A DNA stretch of 64,000 bases from Seiridium cupressi (lineage: Eukaryota; Ascomycota; Sordariomycetes; Amphisphaeriales; Sporocadaceae): contig JARVKI010000066.1 of NCBI GenBank assembly GCA_036674765.1, forward strand, positions 124,001 to 188,000. Reading direction: 5' to 3'. The translations under genes and the position numbers were made by a program. Under the pieces are notes generated by a model. The model was given only the letters and a program-made list of their open reading frames with translations, made no database searches and was not told the DNA's origin. Positions 1-64,000 of this stretch are shown one piece after another (within the stretch, counting starts at the first letter, position 1; each line of letters opens with the position of its first letter).

Positions 1-700
1 GCAGGGTCTCTGGAAGAAGAAAGAGCGGAACCATGCGACCAAGAAGAGTCAATCCAGTATATATGAAGTAGGGTATCCATGGGTTCTTCAACATGAGCAT
101 TGCACTCAGTGGGGTGGCTATAACTTCTGATATGAGACCACAGGCAGTGAGAAGAAAGAACAAGTTCGCCCTTTGGCGTGGCAGAGCAACATCAGCAACA
201 ACCAAGAAGATCATGCCGCTAGCCACAGCATCGCCTCCACCCACAAAGCTAGCCACCGAGGACAACCAGATGAGACGAGGTGGGAAGACATCAGGGCGCC
301 ATAGAACGATTTTAGAGATGAGATCCTACAAGAGAGCACCGATGATTACCATGATGAGGACGGGGCGGCGGCCATAGCGGTCGGCCAAGATGCCGAACGG
401 GATGGCCACGATGAGGCCAGGCAGACGGTTGAAAGTGTTGAGCATTTGATTGACGGTCGCAAGTTCAGCTTGCACAGGGCCAGCCGTGCAATCAGTTGGA
501 CCAGGATTGGAGCTATAGTAGCGGTTGCAGATTCTGCTCTCCAAGATACTCGTCTGGGGCGCGTCCAAGAAGAAAGCCGCGAAGTCGACCAGAATAACCA
601 TGGCGAAGCTCATGGCGATAACCCGGCGCCGGTGCGCGTCGGCATGATCGCTAGGCTCACGGCCTAGTAAAGGTCTCTCTTCCTCCGCAGGACTCGACAT
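1..700 (-). pseudogene. MFS transporter, 3' end outside window, one in-frame stop
   Basis: The reading frame starts at ATG 698-700 (MSSPAEEERPLLG) and runs leftwards off the window. It has an acidic N-tail, a first membrane segment (VIAMSFAMVILVDFAAFFL) and the MFS loop motif GILADRYGRRPV, so it is a 12-helix-type major facilitator. The same frame is broken by TAG at 326-328 and then continues cleanly as membrane protein (GLISEVIATPLSAMLM, then LLPETL at the edge). No GT-AG intron is evident around the stop. The stop sits where Gln is plausible (CAG to TAG), so a single nonsense mutation fits. It is the first gene of the decayed left-hand locus and could have been its exporter. Substrate is unknown. 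Family call is firm; pseudogene status depends on the single stop. Confidence 0.75.
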
Positions 701-770
701 GTTTTCGATCCCCCGTTCTTGCAGTTCTCGAATCGGGCGGATATCGTCGCATGCATTGAGACCTGATTGG

Positions 771-797
771 TTGACTGATTGATTGACTGATTGATTG
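771..797. repeat. Two-copy 12-bp tandem repeat
   Basis: TTGACTGATTGA occurs twice in direct succession, followed by TTG. It lies just upstream of the broken MFS transporter's start, in what would be its leader or promoter. No function is apparent. Confidence 0.7.
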
Positions 798-1523
798 TGG
801 TTACGAGACCGCACTGGCACGCACGTCAGCAATCAGTACATGTAAGTAACATCAGGGGGGCGCCAGAGCCCCGCAGCAGACCGAAAGGCAGCAGGCAACT
901 GAGCAAAGCTCACCATGGCCCCTGGCTCGAGTCAGGCCCAGTTTAATCCGCTCCGCTTGATAAACATCGCTACGATTTCCTGACCTGAATCACTAAACGT
1001 AGTTACAATGTAAGCAATCTTGGGTGCTGTGCTGCTGCAGAATCTGCGCATCAGCCAAACAAGACGGCGCTGTCGCCATCGCTCAATTGATAAAGCTTGA
1101 ATCTATGTACTAAACCATCTCTAACTTCCCCACTGTCCCCAACGTACCGCAATGCTTAGTTCGATCCCCGGCATTCCAATACATTAGGCTACAAGTCTTA
1201 CTTGTGTTCATTGATCACTAAACCGCAGAAGAACCGCATAAATCATGCCAATGGGGAATGTTCCGAGCCTCCCGCACACAACCGTCATACTGTGTATCTC
1301 ACTCACATATGTGTCTCATTAGACTGACCCACGTTCAATGCCACGATTACACATTCGTTGTTGTTGTTGGTATTACTTCACGGTAAGGGTATATTTAACA
1401 GCGACATGAGAAGTCACTCTAGGCTAAGCCACTATCACCCATAGGCCTGAGTTCCACTCGGGTGTCTAATGCTCTACCACGGGTGTTCTCCACCCTAAGT
1501 AAGTCGAGTATCTACGCATAGCG
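798..1523. other. Intergenic, no gene seen
   Basis: About 0.7 kb between the MFS start and the repeat end of the RiPP-like precursor. No frame with a recognisable protein was found on either strand. Confidence 0.6.
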
Positions 1524-1757
1524 TGCCTATGATTATTCCTAGATGGCATCCCTATCAACTTGGCGCGCTTGCTGTGCCCCCGAACATTATCCTCATCGGC
1601 TGTCCTTGCGCTTATTGTACTCCTGGATAGCATCCTCATCCGCCCTCTTGTTGTACTCTTGGATGGCGTCTTCATCGGCACGGTTACCCTATTTTTGGGT
1701 CGCACCTTTATCAACTGGAGCACGTCCACTATACTCCTTCATAGCGTCTTGGTCGGA
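1524..1757 (-). repeat. Six 36-bp protein-coding repeat units
   Basis: Six 36-nt units in tandem, read on the minus strand. Units 2, 3 and 4 are directly adjacent. Gaps elsewhere are 6 nt (units 1-2), 7 nt (4-5) and 5 nt (5-6). Units keep Asp at position 2, and most keep Asp at 4 and a basic residue at the end. Synonymous differences between units 3 and 4 argue for old duplication under protein-level constraint rather than recent slippage. Confidence 0.75.
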
Positions 1758-1892
1758 TGTATATGAGTTTGTTTAACTAGTAAAGCCACTGGCTACAGCG
1801 GGAATATTCATCTTATGGCGGACAGGCTTAGCCAGGGGCGAAGCGAGGGCAGCGGCAATGAGCGGCAAGAGAGCGATGACATTGGAACACAT
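1524..1892 (-). pseudogene. Broken secreted repeat-peptide (dikaritin/KEX2-type RiPP) precursor
   Basis: ATG at 1890-1892 opens a 39-codon frame with a classic signal peptide: MCSN, then a hydrophobic core (VIALLPLIAAALAS), then a basic region. It ends in TAA at 1773-1775. The same frame then carries six 12-residue units at 1757-1722, 1715-1680, 1679-1644, 1643-1608, 1600-1565 and 1559-1524. Units 3 and 4 are identical in protein (ADEDAIQEYNKR) but differ in several codons. Unit 5 lies in a shifted frame, with 7 nt before it and 5 nt after it. Units 2 and 6 carry stops. A signal peptide plus acidic repeats ending in KR, each with a Tyr, is the layout of fungal KEX2-processed precursors such as UstA and PhomA. 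A UstYa-type gene starts about 1.1 kb away. Function is inferred from architecture; the product is unknown and the gene looks dead. Confidence 0.72.
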
Positions 1893-3038
1893 CGTGATAG
1901 CGTACAGCGATGAATACTATTGGTGATATATGAATGATTTGGTATGAGTGCTGCTTTGTAGGCGTGCTTGTGTAGTCGATACCTCTTCTCTCTTCTTGGG
2001 AAATATGTGATTTGTGTGTATTCATCTATCTTAGCGTACTATATGCTTCGTTTACTCCTCGCCGAAACCGCATCGCCTAGTCTATGCATCATAAGCTGAT
2101 ATCTTGTCTGATTGAACGAGAAGGATTCCCATCATGGAAGCCGGAACCTACCCGGTCTACAAGTGGTGAACGGCGTTGGAATGGACAATCTGCCGGAGGA
2201 ATCGCGTGGGCATCCAACCTGATCAATAGATGTCACGTTACAGTTTTGAAGGGGTCGGTTAAGAACATGATGCATGTCGGTGCTCCTATATTGGTTGCCG
2301 TTGGGCAAGTCACGAATCAGTTCAGGTAGGCGAAAGGAGCTTGATACTCTCCGCGTCCTCGCTGGCATCAGTGTTGACTTGGCGTCCGCGAATATGGAAG
2401 TGATCTATCAGTAGCAAGGAACACAGTAAGTTAGAAACAAAATCACTCGTTTCTTTGCGAGCATCATAAATGAGACATCGGGATCTTCCGAGAGCTGCTG
2501 AGACAGACAATGTGAAGTCATCACCGGAACACTATACCCGAAGCACCAAGCCATTGTATGGTGGTAGTAGGTTATCGTAATATAGGCTTAGAGGCGTGAG
2601 AATTCGAAATATTCACCCTGGAACGGATGCCGACGCACGGTCCACCAACTTGCGAGTGAGAAGGCGCCCGGTTGCAGCAGTATTAAAAGATGACTGCATG
2701 CAGATTCCGCAATTCCGCCCCTCCCCGGGATCAATCATTCGATCCTTTAATTGACTATAACGGCACCCCAACTGGTAAAGTTGCAGCCGCTGCAGATCCC
2801 CCTCAATGACCCATAAGCTCACTACCTTGTCGAATGGTTGGAGGCAAAGGGGACACAGGTCGATCCATGTTCAGGGTCTGACGTCGCTCATCCATACTTT
2901 TATGTCTCATAGTCTGTGTGGCAGAGCTTTGAAATAATCACTTGCCTTATCTAAGCTCTTTCCTCTATTTACTTGTGGTTTGTCTATTGCATTTAGCTAG
3001 GTTTGCACTCTCCTTCTCGTAAACCCTTGTCATTCACC
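1893..3038. other. Intergenic between precursor and UstYa relic
   Basis: About 1.1 kb between two divergently oriented genes, so it should hold both promoters. Small open frames exist on both strands (for example 2084-2329) but none shows a recognisable domain or repeat. Confidence 0.5.
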
Positions 3039-3809
3039 ATGGACTCGCCTGATAGTTTGAGCACCTCTGACTCTCCGCTCCTGAATGAGGATGAGAAAGG
3101 GTTGGAGCCTGCCATGATGGGGATATTATCAATATCCGCATAATCAAAAGCAGCATTTCCTGTGGTGGAAGCACTGGAGTTTCACTCTCCTTCTCTTGAT
3201 TGCCTATCGCCTCATATTTCCCACGATACCTGGCCTCTGGACCGCTCAAATTACAGATCCGTTTCAAACATATAGTGAGTAGTCTATATTTAGCCGTAGC
3301 ATGATCGGCACCACTGACCTTTGTTGCATAGCACCTGCAAAGGTCGCTATCAAATTCCACAAAATCAAGTTTGATGCCAGTCTAGGGTTATGAACCATTT
3401 ATACTGTCGAGCGGCGCCATGAGGGAGAAGCAGTATGGAGTTGTCTCTTCAAACGCTATAGCATTCGCTTCACCATATATGAGATGCAGAAAATGAACCG
3501 CACCGCTCTCGATCTCAGCTGAGCGCGTACCACCATCTCCATTACCTGAAAATGCTGAGACAAGTCCTCTGGCACGATTTGTACAACATCAGTATTTCTC
3601 CCCTTCGCGGCCATTCAGACCATTGCATCGACGATATCCGTCAGTCGCTTATGTGTAAACCGGACCTCTCAGCCGTGACCTCCGACTGGGTGCCAGACAA
3701 GCGTAAGCCACGGCCAAACTTCCACCTCGACCCGACGTGGGTCGATTGGGATGCGCTTGATGGATGGGCAGCGAAACGCTCCACTAGCTCCTACTCTTCC
3801 TCAACATAA
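3039..3809 (+). pseudogene. UstYa-family (DUF3328) oxidase-like relic
   Basis: ATG at 3039 begins MDSPDSLSTSDSPLL, an acidic N-tail. After a frameshift near 3105 comes a membrane anchor (LWWKHWSFTLLLLIAYRLI). A GT-AG intron runs from about 3273 to 3331. The next exon has the family's FDASLGL block, then TGA at 3391-3393, then KMNRTALDLS. A second frameshift lies near 3515. The last part holds the two metal-site motifs: the first reads HHLHY where the family has HxxHC (Cys to Tyr, TGC to TAC); the second is intact as HSDHC, followed by IDDIRQSLMC. The C-terminus WDALDGWAAKRS is also family-typical. UstYa proteins catalyse oxidative cyclisation of RiPP cores and related steps. Homology is strong; at least two frameshifts, one stop and a lost Cys make it non-functional. 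Confidence 0.82.
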
Positions 3810-4017
3810 TTAATAGACATCTAACCAACGTGGTGATGAAAATTGCGGAGATTTTTGAAAACTAGGTCAACCGATCGGACACTTTCATCGACACGTTAAT
3901 AGGGAGAAATGGTACAGGCGATCAGTCTTCTTTGAGAGGTCAACAAGATCAACATCCTCCCACGATGATAGTAGAACTCGAGTATCTCTTTATATAGTAC
4001 GATGCAAGTCAACTATT

Positions 4018-5138
4018 CTAAAGATGATATGGAGGCTCGGCCCCCTCGACTGTAGCGTAGATTGCAGTAATAGCCTCTGCAAGCTCGGTGGGGAGGGGTC
4101 CAGCCTCCAACGCGTCAAGCGTCTTATGGAGTTGCTCCATCTTGGACACCGCAAATATCATCCCATCGCCGTATTTCCCATCCAGGATGCTATGGAATGC
4201 CGTCCACCGCAAAGCAGCCGCATGTCCATTGATCCCGTACTTCTCGGCAGCATTTCGGACAGTGGCCACGGAGGCTCGTACAGGGGGCTGACCATAAACA
4301 GTGCTATATAGCTTCCCGACATCGTTCTTGAGGACTATCAGCAAATTATTCACGTTATTGCTCGTGGAACTTACGTCTTTGCTCCATCGTGACGCAGTGT
4401 CGGCATTGCCGGAGAACAGGCCACCCGCTGCAGGGCTGATGCAAACGTCAGTTTCGGAATAATCGTGGATCTGGTAACAACGTACCTATAGGCAAAGAAG
4501 GCAATGTTATGCTTTCGCAGGAGTGGGAAAAGCTCCTTTTCGCCCCTTCTCACAATCGCGTTGTAGTGTCCTTGGTAGACGCCAGGTTTGACAAAACCTT
4601 TTTCCTCGCAGATCTCAATAAACTTCAGCACTTCGGCAGCACTATAGTTAGAGAGTCCAAACGTCCTGAATTTGCCCTGCTTGAAAGCTTCATTCATTGC
4701 CTTTGCTGTATCCTCAAATGGTGTCTGACGATCAGGCACGTGCATAAACATGGTCTCCACGGTAGAAGTCTGAAGCGCATCGAGGGATTGAGTAATACTG
4801 AGGTCAATCTTCGAAGGCTCGTGGTCTCCAGGATGACCACTGTGGACTTTCGTATGGATTGCAAACTTGGAGGCAGCCCCAGCCTGACCTAGACGAAGTT
4901 CCGAGGCGCCAGGGGCATTTCTACTATAATCGCGAGCTGTGTCGACCTGCGTATACCCGCGGCTATGGAAAACACCCAAGAGGGCTTGAACATCTTCTGT
5001 ACTATCGAAGTGTGCAATTCCGGGATCTTTGGCAGTGTCGCCGACCTATTGGCATCAGACTACACTGGCACGTTGTTGGAGCTGGAAGTTGATACACACC
5101 GTGTGGGTACCCAAAATAATCTTCACAGGCGTTGACAT
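4018..5138 (-). CDS. Aldo-keto reductase, aflatoxin-aldehyde-reductase type
   Basis: Four exons (5138-5100, 5045-4486, 4435-4375, 4326-4018) join in frame to 322 aa, near the usual size of AKR7-type enzymes. All three introns are GT-AG and 48-54 nt long. The product is a soluble NADPH-dependent carbonyl reductase. The catalytic tetrad is visible: Asp and Tyr in VDTARDYS, Lys in AIHTKV, His in MFMHVPD. Also typical are FGLSNYSAAEV, the YQGHYNAIVRRGEKEL block and AYSPAAGG across the second intron. The C-terminus ends PPYHL, close to the YWHL-like end of the family. Substrate cannot be read from sequence. It sits between two relics of the left-hand locus and may be a tailoring enzyme that survived, or an unrelated detoxification gene. 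No break was found. Confidence 0.88.
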
Positions 5139-5269
5139 GGTGGGTATGGGAGATGTTGGGGAAAAATTTTATGATGATCTTCTGTAGAAGTAGAGTATAG
5201 TGAGACATATTTCGCGAAGTTCAGCGATATTTAAGCTGGTCGTGTAAACCTGCTACCGTCTCTGGACGA

Positions 5270-5517
5270 AGCAATAAGGTGGTGAACTCTAAATCGCACT
5301 CCCGTAATTAAAAAGTAAATTAAAAGATTAATAAATTAGTATACTCCACTTATTTTCGCGATTTCTTCGCTAAATTTAAATATTATTTTTGTAAAACTTT
5401 TTTTTAATAAGTTTTAATTTCTTTCCTTTTTTTAGTTTATTCTAAAAGATATCCATTATTATCGATTAGAAATGCTTAGAAATCAATATTTAAAAGTGAA
5501 CGATTAATGATTAATGC
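5270..5517. other. AT-rich tract
   Basis: Strikingly A/T-rich compared with flanks, with runs such as TTTTTTTTAATAAGTTTTAA. It abuts the 3' end of the broken regulator. No gene. It could be RIP-damaged repeat DNA or simply a low-complexity spacer. Confidence 0.55.
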
Positions 5518-6212
5518 TTAAAAAGCATGATTAGAAATCAAAGGAATCGATGACAATATAAGAAGACCGTGAGCCGTGGTCTGATAATAAGATAAGATAA
5601 TGGTACATACATATGTCGCAAGTGTTGTGAAGGCGTCTTGAAGACATGTAGGCATTCCCTTCTCATGTAGAGGGTAGTCAATGAAGCTGTGGTAGCCATT
5701 TCTTACCCAATATTGTAGCATTTCTTCTACAGCACGGATAAAAGGCTCCAGTTCTAGATCGGCCGTACAAGCTATTTCTTGGTTATAGTGCTGCGTGATC
5801 CAGGTCTCATCTTGGAGAAACTATGGACATGCCGTACTTGAAAGCTCGCTGCTCTCGAGGTCAGAGTCTTGAGCTGGTAGACCCATCATAGGCGCCGAAA
5901 GTGTGGAAATGTATGGTGACATGACATCTGGCAGAGACACATCGAGATCCGGGGTCCCCATGGCACCCCAATCTCTGAGGTTAAGGCTGTCTCCGATTGC
6001 ATCATCACTGATGTGTTGAACGGCAGATGACCCATTAGCCTCATGTTGCGTATGGTGGGATCTCTGCGTCGTTTCTTCTGCGGCGGGTAGTTCCGCTGGC
6101 ACTCGGGTAGCTGCTTGTCGCATCGGCATTTGGAATCGGCACAGGCGATGCATGCTTTCTGGTGGTCAATCGTGGCTATCTTGCGGAGGCTCTGCGCAAC
6201 GGCCGCCCCAAA
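5518..6212 (-). pseudogene. Zn2Cys6 transcription factor relic
   Basis: From about 6212 leftwards the minus strand reads LRKIATIDHQKACIAC, then a cysteine cluster with spacing C-x2-C-x6-C-x6-C (ending KQLPEC). A basic KKRRRDP tract follows. The fifth and sixth cysteines expected after QR are missing, consistent with a deletion inside the zinc cluster. A frameshift follows. The next frame (5821-6153) continues with an acidic region, ends in TAG at 5821-5823, and resumes in the same frame with FLQDETWITQHYNQEI and MLQYWVRNGYHSFIDYPL, which resembles fungal regulator middle domains. It fades into the AT-rich tract. No start codon is preserved. It is the likely former pathway-specific regulator of the neighbouring locus, by position only. 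Confidence 0.75.
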
Positions 6213-6238
6213 ACTTTACCTGAAGCGCTCGATGATGC

Positions 6239-6316
6239 AGTGAGGCTTTTGTCGCTCATCAGATCATTGTCCCTGTAGTGAGGCTTTTCTGTCGCTGATC
6301 ATATTGTTGTCCCTGA
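6239..6316. repeat. Imperfect two-copy tandem repeat, about 39 bp
   Basis: A unit containing AGTGAGGCTTTT, then GTCGCT, then ATTGTCCCTG appears twice in a row with a few substitutions and a 2-nt difference. It lies immediately upstream of the regulator relic and could be promoter-derived. Confidence 0.65.
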
Positions 6317-6652
6317 AGCGCTTACAAATGTGTGATGTGTGATGTGGGACGCTGTCGGCTGTCGTCTAACATAAAGTTTGGCGGGGCATTACCCGATCGA
6401 GCTGGTGCCGTGTTTCGCGGCAATTAGGAGCCAGTTGACTTGCCTTCAAAAACCATCCAGACAGGAGCTAACCGCACACTTCGAGTGATTGTTGCTGACG
6501 ATGAGGTTATGTAGGCTCCGACTTGATATTCTTGATATAGGACGTATTAATGACCAAGGTTAGCATGAACCTTTTACGGGCTTGACGATTCCTTTTTGCT
6601 GCCGATATTGGAACAACAAACAGTGAATACCCACGGTCTAGATCCAAAGATT

Positions 6653-8410
6653 TTACAGTGATCCATCCTTCCTATCCAAGCCCTTCTCTCTGACCACCAG
6701 CTCAGCAGTCTTGCCACCAACCTGGTGGGCCAAACCTTCGATGACAGCGAGCGTCGCGCCAGCACCAGTAGTCTGGTATTTGCCGAATTCAAACACACCA
6801 ACCTTCTTCTGGAATAGCTCGTCGAGTTCCTCCAGGGTCCTGCCCTTGAGTTCCGGAAGCATAAATATGGCCCATATTGCAGCAATAATGGAGCTGGCAC
6901 CCCATACGAAAGCGATCTTGCCCTGTATATTACCATAGCCAGAATCCTGGATGAAAGGGCTGACAAAAGTGATGAGTACACCTGTGGAGAAGCCGCTAAA
7001 CGTTGCGACAGTGACAGTCTTCTCCCTGACAGCCAGGGTGGGCACTTCGGCACATACGATCCACACACTGCATATCGCGGTTAGTCTAGATGCATGCAGT
7101 GGTAGAGAAATATTCGACATACCAAGAGGCCCAAGAGATGGCCTGGACAAATTGCCATATGAACAAGCAAGCCAGCGCGCCCTTTTGGGCACCCGGGTCC
7201 CTACCATGGAAACCGGTCAAGCCAGCAAGCACGAACATGCATACGGCGAGCAAGACAGCTCCGCCAACCATGAGAGGACGACGACCAATGCGATCGACGA
7301 AGTGGAACGCGAGGACTGAGGATAGACAATTGACCATGTGTAGGTAGATCAGAATCTCGAAACTGTTGGTGACACCGATAGTCTGCAAAAAGACAACCGA
7401 ATACGCAACGATGAAGCCGCTTCCCTGAGCTTGCTGGAGGCATTGAACACCAGCCGAGATGAGGGTGCGGCGCAGATTGGAGCCACGAAAGACATCGATC
7501 CAGGACGTGTGCAGATAAAGCTCACGATCTTGATTCTCAGCCTGCACAAGAAGATTAAGCTCCTTGTCAATGAGCGCCATCGGAGTCCCACGACGGAGAA
7601 AGTAGAGGACTTTGCGCGCCTCTTCTACCCTTCCCCGACCTATAAGCCATCGAGGGGATTCGGGAAGAAAGAAGCCACCGGCGATCAAGACGACGGGGGC
7701 GATGAACTGGATCATGAGCGTTGGGCGGTACGCCCACTGGTCCGTACGTGACTGCAAGCCCCAGTTCGCGACGCAGGCCATTGTAGCCCCGACAAGTTGC
7801 CCTTCCCTTCGCGTCAGTCTCTGATATACCTTGCAAGGGATTCAGTATTACAGAATTGGTAGATATTAATCAAGGATCCTCGAATCTTGGCAGGTGAGAC
7901 CTCACTTTGGTATGTTGGCACAACACTGTTCAAGTCATCCTAGTCAGCGCATAAAGTGGCAAAAGATGCTTCTGGACTTGCTTACTTGCAGACGAGGCCC
8001 ATTGAGATACTGTTGACAATCCGGCCAGCCATCAGTTGCCAGAAGTGGCCGAATGAGCAGACCTGAACCAAGATACCGATCACGGCAATAATGGCAGCCA
8101 AAAAGAAAGTCCTGATACGAGAAAGTCTCTGGCCAACGAATCCGGAGAATAGACAGCCGAGGGCGACACCAGCCGTCGGTGCTCCACTACCAGCGGACTG
8201 CCAGGAAGCTGGGATGGAATATGTACCTGTGGCTACATCGAGGACACCGAAATCTTCGGCGCACTTGTTCATTCCCAGGAACCCAGCCCAATAGCAGTTG
8301 TCCCACCCGAACCCAGCGCCAGCTAAACCAGAATACCCGCATACTACAAGCAATGGGCCAGTGAGTTCTTGGCCTAGATCGCTGGCCTTCCAGCGAGAGA
8401 CAATTCCCAT
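6653..8410 (-). CDS. MFS sugar-type transporter
   Basis: Four exons (8410-7986, 7925-7852, 7801-7123, 7067-6653) join to 530 aa, the normal length for fungal hexose/quinate-type permeases. The introns are GT-AG and 49-60 nt. Start ATG 8408-8410 (MGIVSRWKASDLGQEL) precedes the first membrane segment. Sugar-porter hallmarks are present: VPTYQSEVSPAKIRGSLI after TM4, PESPRWLIGRGRVEEARK after TM6, DRIGRRPLMVGG between TM8 and TM9, and PELKGRTLEELDELF after TM12. It should be a plasma-membrane proton-coupled carrier for a sugar or related polyol/acid; the substrate is not readable. It is divergent from the GH18 gene across about 1 kb. No break seen. Confidence 0.9.
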
Positions 8411-9417
8411 TATCGCTACTGGTTGCGTGTTCGGGCTGGTCAAGGGGCTGGCGAAAGGTGGAAAGGAGGTGGAGTAGGTGTGTATGCATCGTGTTAGCAA
8501 TATAGTATGAGAACTATGATAGTATATGTAGAACTCTCGTAGACGCAATGAGACCCGGGAATGTAAATATCACATCCCGAAGATAAGGGAGTCTAGCAAT
8601 TGATAGCATGCGACTCCATCGGCTACGAGCTTATTGTTCGAATACCCATGTTGCCAGTGGACATACCGGCGTCACTACTACATAGCTTTCCCCAGAGATA
8701 AGCTGTGATCAAGTGGGTCAGTATGTACCGGCATGCTGAGAGTACTGCCTGCTGCCAGCTTGGTGGTTGCTAAGTGTGTCAGAACCCCGACCCCGAGAGC
8801 CGTAACCGTCGGGAGATCGGAGGCACTGCTCAGAATTGACATCTTCGGACGTCCATCTTAGGCGTATTGGCTTCCGGTCACGAGTCCGTTTGATACGCCA
8901 TCTGAATGATAAGTAGGGCCTTGAAGATAAGCATCTCGTCGCCTGGATACATATGAATGATCTCTCAACTGGAACGCGCTGAGTTCCTGTGTCGCGAATA
9001 GCACTGGTAGCAGGCCGACCTGACATAATCAACTACACGAGAGAAGCGAAAAAGTCATGAGATGCCGGAAATGTACTTGAGACGACGTGAGGAAGGATTC
9101 TGCGATGTGGTCACTCATGGCTTTGGCTGCGCTGGGCAGCCTGGCAGATAATGATGCCTCGACCAACGGCGACAATATTGGTGGCTATTCAAAAGTGACA
9201 ACCTCCCAAGGGACGTCACGAATGGCGTTAGGACAGTTCCCACCAACGACACAAGGTAAGGGACTGGAGCGATTGAGACATTCGAATGAGCGTCGCGCCT
9301 GCAATGGAAGGGCGTGTCGGAACCCGCACGGTCACGTGATTCGCCCCGGCATCAATCGCATTTCTCAATTACATCCACAAAATTTGTTCCCTTCCCTTCC
9401 TTAAGACAATTTTCACC
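8411..9417. other. Divergent intergenic region
   Basis: About 1 kb separates the starts of the sugar transporter (minus) and the GH18 gene (plus), so both promoters lie here. Short overlapping open frames on both strands show no recognisable domain. Confidence 0.6.
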
Positions 9418-10698
9418 ATGGAGGCAACCCGAAGAGCGCTGCAGCTCTTGTTATCACTTCTACTGGTCACTGCAGCGGTGCACTGTAGTAGTGATGGACT
9501 GGAGCCGGATGAGCAAGTCCCACTGCAAGCACCCGCCAATGCAAAGCGCCATCCGGAGTTGCCCGTGCTGGGCTACGTAACGCCATGGAACCCGCGAGGC
9601 AAGCAACTGGTCGAAGAGTACCGAAACAGGTTCGACATAGTAAGCCCGGTATGGTATACTGTTCTTCCCAGTAAGGATAGCGCCGCAGTATACGAAGTAA
9701 GCGGCGGCCCTCCGGAGGACGAGGATAAGCAGTGGTACCGGCGGTTGCAGGAACCTTCAGTGGCGGATTCGAAATCGCTCCGGATAACACCGCGCTTCCT
9801 CCTAGACGGTTGGAACCAAGACGATTATATGCAGCTCGTCTCCAACGAAACACGATGGCGGCGGCTTTCCGGGGTCATCATGCAAGTGGTCGAGGATATG
9901 TCGTTCGACGGTGTAGTTTTCGAATCCGCAGCGTCGCATGCCCTTCGTGGTCCCATTGCCACACTCTCGGATGCTCTCTGGGAGGAAGACAAGACGCTGG
10001 TCCTAGTGGTGCCGCCAATACGTTTGAGTAGTGACCCGCCTGATGCCGCCACAAGGGAACGGTCCGTGTCGCACCTTACTGACATAGTCGACTATTTCAG
10101 TATGATGACGTACGACATGTCAGGGCCGGGAGGACATGAGCACACACGGTCATTCTCGCCAGATAGTCAGCTCTTCCCCGCGCAGCAGCAACACAAGGTT
10201 CGTTCGCCAGGACCCAACACAGCTGCACACTGGATCCTGCACAACATGATGGCATTTTGGGAAGCTGAGTACGACTATGACGACTTGGTTGGTGATATGC
10301 TGCCAAAGGTCCTCTTCAACAAGAAAGAATCGGGCTACTTCCTGATGGGCATGCCCTTATATGGATACAAGTATCCCGTGTTGCCCGTGGACGAAGACTC
10401 TGGTACCATCATTCGTGTGGGGGAGAATGTCGAGCACGAATTCGTTATCTTGAGAGGTCCCGGCGAGCCAGTCATTATGTCCCAGATCCAGGAGCTGATC
10501 ACAAAACACGAACCAAAATTGCAAAAGGTGGAATATGACGATGTGCCAGAGTACTACTTTGATTATCATCAGGAAGATGGTCGTTGGAGGGTGTTCATGC
10601 CAACTGCGGAAAGCATGTCAGCCACTCTGGACACCCTACCCGGAGTTGCGTTGTGGGAAATAGGGCAAAGTTCGACGGAACTATTGGAGACTCTCTGA
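9418..10698 (+). CDS. CHID1-like GH18-fold secreted protein
   Basis: Single-exon frame of 426 aa. The N-terminus is a signal peptide (MEATRRALQLLLSLLLVTAAVHC). The rest matches the chitinase-domain-containing protein 1 (CHID1, SI-CLP) branch of GH18: VLGYVTPWNPRGKQL near residue 50, IVSPVWYTVLP, a central barrel strand SFDGVVFES where canonical chitinases have DxxDxDxE, YFSMMTYDMSGPGG, GYFLMGMPLYGYKYP, and a closing GVALWEIGQ strand. The glutamate of the active strand is kept but the aspartates before it are not all in place, so chitin hydrolysis is doubtful and a sugar-binding role is possible. It probably resides in the secretory pathway or outside the cell. Starts just after a Kozak-like ACC context. 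Confidence 0.9.
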   Translation: MEATRRALQLLLSLLLVTAAVHCSSDGLEPDEQVPLQAPANAKRHPELPVLGYVTPWNPRGKQLVEEYRNRFDIVSPVWYTVLPSKDSAAVYEVSGGPPEDEDKQWYRRLQEPSVADSKSLRITPRFLLDGWNQDDYMQLVSNETRWRRLSGVIMQVVEDMSFDGVVFESAASHALRGPIATLSDALWEEDKTLVLVVPPIRLSSDPPDAATRERSVSHLTDIVDYFSMMTYDMSGPGGHEHTRSFSPDSQLFPAQQQHKVRSPGPNTAAHWILHNMMAFWEAEYDYDDLVGDMLPKVLFNKKESGYFLMGMPLYGYKYPVLPVDEDSGTIIRVGENVEHEFVILRGPGEPVIMSQIQELITKHEPKLQKVEYDDVPEYYFDYHQEDGRWRVFMPTAESMSATLDTLPGVALWEIGQSSTELLETL

Positions 10699-10738
10699 AG
10701 GGCATGGCGCTCTGTAAAACATGTCTGGTATCTGAAAT

Positions 10739-11667
10739 TTAATCTGATCTTCCTTGTCCAGAATTCATGAACTTGGCAACCATACGTGCTTGGCCCTTAA
10801 TTGAGCCTGTCCTCAGCTCTGTTGCAGAAGCGTTTACCCTCATTTCTGGATATGTAGGTACCAACAAGACCTCACCACTTCTTTCAATCCAAGTCTCTTC
10901 GTATCCTGTGGCTTGGAAGTCTAGCTTACGAAAGCTGTAGGCGCCCTCGGAAGTGGCTGTCAAGGCTAACCCATTTTGAAAACATTAGAAACAAGCTTCT
11001 TGGAATGTCGTTTGATCACTATTGCCCAGCTGCACTCACCCGAGCATCCCAGCACGTTCCAGCCTTTTGCTTCGGCGATCTTCCGGACGTAAGTCAGCGA
11101 GGTGTTGGTGAACCCCCTGACGTGGTCGCCGAATCGCTCCACGTGGAAAACATGCAATCCAACTGCGTGGGCTACGCCGTCGTCTGGCGCGAACATGGTC
11201 GATGCATCAACGTCAGTTTCTCGTACTGCTCCGACCAGCAAGTCACGCCACGCCTTCTCCCTCAGCGGCAGCGCAATGATGGCGCCTGCAACGAGTCTCG
11301 ACGCATTCTCCTCGCCGAGTACAGCTGGATCTGATTGGTAGAAGCACTGTGACAAGTCAGGGCATGCGTCCGCCCAGCTCTGTAGCCGTGCATACGTCAG
11401 TGGAGCAGGGTACATGGCCTGGTCGGAGCTGAATATGTCCGCAAGCACGGCCTTTGTTATTGGACCTACTGTCCATGTCGGCGGACTACCCATGGTAGAA
11501 GTCAGACGGTATCTGTCAGGGCTCATTGGGCCTGTCGCATGCCCTATCGAGGAGGTTGGCACTTTGGCTGGCACAGCCTGCAGCCCTAGTGTCCTGACGG
11601 TTGGACAGTAGGGGGCGGGGACTGTGACGGGCGCTGAATAGGCTTGAAACCGCGGGAGGTCCCGCAC
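10739..11667 (-). CDS. GNAT-like acetyltransferase-family protein (tentative)
   Basis: Two exons (11667-11040 and 10965-10739) join through a 74-nt GT-AG intron to 284 aa. A second possible start is Met at 11526 (MSPDRYRL), which would give a length more typical of GNAT proteins and may be the true start. Visible order: an N-terminal helix-rich part, a strand LVAGAIIALPL, a second strand AVGLHVFHVERF, a helix YVRKIAEAKGW, then NVLGCSALTATSEGAYSFRKLDFQATGYE, which resembles the last GNAT motif (FYRKLGF-x-x-TGYE). Acetyl-CoA binding residues are not clear. It lies tail-to-tail with the GH18 gene, with only 40 bp between stops. Intact; function is an inference from fold-like motifs. Confidence 0.65.
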
Positions 11668-12396
11668 TATTGAAAATGGTGGCTATGAGTGACCTCTAGC
11701 GGTGCAGTTGCAAAGTCTATTTTACACGCAGGCCGAACCCATCGGATGTGCCCAATGGACCGCTATCGATTGCTTCCGACTAATCCGATAAAGAGCAGAA
11801 GGAGCGAGGGCGTGCGAAGGTGCAAAAAAGTGGCGCGCTGTCATTGGCAACCCTTCTAAAGTGCTTGCATGAGCTGAGTCCATCCTGCAGACCGTTTTGG
11901 CAAGGTCAGACGTTGCGACGCCGAACCGGTATTAAATATGCCCTCTCCCCCCAGACCCCCCTCTCTTTTCTACCTGGGGGGATCCAAGGCATACTCTGCT
12001 GTGCACCGCCTCCACCATATAATGTGCTGCATACGATAACCTCATCCTGCCATGACGTGCATCGCTGTCGTAGATAAAACATCATGTGTTCCCCAGTAAT
12101 CGGCCTGACCAGGAGCCGTTGTCGCAATAAACCAGCCAGTTAACAGATGTCCCAACGGATTGACACGAGCCCAACAACTTGCCTGATCACCAGTGGCTCT
12201 GAGAAGAGAAGCTACGAGGGAGCGAAGTCACCTGCAGCACTGGGACATAAGTACCGAGCCAACCCCCAGAGATTGATCCTTGGATCCTTCTCCGTATCTC
12301 TCAGTTCTGCCTAAGTACCACTGAGACCTTAGCAGAGCTTTTCTACTTTGACGACCGAGGCGGATCAGTTGAAAGTGGTAAGGCTCCAGAATCATC
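11668..12396. other. Divergent intergenic region
   Basis: Separates the GNAT-like gene (minus) from the zinc-ribbon gene (plus). It contains pyrimidine-rich stretches around 11940-11985 typical of fungal promoters. No gene seen. Confidence 0.55.
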
Positions 12397-13071
12397 ATGG
12401 CGTCAGGCAAAGAGAAACTGCGACGGCAAGGTGAGTGTCCTACCAATCGAGTGTGGGTACTCGACTCCCAATCTGACGAGGCTTTCAAGCAGATATTCGC
12501 GAGTACTTCAAAGGTGGAACATCGCAAAAGCGAGCCTCACGATAGCTTGGCTAATTGTTAACTAGCGACAAGAGTGACAAAGGGACTGCGACAATGTAAG
12601 TTTTTGGTATGTTCAAGGGATTGAAATTTTCATTATTGAATTCACTCATTAGCTTCTATCAGAGAGTACTACAATGTTACGACACGTGGATTCCAGCCTT
12701 CAGCAACCACTACTCAGTCCCAATTCCGTCGGGCCTCGACTCCTGTCGCCGGTCTGAGCTCTAGCAAAGTGCCTGTTACTCCGCCATCGAGTCTCAAAAG
12801 GTGCCCGTATTGTAAGAAGGGAAGTTTTCTGGATACACATTCCGCGACTACAGGCAGTGAATCAACGCCCAGGTGTACAGACTGCAAACAGGTACTCTTC
12901 TGGAGTGAAAAGAAAGAGCGAGAATATCTGTGGGGACCTTGCCCTCGTTGCAAGAAGGGGCATCGAGAGCGTGGGATTTGCAGCCCCTTTAATTTCAAGA
13001 ATGCTTATAAACAATACTTCACGTGCAGCAGGGAGCGTGAAGGCTGCCGGTATTGGGAGTGGAAGAAATAG
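12397..13071 (+). CDS. Small zinc-ribbon protein (GRF-like cysteine pattern)
   Basis: Three exons (12397-12430, 12566-12595, 12653-13071) join in frame to 160 aa; introns are GT-AG of 135 and 57 nt. The N-terminal 60 residues are basic and low-complexity (MASGKEKLRRQ, then Ser/Thr/Pro-rich). The C-terminal half holds paired knuckles: RCPYCKKG and RCTDCKQV, then CPRCKKG, then FTCSREREGCRYWEW. The last block, an aromatic-flanked C-x6-C ending in YWEW, resembles the GRF-type zinc finger found in nucleic-acid-binding proteins. A DNA or RNA role in the nucleus is therefore plausible. Start chosen because exon 1 joins cleanly and no other upstream ATG does. No named orthologue recognised. Confidence 0.72.
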
Positions 13072-13981
13072 TCGACCCATTTTACCGTCTTTAAAGCTTA
13101 ATAGTATTCTTGAAACATGCTTTATCTTTATTGGAAAAGAACTTGTTTTCGTCTCTTCGCTCTCTGTCTAATTTCATTAATATTTCCACGGTGTAGTGTT
13201 ATGTAAAGCTAAGGTGGAGGTGCTGATGTTTGTTCGTACATCATCTTACGCCGTCGCAGCCTGAAACTCGGGAGCCATCGATTTTGTCTACACTTTTGGG
13301 AAAGCCAGCCCCCGCCATAATGCTTAAATATATAAGTCTATTTCCTCAATGTATATTTCTTCATGTCAAAGGGGACAGGCCAACTGCCACTTGCTCTTGG
13401 GAGTCCGCACTGACCTTTCTAAATCTCCTCGTCATATGCCAGCCTCTGTCCGCATGGGACGATAATCCTATGTTTGGTCGTTGTGTGGTAAGTTTTCACA
13501 TTTCATACAATGAATGCCGGTACTGTCAGACTGATGCAAATGAACTGATCCGCAAGGGAATATTTGTTTGGAGCTTTCAACGTGCCGGGCAGTAATCCTA
13601 TAGTTCTTCCGGGCCCTTCAATATGAAATTGTAGATTTGTTGGTCAAGGTGCGACGAACGCCAACAGTCAGCCGACCCGGAATGCCGAGTTCCGCTTCAC
13701 AGTCCCTTGACACTTTATTATGTGCAGCATTACAACACCAACTCCATAGTTTCATACCCGGGGGTTGTAACTACTCACTGCGACTCCAATGGTGGAACCC
13801 GGACTTCCGGTCACATATGATGCTGCGCCATCCAGTTGTTGAAGGCACCAAATCCTGCATATAAATACCAGGGGCCTCTGAGAGAGTTTCTCCCCTCAGA
13901 CTTGAGTGAGTGGCCAATATTCAGCAATTTCAACAAACTAATACCTTTGATTTGATTGCAGCACACTACTTACGCCTTCCT
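13072..13981. other. Intergenic, no gene seen
   Basis: About 0.9 kb. Open frames at 13230-13595 and 13637-13864 have no recognisable domain and no sensible start context. Confidence 0.5.
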
Positions 13982-15139
13982 ATGGCGCTGCTGACGATAT
14001 ATGGAGCTACCGGCTACACTGGGCAACTTGCGAGCGAATACGCAAGAAGCATCAAACAGGACTTTCTGTTAGCAGGAAGAAATGAAGAGGCGTTATGCGC
14101 TCTGGCGACGTCACTCGATGTTGATTATCGTGTCTTTGATCTTGCTGATGTTCGGGCTCTCGACCTGGGCTTGAAAGATATCGCAGTTCTCCTTAACTGT
14201 GCTGGGCCATTTGCTCACACCTCCGAGGTCATGATTAGCGCATGCATACGGAACAACATTCATTATCTCGATGTGTCTGCCGAGCTCTGTAGTTACCAAA
14301 TTGCAGGAGAACGCTCCAAAAAGGCAAGAGACGCAAATCTTATGATAATGCCCGGCGTAAGTAGCTTCCATACCTGTTCTATGCCTTTGATTCATTTAAA
14401 GCCTGCTTTGAGGGCTACTTCTTGTTAATCGAGTATTCGTCGTTTTGAAACATGAGGTGCAACTGCCAGCGATACATCAAGCGCATTCGAAAAGAAATCG
14501 CTGACTCAAGGTGTCTAAGAGCGGTGGCAGTGTGGCTATGCTTGGTTGTCTTACTAGCCATGCTATCAAAAATATGGTGAATCCTTCCAGTATCGACATG
14601 GCATTATACGTGGCAGGGTCTATGAGTCGTGGCTCCGCCATTAGCGCAGCTGGAAGCGTTACAACGAAGTGTCAACAACGACTTGAGACAAAGCTTGTCG
14701 AACAGGACATCGATTCGACTGGCAGATTCGGACTTTGGCAACGGTGAAGGAGAAATTGACTGTGTCCAGGTTTCATTGCCGGATCTGATGACCCTTTTGA
14801 AAATCGACCAATGTGCCTAATATTAGAACTTTTGTCTACGTCGCAGGCAATACATTTCCTTCTGGGAACCTGGCTGCGCTACCAAGCGGCCCAATAGACG
14901 AAGAGAGGCGAGCCAGTCCGTACCATGCCTCTGTGACTATCACAAATGCGCAAGGCACAATCAGCCGTGCGATGCTGCATACTGTGAACGGCTATACCTT
15001 CACATCCCAGGCTGCAGTTCATGCCGCTCAGCGCGTATTAAGTGGAGAGTTCAAGCCGGGATTCCACACGCCGGCAGAAGCCTTTGGGGTCAGTTTGATA
15101 ACATCTATTACTGGCTCAACCATCGAAGATGAGCCATAA
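13982..15139 (+). pseudogene. Saccharopine-dehydrogenase-like (trans-acting enoyl-reductase type) relic
   Basis: ATG 13982 opens MALLTIYGATGYTGQLA, a Rossmann motif (GATGYTG) at the N-terminus, followed by LLNCAGPFAHTSE and HYLDVSAE, the family's early blocks. The first segment ends at LMIMPG with a candidate GTAAGT donor. Later blocks appear in three successive frames: SMSRGSAISAAGSVTT (near 14620), then DFGNGEGEIDCVQVSLPDL (near 14740), then VPNIRTFVYVAGN through HTPAEAFGV to the stop at 15137-15139. Frame changes near 14670-14690 and 14805-14815 are not explained by introns. These proteins reduce C=C bonds on carrier-bound or free substrates in lipid and polyketide metabolism. Homology is clear, function lost unless assembly errors explain both shifts. 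Confidence 0.72.
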
Positions 15140-15467
15140 AATCAAAGTACGGAGTTTGAAGAGAAAAATATTAAGGGAGTGTATTGACTGGCCTGTCTAA
15201 ATATGGAATGTGCGCAGGTCGCGCTTCGTGATTGGAAGATTCATCATAAAATAACTCGTAAAACGTCGTGCTTCGTATATGTTCAAGCTCCTACGCTTCA
15301 ACAAACCAAACCCCCATCATTAAGCCAACCAGATCGTTGTCGCAATGATTTGTCAGTGTAGCCACCCAACCGACATGCGAAGTTCCCTTCGGCTATAGCT
15401 CGAGCAAATCGAGCTGAGAAGCCCGCCAGCCCTGGAAGCCTTGGGTCCAAGAACGGACACTATCCTC

Positions 15468-16241
15468 TTAAGATGTGGTGGTGATGGTGTAGGTGAAGTC
15501 ATCGAGGACAGTGACGCCTGATACGTTGTTCCCAAGGAATGTTGTAGCCAATCTCACGTATGCAAGTCCTGAGAAAGAGCTGTCGAGAGAAACAAGCTGC
15601 GGGTTGTTTTTCCGGCCGGCGGTTGGGGTGAAATAAGATGGTTGGTAAGCAATGTTGTTCCTATGATATTCGTCAGGATAGAACATATTATTGTAACCAT
15701 GGAACAGGACGGCTCGGTACGTACCCGTCAGAATCGTAACCGGCGATCGCCATTTTGCATGCCATGGGGATGCCAGAACTGCTTCCGGCACACCCAAAAT
15801 AGAAAGATCTGATGCTGAAGGCCGAGGTCTTGGAGTTGTTGTACTGGGCGGTGATGATGGGAACAGTGGTGGTGAAGGTCCCATTCAGTGCTCCGTAGAC
15901 AGCAACATTATCCGGTGAATGTGGCCTGATAGCAGAAGCAGGGGCAGTACTTGTTCCATTGACGGCGGCTAGTATTATCGTGTTAGTCAAAGTACTTTAT
16001 TATTTGAAGCCTTCATGGAGATGTTACCAATTCTATGCCATTCAAGCCCACCATAGTATCCGATCTCCTTGATTGTCCGCGAACTTGTGTCGAGTCTCTC
16101 GAAATCTGCGAAACCATTGCGCACAGCGCGGGCATCGATCTCACGTACATCAAGTTCCAGGTCGAGGCTATCGACAGGAGTGGGTGCTCCTTGAACAAGA
16201 GCAGCGACCAAGAGGGCCAAAGCTGCAATGGAGTTGCGCAT
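15468..16241 (-). CDS. Small secreted protein of unknown function
   Basis: Three exons (16241-16028, 15968-15725, 15660-15468) join to 216 aa with GT-AG introns of 59 and 64 nt. The signal peptide is MRNSIAALALLVAALVQG, with cleavage likely before APTP. The mature protein has a short acidic propeptide-like stretch (DLELDVREID), then a beta-rich domain: GTFTTTVPIITAQYN, SIRSFYFGC, GIPMACKMAIAGYD, and a C-terminal strand pair ending LDDFTYTITTTS. Two cysteines (FGCAG and MACKM) could form a disulfide. The overall pattern resembles jelly-roll or carbohydrate-binding beta sandwiches, but no named family is certain. Probably extracellular. No break seen. Confidence 0.75.
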
Positions 16242-19200
16242 TTTCGCTGCTGGTGTGTGGGGTTGGTATTGAGGGGGCGTGATACAGAGAGGAGTGAGTG
16301 ACTGTGGAATGAAAACTCAGGTGGCTTGGGAGTGATGATGGTTGTTCTTCCTGGACCATCGAGGCATATTTATAGGCATTTCCGGATTAATGTAGGTACC
16401 GAGACACTCTTAGTTACAGGAACAGTGACGACACTACCCTTCAGAGTGTGCAGTACGGGGAATGCAGACGTACCACGGCTCGGCCGGGCCGCATAAATGT
16501 TTCAAAAGTAATTCTGCTGCTCAGAGTCGGGCCCTCCCAAAGATTCACCGTAGCTATGTGTGTTATGTTTGCTGGTGGGGTCTATAGCATGTTTTTTCAG
16601 ACGCGGACCTATAGTATCTTCTATTCTACTTCGGAGACTAGTCCGACAGCGGCACAGATGTCTTATACGAGACCGTCTTTATAAAGACTGGGAGATGTTT
16701 CTTTTCTTTTCTCATCGGAGCAATCCCCGGTTGGATAGCCTTATCAAGCCTAAGGGAAGTGAAGTCCGATAGAACCAGGACTAGGAAAATAATTGCACAG
16801 TACTGTGAGGAGATTCCAACGTTTCGCTGAAGGATTTCATCTGCTATATTGAGTTTCAGGGATCAATTTAGTGCTGTATTGTATGATAGTCCACGAGAAA
16901 CATTCCAGATAATGCCATTTTAACACCCCGACACATCCTCGTCACATAGAGACGGATGAGCCAAGGTTGAACCCACTAGGTTACGTACTTAGAGTTAGCT
17001 GGGCTAATCATCGTGCCACTTGCCAAATGTCAGGCTTCAAAAAGATCTTCAGAAGCTTCAAGTAAGCCCGTGGTGAGGACTAGCCTTGAGATTGGTGAAG
17101 TTCCAGTCTTTTGGATCCTCTTGTTGTCTCGGGGCAACAAAATACGAAATTTGCGGCCGAAAGATGGTGTGACATAAGACCTCATCCGCTGTTTCTTTTC
17201 TAGGATATTTCATTAACACATTTCCACCACCATACCGGCTTGCCTGAAAGATTCTGTCTCGTGCGCAAAGTATCACAGACACACCGTTGGCCCGTCACGC
17301 TTCGGAAACGAGAGTGGCCATTCAAAAGGGCTGGTGACGGAGCCATGTGGAGAAAACGTTGCGCTTGTCAAACCTTGAATTAATTAGCTTATCCCGTCAC
17401 AAGTACAGACAGACAGGTGATCGATCACGGAGGAGGCTTGGTCGTCTAGACGGAGCTGTCAAAACTTAATGCATATCCTTGGCATTCCGGCATATACTTC
17501 AGGACCTCTTGTTGTCTAGCGATGGACGTGGGAGCTGAAGAAGATGTGAAGTAGCCCCCACGGATGTGCGCCACATCCGGTCCCGATCGGCTGACAGCAT
17601 TCCTTTTATTCTAGCCTGTTCGTGTCAGACTGGCTCCCGTCTAAATTGCCGCTAGAAGTAAAACCACGCACGGCTCGCTTAACTGATTTGTCTGAGGAAT
17701 TTGTTGGGTCGCGTTGATGATTCGCGTTATTGGGAAGGCTGGGCGCAAAGCTGTGGCATCCATACTGATGAGGAAACGTGCAGAGGAGAGTTTATCAAGT
17801 AAGACATTCTTTCGGCGGTTCTTCCTACCGAACTGTAGGCGAACACCAGCTCGCCACCCATCATTCCAGTTTGGGAAGTTAAAAAGAAACGCAGCACAGC
17901 AGCTTTCAGCCTTTGTCTTAACTAAAACCACCACTAGACAAAGCATTTTAAATGGGACCCTGCCACACTGAACCCGCTCCTCGTGTTCGTTTCTTTTCAA
18001 GGTACTGAGAAGGCAGGTAATACTATTGCTTGGCTAATTCAACTCTCGTTGTATTGTTGCTCAACTCCTAAGCTTTGAGCTGCGATATGTAGTCTACAAG
18101 TGAGACGAAATGTTTGCCCATGGTTAAGTGTCATATACAATGCTATAGGGCCAATCCGACAGCGCCCCCCCCCCCCCCAGCTGCGACTGAATGGCTGTTC
18201 GATTCTTTAATGTCTTAATTAATCCTGTTCAGCACCATATATCCTCCTAGTGAGACGAATGGGAATATTTCCACCATCCCCGCGACAGCTTTGTCTTAAC
18301 TCCTCGAGGCAACGGTCATCGCTTACTCAATCTACCCGAGGTGGATCATGACGATCCCTTTGCATCTAGTTAAGACATCAGGTGTTCCTGATATTAGACG
18401 AGATTGACAAGCAAATCCATTGCAATTTAAAGGACGTCCTTTCCATTGGTACATCAACATTTATACAGTTTTAGTCGATCAACTGATTTTGGACTCGGTG
18501 TGCCCAAGTGGCAAGTGAGACGCATACTCAGGAAGATATGGCAGCTTTTCGTGACGGGTAGTTCCAGGAGCTTGTGAGATACAGCAGCATATCTTTAACA
18601 TCCTCGGTCCGCTATTGAGACTGATAACTCTGATTCGTTGAACCACATATAGCTATTATGGTCTGTCTAGGAGTCATACGAAGCCACTGATCCTTTCTGT
18701 GCCATGTTTTCTGAAACCACAATGACACATGCGATGAAAGCAAAGTTCATCCCATGGCACGCGGCCCTATAGCAAATTTTAAGCGGTTTGCAACCTTATT
18801 CATCTAAACATAGGAGCTGTTAAACAATTCTTGTGTAATGTAATAATACATGTTCAGCTGAGCGTTTCTTACACATGAATTTGGCACCCCTAGAGAAAAT
18901 CTAATAAGTTGCCTTTACAAGGCAGTCTTACATTGGTTGGAAGGCCGACCTTTATCGCTTCACGAGCATTTCTGCTATATCAAGCCTCGTTATATTAGGA
19001 AGGTCAGGCATTCTTTTATGTGTGTGTGATGATAGTATTTCAGATTATTTTACAGATTGAATATCCGGCTCGAGATGTATTCAAATCAAGTTTGTTGCTT
19101 TGACTAGTCATATTTCGAGACAAATTGGCTCGTCTAATGGCCGTATCCGGTCATTCCCTTCGTGGAACCATAAATAACGGAGGGGTATAATAATCCGGCA

Positions 19201-20157
19201 TCACAACTCAATACAACCCGTTACTAATCAATATTGGGCAACTCCAAGTCGCTAAAGGCCGGAGTCGCGGAGCTATCGTATAAAAGTAGATGCTCCCCAT
19301 ATGGTTTTATACGATTTCTATATGTGGCTAATCCTAGCTCTCTAGGCATCTGCATCGGACGGATGCCCAGGTAACTATCGCTAGATTCCACATCGAAGAA
19401 CTTCCCGAGTAGCCCAATTAATCTAAGCAGTGTCACTGTGTACCAGCCGCAGGGTCATGTCGGCATTTACGACGGTAACTTCTTGACAAGCAGGTTGCGC
19501 CGTGCTAGCGACACCAGATCCAGTCTTCACGGGACAAGGAACCTCAATAATGTGAGTATTCTTTGTCAGAATAGGGGTTCCAGCCACCTGGAATATCGGG
19601 CTTCTCAGCCATTACATATAGACTAGCTACCTCCTCCTGCCTTTGGCACCCTTCTGATACTTAGTCAATCACTCAATGCACCTTATAACTTTCGTTATAT
19701 CTCAACATTCTTTTGTCAATTGTCGAGAGACCTTCTTTTTTACCCACGTTTTCTTCATCCCGGCCTTCGTCCAAACGACGAGGATCTCTTAAACGCGACG
19801 TCTACGTCCTGAACCCTAATGTCACCCGTTCACTCCTTATCTGATACGACTCCAATTTACAAATTCTCGGATTCATTCTGTCATTTTCCAATAATTATTG
19901 ACTCTTATTTTCTGATGATAATTTCCGCTTCTGCGTTACTGTTATCTTTCAAATAGAAAGTAGTCCGGCTCGTGCCTTATGGGGTGGTTGTACATGATCC
20001 TGGTTTCCGGCGGTGTTTTTGGAATAGTTAAGTGTCTTATAATCAACTGAAACGCAGAATCTGGAGGAATAAATTGTCGTACAGAATAAATTTAGATAAC
20101 ATGATGTTGACTTGAAATATTGTGATGCTATATTAGCCCTGGTATGAGCTACGATAC
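16242..20157. other. Gene-poor stretch of about 3.9 kb
   Basis: No protein recognised on either strand. The longest open frames (17641-18000 minus, 17714-17971 plus) overlap each other and have no domain. It holds a C-homopolymer at 18165-18178. Confidence 0.55.
18165..18178. repeat. C14 homopolymer
   Basis: Fourteen consecutive C on the plus strand following AGCG. Likely slippage-prone; no coding context. Confidence 0.9.
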
Positions 20158-21294
20158 CTATTGGTCTCTTGCAGTTGTTCGCCATATCTTGTGATTTCCC
20201 GGTCCATTCCCTTTCTCTTTCGCTAGTAACTCCAAATACTGAGATAGCGCACTCTGGAGCTGCTCGTCTAGACCCTTCCATTGCTCAATCTTGCAAACCC
20301 TTTCTGCTCTCGACGCATCGATGATTGATCTTGGCCTAGCCTTGAAATGCCCCTGGTTTGGAAGTAAGCCTTGCCTTCACTTGCTCGGGAAATAGCCTCT
20401 CGACGGCGGCATTGATGTCATCGTAATTCCAAAGAACTGAGAAAGTCAGAATTTCGATATTCTTGTTGGGCCCCTCCGCTGGCGTCTTGACATTGTCACA
20501 ATCGAGGGTCTTTAGGTCTACCTGGACGACATCATCGATGTGAACGCCGCCGCTCACCTCCGGAAAATCCGACGACTCTGTGCCTACAGCAGACCTCAGA
20601 ATCAGCGCGTTGCTCCCGGAAAACAAATCGCCTACGTTCTCTGCCAACGGATGACGGCCTATTACGTAGGCGAACGCTGTGTAGATCACGTCAAATCCTA
20701 GCCCCTCTGAGCTTGCCACAGCTTCCCTTGTCCATTCCAGCGATCTCCGAAGCGCCGCAGTCTTGGCCGCGGAATAGGTCAACAACCCACCGCCATACGG
20801 CGGAGTCCAATAATCGCTCACAGTCTCTGGAGACACCATAACCGGCTCTTCCATAGAAACCTCGTTCCGGAAAACGCCGGTTTCAGAAATGCGCCCAGCG
20901 AGCTAAGACAAATGACGCGCTTCACAGTCCCGGCTCTGCGTGCAGACTCCAAACAGTTCAGCGTGGTTGATACCGCCGGCTGAATGATCTCTGCTTCCTC
21001 CCGATCGGGTGTCGCCTCGGTACCCGGTAGTGGCGCGGCTGCGTGTATAACAAAGTTGGCGCCAGCAGCTGCTTCATCTAGACATCCTAGTACGGTCAAG
21101 CCTGGGACAACGAAGTATTTGCATTGCGCTTGCTTCCCGAGACCCGCGATGGCTGGAGCATCCTTGAGAAACTGCTCCTTTGCAGCGCTGCGTACTACGA
21201 TGTGGGCATCGTAGCCTTCACGCAAGGCTCCGATCAGGATGGCCGAACCCACGTAGCCTGTGGCGCCGGTGATTAGCAGTTTTCCCTTTGACAT
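20158..21294 (-). pseudogene. Extended SDR (NAD-dependent epimerase/GRE2-type reductase) relic
   Basis: ATG at 21294 opens MSKGKLLITGATGYVGSAI with the GxxGxxG nucleotide-binding motif. FVIHAAAPLPG and VKRVICLSSLGAF follow, the usual third and fourth beta-strand motifs. Near 20885 the frame shifts by one base. The next frame carries SMEEPVMVSPETVSDYW and LTYSAAKTAALRRSLEW, whose Y-x3-K is the catalytic pair. A second shift near 20345 leads to HFKARPRSIIDASRAERV and LDEQLQSALSQYLELL, the typical C-terminal helix of this family, ending in TAG at 20158-20160. Enzymes of this group reduce carbonyls with NADPH. Everything needed for a full protein is present apart from two 1-nt-type shifts, so inactivation looks recent. 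Confidence 0.78.
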
Positions 21295-22032
21295 ATTATG
21301 TGTCTCCTGTAACTGGATGAAGCTAAACCAAGTATGGGATGCTCGTGAGTAAATACGGTATATACGAGTAGAGATTGTACAACAGAGATTGCACGAGGAT
21401 CTTTATATAGCTATAGATTTTCGGGTACTTGGCACGAGTCAGCGCCCGCCGTTGAGAGCGGCCAATCCTAGATGACCTACCAAGTAAGCACTATCTGATA
21501 TTGTTTTTCCCCAGACTCTCCGAAGCGATTGCGCTGCTTATCACTATAAGGCAATACTAGCTTGAATGGTCTTAGACTGGTAGGTTAGATAGCTCCAGAT
21601 CCTTATTCGGCGACAGTCGTCTAAACGCTGACCCTCGTCTGACATAAGACTATTACACGATAGTCGCAGATCATCAACAGCCTTTTACTCAAAACGTTGA
21701 AGATCGGCGGGACTATGTGCGGACTGGTACTCTGAATGCATTATCACGTCAGCTTGAGAGGTGGCTAGCAGATTGAATAGCCTATTTAACTACACGTAAG
21801 AGTCCACAGACCCCGGCAAGACTCTAGTGGTACTTCCTAGTCTCACTATATTCAGAAGTCGCTTACTCGTCAGGAGTGTTGACGCAATATCTCACGCTCC
21901 GTTTCCTCATTTTCCGCTTCAAATTATCCTTGTATTTGTGCATGAAAGGATTGGAACCTTCACCATGTAATCTAGGCTGGTTAGGGAAGAGTCGATCAAG
22001 ATAGCCTAATTGACGACGCTATCGTACCGCGG
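21295..22032. other. Intergenic, no gene seen
   Basis: About 0.7 kb between the SDR relic start and the 3' end of the second UstYa relic. No recognisable frame. Confidence 0.55.
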
Positions 22033-22660
22033 TCATTGGTGGATTCCATACCCATCCTCAGCGCCCAACAAATTCTTGTTATTCATGGCAGAGAGCGTGA
22101 TATCCGCATAACACATCAACGTGTGACGCATGTATTCTACGCAGTAGCCGATATGGTGTTCAAATTTGTGGCCTGCGAAGCCGGAAAGTCGCTGACGAAT
22201 GATGTACTATACAAGGAACCAGCATTTGCTATTGAAGCCGATCATACACCAAGACCGAATGCTGATGACATGAAGTCTTACCAGACAGGGTAAACTGTGG
22301 AAGGCGTCAACCTGATATTGTACCTTGCCAGGAAATCGCGGGGCCGCTCCCCCACGCGGAAGGTTGTGCTTGGCTGCCCACTCCTCAGTAACGGCGACAA
22401 TTCCATGATCTGAGATATACAAGATATCTAGTCGATGTGATGAAGGTTCCGCAACTCACGCTGAATCATCTCATCCCAAGATCCGGTGTGGTGAGAGTTA
22501 ACTCCATCATCACATGCATTCGTGAAGTCCCACTCCATGTCCATCGGAACAAGCAAGTTGTCTCTATAGCGGACAGCGCTCTGACTTTCTCAACGAGGCT
22601 GCCAACTCGCATACGACCATGCCTTACAATCGTCAAAATAGCTACCACGACCGCTCTACC
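22033..22660 (-). pseudogene. Second UstYa-family (DUF3328) relic, both metal motifs altered
   Basis: Three exon-like pieces join with plausible GT-AG introns: about 22660-22460, 22409-22282 and 22206-22033. The first has LLVPMDMEWDFTNACDDG but carries TGA at 22590-22592. The second has HGIVAVTEEWAAKHNLP and VDAFHSLPCL, so the first motif is HSLPC instead of HxxHC. The third has HIGYCVEYMRHTLMCYADI, where the second motif is HIGYC (His to Tyr). The frame stops at GYGIHQ then TGA (22033-22035), where relatives have HQC, and reads on as YDSVVN. No clear membrane anchor remains. It is not a close copy of the relic at 3039-3809. No precursor-like repeat gene was found beside it. Homology is good; catalysis looks impossible as it stands. 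Confidence 0.72.
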
Positions 22661-23603
22661 TGGGGCTAAGGTAGGCTATCATGCCAAAGATGAAGACCAT
22701 GTTTATAGCTTGTAGTTTGGCGCGCCATAACCAAAGCCTAGACAGTGTAATACGTTGCTTATTAGTTATATACGAACATTTATTCGTGATCCTTCCATCA
22801 TAAGCAAGCGATGCTCACATTCATCATACTTGTCCATCATATCCTATATGGTATAAATATTGCATCTAGGGAGAAGCGGCAGATGTATGTTTTGCTTATA
22901 GAAATGTATCAACATGGATTCATTGAAGATGCGGCAAGGTAATCTTCAATAAGCGGAGCGAAGTTCAAATTTCCTCCACCACCCCCGTGACACTTCAAAC
23001 AGGGGATAAATGAGCGCGCTGTAAAGGCATGTCAGGTGGTAGTTGGCGGTGGGACTTAGTAATGATAATTGTTATGTTCCAGATCACGTTTGTGAACCAG
23101 TCAAACACGAAGCAAATTGCTTTCAAACCCCTATTCAAGCCGATGATCAGGCAGCCTCTGACGAATCGTTGAATTTTGCAACGATCCGGAGTTCTGAACC
23201 GCCCAGGTATACATCCGAGATAAATCTCAGAGATTCTTGCTTGTCCAAATTGCGTCAGTGCCCAATATCTTGTAAACGGTCGTCATTCAGGATATCATGA
23301 ATACATGGTGCAGTGGCTCCCATAGTTTTATGGTGTTATTGAAGTGAAGTTTGATTGGTTCGAACAAAACAAGGTCAAGGAAAGTATCAACGACTGTGAA
23401 ATTAAGATCATTTTCTCTCTGCGCCAATTTTGACGTTGAACACTAGGATTAGCAAGGATGCAAAGCATGGCGAAAGACGGCATTCATACTATAAGAATTG
23501 CTCTTAGTCGCATCACGGACATGAATTTTAATCAATACTGTAAAAAGCATTGATTAAATAATACTTCATATCAGTTCGCACCATTCCATCTTCCGTTTCC
23601 GCC
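22661..23603. other. Intergenic, no gene seen
   Basis: About 0.9 kb. The open frame 23043-23300 has no recognisable domain. Confidence 0.5.
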
Positions 23604-24063
23604 ATGAAGTTTCACCCAGCTGTAAGCTTAGCCACTCTCTCTTGCGGCACCAGTTGCACAGATCAACCACGAAGCTCGGAAGTCTACCGAGGAGCCCGCA
23701 AGGGCAAGACGCAGCGATCCCACAGACCCCACTATCGTCTCTAGTATTACGGATGTTGAAGGCCTCGTGCAAGATATAGAATCTGACGATGATGATGTAC
23801 TAGGACACGCTAAAAACATGCTTCCTCTGGGAGCCCTCAAGTCTCGTGTCCAAACGAGGAAGCTTGACCGCCGAACGGAAGACGGACAATCAGCCAATGG
23901 AAGCGGCAACGTCGGATTAGCCGCCCTTGTCGACCTAGACCTGGGTGATCTAGAGCATGGTATCGCTTTGGGTGATACATCAAGCAACGTTGGCGGCCAA
24001 GCCACGGACTCAGGAGATGATTCTCTTCCGGGGTCGGTCGTTTGGAGGTCTGGGAGCACGTAA
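23604..24063 (+). pseudogene. Secreted acidic protein with a frameshift in the signal peptide
   Basis: ATG 23604 begins MKFHPAVSLATLS. A one-base shift in the CT run at 23635-23643 separates this from a second frame that continues naturally as LAAPVAQINHEARK and then runs open to TAA at 24061-24063. Joined, the two would look like an ordinary signal peptide and an acidic, Gly/Asp-rich mature chain (QDIESDDDDVLGHAKNMLPL, later LAALVDLDLGDLEHGIALGD). Dibasic sites ARRS and DRRT could be protease sites, but there is no internal repeat. A 40-nt GT-AG splice could also bridge the frames but would delete the signal peptide. No family recognised. Possibly a decayed effector-like or wall protein. Confidence 0.5.
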
Positions 24064-24721
24064 GCGTGAAGCTCGGGATGTTGGCATCTTGTTACATCCA
24101 GGTAAATATTGGGGACGCCTTGTAGAGTAGCTATGATGGGCTAGTTCCTTCTAGTGCGCATTTGTTTTCGGGGCGATTAAATGGGCCATTGTATTCCGCC
24201 AGTGAACATGTGCAATCGTAACACTCAAAAGCATATCGTAGTACTGTAAATGTTCCCTAAATTCCCAAGTACTTGAAGCATCACAACGCCGCGCTCATCC
24301 TATGATACTAATTTTCAACATGTCCCAATGGGGTGTGCTAACGCTCCATCCCGAGTACCACTTACGCTTGGCCATCTTTGGGTCAAAATATAAACAGGAG
24401 GATTTGATGAGGCAATTAGAAAAGACTCAGTCTGGGCTATTGTTGAAAGGTGTGGAAGCCGCATCATGTTGTAGGACCGGTATTAGCAGGGTTACAATAC
24501 CCGAAAGGTTCACGTCGACATAGTTTCCACATCAAACTTCCAGTGAAGAAAATCCTTATTCCAGATGCTTCTATCTGAACGTATCATCTACTATACATGC
24601 CGTCATCGTACTACGCCGTGTCATCATCCTGGATTCCATGCCCCATTTCTGTAGAAATCAACCTCCAACGCCAGTTTGGTATCATTTGAATGCCAATATA
24701 CAAGTCCGCGAAAAGCATGGT
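24064..24721. other. Intergenic, downstream of PPG1
   Basis: About 0.65 kb with no recognisable gene; includes the 3' untranslated region of the phosphatase gene. Confidence 0.55.
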
Positions 24722-26033
24722 CTATAGAAAGTAGTCGGAAGGTCCGCGCCGACCGGCAGGAACATGTCTCATGTCATCCGGAACCGCAGAGAAGATGCTG
24801 AACTTGGGATCCAGGTTCTTGTCCACAGTCATAATCGAGGCCACATTGCCACATCTGTAGCAGTAGTTGGGCGCTGACCATACTGTGACAACGGAATTCT
24901 GGGGGAAATGGAACTTGTACCCCTCATTCACCAGCTGATGAGCTCGAGCGATCAGCTTGAGCCCATTGACATGGTTGAACTCTGTAGCAACCTTGTCTCC
25001 GAATAGCCATCCAGCACCACGTGGGCTGATTGCCCATGTATCGATATCTTCGGGGTCACTCCAGACCAGATCGCAGAAAGCCCCCTCATGAGGAATCTCT
25101 TGAGCGCGAGCCACCACACGAATCTGGTCGATAGTACGGATCTCTGGCGAGAGACCACCATGAACACAAAGAACTTCGCCGTCGACAATGGCAGCCAGAA
25201 CTAGGAAGTCAAAGACTTGACAGCAAGCCTTCCAAACGCTGGCATTACCATACTTTTGTTGACATTCTTCGTAGAAGCCATAGACTTGAGTGATCTGGCG
25301 CGACTCGTGGTTGCCACGGACAAGGATGATGCGATCCGGGTATCTACCAATAGTTAGGCTCTGAAATTCGGAACCAAGGCTTTCAGCGTAGACTTACTTG
25401 GCCTTCAAGCACATCAGCAGAGTGAATGTCTCCAAACTAAAGTAACCGCGATCGACGAAATCACCCAAGAAAACAAATCGCATATTCGGATTGTTAACGC
25501 TTGGTGTAAGCTCCTGACTGCTAGGCCGTGAGGAGTTCGGAGCTGCACCAGGCGAGGGCTCGTCATCTTCGTCTACTTCAGTCTCCTCATGCTCACCCTT
25601 GCTATTTCGGCGGGTCTTGATCTTCTTGCGCAACTTGGGGTTCGTGATTTCGGTAGGGGGCTCGATCATATCGGCACTGATGACTGGTTTGGTGCTTTTG
25701 GGCGCTTCGACGGCGGTTTCTCCGGGCATGCCGCCTGCGACACGGAAAAGTTCAAGTAAATCATAGAATTGACCATGGATATCTCCACAGATGGTGACGG
25801 GGGTGACGACGGGTTGGATGTTGCTTTCTGGAGATGTGTCAGTTATATTTGCACCACCATGATATCCTCGAAGACATACCCTCCATCAAAACCTCCTTCA
25901 CAATCTCACAAAGTTGCTTCATGACTGGTTCGGGCAGGTAATGGCACTGCTTCGCTTCCTCCAGCCATTCATCCAGGCCAGCATTAGGGGTTAGTTTTGC
26001 CGGGCCGGGCTTGGGGACTGACGATCGCGGCAT
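24722..26033 (-). CDS. ppg1: Serine/threonine protein phosphatase PPG1 (PP2A-like catalytic subunit)
   Basis: Three exons (26033-25880, 25827-25398, 25343-24722) join to 401 aa. An in-frame ATG at 26043-26045 would add four residues. The PPP-family signatures are all there: [55 protein letters not shown] and [11 protein letters not shown]. The C-terminus is DYFL, as in the PP2A/PP4/PP6/PPG group. A hydrophilic insert of about 75 residues (basic RKKIKTRR followed by an acidic EEDDE-like stretch) splits the domain between GDIHGQ and GDFVDRG. That insert and the order of motifs fit filamentous-fungal PPG1. It dephosphorylates phosphoserine/threonine with two metal ions; in yeast PPG1 acts in glycogen accumulation and with the Far complex. 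Intact. Confidence 0.93.
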
Positions 26034-27512
26034 TTTGGAAGTCACCGGATCGATTCTGACCTAAAAATGATAGCTGGTTCCCGGCGGATAGAGAAGTTCA
26101 GGCTCCTCGAGCTGGGTTTCGGGTTTGCGCTGAGGCAGAGGCCTATGCGAAGACGGGCCGCAGGGTTCGACCACTTGGGTGTCGCGAAGGTTGTTCTGTC
26201 GAGGCTGTGGAGTACGATGCTCCGGTCGGATGGAGGACGCCTGGTAATGACCGTATCGAACGTTGGCCAAGTAGTCAGAGATGAAGGAGCGCGGGCCGGG
26301 ATTTGGACCCCAGGTGAAGCAGATGCGGTAGGCGCCTTCAGGCCGGAGCTGGGTAACAGGGATTGCCGAAGCAGTGTAGAGCTGACACAGCTGGGTAGGG
26401 CGGCTGGCAGGGCAGGAGTGTTGGCTTTCGAAGTCGTTAGGGCGCGAGACGCAGCTGTTTCCGCCGTTGTTGTTGGCGGAGGACGAGGAGCTGGGCCTGG
26501 TGTGGCTGACACCCGAGTCCATGTCGGCTATCGTTATCGCTCAACGCGGGCGCTAGTGATAGCAGATCGCAGCGGCTGTAGTCCGTGCGCGTCGTAGAGT
26601 GGCGGTGCAGACAGCCAATAGTCAATAAATGCAAATCATCAGAATAACGATATGGGAAATGCAGATGGTGGGGCGGGGCAGAACCTGCCAGCCTGCCAGC
26701 CTGCCTGCCTTGTGCTGGAGAAACGGTCAGCTGCGCTTAATTGCATAATGCTCTATCCGCCGATGTATTGAAACGAACTCTGGCGTGACCATCATTAACC
26801 AACACGTTCCTGTACCTGTCGTGAGGTAGTGATATAATAACAGCTTATTCTGTTTAGAAGAGATTATCTATACTACTGATATTTCTATTTTCGAATTATT
26901 AAAAATTTCTAGGAGAAATTCCGCCCAAGAAGTTCCTGTATGGTATAATGGTCAATCCACGTTAATTATCAAAGAACAATATATTCACCTCCCCCAAGTT
27001 TTCCATGCATTTATGTTAGCGGGGTGAACATGCTCTGAATCGCTCTTTTGTCCCGCCCCAGTGGCTCTTGTCAGTGCCTAACCCCACCGAACCTCCGTCC
27101 CTAGCTCCAGGCAAATGCTTGACGTCTGGTGACAGAGAACATGCGATTTCCGCCGCTTCGCATTCCACACGGCTTCAAATTCGCAAAGGAGCACTTTCCG
27201 GCTCGCGCACAGCTCTGTGCTCATTACACCATAAATCATCAGCTTTGGTCGGTCGCAACGGCCTGCGCACCGAGATCTAGCCTCTTCCCTCGCCCTCTTT
27301 GAAGTGCGCACCAATCGCCGCCTTCCCAATGAACCGGTTCATGCCGCAATGCTGGAAGCCATTACACTTGCGCCCGCGAAGTTAGCTACCTACCAAACGA
27401 GATTTCCACTACCGCCAAGCCTCCCCAAGCTTTATACCAGCGATTCGAGCCTTGGAGAACGACAGCGGTAGGTCGTATGATCTGACCGATACCGGATACC
27501 GACCGACCGATC
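26034..27512. other. Shared upstream region of PPG1 and UPF3
   Basis: About 1.5 kb between divergent housekeeping genes. Long overlapping open frames occur on both strands at 26061-26597 but neither has a domain, and they lie in the expected PPG1 leader. A short CCTGCCAG/CCTGCCTG repeat lies at about 26688-26711. One of the frames on the minus strand could be an upstream ORF. Confidence 0.5.
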
Positions 27513-29483
27513 ATGGTGTCGGGGACAACCTCATCGCGCAACCAGAACGGCGCCATGCCTGCCGGAAATGCGAACGGCGAAGGAGGCAAGAAGACTAAGA
27601 GCCAAGCCACTGGTCGAAAACTCATGGTCAGACATCTCCCTCCACTGATTACTGAGGAGGAAGTACAAGCCATCCTAGGCGAAGAATGGAAGACTGGCAA
27701 TGGCAGGGTTGATTGGGCACAATTTCAGCAAGGGAAAGTCTCCAAAAGGTATGCCTTACTTCTTTCCGGAAGCCATTCTCTGTGGGATTCTGGAAACCAC
27801 AGGCTAATCCTCAGTTGTAGCTCCTTTAAAGAACCCAGACCTTCCCTCTACTCCTTGCATCTTATCAAAGAAGACGATGTTCCCATCTTCAAGGACTTTG
27901 TTTTGAACACGACATGGCACGATGCAAAGAACACCAGCACCATGGCCTCTTTCCAGGTCCATGCCCAAGATGTCTCAACCAGAGTACCCCCAGCCAAGCA
28001 CCGAGTCGATCCGAGACAAGGCACAATCGACCAAGATCCCGAGTTCCAAGCATTCTTACACAACCTTACCCAGCCAAGGGAGACTCAGTCTAGGGAAGCC
28101 GAGTCCGCCGAGTTGCCCCTCCCCACCAGCGAGGAGTCCGTTAAAGAAAATAAGGTATCCAATTTGGTCAAGTTTATTCAAGAGAAAAAGGCCGCGAAGG
28201 CGAAGGAAGCTGCTGCCGCTAAGAGCGCCAAGCACAGCCGCCAGGAGTCGCAGGGTGGAAAGACCAAAGCCGGAGATGATAATAAGAAGAAAGGCAAGGA
28301 CACCAAGGCCGACAAATCCGATAAGGACAAGGACAAGGACAAGCCTAAAGAGCCCGCCCCCAAGCTCCTCACCAAGAAAGCCGCTGCGCAAGAAGCTGCT
28401 GCAGAAGCCGCCAAACAGGCTGCTGGCCAAATCACAGCGGCGAAAAGCCCCGAAGAGGCTGCGCCTAAGAGCCGACGTGCCAACATCGCACAGGCTGCTA
28501 AAATCTTGCAGCGTGATCTAGGACTTTCGCCAGGCAGTGCACACCGACGTGCCCGTCAGAATGCAGCAAAAGCCGACGCTGTCCCTGCGCCCGAGGCCCC
28601 TACAAATACGACCAACGAAAAGGAGGCATCCGAGGCCAGAGAATTAGACAGTTCTAAGGTGGTTCCCACTGGACCCAAGGCTCAGGGCAATGAGGGCTCA
28701 CGCAGGTCACGGGGCAAAGGAAAGGGGGCAGCCACTACTACAGCTGCATCGGAGCCTAGCAACGGCAAGGCCATCGAGAGTCCCGCGAAGCCGACGACCG
28801 GGCCTATCATATTGCTTAAGAAGGACGCCAGCAAGAAGGATGATACCGCTCCCGCATCAAGGTCTACACCATCAAACCCGGTCACGGCTGCAACTATAGC
28901 GACCAGCACGGCGGCCACAGTGGCTCCCACTCCTCCGACTGGCCCCAAGGGAGCCGCCGGCAAGGGCAGTTCTGGAAAAGCCAGCACGTCAACTCAACAG
29001 AAGAAAGCCGCCGCACAACCTACCCCCGGTGCGACCCGTGCATTTGTGAAGCATGCAAACCCCTCTCAGGGCATCACAGAGCCCCTGCTAAAACAATCTA
29101 TGGAGAACTTCGGCCCTGTCACTTTTGTTGAAATCGACAAGCGCAAGGGTTTCGCTTACGTTGACTTTGGTGATGCAGAGTCTCTACGCAAGGCCGTCAC
29201 AGCTAGCCCCGTTCCTATCGCCCAGGGTACCGTACAGGTCTTGGAAAGAAAGGACAAGAAGCCGGCCACTCCAGCCCCATCACAACCTGCGCCAAGCGAA
29301 AAAGCGACAGGCGAACCTCAGACCGCTACCAGTACTGCAACTGCCTCAACCGACAAACCCAAGCGGGGCAACCGTGGACGCGGTCGACGGGGTGGAGGTG
29401 CTAATGGTAATGCCAATGCTGCCACGGGTACCAGCGGCGCCAGCAACGATACGGCATCTACAGCTGCTCCTGCGGCAGGATAG
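27513..29483 (+). CDS. upf3: UPF3-family nonsense-mediated decay factor with C-terminal RRM
   Basis: Exon 1 is 27513-27748 and exon 2 is 27821-29483, giving 632 aa. The 72-nt GT-AG intron is a multiple of three without a stop, so an unspliced read-through stays open. The N-terminus contains the Smg4/UPF3 domain: GRKLMVRHLPPLITEEEV, GEEWKTG, then YSLHLIKEDDVPIFKDFV and NTTWHDAKN. The middle is long, low-complexity and charged (KDTKADKSDKDKDKDK, Ala/Lys-rich). A second RNA-binding module follows near the C-terminus: RAFVKHANPS, FGPVTFVEIDKRKGFAYVDF. The tail is RGG-rich (GNRGRGRRGGG). UPF3 links exon-junction or ribosome signals to UPF2/UPF1 in mRNA surveillance, shuttling between nucleus and cytoplasm. 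Intact. Confidence 0.9.
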   Translation: MVSGTTSSRNQNGAMPAGNANGEGGKKTKSQATGRKLMVRHLPPLITEEEVQAILGEEWKTGNGRVDWAQFQQGKVSKRYALLLSGSHSLWDSGNHRLILSCSSFKEPRPSLYSLHLIKEDDVPIFKDFVLNTTWHDAKNTSTMASFQVHAQDVSTRVPPAKHRVDPRQGTIDQDPEFQAFLHNLTQPRETQSREAESAELPLPTSEESVKENKVSNLVKFIQEKKAAKAKEAAAAKSAKHSRQESQGGKTKAGDDNKKKGKDTKADKSDKDKDKDKPKEPAPKLLTKKAAAQEAAAEAAKQAAGQITAAKSPEEAAPKSRRANIAQAAKILQRDLGLSPGSAHRRARQNAAKADAVPAPEAPTNTTNEKEASEARELDSSKVVPTGPKAQGNEGSRRSRGKGKGAATTTAASEPSNGKAIESPAKPTTGPIILLKKDASKKDDTAPASRSTPSNPVTAATIATSTAATVAPTPPTGPKGAAGKGSSGKASTSTQQKKAAAQPTPGATRAFVKHANPSQGITEPLLKQSMENFGPVTFVEIDKRKGFAYVDFGDAESLRKAVTASPVPIAQGTVQVLERKDKKPATPAPSQPAPSEKATGEPQTATSTATASTDKPKRGNRGRGRRGGGANGNANAATGTSGASNDTASTAAPAAG

Positions 29484-31050
29484 GAACCAATGCACTGCCG
29501 AGATCACCAAGACAAATGGACCGATGCGATACCCAAATAAAAAGGCATTGTATTACCAATAGCCATGGGCAGGCAAGACCGACACCTGTGGTGGGCGGGC
29601 TAGGATTATCAATTGGGAGAATCCGGCATGCACGTCACTACTTATGCTAGATCGGCCCAACATTGGGTTCCCATATTACCTGGTTCAGCTTTGGGAAAGC
29701 ACAAAGGGCTGCAGCGCAATTTGCAGGAATTGTAGATCAGGAGGAACTGTTCTACAAGCGCACCGCCTCTTAATGCAGCATCTCACGTCGGGCGTCGCAT
29801 GCACCAGTACTTATTGGGTCCATCAACTCGACGCATACTCTGTGCCACTAAAAGCATCGATCATGTCAACCGTTATGGTGGATAGTATTACAACGCAGCA
29901 ACCGATACAGCGACTCCCCATCTAGCGCCTAGGCCCACCCCAAAACTTGATTTTGGTTGGAGGAGTGGAAGTTTTATGGAACTGCCATGATTGAGAAGAA
30001 AGGAGCATCGAAGATAGATGACATCGTAACCTGACACGTCTGAGCTAACTGAGAGCCGGGTTTCATTTCAACAGCTTGGGTGTGGAACGTTGCATAGTTC
30101 CATATTATTAGTCCCTAGTTGAGCATGGTCATACACTGATTTTTTTCTCCCACTTGAGATCCATATGAGAAAATACTGTATGCATCTCGTACTCCCGTTC
30201 TTGTTATTTGCTCTTGATGAGTCTCTTGCACGTCTAGCATCCTCGTTAAATACGCCGCCATAATGACGCAGTCGGTTAGGATATCTTGCACCGTTTCACG
30301 GCCATGGCCTGACATACGAAGAAAATCGACAACCAAGTAATCATATTGTCGAGCCATCTCAATACGAGTTCGTCGCAAGTCTGGTGATTGTTGTTTTGAT
30401 TGTTCGCAACGTGTTCGGGACCATCAACTTCTACAGAACCACGAGATCTGACTACCCAACACGGCATTATTTTCTTTGCAAGTATATTCTCTTAGCCTTC
30501 TAGTAGTTTCTGCTTTCACCTGAAGGGCTACGATTTTACTGGTATTTTGGCAGAACCATTCGAACGACGGATCGGATCACTTCAAGTCAGTACAAATTCA
30601 GACCTAGCACAAAAAAGCCTAGTTTTCTCCGTAGTGCTTTCATTGTCTATAATCATGAAATCCATTAAGAAAGTAAGCTCGCCAAGCTCTGTCATGACGA
30701 CTAGAACTGGACTTTCGGTAAGATAAGCTGCAGACCAGGTCAAGGGTCGAGGTTAGTGCCAACGAAGCCACACTTGGCACACAGAACTCCATTAGTGCAA
30801 GCCGTCCCATTATGCAAAATGAGTATTAATGCTGTCCACTGTTATTATTAGAGGCCTTACAGCTTAGTAAAAGCTCCAGGTAATGCTACTTTTACGTATC
30901 TTGCCCCGCTCGCTCGAAGATGCGTTCCATGTCATTTATTTCAGTGATCAATACCTAGATGGTATATGGCCCTCCTGTTCTGACCTCGCCCGTTTCTTAG
31001 ATTTGCCATATGTGCTACTCCAGAGAGGGAGTTGGAGGGCTATTAGACCT
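29484..31050. other. Gene-poor interval
   Basis: About 1.6 kb. A minus-strand frame at 30115-30378 (MRRTRIEMARQYDYLVVDFL) is helical-looking but has no recognisable family or gene context. No other candidate. Confidence 0.45.
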
Positions 31051-31710
31051 TTAGACACCGACACAATAGTTGTAGCCCAATAAAATATTTGTGCATGCCG
31101 CATCGATACTTGGGTTCCACAAATGAAAATCGTCAAGTGAGATACCCTCTGCCTCTGTGATGTTGTAGCAGTTATCAAGTTCTACCGCCTCGTAGCACTT
31201 GGCGCAGTTACTGACCAGGCCAGGCTGGACGGGGACGGGACAGGCGGGTGGAACAGTCGAGGTGTCGTTCATCCCAACACAGACTACCTCCCCTGGATAT
31301 AAGTTGGAACAGACACTCTGTGAGACCATTAGTAGTGTTTCTGAGGCACTAAATGACTGAAACTTACGTCGACCTCCGGATTCCATGCGTAGCTGTGATA
31401 TTGTAGTTAGTCAAGTGTCCCTTCACATCACACAGTGGGAAGAACATACAAGTCATCTAAAGACCACGTATCGTTGAATTGATCACGGATCTTATTGCAG
31501 TAATCTCCGGATTGGACACGTAAGTTACAGTGCCTGCTTGAGTTTCAGTGCTTATTACTTAGAATAGACAGCCGACTTCATTTATCTTACAATTGTCATC
31601 ATAACCCTGACGCGCTACCAATGTAGCAGATCCAAGGCAGGCGCTGCCTGAGCCTGCAAACAGTAGGCCACAAATGCAGCAAGGAAGGTTGTCAAAATGG
31701 CGTTCTGCAT
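31051..31710 (-). CDS. Secreted LysM-domain protein
   Basis: Four exons (31710-31619, 31533-31450, 31392-31368, 31317-31051) join in frame to 155 aa with GT-AG introns of 85, 57 and 50 nt. The signal peptide is MQNAILTTFLAAFVAYCLQAQA. The first LysM is CNLRVQSGDYCNKIRDQF through YAWNPEVD and GEVVCVG. A Pro-rich linker with ACPVPVQPG follows. A second, more divergent LysM is CYNITEAEGISLDDF with HLWNPSIDAAC and GYNYCVGV. LysM modules bind chitin-type sugars; secreted ones can mask fungal chitin or modify the wall. The first intron begins GTAGCG and the skipped stretch also reads as protein in another frame (VARQGYDDNC), so that junction is the weak point and a frameshifted relic is the alternative. 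Confidence 0.72.
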
Positions 31711-33639
31711 CTTGAGAGTTGGGTTCAATCTTGGAGGTGGAGATTTTATAATGGTGAAAAGAGCGCAAGTATATACAAGCTGGCCGAGGTAGATTGAGGG
31801 CTGATATCTAGGCTGATGAACTACTCCAGCGGTCGTGGAGAAGGAAGTCATCTTATATACACGCAGACACGTCATACTCATTTAGTCATATCATCTCTGG
31901 TCCAAATCAAATGACCAGTGTAGTCACCGAGCAGGCAAATTTTAAGACCAGGATCATCACGGACGAAAGTGCATCGCAAGATTGAGCTAAATAGATGTGT
32001 GCAATTTAAGGCTGGGCATAAATACCACAGTACCCTGTCTAGTGGTGGAGTTGCCGACTTTCCGCCCGGCTCTGCCTGCAGCTGCCTGGTTCTACGCCGC
32101 CTGTGCCACCTATGCCGTCCTTTTTGTTATCGGCTGAGAAAGGGGTTGCGCAGGCGAAAGCAGTAGTCAAGACTCGAATGCGCACTAAGTGGGGTCTGCT
32201 CTTTCTGCATGTCAGCTTCGTATTAAAGTGAATCCTGTTTGGGACGATATTCGACCGAGATATGTCCCTGGTCAGTTTGCGGTGTCCGCACTCGTGGGCT
32301 TCCTATTTTGGTACAAGTTAGCAGGGACTATACCAGTCGTCCACCCCTCGGATTCTGCGAATCTTTAGAATTATATATCAACTATCCATCTATGCACTAC
32401 AGGTCCTCGCACAACACTGCAGTCTGACCTTGCAATTCTGCGGGGTAAATTGCCCTGACTGTGACAACCGATGATTGTCGCGAAATGGGCAAGAATATCA
32501 TATATGAGGTGACTGAGCGGAGTCGTCATTTTTCACCAGTTCCAGCCAGCTAGAGCGGGCTGCGATTCTACTTTATGCGTGTCGTTGTTGACTAGGACTC
32601 CCCCGCCTCATGCAATTCCATGCTACCACTTCACGGCCTTGCAAGGCGCCTTTGTGTCCTCAGGCTGCAGTGCCTCCTATCTCTTCCTGGCTGATCTGGC
32701 GTGAGATATGATGTGACTTGCTCGTTTTCATGTCTCGGACTTCTTGATGAAACTATGGTAGTCCATAACCCGAAGGGAAATATCACGACAAGCCACCAGG
32801 GAGGCTGTTAGTTAGAATACCCTATATGTATTATTGGACAAGAACAGAGCGCCATGCAAAACTCTGATGGCCGATTGGACATTCACGACAACCTGATTTG
32901 TTGGTAAGTTTCGTAAGGTAACGAGTTCATAGGATGCCTGTGTGACTTATCAATTGCAAATCACCCCCGAGCTAACTCCAGCAATGATCTGGAAACCTGG
33001 TCCTGCTAAGTCACCAGGATGTAGGATCGATTAGAGACCCCTTGCTAATGCCGGAAGATTCTGGAGGAGAGGGTTAGAGGTATTACATACACAACGATGA
33101 ATCAGTTTGCCATGAGGGAAACAATGTGTGGCTCTACGCTGCTTCGCCCTGATCAAACTCAAGTGGTTTACTTGCCAAGTGTTGCTGACACAACAGGTAT
33201 AGGGCTTGCGCTCAGTGGCAAAAGGTATGCGCCACATAGAAAACGTGGTGCGTTCTTGATTGTTTAGAAATAGGAAGGCATAAATCAGAGGCACAACACC
33301 AAGCAGGGACCCAATATGTGGTTTAGGATAGGCCGCAGTGTAAACTTGGATTTTGTGGTGTGGTTGGGTTGATGAACCATCATTGGCACAGTGCGAATGT
33401 AGCAATGTCGGCAGCGATTCTATTTCGTGACATGATTGGAATAATACGAGGCAGCGGAGAAGGTGATCCTACAGGGGTATAAAGTACTTGTGGCACAAGT
33501 GATAGGGAGATGAGTTTCCCAGGAGGATTTCTTTACTCAGCTGACTGCCCAATTGTAGTCTACGGTAGAGCGAAACAAATGAATCCCAATGTACACTATT
33601 GAAATCAGAAGAGACGATATTGAGCTGATCATTCGAGTC
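31711..33639. other. Gene-poor interval
   Basis: About 1.9 kb with no recognisable gene. The frame 33031-33405 (minus) lacks any domain. The proximal part must hold the LysM gene promoter. Confidence 0.5.
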
Positions 33640-34600
33640 TTGGCTATTGTCTGACAACTGCTGGGGCCAGTTCGCCGGACAGGTGCCGGTACACGGAATC
33701 CCCGACGTTACCTGGTTCTGGATATTTGAGCAAAGCCATTTCGCCAAGTCCCAGCAGCCAGTGTGACATTTACATTCTCCATGCTAAACCCTCGACAAGG
33801 AGTTGTAACGCTACAGTAATTTCTGGTTGCCACATTGTAGCGACTGGCCCCGGTGATGTTCACCCAACGCACATCGCTGATGCCCAGGCGACTGGGATCA
33901 CATACTTGAGCACTATAGATACAAGACGTCACGTAAAGGGGTTGGCCAACTTGTCTGATTTGGAAGTTGGCGAGCGTGATGTTTCGCACTCCTCCTGTGC
34001 CGTTATATGTTTTGATCCATGCCGCATTCGAGAGTGTAAACAAGTGAGATTGTTGAAGTAGACGTTCTCCACAAAGCCCATCTGTGACGCTTGCGACCTG
34101 ACAGAGCCGATACATGCACATCCAGACTCGTGGCATGTAACTCTGGATACAGAAATATTCGTGCTATTTCATTTCATCGAGATGTAGTCCTATATGTGTG
34201 GTATTAGCATTACTCTGTGAAATATGTATATTATTCGAACTGGTTATTGAGCTGATGCATGTGACCTTTGCTTATGTCGCCACAGGTGACTGTCCAATTC
34301 GCGATAACCACATCTTTCGAGTTCCAAGTATCGACACCATCGGTATTGACAGTAGATGACTGACTGTTGCTAGTCTATTCATGTCCAGGTTTGTCATGGT
34401 GACATTCTGACTATACGCCACGAACGTGTACCAAAATTGGCTTTACCGCCAAGTAATGCCGTCGACAAGCACATTGCGTGCGTTCCATTGGCAAAGACCA
34501 TGATGACAGCAGTTTTCTTTTCGGCTTAATTTGGCTGTTCAGAGTTGGCAAGAATCGTCTTAGATATTCGCTGAGCTGAGGTCAATGTGCTGAACATTCG
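33640..34600 (-). pseudogene. GH28 polygalacturonase-family relic
   Basis: Minus-strand blocks in order: WNARNVLVDGITWR, then TAA at 34443-34445, then QFWYTFVAYSQNVTMTNLDM. After a frameshift comes NTDGVDTWNSKDVVIANW and VTCGD, the GH28 first catalytic-Asp motif (NTDG) and the start of the second (usually GDD; here GDI). Next is TCHESGCACIGSVRSQ, the region where GH28 has its catalytic His (G-H-G). Another frameshift precedes NAAWIKTYNGTGGVRN, QPLYVTSCIYSAQ and DPSRLGISDVRWVNITG. A third precedes WLCSNIQNQVTSG and CPANWPQQL at the end. GH28 enzymes cut pectic polymers outside the cell. At least three frame changes, a stop and altered catalytic positions show it is dead. The exact 5' end is uncertain. 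Confidence 0.78.
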
Positions 34601-35005
34601 AACAGGATGCCATACAAACCTTGGCAGAAAGACGTTGAGACAAATCGTTTTTATCAGCCATTTGGCTCATGCGAACTATCGGATAGGATAAGTCTAATAA
34701 ACGCGAAGTGGTCTTATGTACTACAGGATATTGCTAATTACAAGGAGACACTGATAAGCTTTAACCAACAAAATTCTCAACCAGGACCATATCCATCTTT
34801 CCAGAGGCGCGTGCTATATAGAACGCCAGAAAAAGGCTTTTGAGAGAAGAGATTTCATCGCCATAACGTTGAACTTGAGACTTTGTTCCACACAAGTGAG
34901 CGATTTCTTTGCTGACCATACAGAAATGAGTTCGCCTTTACGTCGACCAACGGGCGACAATAATATCTGCAGCCTATGTGGGGGAGTTAGAGCGATTCAC
35001 TTACG
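34601..35005. other. Short intergenic, no gene seen
   Basis: About 0.4 kb between the GH28 relic and the 3' end of the GMC gene. Nothing recognised. Confidence 0.5.
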
Positions 35006-37099
35006 TCAGGGAACATTTGAACTGACCTTCTCCGCAATGGCATATACAGTGGCACTCGGATGCCCTCCTGGCAGGATCGGAATGATGCTGGCATCTACAA
35101 CTCGGAGACGGTCAAAACCGTGGACTCGCAGGTCCGTTCCTACAACACCACCCAGCTCCCGTGGCATCATGGAAGCGGTGCAGCACGGGTGAAGGAAGCT
35201 GGCAGAAGCTGAATCGCGCACCCATTCTCGAATTTCATCAAATGTCTGTACTTGAGACCCCGGTGCTGTCTCGACTACTCCCATTGCCTGCATACTGGGC
35301 ATGTTACACACACGCCGTATCAGTGAGACGAAACTTGCCATGATATCAAGGTCCATCGGATTGGCGACCGTCCCATAGTTGAAAATTGGTTCATCATCGG
35401 GGTTGGCAGGGTCAATCAAGATTGAGCCGCGGCTCAGAGGTTTGAGGAGAAGACCGTAATTTGGTGGTCCTTGGAACGGAGCCTCAAATACAGGCTGCGA
35501 TGGGTGTTCAAATACATCAGCCAGGACAGCTAACTGGGCTTCATAGCCCTTCACAACGGAAGCATCTGCTCCCGCTGGTAGATATGATTTGAATGAGCCG
35601 TTATTGATCTGCTCCCGGACTGCGGATGCTATGGAAGAGGAAGAGGACGTGATATTGGCGAGAGGAAGATACACGGCCGTATTTGTGAATGCGAGAGTGT
35701 AGGGTCCACCAGCTGGGCTCTCCGTATAGTTGAGAGCAGCTTCCTGAAGATAGTCCGGATCATTACTCAGCATATCGATGTTTGGGGTGGGATTATTAGT
35801 GACTGAACTCAAGTCAGCTTTTCATTGCACTCAAGCACACCGTGGTCTTGGACTCTCCATCAGTAATAACTCACTATTGAATTCAAAAGTGGGACCAGCG
35901 TGGTCATGGAAGTTGTATCCGACTCCGGATAAGTCGGCGACAACCTTGATTCCCGCACGATCAAGTAAATGAGCAGGGCCAATGCCACTCCGTTGGAGAA
36001 TCTGAGGTGTGTGTACTGTGCCTGCTGACAGGATGACCTCTGCTAAAGCTGTAGTTGTAAAAGCCGTACCGTCTTCTAGTGATTGAACTTCTATTGTGGA
36101 CGAATTTGCGGTGGCGCCTTCGTCAGGAAATATCAGCCTTGTCACCTTGTGCTTGGTCAAGAGATCGTAATTGGGACGGCCAGCGATCACATCTGCGTAA
36201 TGGCCCAACCCCGAATGCGAGCGGTTTGCTGTGAAAGGATCTTGTGAGTGTGGAACCCAGCAGACACCGTCTTTATCCCCGGCAGCACATTCCCCTCGTG
36301 GCACTACACCTGCTTCTATCCAAGAATTTCTTGCAACAACTGTTCAATATGATGAGAAGATAAGTCAAGGCTAGGTGGTGGGGATTTCCTACGGGTTGCT
36401 GGCCATTGGAACGGTGCGTAACTGGCGTATATTGGTGTGGAGCCACCGTAAGCGGCTTCCGCATCCCAAGTGATACCATATTCGTCGGCGGCCTCTTGAG
36501 AGGGTTCAAAAAACTTTACACTCTACGCTCTCTTAGATTTAACTTCTTGAAGCATGGAAATTGGATATTTCACCTTTCTGAAATAAGGGAAGAGGCCATC
36601 CCAATCCCACTTGATATCGGTTGTCTCTCCATTGAGCACCGCCCATTGATCATAGTCATAGCGTGAGCCACGATCGAAGACTTGGTCATTGGTGGCTGAG
36701 CTACCACCCACAGTCTGTCCAACAGAAATACTCACAGTCCTGTTGTTCAAAGCAGCAATTGGCGGCGATGTGTAGTTGAACTGTGTGGCAAACTGTGGGG
36801 TGCCTGGCGGCTCGAAATACGCAGGGGTGTCTTCGATTTCCCCGTATTCGATGACCAACACAGTGCCTCAAACAATATGAGCCAACAAAAATGTGCATAG
36901 CAGGGAAGTGAATAAGCTTACGGTTTGGAAGAGCTTCTGTTAGGCGATCTGCCACGGTCAGCCCCGCCGTGCCGCCGCCAACAATGACGAAGTCATAACT
37001 GGCTCTCAATTCTCGGGATTGACACCCTACAGTTGGGAGTGTGGAAGCTGTGGTCACAATAACAGCTAGCATAGCTAGCTTAGAGAAGAGAAACATCAT
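35006..37099 (-). CDS. Secreted GMC-type FAD oxidoreductase
   Basis: Five exons (37099-36922, 36866-36574, 36522-36393, 36339-35875, 35802-35006) join in frame to 620 aa, a normal GMC length; introns are GT-AG of 50-71 nt. The N-terminus has a signal peptide (MMFLFSKLAMLAVIVTTAS) followed by YDFVIVGGGTAGLTVADRL, the FAD dinucleotide motif. GQTVGGSSATNDQVFDRGS is the first GMC signature, and EVILSAGTVHTPQILQRSGIG the second. The C-terminus holds SFLHPCCTASMM, with the catalytic His, and ILPGGHPSATVYAIAEKV with the second His. The enzyme should oxidise an alcohol, sugar or aryl alcohol with oxygen or another acceptor. Substrate is unknown; choline, glucose and aryl-alcohol branches cannot be separated by eye. 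No break was seen, in contrast with the relic downstream. Confidence 0.9.
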
Positions 37100-38862
37100 G
37101 GTGAAAAAAAGGGTGCATTATTAGTGCTCGCTTCACTTCTGTTGACATGTAATAGACATGACGATGCCATCTTTTATAATACTTCAGATAGATATCTGTA
37201 AGGCTCTAGGATGTTATACGGCATTTGAATTGTTGTATGCCGCACCTCAGTTTCGAGGCCTTTTTACAAATCTATATTTCAAATAGACAGTTGCAAAATC
37301 CAACTCCTTAACAATTCAAAGCCACCCCCGTGTTGGATAGCTATATATCTAGTGCGACGTTTAGTCCAGTCTATAGTGGTTTACAAATACTTCAAGGCTT
37401 ACACTATTACAAATACTACGTTAACCTATAAAATGGTATAGCAAGCCGTAATGTAAGCACTGCTGTGGTTGAGATACTCTTCATTGAGAAGGTAAAATGG
37501 GTCCGCGATAAGCACATGTTTGCGTGCGGCTATTTGCCAGAGATAACAGCGGGATACAACCACAGTGCCCCAAGATTGTGATAATAACAAGACAGGAACC
37601 CAGGGGGAAATAGAAGAAAGCCCCCTGTTTCCGATAAGAACAAATGTCACACCCCAGAGATCGGGCGTGGGTGCTATCAATTGAACATTGCCGAACTTAA
37701 TCCTATCAAGCCGAATTGGACAATGACGTGAACCTGACCGAATTGGAGACACATCCTTCCATTGCTCAAGAAGACAATGCGAAAGCTGGGCGGCAATGCA
37801 TCGCCCTACACCCAGACTCGCGGTGCTGATAACACGGCAGACTAGGTTGAACTGCCGTAGGAACAACCTTCAAACATACTTGTGATGTAGAGTAGAACAT
37901 CTTTGGAATCTCATTCTACCGAAGCGATAAATAACATGGGCCAACAGGATCTATCGACGAAGCATGATTGATATCTGATCAAATGGTAACAATCGCATTA
38001 GTGGAGGGTCGGAGTTTCGAGGAGGACCACTGGCTAACTAGTTGAACCTGAAAGTCATACAGCGCGGGTCAGGTCTTGATTATTACAACAGCGGGGGCAA
38101 GTCTGCTAGCGATGGGCATGGAACACGACATCTATGAGAGTTAATAAGGCGCCTTGAAATATAGGCCATGGTGAAACTTGACCGCCAAGAACTCTTTGAT
38201 CCTTAGACAATCCGAGTTCATCTTCCATAGTGTCACTGCTCTGCAATTAATACAAGTGCATGTCGAATGGAACCAATACGGCGAAAACTTAGCACTCAAA
38301 CCCCAAACCCTGCATCATTGGAGTGGTATATTCACCGGGGCGCGGGGGCGTGTGCTCCAGTCCTGTAGCTACATTAGACATCGCTAATCTGACACTCACT
38401 AGCACTAATCACCATTGACAGGCCCTGTAATGCCCGACAAGGCCATCGGCTACAGCGGGGCTATGACGACGACACGTGCGTCTCTGTTGTCTACGAACCA
38501 TTTTTAATGCTGGAGTTGACATGATCCAAGCTCTACTCTCTATCTCCTAGAAAATGATGTTTATCACGAATGTTGCTGCTCTTTTGACTCCTTGCATGAC
38601 CTGAACATGGGCGCGGGCCATTCGAAGACGGGCCCGTTTCTAGCAGTCGTCGAACGCAAATTCCCATGGAGAACTTTCGGAACCGAATATCTATTGCGGA
38701 TGATTCTATATTGGATGGAATCGAAGTAAGTCTATCGAGCATCAAATCTCGAACACCCTTCTATCTTGGTCGCAAATTTAGAGGTTGGCACGATGCTTAT
38801 CGGCATCGAACCACGTCGCTGGACCGAAACAAGAGCTTCGATTCTGCCAACCCTTCGCCGGT
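37100..38862. other. Intergenic, no gene seen
   Basis: About 1.8 kb including the GMC promoter. The minus-strand frame 37426-37866 and the small frames around 38533-38887 lack any recognisable domain. Confidence 0.5.
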
Positions 38863-39771
38863 CTATGCGTACGCCCGAATCTCTTGAGTCGCAATCGATG
38901 TGTTCCCGCCTTTCTCTTCGGGGACCACTACTTCTCGTACTCGACCGTGTTTTGCAGACTGAGAAGGCAACCAATGGTCAGCAAATCGTTCCACCGATTG
39001 GGCGTGTATTATTGTGGTTCGACTTACTTTGGCAATTTCAAGGGTCGCATCAACGAGCAATTTGACGTCCGCAGTCTTCAATGGTATTCGGTGCGCTCCG
39101 TTCCACTCGATCAATCTAGCGTGCTCGGGGGATGCGAAGTGTGTCAACAGAGCCCGGTGCAGCTCCAAGCCAGGGTCCTGAAGGCCGTGTACATGCAGAG
39201 TCGGCGTCCTGAGCCTGTCCGGAAAGCAGCCATCATACCATGCCTCTTCCTGAACACCTGGAAGCTGTGAGAAGTGGGCGTAATGTGTGTTGCCACTACT
39301 CCGGTCGCTCAAGCCAAAGGGTGCTCCTCGGCCGGCCATTATGACACCAAACTGCCAATGCACTCCGGCAAAGCCGGTTGTTGGGGGGCTGTTCTGCATG
39401 CGAAGTTGGTTCTCCAGCAAGATACTAAATGCCATTCTTGCGCCTTGGCTAAAGCCGAGAATTCCAACCCATTCTCCGCTGCCCTCGTCGCGGTCCATGG
39501 CATCCACGAGAACACGCTCGACTTCGTTGCTCGCCGCTGCGTCTTCGAGATGAGGCTGTTGTGGAAGCCAGCGACACCACCGGCGACCAGGATTGAAGTC
39601 GCCGTACACGACCTTCAAATCTGGGTGCAACTCACTCGTCCATGGCCCTTCGACGAAAACGAAGCGAAAATGGTCCTGAAGACTGATTATGACGCGCCTC
39701 ATCTGTAATTCAAAAATTCGCGCATTTGCGCCTCCGCCATGGAGACAGATTATACGAGGTTTATCGGACAT
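38863..39771 (-). CDS. FSH-family serine hydrolase
   Basis: Exons 39771-39028 and 38958-38863 give 279 aa after removing a 69-nt GT-AG intron that is itself open in frame. The alpha/beta-hydrolase markers are ICLHGGGANARIFELQM at the N-terminus (oxyanion loop), GILGFSQGARMA with the nucleophilic Ser, LHVHGLQDPGLE with the likely Asp, and EWNGAHRIP with the His. This is the FSH1 group, which includes stand-alone hydrolases such as LovG that release polyketides from synthases. It has a head-to-head promoter with the BBE oxidase only 338 bp away, then an MFS transporter and SDR follow, so a metabolite tailoring role is plausible. No synthase is in the window. Start MSDKPRI is well placed before strand 1. 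Confidence 0.88.
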   Translation of the reverse strand: MSDKPRIICLHGGGANARIFELQMRRVIISLQDHFRFVFVEGPWTSELHPDLKVVYGDFNPGRRWCRWLPQQPHLEDAAASNEVERVLVDAMDRDEGSGEWVGILGFSQGARMAFSILLENQLRMQNSPPTTGFAGVHWQFGVIMAGRGAPFGLSDRSSGNTHYAHFSQLPGVQEEAWYDGCFPDRLRTPTLHVHGLQDPGLELHRALLTHFASPEHARLIEWNGAHRIPLKTADVKLLVDATLEIAKVSRTTIIHAQSVERFADHWLPSQSAKHGRVREVVVPEEKGGNTSIATQEIRAYA

Positions 39772-40109
39772 GGCGCGTTTTCACGATTGGGAGAGATGCA
39801 TTGAAAATTGAACGTGTGCTATGAAGACCTTGAGTTATCCGACGTTGGCTATCTAGTTCGACATTCCATGCTGACGTGGCTAAGACGGCGTCAAGGAGGT
39901 TGCTCGGCTTGGCATTTATTATGCTCCGGAGTAACTGTTCGGGTACTCCGGGATACTCGTTGTCAGCAGCAGAGGATGCTTATGGGGTCGATCACCCCCA
40001 CCATGGTCGCTTCAAAATCATTATAGGCGGTCGACTTATCGCCCAAAGAGGACGGCGTTCTGCATTGGATTGTATTTCCAAGGGCGCAATTGCAATTCAT
40101 TCCGTCGAA
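39772..40109. promoter_or_regulatory. Bidirectional promoter between FSH hydrolase and BBE oxidase
   Basis: A 338-bp gap between two divergent starts, short enough to be a shared promoter. Open frames cross it (39876-40109) but show no family features, so they are treated as leader. No specific factor site was identified with confidence. Confidence 0.5.
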
Positions 40110-41888
40110 ATGCGTCCCAGCGACGTTCAAAAGGTGCTCGCCTTGGCCCACGCTCCAAACATTACCAAAATATTTGGGCCTAGCCTTTCCGCCGACGCTG
40201 ACATATACCTGGCTTCCGACGCCAATTATTCGGTGCAAGTCTCGCAGCGATGGTCAATTCACGCGGCACCTTCCTATATAGGTACAATCAAACCAGCCAC
40301 AATCGAGGACGTGCAAAACATCGTAGGGATTCCTCAATGGCTCAACTATGCATATAGCTAAGATCTCTTCTATCCTACAGGTCAAGATTGCTCCGAAGCA
40401 TGATATTCCATTTCTTGTAACAGGGGGTGGCCATGGGATCTCCAGTCACTTGGCTAGCCTCCAGGACGGTCTGCAGATTGACCTCGCCAATTTCAACAGT
40501 GTCGAATTCGACCCATCAACCGCTCAGTTGACTGTCGGCGGAGCGGCCAAGTTTTCGCAGATCAATGACATCCTATACGATTCGGGATATCAATTTCGTA
40601 TGTGATAACATGTTTACCGAAACGTTGGCATGACTTGCGGCTTCTATAACCATCTGTGGAAACCGCATGTGCTGACTATACTCTTAGCGATCGGCACGGC
40701 TCCCTGCGTTGGGATTCTAGGGGCCACACTCGGCGGGGGCGTGAGTGCCAACCAAGGTCGCTTCGGATTGCTCGTTGATCTTTTAGAGTCAGTGAAGATA
40801 GTAACGCCGTCGGGCGATGCTGTTAATGCATCACGAACCGAAAATTCGGACCTTTTCTGGGGGTTGCGTGGAGCTGGGGCGAACTTCGGTATCGTGACAT
40901 CGGCAGTGTTCAAGGTCCTGAAGGCTGTCAATAACGGCAACGTGGTCAACGCAAATTACTTCTTCCCGGCTCACCAGGTCGGATCTGTGTTCAACGTACT
41001 TCGCTCCTTGGATTCCGAATTTCCAGAAAACCTCGCGCTCAACATTTTCACTAGCTATGACCCCAAGAGTGACCAGGTTAGTGAGCTCATAAATCCTAAC
41101 ATGATCCTCTTACCTTGACCATTTCGCTAAAAGACGGTCGTTCGCGCAGATTTTTATGTTGCTCAATGTCAACTACTATGGACCAACTGCCGAAGCCAGC
41201 CCTTATCTTGAGAAGTTTGACGCACTCGAGCCTTTACGGTCTGAGATTTTGACCGTTCCCTGGACTCACGTATTTGACACCTCCTACTTCGGCGTCGACG
41301 ACACCAAAGCGTGTGGTCGGCGTCAGCACATCAACATGTATGGCATCGCAGCACGGAAGACGGACGCATCAGCTCTAGAGACTTTTGCCAACGACTTGTT
41401 GGACTTCTCCAGGACTAATAATAATATCACCACCTCGCTGGTGGTTCATCGCTTCGCTACCCAAGCCGTTTTGCGAGTTCCGGACGAGGACTCGGCCTAC
41501 CCCTATCGGAATGTCCAAATGCACATGTAAGTCCCCCCAAATCTCTTGGTGCATATTTAGGGACATGTAAACAATGTCAATCAATGCCCATTTCGTTATG
41601 CAAGAAGGCGAGCTAAAACTAATGTATCGCAGTCAACTGGAGGCCGAATTGCATGATGGCCGGCAAGATCACGACGTAGACGTGTTCCTGCAATCTGCCC
41701 GGGCTAAGCTGAATGAGGGCAATGGATTTGATAGCAAGTCGGTCTATGTCAATTTTGCCCATGGTGACGAAGGCGCAGAAACATGGTATGGGGTGCGCAA
41801 GCTCGAGAAACTTGGTCGACTGAAGAGCAAATGGGATCCAAATGACCTATTCAGCTTCTACAACCCTGTGCCTCCCCGATCCAGCTAA
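40110..41888 (+). CDS. FAD-linked oxidoreductase, berberine-bridge-enzyme type
   Basis: Five exons (40110-40322, 40381-40597, 40688-41076, 41150-41526, 41633-41888) join to 483 aa; all introns are GT-AG (58-106 nt) and phases agree. Start Met 40110 (MRPSDVQKVLALAHA) is chosen because it precedes the FAD domain closely; the open frame also extends upstream to 39876. Landmarks: WSIHAAPSYIGTIKPAT, FLVTGGGHGISSHLA with the His expected to hold FAD covalently, APCVGILGATLGGGVS with a possible cysteinyl link, then DLFWGLRGAGANFGIVT. The C-terminus has YVNFAHGDEGAETWYG and LKSKWDPNDLFSFYNPV, the BBE tail. Such enzymes perform two-electron oxidations in secondary metabolism. No signal peptide is evident with this start, so a cytosolic or uncertain location is assumed. 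Confidence 0.88.
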
Positions 41889-42882
41889 TATCGCAACCGA
41901 GGGAGCACAATGATTGAATATATATTTCCAGGGGATTTCAATAAAAGGGGCACCAGTAACTCACCAACACAGCGAACAATAAAAGTTATTTTTAGATTAT
42001 ACCAATACTACCAAAAGTATCCTTGGAGAAGCCACAGCTTTCCGTAACACCTTTCTCATGACTGCCTCGTTCATAAACTGATCAACGTCTTCGGTAAGGT
42101 GCCTTTCGGTTGTATTACCACATCAGCCTACGAAAAGACAGCAGAAAATTCGCCTGGGAAAATCACGTAGTCATGCTTACAGGAGACTGCCGCTTACCCC
42201 TTCATATTCGAGAACTCTGGTGCAGCTAATGAGATGATAGCGTACCCCGGGCAGAAACTCCGTGGCTCCGGCATCGTTGCCCGACAAAAGGTACATAGGA
42301 ATGCTGACAAGAGCTGTGCCCAATGGGTGATCTGCGGTGCTTGTGGGGACTGCGTCCGAGTTTGTCTAGGTATTACTAGAAAGCTGGCGTATCTCGCAAA
42401 CCTAGAGCTTCAAATGTAGATCTTCTATGCAGCAGAGTTGTACGAAAGCACGCGTTACGGCCAAATAGATTTAGAGCCGGTGTAACAACAGTCTGCTTAT
42501 CGTAAGCTGGTCACTCTAGGCGATAAAAGACCTAGCACCGTGGGATGCTCCCGCAGGTGAAAGAGTGCAACATACCAGCATTGAAATCCACGGAAATTGA
42601 CTTCAAGGCTCAAATTAGTGGCCCAGATCAGTGGATGTGAGGGTACCCTCTAGTGTCTATGGGTAACGTACATATTTACACTCAACCTACGCAGGTATGT
42701 CACTGCCCTGCACCCCGTTCACCAATTGATTTCCATACTATCACCGAACTGATGGTGTATTAGTAACATTAAGGAGAGCATTGCGATCATACTGTATATT
42801 AAGCCCCATGCAGGAGAAACTATCTCTTACTTCAACGCACTAAATCACATTCTTCAAATACCCAAATAACCATCATATCAGT
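41889..42882. other. Intergenic with weak coding-like remnants
   Basis: About 1 kb. On the minus strand near 42200-42390 the frame reads IPMYLLSGNDAGATEFLPG and, near 42060-42120, HLTEDVDQFMNEAVMRKVL. These look protein-like but no start, full domain or family could be established. They may be a fragment of a lost gene. Confidence 0.35.
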
Positions 42883-44422
42883 ATGGCTAGCGAGAGAACG
42901 GCACTTCTAGCTGAGGAGTCGGAAGACGTCAAGGTTGATTGGGAAGGAAAAGACGATCCAGCAAACCCTCTCAACTGGCGTCCACGCCAAAAATGGGGCC
43001 ACGTGACCGTGGTCTCGTTGCTCACATTTCTGGTGTATGTTTTCACAGCCCCTTTGGGCGCCGAATGTGGACTGACGATGCCATAGGCCACTCGGTGCCA
43101 CCATGTTTGCCCCTGCGCTCTCATCAGCCGCCCGTGATCTCCGTAGTCAGAGTGAAAGCCTTACGTCGCTCATGCTCTCTATCTACATTCTTGGCTGGAC
43201 CCTCGGTCCTCTTGTGATGGCCCCCTTTTCCGAAATCTACGGCCGTTGGGCAGCATACACCTTGAGCAATCTCCTTTACTTGGTATTCACAGTCGCGTGT
43301 GCACTCTCGCCAAATGCCGGAACACTGATTGTGTTCCGGTTTCTGGCTGGCGCTGTTGGCTCTACGCCTCTTGCAATCGGTGGTGGGACCATCTCTGACC
43401 TAATTCCGGTGCAGGAAAGGGGTTTCGCGCTGTCTCTATACATACTTGGCCCCATTCTTGGCCCGTCGGTGGGACCATTGGCCGGAGGTTTCCTGACAGA
43501 CACTCTGTCTTGGCGATGGGTCTTTTGGATTCTGGCATTGCTCGTAGTTCTGTCCCTACATTACCATCGAGCTTTGGGACCTCTATGACTAACTCTTCTT
43601 TAGTACGCGATTGTTACTGCCGTGCAAATATTGTACACGAGGGAAACCTTTTCGGCAACGGTACTTGAGAAAAAGGCCAGCTACCTCCGAGAAAGCACAG
43701 GTGACCCATCTTTCCGCTCGGTCCTGGATGATGGGCTCAGTCAACGGCAGGTCTTCGTTCGTGCAATTGTCCGGCCAACGAGGATGACACTGCAATCGCC
43801 CATTAATCTTCTAATTTCACTCGTTTCTGCCTACTTCAACGGCGCGCTCTTCTTACTACTTGCAAATTTCCCAACTGTGTTCCGTACCGAGTACGGTTTC
43901 AATGCAAGCGACATCGGACTCGCCTTTATTGGCTTCGGGCTCGGGAATATTGCCGGTCTAGCTCTCTTTACGCTGACCAGCGATCGGTTCATACAGTCGC
44001 GACTGAGGAGTGGTGTCTCGAAACCCGAGGATCGACTTATCCCCGTGGTCGCTGCCTGCCCTCTGCTGGCAATTGGGTTCTTCTGGTATGGCTGGAGCGC
44101 AGAGCTTCACGCCCATTGGATCGTGCCAATCATCGGGTCCGCCTTCATTGGTATGGGCAACGTCATATTCTTCTCGGCCATCATCGGATACCTAATCGAT
44201 GTCTTCACCATTCATGCGGCTTCTGCCATCGCAGCCAACATCGTCATTCGCTCCATCGGTGGCACGGTGCTGCCTCTCGTAGGCGGCTCCCTATACAGTG
44301 CTCTCGGCTGGGGCTGGGGTAGCTCCGTGCTGGGGTTGGTCGCTGTAGTACTGGCACCACTGATGACTCTGCTTTATGTTTATGGAGAGTCAGTCCGAAA
44401 GAGATATCCCGCACCGCTGTGA
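42883..44422 (+). CDS. MFS transporter, drug:H+ antiporter-1 type
   Basis: Exons 42883-43034, 43087-43543 and 43604-44422 give 475 aa with GT-AG introns of 52 and 60 nt. The N-terminus MASERTALLAEESEDV is acidic, followed by DDPANPLNWRPRQKW, the common cytosolic tag of this fungal subgroup. MFAPALSSAARDL, LMLSIYILGWTLGPLVMAPF and YGRWAAYTLSN follow (loop 2-3 motif). ILGPILGPSVGPLAGGFLTD is antiporter motif C in TM5, and LSWRWVFWILALL precedes the central loop. The second half has six further helices. It probably exports a metabolite or xenobiotic from the plasma membrane. Its place between the BBE oxidase and the SDR suggests it exports that group's product. Confidence 0.9.
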
Positions 44423-45045
44423 GAATGTGTCGCAATATCTTTCCGTCACAGCTATATCGAAACATTAGAATCGGCTCGCAGAGTTTCATAACATTTATGA
44501 TGTGTCTATTTCGGGAGAGGGGAAGACGGTATTTGGAAGGATCTAGCCAGGTGTGGTGTGCTCTAGGAGCACCTAAAGGGCCGGGTGAGATATCTCACAA
44601 ACAGCACGAGACCAAGCCTGTCGTCAGGGTGCAGAGATCAATGATTATATTTCACTCTTCTGAGAATGGGGTGGAAGATATGAGAACGTATGCGTCACCA
44701 AGGACATCAAGAGCATTGCTCGACTTGCAGAATACAATATTTGTTCTGCACTCGAGACACGAAGGAAGTACGGTGTAATATGAAGAAATCATAGTGGAGT
44801 TATGGTCACAAAAGATGCTAGACCATGTCTATGCGCTTAAAGTTCTAACTCGGCCGAGCTAGTGTGCATGGGCGTTTACCAAAAGAGCTTACATGTAATT
44901 AGAAAGATTAGATTATTATATCACAATGAAACCATGAGAAGCGAGATCTTAAGACTAGACGATCCTGGTATAAACTTGATCCCTTCAAAGGCATGCCAAA
45001 GTTCCTGGCACAGGATAGTGAACCACATTTCAGTCTATATAGCCA
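44423..45045. other. Intergenic, no gene seen
   Basis: About 0.6 kb between convergent MFS and SDR genes. The plus frame 44419-44778 has no domain and overlaps the MFS 3' region. Confidence 0.55.
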
Positions 45046-45777
45046 TTACTTCAGAATGATACCTCCGTTAGTGCTGACGACAGATCCGGTAGCATCCGTG
45101 TTCTTCATGAGATAAATATACGCCTCGGCCACCTCGTCGGGCTGACCGGGCTTGCCCAGAAGGTTTTGCTTGCTCACAAAGCCTCTCAGGAACTCGGCAG
45201 AAGCCCCCCACATCTCCGTCTCAGTCGGCCCAGGAGCGACGACATTGACTCTGCGAGGCGCCAGGTCGACCGCCAGGTTTCTGGCGAGCGCGTGCTGGGA
45301 GGATACAAAGGCAGAGAGCACGCTGTAGCCCGGTGCTGGCTTCTCAGCAATTTGTCCCGACGTCAAGATGATACTCGAGTTGTAGCCCTCCTTGAGGTAC
45401 TTGGGTCCGAGCTTGCCTAGGAAGAGTGGCACGAAAAGCGGGAGTCGCGCCAGCTCGTTTGCTGATGCTAAGTCCAACTTGGCTATTGGCTTTGGTAGGC
45501 CACGACCGGCCGTGTTGATAATGTGGTCGAGCTTGCCGGATACGGTGACATCAGCGAGTAACTTCTCGATTGCGGCTTCTGGGTCCACGGCAGAGAGGTC
45601 GACTGTGTGCCCAGAAGCCTTTCCGTCAAGTCGGGAAACAGCGTTGTTGACCTTGTCTGCGCTCGATGATGCGATCGCTACCTTTGCACCCCCAGCAAGT
45701 GCCAGCTTGGCCACAGAAAAGCCAATACCGGATGAGCCTCCAATGACAAGAATGTATTGTCCAGTGAGTGGAGCCAT
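45046..45777 (-). CDS. Atypical short-chain dehydrogenase/reductase
   Basis: Single exon, 243 aa, usual length for classical SDRs. Start MAPLTGQYILVIGGSSGIG carries the nucleotide motif as GGSSGIG. NTAGRG is the structural NNAG equivalent and SSIILTSGQIAEKPAPGYS has the Ser and Tyr of the active site. The Lys expected four residues after Tyr is absent (GYSVLSAF), though LAPRRVNVVAPGPTETEMW after it is standard. Many fungal proteins of this subgroup lack Y-x3-K, so this may be a family trait and not damage; whether it is an active reductase is unclear. It lies tail-to-tail with the MFS transporter. No signal peptide; likely cytosolic. Confidence 0.85.
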   Translation of the reverse strand: MAPLTGQYILVIGGSSGIGFSVAKLALAGGAKVAIASSSADKVNNAVSRLDGKASGHTVDLSAVDPEAAIEKLLADVTVSGKLDHIINTAGRGLPKPIAKLDLASANELARLPLFVPLFLGKLGPKYLKEGYNSSIILTSGQIAEKPAPGYSVLSAFVSSQHALARNLAVDLAPRRVNVVAPGPTETEMWGASAEFLRGFVSKQNLLGKPGQPDEVAEAYIYLMKNTDATGSVVSTNGGIILK

Positions 45778-46539
45778 GATGAATCCTGAAGAGTCTATGT
45801 CGTTTGGGAATGGAGAAAAGATTGATAACTTGATGTGTACGAAGCGGGAGAGCCGTTGATGTACGCAAGGGATCTATGATGTGCAGAGGCGGGGAATGGC
45901 ATGGAAGACAAGGTACGGCACGTAAGAGGCCATATGGTTTTGTGCAGTACCGAGTGCCAAGTGTCTCTGTGCAGCATTAATCTACTCCAGGCATGTTGCA
46001 TCAGACTTCACTTACATGATAGCAAGGGACAGCCTGAAAGTGCGCATAGGGCGTGCTTGCGCAACACTCGATGGGCTGCAAAGCGGCTCTTCTAGACGCT
46101 CGGGGTTTTGTCGCGGATGCAGAGTGGACCAGAGTGGACACAATGTAGTTAAACTGTTAACTGCGCTCCGAGGGAGGTAACAGCACCCATTTCAGGCTAG
46201 AGTGTGTAAGCGGGATGTCTCGATGCGGCGTTAATGATAACCCCGATCAGGTGATAGTGATTCGCTCGCCTGTTGAGAGACACAGAGCGGCCAAGCATAC
46301 ATTGGTAAAATTTGATTGTCGAGGGATCAGCACATTGAAACTACCGGTCTACACAAACACTGCTAGAATATTCACGGTTGACTGCCGGCTTTGGGAAGCC
46401 TATGACGTATTCTATTTGAGACTGAGGTCGGTGGAACCCAGTTCACCAGAGCCCGCATACCAACAGTTATAAGAGTATTTGTATTAATTGAAAATATGGA
46501 CAAGCAATCTACCCCGATATTTGTAGAAATGCCATCATT
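45778..46539. other. Intergenic, no gene seen
   Basis: About 0.75 kb holding the SDR promoter. Short frames only. Confidence 0.5.
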
Positions 46540-47475
46540 ACGGCAGCGTATTCACCACAGTTGGTTTAAGCTTCAAGGCTGGGATACATGACACACCCAG
46601 CAGTAGCAGCAAGCGTTTGGCCGGCATGAGCCCTGGTACAACCAAATACAAAAGCAGCGAAAGAGACAACGAACGCCATGACTTTTTTGCAACCATGCTG
46701 TTATACCTTTGAGCGGATTCGGGGTTCATAAAGGCGCGATCAGCAAAATCGATCCCGACAGGAGAAGCCAACCTAGCACCGAATCTGCTCGCTCCCTACC
46801 TAGAAGAAAATCATCCTCGATGTCCGGGTCTGTCGGTTTCCTGAAGAATATATCGCATAGTATTGCATAGAAAAGGTGTTAGGCCACGGCCGCGGCTTTG
46901 TCGGAAGCACGTATGTGAGACCATCTACCTTTGAAAGATGTTGTGTTTCTTTCTCGGCTCTGGCATGTTTATAATGAGCATGCCAACGCAAATACTGGCC
47001 ACAAAGGCTCTTTTTGGGGATTGGTTGATGGTTGATAGCTACACTTTGGTATGCGGTAATATATCTCTCAACTTCTATTAGCAGTTATGTAGAGGTAGAT
47101 ATTGGGCAACCCCATACTGGTATATCATGTCCTGTGTCTTTTAAAGAACAGAACCGACTCACACCAGGTTCATCCGTCGTATATATCTGTCTTAATCAGC
47201 CGTTGTGGACTTGCATGTCCGGAGCCCTGAATATCGTATCCAGGTCTCGTAGTGCGTCTTCGAGCTCGACAATTTTATCTTGCATAGCCAATAATATTCT
47301 CACATTCAGGGTTCGGAATTACTCTAAGAATAAACGTCGTACCCCCTGGTTCGCCAATTGTCCGAGTGTTTGTGCGTGCGACGTATTGGCGGTTCTCATC
47401 GTCCTCCTTGGGAGCAGATGGTCTGATTATACACATTGGCAGAAGTTTGAAAATGAATATCCAGCTTGAGACCAT
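46540..47475 (-). pseudogene. DUF6594-like membrane protein remnant (tentative)
   Basis: On the minus strand, 47475-47275 followed by the adjoining frame gives PNPECENIIGYARQDKIVE and LEDALRDLDTIFRAPD, which resembles the N-terminal helix of DUF6594 proteins (a run of LxxLExxLxxLD type). Further left, near 46830-46750, another frame reads PTDPDIEDDFLLGRERADSV and then a hydrophobic segment LGWLLLSGSILLIAPL. The order fits a DUF6594 protein with its C-terminal membrane helices, but stops and frame changes intervene and no complete exon set could be built. Weak call; a chance resemblance cannot be excluded. Confidence 0.3.
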
Positions 47476-49130
47476 TTGTAAAGCTCTTAGTTGCCATGAG
47501 GTTCGAAACTTAAGTACGCATAAAGGGCTGCTGCTGAGTGCATATTTATGTTTAACACTCCGAGATCCCAGTACTGATCTGTAGGTTGGCAGTGGATATA
47601 AACAAAACTTTCAGCATTCAGTAGTGACTGTCTGCATGGGTTTTGCGCCTGCTATCTAATGAATACATGCATCCAGTTAGGTCGTAACGGAGTAACTCAT
47701 TTGGATGTCTTGTAGCTGTCTCCTGGATTCGCTAATTTACGGACAGCAAAGCACATAATACCTGGTTTGAAACCCATCATAAGATTAATTGCACAGCCTA
47801 CTTAATGTGTCGGCAAATCAGCGAATTATGAAGGCCTTTAAAGTAGCTCAAAATATAGCTTACGAGTCGAAGGCAACGATTGTAGGGTGTTGACTGAACA
47901 AAATGCAACCCGAAAGAAAATTAAACACGATGGGCTTTGTATGATTAGAATTGCCCAGTAATTCATCGACTTTGTGAGTGTTACTATGTTATAACCTTGG
48001 TTGAAGGTCACGTATTTAATGCTAGATTGAGACTGGTCCCCCAACCAAAAAGTTGTAATCTGGTCTAATAACAGCATTTTTCAGTTCTGGCCCTTTACAA
48101 TGAAAACGCAACTGCCGTTTCAACTACATGAGACCCTACGAACTAACGGCAGAGTTTTTTGCATCAACTAGCAATGGGCTCTGAAGTGGTTGTTGATGAT
48201 GCTTCAAACAAAAACGAACAAACCGAAACTCTGCGTTCGCCCTTCGAATTGGTCGCTGACTATTACAGTGAGTGGTAAAATGGCAGTCAGCAAATGCAGC
48301 GTCGGCCGTATGATTGCTGACAGTTTCTGTCATGCAACTTGGAAAATTTCCATTTGATTCCTCCTCAGTGCCGAAACTGCGCTGTGTCGCTCAAATAGGA
48401 TAGCGCGAGGTCCTCACAAGGGGCTCGGCACTACATGTGCCGACTCAGTCCAACGCTCTCGTGGACCATGCCGGCGCATGAAAGACACTCCAGTCCCGGG
48501 CCTCATTTCCCAATCAGCGCACGGGATACCAAGTATGGACCGACGCGGATTATTAATGAACATTCGCCTCTACGCCAAGCTCTGCCTCGTGACCAAACTA
48601 AAGATAATTTTACGGTAAGACATACGTCGTAGCATAGTTAGATTGGCAACCTCTCTTAGGATCATCTTCGTGGTGTGGGATCGGAACTTCTACAACAACA
48701 CATGACCAACTGTCGGAGTCGTGGTTTGTCTGTTGGTCGTAATACTTGCTCTGATCTAATATTCCGATCTGGCATTGGGGTTCTGCAGGATCTTTACAAC
48801 CAACAGGACGGCGACACAGGTTGACCAGCAGCCCCTAAGCTGACATATTTGTCCTTACGCATCAAATCATCTGCAAGGAGATAAATAGCTTGGTGGGCCA
48901 GTCACACGGACATACCATGGCGAAAATGAGGTTTTCCGGAAGTGCCGGACCATATGATATTTGTTAAAAGTGGATCAGCGCCGATGACCCCTCCGCCCCC
49001 CAGTCTGATACAGCAGATTTATAGGCGGTGCCGTGCGTGCCATGACAAACATGAATATCATCACACATTTTCCTTTCTTTCTTCCAAGCCGCCAGCGTTG
49101 CGTTACCTGTGTTTTCAGCATATATCTAGC
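47476..49130. other. Gene-poor interval
   Basis: About 1.65 kb with no recognised protein; A/T-rich between 47750 and 48120. The right end holds the promoter of the SPT small subunit gene. Confidence 0.5.
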
Positions 49131-49418
49131 ATGTCAAAAGACGAATCACAAATGGAGCGCTTTACCCGTTGGGTTAGGCTTAAACAGTACCAATTCGAGG
49201 TCACGTTCGCGATCAATGTCTACACCAAGTCGGAAAAAGTTGTATTCTGGTCTCTCCTCATCTTTCTCGTTGCGCTTTTCTCAGCTTGGATCGTGCTTCA
49301 TATACCACGGAGCATCGCACATGCTGTCGATCGGACTCTGACGTATGCTCCCCAGGAACGTGTTCAAGACTTAACTTCGATTAACACTTCCGAGAGACAG
49401 TGTCTATACCAGGGCTAA
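49131..49418 (+). CDS. Small subunit of serine palmitoyltransferase-like protein
   Basis: Single-exon frame of 95 aa starting MSKDESQMERF. The open frame extends upstream to 48942 but that part has no family features. The core is FTRWVRLKQYQFEVTFAINV followed by TKSEKVVFW and a membrane helix SLLIFLVALFSAWIVLH. This is the ssSPT pattern: a W-x-R-x-K-x-Y-Q-x-E-V-T cytosolic helix and a single transmembrane span. Such subunits bind the Lcb1/Lcb2 core in the ER membrane, raise activity and tune acyl-CoA choice in the first step of sphingolipid synthesis. The C-terminal tail of about 35 residues is longer than in animal ssSPT. Intact and isolated from other lipid genes. Confidence 0.82.
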   Translation: MSKDESQMERFTRWVRLKQYQFEVTFAINVYTKSEKVVFWSLLIFLVALFSAWIVLHIPRSIAHAVDRTLTYAPQERVQDLTSINTSERQCLYQG

Positions 49419-50762
49419 GCATTCGAAGCTCGGCTGGACTACTTGGGTGGTGAGGCTCAGTTTATAGAAGGACCTTTCATAGTCCGTTCCGTCACCCTAG
49501 CCTTGCCTGCTTGTCTTCTCATGTGGGTTGACTTCATATGGGTTCACCTCATGTATCGACAGTCATGACTTGCATTACGCCAACCACTGTACTTCTTCCC
49601 ATTCCCCAAAACTGTCATCAAATCATGACCATTTTGCTCAGCCGAATGAGCCCGACTCTTCGTTTAGCGTGAAACGCACGAGCAACAACCCAGATCCGGC
49701 CGGCAAGGATCACTTCAGATCAAGGAACAACTAGACCATCGCCTTTCCTCTCATATCGTTACTACGTCTATTTGGTGGGATCTACGGTATCTGCGCTCCT
49801 GCGTACGTACATGCTCACGTAGGCCATGGCATTCACAATCATCGAATCCGAGTGCTGCTTGTCTTCAGCTGAATCATTGTCGCTTAGACCTGGACCACCA
49901 GTCTCATCAAGATACATCTCGCTAATACAGCTGCCCGTTCTTCCATCCCGGGTCACAACCTCCAATCCCCACGGTTCGAAGTTATCATTTCGGGGAGGCA
50001 GGTGCTTTCTCTCAGCCAAACTGGCAAGCCAACTGCAAAGCGTGGTCTGGGACGTTTCATACTCGCCATCGTGGACGTGGTCCTTGCTGCGACCACCATG
50101 GGCCTGTTCATTACTGCCAGGCCTTTCCAGTCGGATTGGAATGGTTGGGCCTAGGAGGCTGTGCTCTCAAAAGGGCAGCTTTGGATGCTAGCACTGATGT
50201 GGGTCAAATCACGGTCCTTAAACGCTAAGTTGTGCTAAATTGTTTAGTATTCTCGAGTTTTTTATGTCTATCGCTCAGCTCGTGATATTTTACGAGAGGA
50301 AAGCGATAGTCATCAAGCTCGGGCTTGCTGACCTTTTCGAAGATGCCTCAGACGATCGCATCCGCTTGCCGTAATTTTCCACAACAAAATCATACACTTA
50401 CTCTATTGACTGTGGCAGTTGTTAAAAACATGTGTTATAGCGAAGGGCTAGGTGTAATGGCTCTAGCCGTAAACAGTCCGCGCCGAAGAGAATGACGTCA
50501 CCAGGCTGGACCATCAAAGATGTGGAAGACTTCGTGGCCGGATTCAATACTGCGTCATAGACGAGTGGGGGGCTTATACCTGAGGTCGTATAAGAACATC
50601 TAGTATACTAATGGTTATATTTAATGCATTAATTTCTGTGCAAGATGGACGAGGTAGAACGACCTAGCATCAAAAGCTCGTACGGATTATTAATTAATGG
50701 TTTCGTTTCGTTTAGCCGTCTCGGCGAATGGTTCCCCCAAGGAGTGCCGTGATCTAATCTCT
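49419..50762. other. Interval with unassigned open frames
   Basis: About 1.3 kb. A minus-strand frame is open from about 50110 to 49768 and hydrophilic (NDNFEPWGLEVVTRDGRTGS). The plus strand near 50050 has a membrane-like stretch in another frame (FILAIVDVVLAATTMGLFI). Neither could be joined into a gene. They may be pieces of a lost membrane protein. Confidence 0.35.
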
Positions 50763-51182
50763 TTAGTCAATCCACGATTCAATCGTGTTTGGTGCTTCCT
50801 GCTTCCACTTAGCTTGAATTAGCATTGTGGCAATCTCACTGTAATCTCCTTTGCTTCTGATCAAAGCTACATCTTCGTCTTCGAGTTCTTTGGAATCAGC
50901 TACATCCCATAGTTCCTGGCAACGGACCCCCAACCACAAAATGAGTGACTCGATAGCATCCCAGCCGGTTTCGTCAATGGCCTTCATCGATGCCAGGTAA
51001 CGAATAGTGACGAGCAACTTTTCGACCTTCTTGTAGTCCACGCTACTAGCTCGCTGAGCGTCGCGTTTCACCAACCGCGCCTCGTCCTTGATCATTCGAT
51101 TGAGCATTCGAGGATTTCTGGCCCACCGCTGCCATTCTGGCGCCGGGCCTTCCTGGATTGACTCAAGTCGAGATGCTGGCAT
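50763..51182 (-). CDS. Short conserved-looking protein of unknown function
   Basis: ATG 51180-51182 opens a 139-aa frame, MPASRLESIQEGPAPEWQRW, ending ESWID. A TATA-like TATTTAA lies about 90-100 bp upstream (near 51285), which supports this start. The protein is soluble, mostly helical and charged: a basic segment MIKDEARLVKRDAQR, then VDYKKVEKLLVTIRYLASM, then an acidic stretch SKELEDEDVALIR. No signal peptide, membrane helix or known motif. Neighbours give no clue. The continuous frame and sensible composition support a real gene, but no family is recognised. Confidence 0.5.
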   Translation of the reverse strand: MPASRLESIQEGPAPEWQRWARNPRMLNRMIKDEARLVKRDAQRASSVDYKKVEKLLVTIRYLASMKAIDETGWDAIESLILWLGVRCQELWDVADSKELEDEDVALIRSKGDYSEIATMLIQAKWKQEAPNTIESWID

Positions 51183-52185
51183 AATATCTGGATGCAAAAT
51201 GTGTGTTATGAGCCAAAGTCTTCTCAGCTTTCACTGGAGGTGTTGCAATATCATCCTGCAATTCTGGACAGACACCTGGCCCCTTAAATAGTAGCAGGAG
51301 CGACGCCTGAACGACGCCGCCAATACTATCTTCTTCTTTCATCTTGTTCCTGACCTTTGAGTCTTTGATCACCCGGGGACAATTGGACGCCCATTGTCTT
51401 GTCACTAGCTTTCACCGAAACTCAAAAGAAGATAATGGGAGAATACATTGTCTAGGGTGCAAGCACTCGGCAAAAATGATCCGGGCGAGACACATGCCAT
51501 CTGAGGCTCTTCAGCGGCGGAGGATTGTACCCATTTAGCGGCTGAAGTGGATGGCGCTTAAGTTGAACTTACCGGAGCAAAGTTCCATTCCCCGGCAATA
51601 ACAAGGCAAACGGCATGGCCTGCCCAAAATGCTGGGACTCGGCAATCTGCAGTGTTCTGAGAGGCCGTTGCAGTAGCTACATACCCTATTGGCATTTCAG
51701 CTTAGCGTAAGCACCAGAAGCCACAAATGCCAGGCGGCAGGCGGGAGATATGCCATTGTGCAGTAGCTCAAAGCTACTGCAAGCCCGGACAGCCTACATT
51801 GAGGGTTTTTGGAGCATCTCGATTCATGCGGCTCTCTTCGTGCACTAGCCATGGACTGTTTTGAGCTAAAAGTTCAGCTCCAGCTCTATGAATGGACGAT
51901 TGATGATGACCCATCGCAGAGGCGCGCGCTAGACGAGAGAGTTCTAATGCAATATATCCGCTTGACATCATTATGAGCCGTGCAGGAAAAGTCGTCATGG
52001 ACTCGCGTTATGTTGGGGAAATCACCCAATATCCTACGTAGAATAAAACGTGGAGTCTGCGGAACTAGCCCAGCCGAGCCGCTTAGCACTAAAAAAACAG
52101 AAAATGAGCTCTAGTAGGATATAAAGAAAATGTGTGCTGAATATCAACACACCTCACAAATCCAGCTTCATTCATCGATCGTCTT
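51183..52185. other. Intergenic, no gene seen
   Basis: About 1 kb between divergent genes. Frames at 51774-52089 (minus) overlap each other in two registers and lack a domain. Confidence 0.5.
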
Positions 52186-53151
52186 GTGCATACTATGAGT
52201 GAACGAAAGCCACGTCGTGAACAGCCTGGCGGTCGCAGGGTGCACCAGCACCAGCACCACGAACCGTGGCATCTCAACCCTCTACAGACGCATCTGGTCG
52301 CAGCGTCCGGCGAATTCGTGGGGACTTTCCTTTTCCTTTTTTTCGGATATTCGGGTCATTTGATGGTCATTGACCAATCCAGTGGGTCCGTAGCAACGCC
52401 AGGGGTCATACAGACAATGTTCGTCGCCTATGCCTACGGCTTCTCATTGATCGTGACGGTCTGGACATTTTACCGAATTAGCGGAGGACTTTTCAATCCT
52501 GCAGTAAGTACAGCCCGCGGCACCGCCATTCCAATGCTTGTACGCAAAACGACCAACGTGCTGACCGGTCACTTAGGTGACGTTTGGCCTGGCTCTGGCG
52601 GGCGGCTTACCGTGGGCGAGAGCAGCATTCCTCATACCAACACAATTCATTGCCTCCATGTGTGCTGGAGGAGTTGTAGACGCCATGTTTCCGGGTAATA
52701 TTAGCTCAGTCAACACTACTCTTGTTGGAGGCATGAGCATCGCGAAAGGACTGTTTGCCGAAATGTTCTTTACGGCTTACCTCGTATTCGTGATTCTCAT
52801 GCTTGCCATCGAGAAGTCACGGGACACTTTCCTGGCCCCTGTGGGAATTGGACTAGCACTATTCGTCGCTGAAATACCAGGTACGAGCGCTCGGTTTCCC
52901 TATTGCTACCTTTTAGGTAACGAGGTGCTGACAAAACTCTAGGGGTGTACTATACTGGCGGCTCTTTAAATCCGGTACGCAGCTTTGGCTGCGCAGTTGC
53001 TTCCCGAAGCTTCCCCGGATATCACTGGATATATTGGCTTGGCCCTACGTTGGGCGCCATTCTTGCCGCTCTTTATTATCGTTTCGTCAAGGCGGCGCAC
53101 TACGAAGAGGCAAACCCTGGTCAGGATTCTGCCACAGCCGAGGATGTATAA
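52186..53151 (+). CDS. Aquaporin (MIP family)
   Basis: Exons 52186-52503, 52577-52880 and 52943-53151 give 276 aa; Met 52195 (MSERKPRRE) is an equally good start. Introns are GT-AG, 73 and 62 nt. The cytosolic N-tail is basic with a His/Gln run ([10 protein letters not shown]). Six membrane segments follow. The first half-helix is [14 protein letters not shown] with NPA spanning intron 1; the second is [14 protein letters not shown], where NPA is replaced by NPV. A helix-1 motif [17 protein letters not shown] and the end of helix 4 are typical. It should pass water and perhaps small solutes across the plasma membrane or vacuole. The short loop before the second motif argues for an aquaporin rather than a fungal aquaglyceroporin. 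Intact. Confidence 0.9.
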
Positions 53152-53946
53152 TGGTTGTACCAAATCCAGGAACGACAACTTGAGTATTCATATCATCCAG
53201 TATGTGTACCTATGATTTGAGAAAGCGATAAAATACGGGAAATTGCATCATTCGGCAATGGTATATGGCGTATAGGAAAAGAAACAAGCATCAATGGCGA
53301 AATAGGCGTTGGGATGGTAACTAGACAAATTAAGCAAAGCAAGCCAAATAGTCTGAATAGAATGTTTAATTATGGATGTAGTTCCTTGCCGTATTGCCAG
53401 TACATTGGTTCATGTCTACCAATTGCTTGGATTTGATCGTTCAAGTTCGAACGATGCTAGCGTTAGATCACAGTGATACCCATGGCATCCAGCAGGATAA
53501 GAAGTGCCCCAATTTTTGAAGGTCCACCACCTTCGTCGCCTCATTGATTACGCTTCCGTGCTCTATCAACTACAACACTGACTGGGAAGGAGACAATTAT
53601 TTTGTATCTAGTCTTTGGGTATGGTCGATGCATGATTTTTAGCCATGTCTGACGTATCTAGACGCACTTGTAGTGATGCTTTGGTTTCTCGCCACTATGG
53701 AGGACAGCTGCATCCAAGCGTACCGATCCTGGCTTCTTTGGCACGCACACTCCAAACTTTACCGGGTTGCTATAATTCGTCGGGCTATATTTCCCGCTCT
53801 GAGAGTTTGATTGGCTTTCCACGGTGCTGGTGGAAATTTTACAATTCTGGTCTGCTATGAGGCAGTGTTTGTCTGTGCTGGAGCGCTGCGAGACACAAAC
53901 GCCAGTTGGTCGCTCTTCTTGAGCTTCCGGCAATACAGACCCAGAT
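53152..53946. other. Intergenic, no gene seen
   Basis: About 0.8 kb downstream of the aquaporin. No recognisable gene. Confidence 0.5.
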
Positions 53947-54460
53947 CTATGCGCACGAGTATGTGTCGGAAATATTGCACAATACTGTCGATTGATAGAT
54001 ATTGTTGTATGTGTTCGAGCCAGCCTTAACATCCAAGATCCCTCCCGTGCTCGCTTTGAAGTCGATTCCTGGAGCCACCGGTGGTAAGGGGCTGGTATCG
54101 AACAGCTTCGGCGGCGGCGTATTTGTGGTATCATTGCTACCTCGGTTCGTGGTAAATACTGTTGACCCATCCACGCATAGACTTTTGATCTTCCCAGATA
54201 CCAGCGGCCACATCGCTCCACAATCGATTGAAGTTCACGACATTATCTATCATCCAACGAATTCGACAGCCTGCCGGCAAGTACTTAAGCTGTAGGGATT
54301 CAGGGTTGTCTTCTGACTTTATCTGGTTGCACAAAGTAAATTCCACCTGGCTGATCCACATACCCTGGTCGCGGGTTGATGTCAAAGTTGGAAGAGTATC
54401 AGATTCCGAGTTCACGCCAGTGTTGCTGCGTACTATTAAGCTGGCGTTGTAGAAATCGCC
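53947..54460 (-). pseudogene. Unknown protein remnant with a frame change
   Basis: A minus-strand frame upstream of 54140 reads LIVRSNTGVNSESDTLPTLT, MWISQVEFTLCNQI and RIRWMIDNVVNFNRLW. Near 54140-54210 it gives way to another frame with TTNTPPPKLFDTSPLPP, GIDFKASTGGILDVKAGSN and a stop at 53947. The two pieces look like parts of one extracellular-type protein. No start codon with signal peptide was found in frame, and no family is recognised. Low confidence. Confidence 0.3.
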
Positions 54461-57400
54461 ACCAAGTCAGGCTGCTGTGTACATTGCAGCTCCGCGTGTA
54501 CCTTGTTAAGATGAACGAAGGTTATGAGGGATGAATTGATAATTGATTCGGTTGAGTATCACAAAGAGAAGTAGAAGAAGATAGTCTAGTATATATACTT
54601 GTGTGTATGGCTGGGAGGCCCGATAAGAGGGTGGCTGGGCCACCCGTTTCAACATACCTGATGATGCTTGCATAGGACCAGACTCGGGGCGCCCGCCGAC
54701 GACAACATTTCGTACACCGGCCTCGCTCATCATCTCGACCAACAAGGAACATGTTGACGCACAAAGATTGCCAGTCAGCTATCAGGCATCAGTCATGGTT
54801 CTCAGGAGAGGGGGGATATTTACTGACAATGACAATATTTGAAGGACCCCAAGGCGCAAGCCGGATGGGTTCCTGGACTTAGTTCATCGGATACCATCCA
54901 TTGTAGGCTGACTGATCAAAGAGAACGTTTGACAAGTTGTATCTTTCCTGTCAATGCATGGATCAGTACAGAGCTTAGTCAGAGCGGGAAGTATAATGGT
55001 CATTACTGTCAAAGAAAAGTTGTCATCACGATATGTTACAGGGCCGGCTGATGAACTCTCGCCCGTTTCTCGCGCAAGCTGCACTTTGGATGTTTCTTGA
55101 CGCAATTTTGTACCCATACTTTCACCCGTTGTTGCGAGTGAAGTGAGTTGGTGCGGGACCCTAGCTATACTGCCGCCGGCAGACTTCCGAGATCTGAAAC
55201 GTCTTAGAGTGGTTTCAGTCATGAAAGGATGGGGAGAAAAAAAAAAAAAAAAAAAAAACCTTGCCTTCACGGGGTACAAGATAAAATATCCTCTGTTTGA
55301 GATCACTCATTGCGGCCGCATTGCCGCACACAGGATCCGAGAGGACGAGGTGAAAAGTTATGATAACATACGTCTGGCTCTCCCGTATCGTACTCGATGG
55401 GCGTATGGTCTAGCGATAGATTATCTCTTCGAATTTCGAGCCCAAGGATTGTGGCCGAACCTCTTTTATATCCTCGCTAAGAACCAGATGAAATGGAGAA
55501 TTCTGCGATGCCGACAGGCCCAGCCTTCCGGAATTAGTGTGGTGATAATCCAGTGGCTTCTTGGATTGTAATGCGTTTCTGACGCAAGAGTCGCAAATTT
55601 TTGATTCGTGTGTCACACCCAAAGAAAACTAAGGGTGTTTTCTCGATCTGTTCTCGTGTTAAGCGTTGGGAAGAAACTACGATAGACAGAGAAAGAGTTT
55701 CGCTATAAAACAAGCAATGAGCTGTTAGTGTAATAGCCTATGCAGCTTCTTCCTCAGTGAAGTATGATCTTTGCCGGCCTGCAAGGTCGCGATGCTGTCG
55801 CCGCTAAATACGCTCCGGAGCCTTGTAATCAATCATGAGTCTCCCCCGCACTAAGCGGCCATGTGGGAGTGGAAATAGTCCTCGAGTAGTTCCAGCTAAT
55901 ATTGGAAGCAGATAAAGTTGGATGGAATGGACTGATAAATTATTTGAAAACAAAACGTATGAAAAATAAGAAGAAACCGGATTCCATTGGTCGGGAATTG
56001 ATAAGGTGCTAGGTAGTGCTTAAAAGCGCCCTGCAGAGCGCTATCAAGTCTGCTCAGTCGGTCAACACTTACATTAGTTACAGATGTAGTTAATTACTGC
56101 CCTGTCTGCGATCCTTTGAGCACGCATACGGTTTTAGGGCTCTTTGGCCTAACCCCACTTCCAACGGGAAAGGCACTGCCTCACTAATTCAGTCCCCGAA
56201 GTTGGAGCCCATCGGGTTGTGGCTATGCTGATGAACTTCTCGAACTTGACATAGGTTGAGAGGAGCCACGCACTTGAACTCAAAGTCTGGAATTGCGGCA
56301 GTCTCTTTCGTGAAGTATAAGGGACTATCCGGACAGTTTCATTGGTGTCCATGTCACCTCAAAATCCACTAAAAAAGCCTGCCCTCATCAAGGCTACAGG
56401 GTAGACCCGGGCTCACGCTATCGCAGTGCGGACTGTAATGTAGATACAAAAACGTGGTGACTGAACAATAGGGACTTCGGACAGGATCTCTCTTAACAAG
56501 ACTGTGAACTAGAACTCAGATGACGGAAGGCAAGTTGCTGACCATTATTAGTTCTCCATCTGAGCATCCAATATCTTACATGTGCCGAAGTCAGGGGTAT
56601 CGGTAAGGGCCAGGTCCAATGCAGTGGGTACGGGCCTCAGACATGTCAAGGAGTTCCCACAGCCATCCAAACCGATAGCATGGGAATAGTACTACAACCT
56701 CATCCATGAATTATAACAGGCACATCACAACTGGAAACTCATATATCCATGGTGGCTTTATGCCAACCCGATAACGAACGCGGATGAATTTTTGATACAC
56801 GCAAGCTTCTGAATTCCTTTTTTGACGCTCTTGGGTCATCATATAGAGCATTCACATGCATTCACCGCCCTGGGTGTAGCACACACCGGATGGACTTGAC
56901 AGAAACCGGTACGGTAACGAGTGACTCATTATACTACAATATAATCTTGCGTTCTGGCGTGTACAGGCCCACATTCAAGTCGACCATAGTCGAGGCCTCG
57001 TTCGGTCCGATTTGCTGCCTCATAATTATCCTTTTTCGAGAATGTCAGGAGCAGTCACGCCGAGCCCATACAGCAATGGCAATTTGGAGCACGGCTACTA
57101 GCGTTAACTTGCTCTGCCACCAACCCGTCACCAGGCGAATGTCAGGTCGGTCACACTAAACTTCTCCCAAACGAAGAAATTCAAAGCCATTGCTTTACTC
57201 TCGGACTTTGACAGATATCTACTAGCCCTCCTGGATGGCGAAATCATCTCGCCCATGTAAATTCCATGTAGTCTAACTTCATCATCTCGTCCCATTCCAG
57301 CCATTGAGACGCCACAGTCGACATGGCTAGGGTTTGTGAGGAGCCCAGCCACATAAATTCGAGGCTGCACTTGATTTCTTGCCCCTTTTTATTAGTGAGC

Positions 57401-59013
57401 AGTCATTCTCCACCTTGCAGAGTCACGATATAATGCCAGGTAAAAATGTTCCTCCCTTACCATCCTTTTTGGGTGATTATTGCCTAACCCGGTTCACAGA
57501 CTAGGATAAACATGATTATTGACAACTTACCTGCAGTTCTTCATTTGCAGCGAATGGTTCCACTTAGGATTCCCAGCTTTCTAGTTCGATCTTCCTAGAT
57601 GAACAAAGTGTCGCGTCTTCAAACTCGTCGACAGAAAAGGACATGGGATGCTACGTTCGAAGAGGAGGGCTAAACATAGAATATAGTAGGCGCTCCTAGG
57701 ATGGAAGAGCTAGAAGGCATCGTTGATACAGTCGAATTGAACGTTCAATGGCTTAGCCCCTCATCACAACTCGTATTCACCTTCGACTTTGCCATCATAG
57801 CACTTTTGGGATCGGCAGTTTTTCGGCGGGTGAAGCTCCGTTCCTGTAGTGGACTGTTACAGTGCTTAGACTACTAAATCGAAAACAAGACACACGGAAC
57901 AACCATGATCTTACCGAGATCATTGGGAAGCTATGGGAGCTCTGTGAGAATATGACTAAACCTTGAAGGCGATCCGGGTGGTGCGTCGTCTACGCTTCGG
58001 ACGTTTAGCCCTTAAATTTGCCCTATATTAGCACTACCGACAGTCCTATTGTTTCTGGGGTTGACTCCTGAATACTAACAGTTAGCAACACATTTGTCAA
58101 ATCTTGGATTCACTGCAGCGCTAATATTAGACTATCGGGATGCCTGATCTAGGACCTTGCTTGCCGTTTTTCTCTCGGACCATAACATGGTCGATGTGCA
58201 CAGCTGCGCCTTTTTCTGCAGCTGGGTCTAGCAACATATCGATGCTCTAGCTCGCTAAATACACAGCCCAGCGCTGGCGCAAAGTCAAATTTCAAATTTG
58301 GGGTAGATGAACCGATTACGTTTACGATAGCACTAATGTGAGGGCCGCTGGTCTGTGGCCTATTCGAGCTTGATAAATCCTGCTGCCTAGGTATCTGACC
58401 GACTCCTAAGAAGGTAAAGTTCTGTGCCTCGGCCAGCTTCCCGGGTGCAACGATATGCAATGACCAGCCAACCTGAGGACCGTAGACCTGGCAATAAAGT
58501 AGACGCCAAAAGATAAGGGGGAAACCTACCACCCCCTACATAGGATGCAGTGCTAAAACCGTTGCCAAGGCATGACTTTTAGACAATCCCGCTGAGGAAT
58601 GAAGCTTAGAGGAACAGGAATAAAGTTTGTTGCACGAAAACATTAGTTGGCGATCGCCGACTCAGGCGGGTCTTGGCGCTCAGGGATCTGACCCTTCTAG
58701 AACCAATAACGGCAAGCCTGCTCGGGCGCTACGTTTAGTGCAGCACTGCTTCACAGGCGCAACCAATCAAAGATCTCATTCATCTCGAAAGGATCCATCC
58801 TGGAGCACGCCTCGTTCAGCTGTACTGCTTTTCAATGGTGGTCAGGGGTGGACGCAGTCGTGAAACTCGTATTCTGTTGGCCTCAGAATATATAATGTGG
58901 CCAAGAGACCAATGTACCGAGGTCTTGAGAGCGACGTTAGCTGTCAACTTAGGCCCATGATTATTGGCACTACAAAACTGATCATATTTTCCTCTCAAAC
59001 CCAAAACGTTATC
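54461..59013. other. Gene-poor stretch of about 4.5 kb
   Basis: No recognisable protein. Open frames at 54884-55306, 56890-57159, 57128-57370 and 58149-58532 lack domains. It includes an A22 tract at 55237-55258. Confidence 0.5.
55237..55258. repeat. A22 homopolymer
   Basis: Twenty-two consecutive A on the plus strand after GGGG-A-G. It may be slippage or the poly(A) end of an old retroposed sequence, but no matching element or target duplication was recognised. Confidence 0.85.
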
Positions 59014-59564
59014 ATGGCGCCAACCGTACGAAAGCCCCAGGAGAAGTGCAAATTCGGTCTCTGTGGTACGATACCATTCGAACATTTCGATAACAGTCCA
59101 CTTGAACCGTCAGACGACAACCCAATCACAGCAGTGCTCGAAACTCATCGTCCTTTACCTACGACGTATCTTCTCGCCCTCTCGCAAAAGCCGGCGACAA
59201 AGGCATTTTTGAGACACGATAAACCTGTAGAAGAACCTACTCCGAAGAGCATTCACTGTTGTAACCAGTGGCTTTCGGGCAACTCGTGCACACAAATGGG
59301 GATTGCGGATTCGGTCATGGCTCCTGTCACAGCCGTAGACGGTCCTATGCTAGTCGTACTCATAAGCATTATCTTCTCCGTTATTCTGGCAGTGGAGGTT
59401 TCCGAGTATTTGGAAAGGCGGCAATATGGAAGTATACATCTGTGAGTTCATGATTAAGAGTCATCTTCATACCTTCCAACTGACTCAGTGCCAGTGAACT
59501 TGACCTCGACCTTCAACCGGATCAAATACCAGAGAAACAGCCCCTAATCTTGGACTCCGAATAA
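59014..59564 (+). CDS. Small single-span membrane protein of unknown function
   Basis: Exons 59014-59441 and 59489-59564 join through a 47-nt GT-AG intron to 167 aa. Start MAPTVRKPQEKCKFGLCG carries an early C-x5-C pair. Further features are SIHCCNQWLSGNSCTQMG (three cysteines) near residue 95 and one strong membrane helix PMLVVLISIIFSVILAVEVS, followed by a short tail ending PLILDSE. The clean splice and the coherent acidic exon 2 support a real gene. No family is recognised. The cysteine pairs could bind metal or form disulfides; membrane location is likely, with unknown orientation. Confidence 0.62.
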
Positions 59565-60396
59565 AACTATTTGCATATTGAATCTGAAGACCATCCCATA
59601 GCGAGAGATCGAAGTCTAATCAGAGCATGTTGCTTGGTTGTATTATTATTATTGGCTCAATAGACATCATGGTAGAACCTCATGTATTGCTTTGATGAGG
59701 TACTCAAAAACAATCATAGGACTTGGAATTAAGAATACATTGTCACGGTTCGGGAGGGCCAAAGACGCTGCGCTTCAAGGTCCCCTATGAAGTGTGTAAA
59801 TTACAAAAGCTGGAGAGCTGGAGTTAAGCTCCAAGCTCCTACTCAAATACTCTAGGCTCGCAGCTGGCAGCGCAGAGGATACTAATCAATGTTTTCACAT
59901 CAACATCAAGACTCTTAGTTTCGGTCGAGCGGGTTTTATATTCTTCTATCGACTTAGCGGTAAGGACCGGGACAGGTCGTGGTTAGTCATCTTCGGGTAC
60001 ATGAGGTACTGAACACGCCCAAATCACTATCAAGAGATAATAGATGATATGTATCCACCTCCCGCCCAATCAGGCGTAATACCACGACGCAAGGGTCAGA
60101 GACCCTAGAAAGGGGACAACTAGAAGCGAATCCAACATTCCGCGGCCGGGCACAACCAACGTCAGTACCCCTAGCCTCCCATAAAGCCACCTTCAAGAAG
60201 CAAGACTATTCTTTCTACCAAAGAAAAAGAAGGCCGTCATATGCGGTTGAACCCTCAATGGCTACACACTCAACCGTTGCCATTGGAAGGAGCAGCCGAA
60301 CAGGAAGACTTTTCCCTTTACTGTCTCGACCAAAAAAGAAGATTGAACTCGGTTTGCTTGCTCTTAAAGTCGTCAAATCCCACCATAAGACCTGGA
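59565..60396. other. Intergenic, no gene seen
   Basis: About 0.8 kb between converging genes. No recognisable frame. Confidence 0.55.
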
Positions 60397-61242
60397 TTAG
60401 TTTCTCGTTTTCTTTCGACCTCTAGTATTGACACATCGTGCTAGATGCTCGAGGTAGACTGCTCGATTCTTTTCTTCCTGATGACCACACCGTGCGCATT
60501 GGAAAAGACACTGGGTTTCCTTCTTACAGGATCGCACATGACGCTGGTGCAAGTCCTTCCGGGAATCCGTCTTACCACAGTTGCAGGCATATTTTGAGAC
60601 GTCATTCGGATTTTTTTCCCTGCCCGCGTGCTTATACGTGGTATAGTGACGCTGAAGATAGCGTTTGGTTTCAACTGCTATACGTGGGCACCCCTTCTCG
60701 CACCTGAATTTGTGCTTTGAGTCCAGATGTCGCCTAAGGACAATCAATATATAAGATTTATATTGTGATATTAGAACTGACCTAAGCCCTGGGACGCCGA
60801 AACTTCCAGCACAGAATTGGCATTGTTGGCTGACGGGCTCAAGGAGTGCGACACCATTGACGGTTTGCGTTACATGAGCTTGGGAGGCTGGACCGTTCGA
60901 AGTTGACGGTGCAGTGCTCGGTTGTGTGCTAACATGCAGTCGCGCGGATGAAGATGGTGAGGGATCTCGTGAAAGACTGTTCGTCGGGCCCAGACCTGAA
61001 GTCTCGGTCGGTGTATGAGACCACACAGGAAGAACTTCTGGGTTGGAAGCAGTTGTGGTATTGACAGGATCGGCATCCAGAAAATCGAAGGTGAAAGGCT
61101 CAAAGTCAGGTTGGTTCGCATATTCCTGGAAAATAAGATCAAGATCGCCGAGTAGATTATTGGAAAAGGCGGTAGAGGTATCGTCCTCCGCGGTAGAATG
61201 AAAATAACCAGTGTTCGCTTGACGGTCACCGGTGTATGTGCG
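60397..61242 (-). CDS. Zinc-finger (C2H2-like) protein, 5' end unresolved
   Basis: Exon 61242-60782 and exon 60733-60397 join across a 48-nt GT-AG intron. No ATG lies in frame in the first, which begins after a TTCAG acceptor, so one more upstream exon is expected. The N-terminal half is acidic and rich in Ser/Thr/Pro (LGDLDLIFQEYANQPDFEPF), like an activation region. The C-terminal half has paired Cys/His: CQFCAGSFGVPGLRRH and DSKHKF, then CEKGCPRI with YLQRHYTTYKH, then YACNCGKTDSRKDLHQRHVR, then CARCGHQEEKNRAVYLEHLARC. It is likely a nuclear DNA-binding protein. It ends in a basic RGRKKTRN tail. No named orthologue recognised. Confidence 0.68.
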   Translation of the reverse strand, partial: RTYTGDRQANTGYFHSTAEDDTSTAFSNNLLGDLDLIFQEYANQPDFEPFTFDFLDADPVNTTTASNPEVLPVWSHTPTETSGLGPTNSLSRDPSPSSSARLHVSTQPSTAPSTSNGPASQAHVTQTVNGVALLEPVSQQCQFCAGSFGVPGLRSVLISQYKSYILIVLRRHLDSKHKFRCEKGCPRIAVETKRYLQRHYTTYKHAGREKNPNDVSKYACNCGKTDSRKDLHQRHVRSCKKETQCLFQCARCGHQEEKNRAVYLEHLARCVNTRGRKKTRN

Positions 61243-62897
61243 CTGAATTTAGGACGCCCGGACTTTCCGGGCCGTCGACAACCCAATATGTCCCCCGTTC
61301 CTAATACTAAGAAAGACAGTCAACAAACTGAATGGAAATGGATTTCCCAGTCAAACCCACCAGATCCTGTTAGGATCGTAGAAGGCTGCTAGTCTCCTAC
61401 AATGTCCCAGGCCAGGAACGGCCCTTTTAGCGCACAGTACATATCCGTCGCCAATGCTTAGCTTCAAACATCGTCATAACTCAGTGGTTGCGCAGGCCAG
61501 GGCGGCAAAGTCTAGTAGAGGGTAATTTGATTGCCCAGTAGGAGTTTATGTGCTGATAAAAACCGGGGGTGGGGGTGTAGGAAAAGGAGTATGTGGGAGA
61601 GACTGTTCCAGCTCCTGATTTCCAAAATGAACTCGTAACCTGAAGAGCGCCAGGTATTTATGCTGGCTTTCATGAATCGCAAGACTCTATGCTCGAGCCA
61701 GGAAAATTGGCCGCAGCATACATAAGCGTGAGATGCATGTACACGAAATTTCCCGTCCCGCGATGAGATATCGACTGCCACGCTGTCAACCAGCTCAATT
61801 ACGCCACAAGCGCAGAGAGCTACGTGTCCGTTGAGATGAAGCCGAGCCGATCGAAGGGACACCACCCGACCAATGGTGTGAGCAGCTGTGGCCGCTGGTA
61901 AGAAGCAGTCTCGACTTGCCGTTACGAATCCGTCTAGTTGATTGGCAAGCAAGAATGGCCGCAATGCCGCTAATGCAAGATGGCCTTGTATTGCAGGAGC
62001 CAGCTCTCGCGCAAGGCAGACCAATAACGGCGAGGCGTTCTCACGAGAATCACTTGAGGCCATGCAGATCAACCAATGAACTAATGTCGAGAAAGAAAAA
62101 AGCCAAGGTACGAGTGTGGCGCGGAGCCTTGTCGCCATGTGAAACTACCCGTATCGAGGATGATTGTATTGCTTGGACTATGAATGATGGGCAATCTTTG
62201 CCAAGGCCCATGGGACAAGAAAAGCCGAGTAACAAGAGCGATTTCGTGACCTTGTGCAAGGGACCGACATAGATAGACATGATTGGCCACTAAATAGCTT
62301 TTCATGATGTGGCAGTCGCCTTTGCACACCTACTACATAACGCGTACTGAAAATGGTATCATTTTAACCTTAGACTAAACCGTGAACGATTCTGGGAAGT
62401 CTGACAAGTACAAGTCCCTCATGCCGCAAGCATAGGTTACCCAAACAAAACGTAGATGTTATCCAACGCCGAGCCCGTCTTTCCCTAATCTGCATCTACG
62501 CATTCTTCAGAACGTCCTCAAAACCTAACGCCGGCTCCATAAAGGTAAGTGTGAAATGAGATCCCAGCAGCGGTGTGCTGCAGGAAGGCGTGAGCCGGGT
62601 CGTGTATATATGTAAGAAGAACACAAAGCGTTAGGGGTATCGGCATGGTGAAGTACAGGTAAAAACGTAATCATAACAGTACTCGACAAACTTGCGATCA
62701 ATTGGGCCGGGCCAGTAGCCGACACAACGTAAGTGACTCCTCTCTCTGCAACTAGGAAGAGGGTATCCCAACGGCTGTCAGCCTTGGTTCCCGCGATAAT
62801 CGTGCATTACGGTTGGGTTATCCGCGCATGGTGCGACTCGGGGATCCACCTTGGGCGGCCCGATCGTTTCGATGCAGCATCAGACATCCTCAATGCA
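61243..62897. other. Interval with no confident gene
   Basis: About 1.65 kb. It should contain the missing first exon of the zinc-finger gene. Overlapping frames 61512-62138 (minus) and 61916-62272 (plus) are long but have no domain or consistent composition. Confidence 0.45.
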
Positions 62898-63797
62898 TTA
62901 GTTTTGGCGGTGTTTCCGTGTCGACGAGTTCTTTGGTGGCAGCGGCGCGGGGTAATAGTCACCACTTGACGGCGCGTACGAGGTATAGGACGAAGGACCA
63001 CTGGATCTCGGAGAACTCGCCGCATAGTCAACTCTGGCAGGAGAGCTGGCGGGAGGGCTCGTAGTATAGTTGAGGTGGTCAAAGCCCCGAGTTGTGACTG
63101 GTGGTCCCCTGCGTTCTCGACGATCCGTGTTGGGCGGCTCTTCGATGTACGGTTTACGCGTGGGCTTGCTCACGCTCCCCCGGCGTTCGCGTTTCTTTTC
63201 GGAGTCCTTATGAGTTGATTTGGAACCGGACGCTTCGGCCTCCTGGTTCCCTTTGTTGATTCGCTCCTTCATTCGATCCTTCAACTCCTGGTTGTCATTC
63301 TTACTGTGCCGCTTGCTCCTAGATCGTCTTACGCCATCGGAGGATTCGCCCGACCCACCACTCATCATGTACTCTGGATCGGACGGCGAGTAGGTCGTAA
63401 GCCTTTGGCGGAGGTCGAAATTCTCGTCTTTCAGAGACTCGTTCTCTTTCAACAGACCCTTGTTGGTGTCTTTGAGTGCCTCATTTGCTGTAATGAGGCC
63501 CCGCATGTCAGCCTCTTGCTCTCGAACAGTCCTCCGGGAAGAGGACAGCTCTTGGTCCAGGTCCACGACCCTCTTCTTGTATTTGTTGACGTCGTGATTC
63601 GACGAATCAAGAGCCTCTTGCAAGGCGCGGACGTTGTAGCGTTGGTCTTCATAATCCTGAGCTGTGAATATCCGATCAGATCTCCCTCCTACATGAGCCT
63701 GTTCAGTCGACGAACCAAGTCCCGAGTCTCGACTCCGGGGCGAGGTTCGGGAACGATCTTCGTCCCTGAACCTAACGCTTCTGCCATCTGCAGGCAT
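62898..63797 (-). CDS. Coiled-coil protein with charged, disordered flanks
   Basis: Single exon, 299 aa from MPADGRSVRFRDEDRS; the frame extends upstream to 63929 but this Met begins the protein-like composition. Residues about 40-115 form a coiled coil with heptads (YNVRALQEALDSSNHDVNKY, KKRVVDLDQELSSS, ENESLKDENFDLRQRL). The rest is low-complexity: SRSKRHSKNDNQELKDRMKE, basic KKRERRGSV, and a Pro/Ser/Tyr-rich C-terminus ending STRKHRQN. The pattern suggests a scaffold or cytoskeleton/nuclear-associated protein conserved in filamentous fungi, but no function is known to me. Intact. Confidence 0.7.
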   Translation of the reverse strand: MPADGRSVRFRDEDRSRTSPRSRDSGLGSSTEQAHVGGRSDRIFTAQDYEDQRYNVRALQEALDSSNHDVNKYKKRVVDLDQELSSSRRTVREQEADMRGLITANEALKDTNKGLLKENESLKDENFDLRQRLTTYSPSDPEYMMSGGSGESSDGVRRSRSKRHSKNDNQELKDRMKERINKGNQEAEASGSKSTHKDSEKKRERRGSVSKPTRKPYIEEPPNTDRRERRGPPVTTRGFDHLNYTTSPPASSPARVDYAASSPRSSGPSSYTSYAPSSGDYYPAPLPPKNSSTRKHRQN

Positions 63798-64000
63798 TCT
63801 GGTGGGTCCGCGAGCGGGAAGAGTGGTGATGATAGGTGGGCGTTGTAGTGTAAGATGATTTGATGTGCACACCGAAGAAGACGGCTGCAGCCGTGCCCGA
63901 TACCTATATAGTGGTCGATGACAGGGCAAAAGGTATCGAGCGAATTGGAGTAGGCAACAGTAGAAAAAACTAAGGTGAGGCTGTAGACAGATGTCGATAA
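63798..64000. other. Right-edge leader of the coiled-coil gene
   Basis: Upstream region of the gene at 62898-63797; no other feature seen. Confidence 0.5.

What the first reader, a model, noticed from the sequence alone, without database searches (positions are those of the whole stretch)
1524..1892. A KR-ended repeat precursor: probable dikaritin-type RiPP gene, now broken
Seen: on the minus strand a signal peptide is followed in the same frame by six 12-residue units, two identical (ADEDAIQEYNKR). Known: UstA/PhomA-like precursors have a signal peptide and KEX2-cut repeats with a Tyr-containing core. Inferred: an uncatalogued precursor relic. The acidic spacer ADED and the core segment around IQEYN do not match a core I can name. 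Stops and frame changes show it no longer makes a full precursor here.
Basis: partly seen in the sequence, partly recalled or inferred. Interest (0 to 1): 0.92.

Follow-up and report, generated by a model that had tools for sequence, protein, structure and literature searches.

The report
Dead fungal cyclic-peptide precursor gene
A fungus close to the cypress canker genus Seiridium carries the broken remains of a gene for a secreted, repeat-built peptide next to the broken remains of the kind of enzyme gene that turns such peptides into rings, and one related species still has an open copy of the peptide gene.

Summary
On the minus strand (1892-1524) a signal-peptide-like start is followed by six copies of a 12-residue unit ending in a Kex2-type basic pair; four copies are decayed. 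The other two are identical in protein (ADEDAIQEYNKR) but differ at 8 of 36 bases, all silent, so the unit was once under protein-level selection. 1.1 kb away, divergently transcribed, lies a DUF3328/UstYa (PF11807) gene at 3039-3809. It is broken too (stop, frame changes, a lost segment, first HxxHC motif ruined), although 10 of 10 relatives found keep both motifs. The transporter frame on the other side also carries a stop. Seiridium cardinale has an open 111-residue relative of the precursor with five units; S. unicorne has a 64-residue model whose two parts match this window exactly, so the window is probably S. unicorne or a close sister. Two searches found no precursor relative outside Seiridium. 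Best reading: a decayed asperipin-like dikaritin-type cluster (precursor, one UstYa, perhaps a transporter; no tyrosinase match on the contig) with a core between ED and KR (about AIQEYN) that I could not match to a named one. Ring formation and product are inferred. A new member of a known kind, dead here.

The parts
1524..1892 (-). degenerate Kex2-processed repeat protein (dikaritin-type precursor) pseudogene, whole extent
   Evidence: frame reading and repeats; S. cardinale P0001 aligns to it in two pieces, 67% and 52% identity, with stops
1794..1892 (-). start codon, signal-peptide-like start and pro-segment MCSNVIALLPLIAAALASPLAKPVRHKMNIPAV; identical to the first 33 residues of S. unicorne P0002
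1689..1793 (-). 105 nt holding unit 1, most of unit 2 and two in-frame stops; absent from the S. unicorne protein model; borders read GC...AG
1722..1757 (-). unit 1, SDQDAMKEYSGR
1680..1715 (-). unit 2, decayed, contains a stop
1644..1679 (-). unit 3, ADEDAIQEYNKR
1608..1643 (-). unit 4, ADEDAIQEYNKR, 8 silent differences from unit 3
1565..1600 (-). unit 5, ADEDNVRGHSKR, in another frame
1524..1559 (-). unit 6, decayed, three stops
3039..3809 (+). UstYa/DUF3328 (PF11807) pseudogene: three homologous pieces in two frames, an in-frame stop, a conserved segment missing, first HxxHC motif reads HHLHY, second (HSDHC) present
   Evidence: PF11807 match 3504-3779; 75% identity of the last piece to N. 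clavispora P0003 and two earlier pieces; Pfam 58.6 bits for 3552-3806
2..832 (-). MFS-type transporter frame, cut by the window's start, with an in-frame TAG at 326-328; possible cluster exporter
   Evidence: weak Pfam matches of its two parts, MFS_1 23.5 bits (cut-off 33.4) and Sugar_tr 16.5 bits (cut-off 22.3); frame read

Best explanation
This is the relic of a dikaritin-type (ustiloxin/asperipin-like) RiPP cluster. When intact, the precursor would have entered the secretory pathway by its signal peptide, Kex2 in the Golgi would have cut after each basic pair into about 12-residue peptides, and the neighbouring membrane-bound, copper-dependent UstYa enzyme would have cross-linked the single Tyr of the core between the ED and KR motifs (about AIQEYN). 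Exopeptidases would then have trimmed the acidic ADED stretch, and the adjacent MFS-type transporter may have exported the product. Shown here: the repeat anatomy, the silent-only divergence of two units, the adjacent UstYa gene, the lesions in both genes, and an open precursor relative in Seiridium cardinale. Inferred: Kex2 cutting, cross-linking at Tyr, trimming, export, and any activity.
For: Signal-peptide-like start plus six units; 8 of 8 base differences between the two perfect units are silent. UstYa gene divergent at 1.1 kb: with 45 PF11807 matches in 45.36 Mb, the chance that one falls within 2 kb of a given point is at most about 0.4% (my arithmetic). S. cardinale P0001, 111 aa, open, five units, Tyr in 5 of 5, dibasic end in 4 of 5. 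Ten of ten UstYa relatives have both HxxHC motifs. In PMC7329392 (abstract and passages seen) 22% of 7878 such proteins had a DUF3328 gene among the nearest genes, with the peak at the very next position, and the asperipin-2a cluster has just one; PMC6514808 (passages) describes UstA cores as flanked by ED and KR, as here, and the asperipin cluster as precursor, one UstY homologue, transporter and reductase.
Against: No tyrosinase match on this contig. No precursor relative outside Seiridium (the same 2 proteins, from 4 and 473 candidates), although UstYa relatives occur in several other genera. No Seiridium protein among the 10 UstYa relatives (33 candidates), so the S. cardinale precursor may lack its partner. 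The core has Tyr near its C-terminal end, not first as in YxIx. No expression or product data.
Confidence: 0.82

Rival explanations
1. A Kex2-processed repeat protein that gave linear, unmodified secreted peptides (pheromone- or signal-like), with the UstYa gene a neighbour by chance.
For: 78% of the 7878 surveyed Kex2-processed repeat proteins have no DUF3328 gene among their nearest genes (PMC7329392, abstract and passages); no UstYa relative of this group was found among Seiridium proteins although S. cardinale keeps the precursor open; the gene neighbourhoods of the UstYa relatives could not be read, so no partnership elsewhere is shown.
Against: The UstYa gene is divergent at 1.1 kb and is decayed like the precursor; the units carry Tyr; pheromone-type repeat proteins, with three exceptions, have no DUF3328 neighbour (PMC7329392).
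Confidence: 0.1
2. The gene still works in a shortened form: a GC-AG intron of 105 nt removes both upstream stops, leaving a 64-residue precursor with two perfect units.
For: S. unicorne P0002 is exactly this window's two pieces, in the same frame, either side of that 105-nt segment; the two units it would keep are the only perfect ones.
Against: The segment consists largely of decayed repeat units, the donor GCCAGT is a poor GC-type site (recalled consensus), gene predictors can skip stops this way (recalled), and the UstYa partner is broken.
Confidence: 0.07
3. A chance repeat or part of an unrelated wall protein.
For: No Pfam family above cut-off fits P0001 (only a 16.1-bit LysM_RLK match, cut-off 27), so the family is not placed by that route.
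Against: Open relative in S. cardinale, silent-only divergence, 0 similar tandem units in 200 shuffles, short protein ending with the repeats.
Confidence: 0.01

Closest known systems
Asperipin-2a cluster (aprA, aprY, aprT, aprR; Aspergillus flavus)
   Same: Kex2-type repeat precursor with a signal peptide, a single UstYa homologue and a transporter; four genes, no tyrosinase listed (PMC6514808, passages)
   Different: Core FYYTGY against about AIQEYN; gene order, reductase and product not established here; this cluster is broken
Ustiloxin and phomopsin precursors UstA/PhomA
   Same: Signal peptide, repeats ending in KR, DUF3328 gene nearby, Tyr in the core; for UstA also a core flanked by ED and KR
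   Different: Cores YAIG/YVIG/YVIP have Tyr first and Ile two residues later; here Tyr is the last but one residue before KR, with I, V, M or T three residues before it; no tyrosinase match on the contig
Seiridium cardinale AB5N19_01632 (P0001) and S. unicorne SUNI508_10771 (P0002)
   Same: Same signal-peptide region and unit
   Different: P0001 is open with five units; P0002 is a model that lacks the broken 105 nt
DUF3328 copper enzymes such as CctR (cyclochlorotine hydroxylase; PMC12435403, abstract and passages)
   Same: Same family; HxxHC(x)nHxxHC motif in the relatives of this gene
   Different: CctR acts on a non-ribosomal peptide; the window copy has lost the first motif's Cys and its frame

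Membership tests
Kex2-processed repeat proteins (KEPs) | N-terminal signal peptide | tested here: inconclusive
   Hydrophobic start ending in ALA-SP, kept in S. cardinale; judged by eye, no predictor run
[quoted passage not shown]
   Two perfect KR units in the window and four of five dibasic ends in S. cardinale; the other four window units are decayed, one of them still ending in KR
Dikaritins (DUF3328 as class-defining enzyme) | DUF3328/UstYa gene close to the precursor gene | tested here: met
   PF11807 match at window 3504-3779, divergent neighbour; pseudogene
Dikaritins (DUF3328 as class-defining enzyme) | two HxxHC motifs in the UstYa protein | tested here: not met
   Window copy reads HHLHY and HSDHC; 10 of 10 relatives have both, so I take it as lost by decay in this copy
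Dikaritins (older five-gene definition) | tyrosinase in the cluster | tested here: not met
   No PF00264 match on contig C66 among 51 genome matches (counts are lower bounds); the asperipin cluster lists none either (PMC6514808, passages)
Dikaritins (older five-gene definition) | methyltransferase and peptidase in the cluster | not tested
   Only 19 selected stop-free frames of the window, besides one UstYa frame, were scanned with Pfam; the contig before the window could not be read
Dikaritins | Tyr-containing core cross-linked by ether bond | not testable with these tools
   Tyr in both perfect window units and in 5 of 5 S. cardinale units; a cross-link needs mass spectrometry or NMR
Ustiloxin/phomopsin subtype | core YxIx | tested here: not met
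   Core region is AIQEYN and variants

The most novel reading that the evidence does not exclude
A genus-specific dikaritin-type precursor with a core in which Tyr stands near the C-terminal end (A-I-Q-E-Y-N), whose partner enzyme has decayed in the genus while S. cardinale keeps the precursor open, now perhaps releasing linear secreted peptides: a RiPP precursor caught returning to a linear peptide after losing its cyclase.
Probability: 0.12. Interest if true: 0.55.

Novelty: new member of a known kind. Interest (0 to 1): 0.42.

Why it matters
[quoted passage not shown] Apparently intact UstYa relatives occur in Neopestalotiopsis, Nemania, Lasiosphaeris and Ophiocordyceps, so the precursors that may lie next to those genes are worth looking for. 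S. cardinale is a cypress canker fungus (abstract of PMC8217882 in the listing), and its open gene makes a product search possible there.

Tried and rejected
Searches for further precursor relatives: a profile of the two Seiridium proteins and the window frame gave the same two proteins only (473 candidates). Papers, listings only unless said: unit strings (5 papers hold one of them; by title none is on fungal peptides; none opened); Seiridium with RiPP (4 papers, none on the subject by title); three Seiridium species with 'genome' (0); UstYa, Kex2 and RiPP (6); dikaritin terms (18, 17 listed); HxxHC with DUF3328 (2); decayed RiPP clusters (9 papers, none on that by title); Ophiocordyceps, UstYa, RiPP (47 papers, 10 listed); Sporocadaceae or Pestalotiopsis with RiPP and gene-cluster terms (51 papers, 10 listed). 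PMC6339444 was seen in passages only. The survey of PMC7329392 includes Pestalotiopsis and Ophiocordyceps repeat proteins, but its supplementary tables could not be read, so this unit may already be in its list. A repeat scan that required a basic pair before the first unit missed the window's own locus (an earlier one found L007 only) and was replaced. Repeat-induced point mutation as the cause of decay: the two indices for the repeat gene (0.97, 1.23) and the UstYa gene (0.59, 1.49) against the whole window (0.75, 1.25) do not point one way; not pursued. No solved structure matches P0003 by sequence at E up to 1. Pheromone and wall-protein readings are weighed under rivals.

Not done: the contig before the window, wider flanks of the stronger UstYa loci, and the gene neighbours of the UstYa relatives in other species could not be read.

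Full report
What is there. The window is contig C66, bases 124001-188000, of a 45.36 Mb genome in 228 contigs. On the minus strand a frame opens at 1892 with a signal-peptide-like start and runs into repeated 12-residue units. Coordinates of the six units are given under parts. Two are perfect and identical in protein, ADEDAIQEYNKR. Stops lie in the frame both before and after the perfect pair.

More than chance. The perfect pair differs at 8 of 36 bases and every difference is silent; 1 of 2,000,000 random placements of 8 substitutions left the peptide unchanged (the pair was chosen because it is identical). A scan of the window and the 51 loci for tandem units with KR or RR ends found this locus (also as L001 and L002) and two others, L003 and L007, and nothing in 200 codon-block shuffles of the window. 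Searches of the genome found the unit at this locus only.

Relatives. A search with the frame, X at its stops, gave two proteins (4 candidates): Seiridium cardinale AB5N19_01632 (P0001, 111 aa) and S. unicorne SUNI508_10771 (P0002, 64 aa), shown. P0001 is open: a like start, then units ending TQEYGNR, ADEDVIQEYNKR, ADEDPIREYGRR, ADEDAMQEYSKR and ADEDAVQEYNKR. Whether its gene has introns could not be seen. The two parts of P0002 (33 and 31 residues) match the window exactly and in one frame, either side of a 105-nt segment with both upstream stops and GC...AG borders. So the window is probably S. unicorne or a very close sister, and the S. unicorne model lacks the broken part. A profile search over 473 candidates found nothing further. 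Pfam and NCBIfam have no fitting family for P0001.

The neighbour. A search of the genome with PF11807 gave 45 matches, one at window 3504-3779 on the plus strand; Pfam confirms it (58.6 bits, cut-off 25). It starts at 3039, divergent from the precursor with 1.1 kb between the two start codons. A search with its C-terminal part gave 10 relatives from 33 candidates: Neopestalotiopsis clavispora (74%), Ophiocordyceps unilateralis, O. polyrhachis-furcata, O. australis, Nemania (two), Lasiosphaeris, Lasiodiplodia, Diaporthe and one from an unnamed source (sequences of nine). No Seiridium protein was among them. Aligned to P0003, the window gene falls into three pieces in two frames with an in-frame stop outside the presumed intron, lacks a conserved segment just before the first motif, and reads HHLHY where 10 of 10 relatives read HHLHC; the second motif is present. 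It is the only close copy that the search of the genome showed: matches elsewhere have 28-46% identity. The HxxHC motifs are reported to form the copper centre of the family (PMC12435403, abstract and passages). The MFS-type transporter frame on the other side carries a TAG at 326-328 (Pfam matches below cut-off); I infer that it too is broken, but only part of it lies in the window.

How it would have worked. By analogy with ustiloxin, phomopsin and asperipin (PMC7329392, PMC6514808: passages), the precursor is secreted, cut by Kex2, cross-linked at Tyr by UstYa, trimmed and exported. The UstA core is described as flanked by ED and KR; the same two marks here enclose A-I-Q-E-Y-N. Tyr and the Glu before it occur in all five S. 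cardinale units and in three of the six window units; the residue three before Tyr varies (I, V, M, T), so I do not name the cross-link partner. None of these steps was tested.

Filing. As a Kex2-processed repeat protein with a DUF3328 neighbour it fits the dikaritin class as redefined with DUF3328 as class-defining enzyme (PMC12048977, passages). It does not fit the YxIx subtype, and no tyrosinase match lies on this contig. In make-up it is closest to the asperipin cluster. I know of no named core like AIQEYN; the string search showed none on fungal peptides by title in the held library, which lacks most papers of subscription journals, and the supplementary lists of PMC7329392 could not be read.

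Limits. The signal peptide was judged by eye. No expression, splicing or product data were available.

Verdict. It is of moderate interest because both genes are broken here and the class is well known.

Noticed in passing
L003 3465-3524 (C111, about 1.4 kb from the genome's best UstYa match): Two identical units DEAIPFYPKR in tandem, sharing the spacing A-I-x-x-Y-x-K-R with the window's unit: possibly a second precursor of the same core type in this genome.
   Followed up: partly
L007 3478-3657 (C19, about 1.3 kb from a UstYa match): A repeat frame with a signal-peptide-like start and three 20-residue units of the type DYPDLEKDNIIIKSSDTYKR, a different core type beside another UstYa match.
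   Followed up: partly
window 22075-22446 (-): A second, weaker UstYa match with a TAG inside (34.6 bits); the scan found no tandem basic-pair units elsewhere in the window than at the finding.
   Followed up: partly
window 4018-5045 (-): Aldo/keto reductase matches in two stop-free stretches right behind the UstYa relic; could be a tailoring enzyme of the cluster or an unrelated neighbour.
   Followed up: no
window 9340-10695 (+): 452-residue frame with a weak match to glycosyl hydrolase family 18 (29.0 bits, just under the cut-off of 29.6).
   Followed up: no
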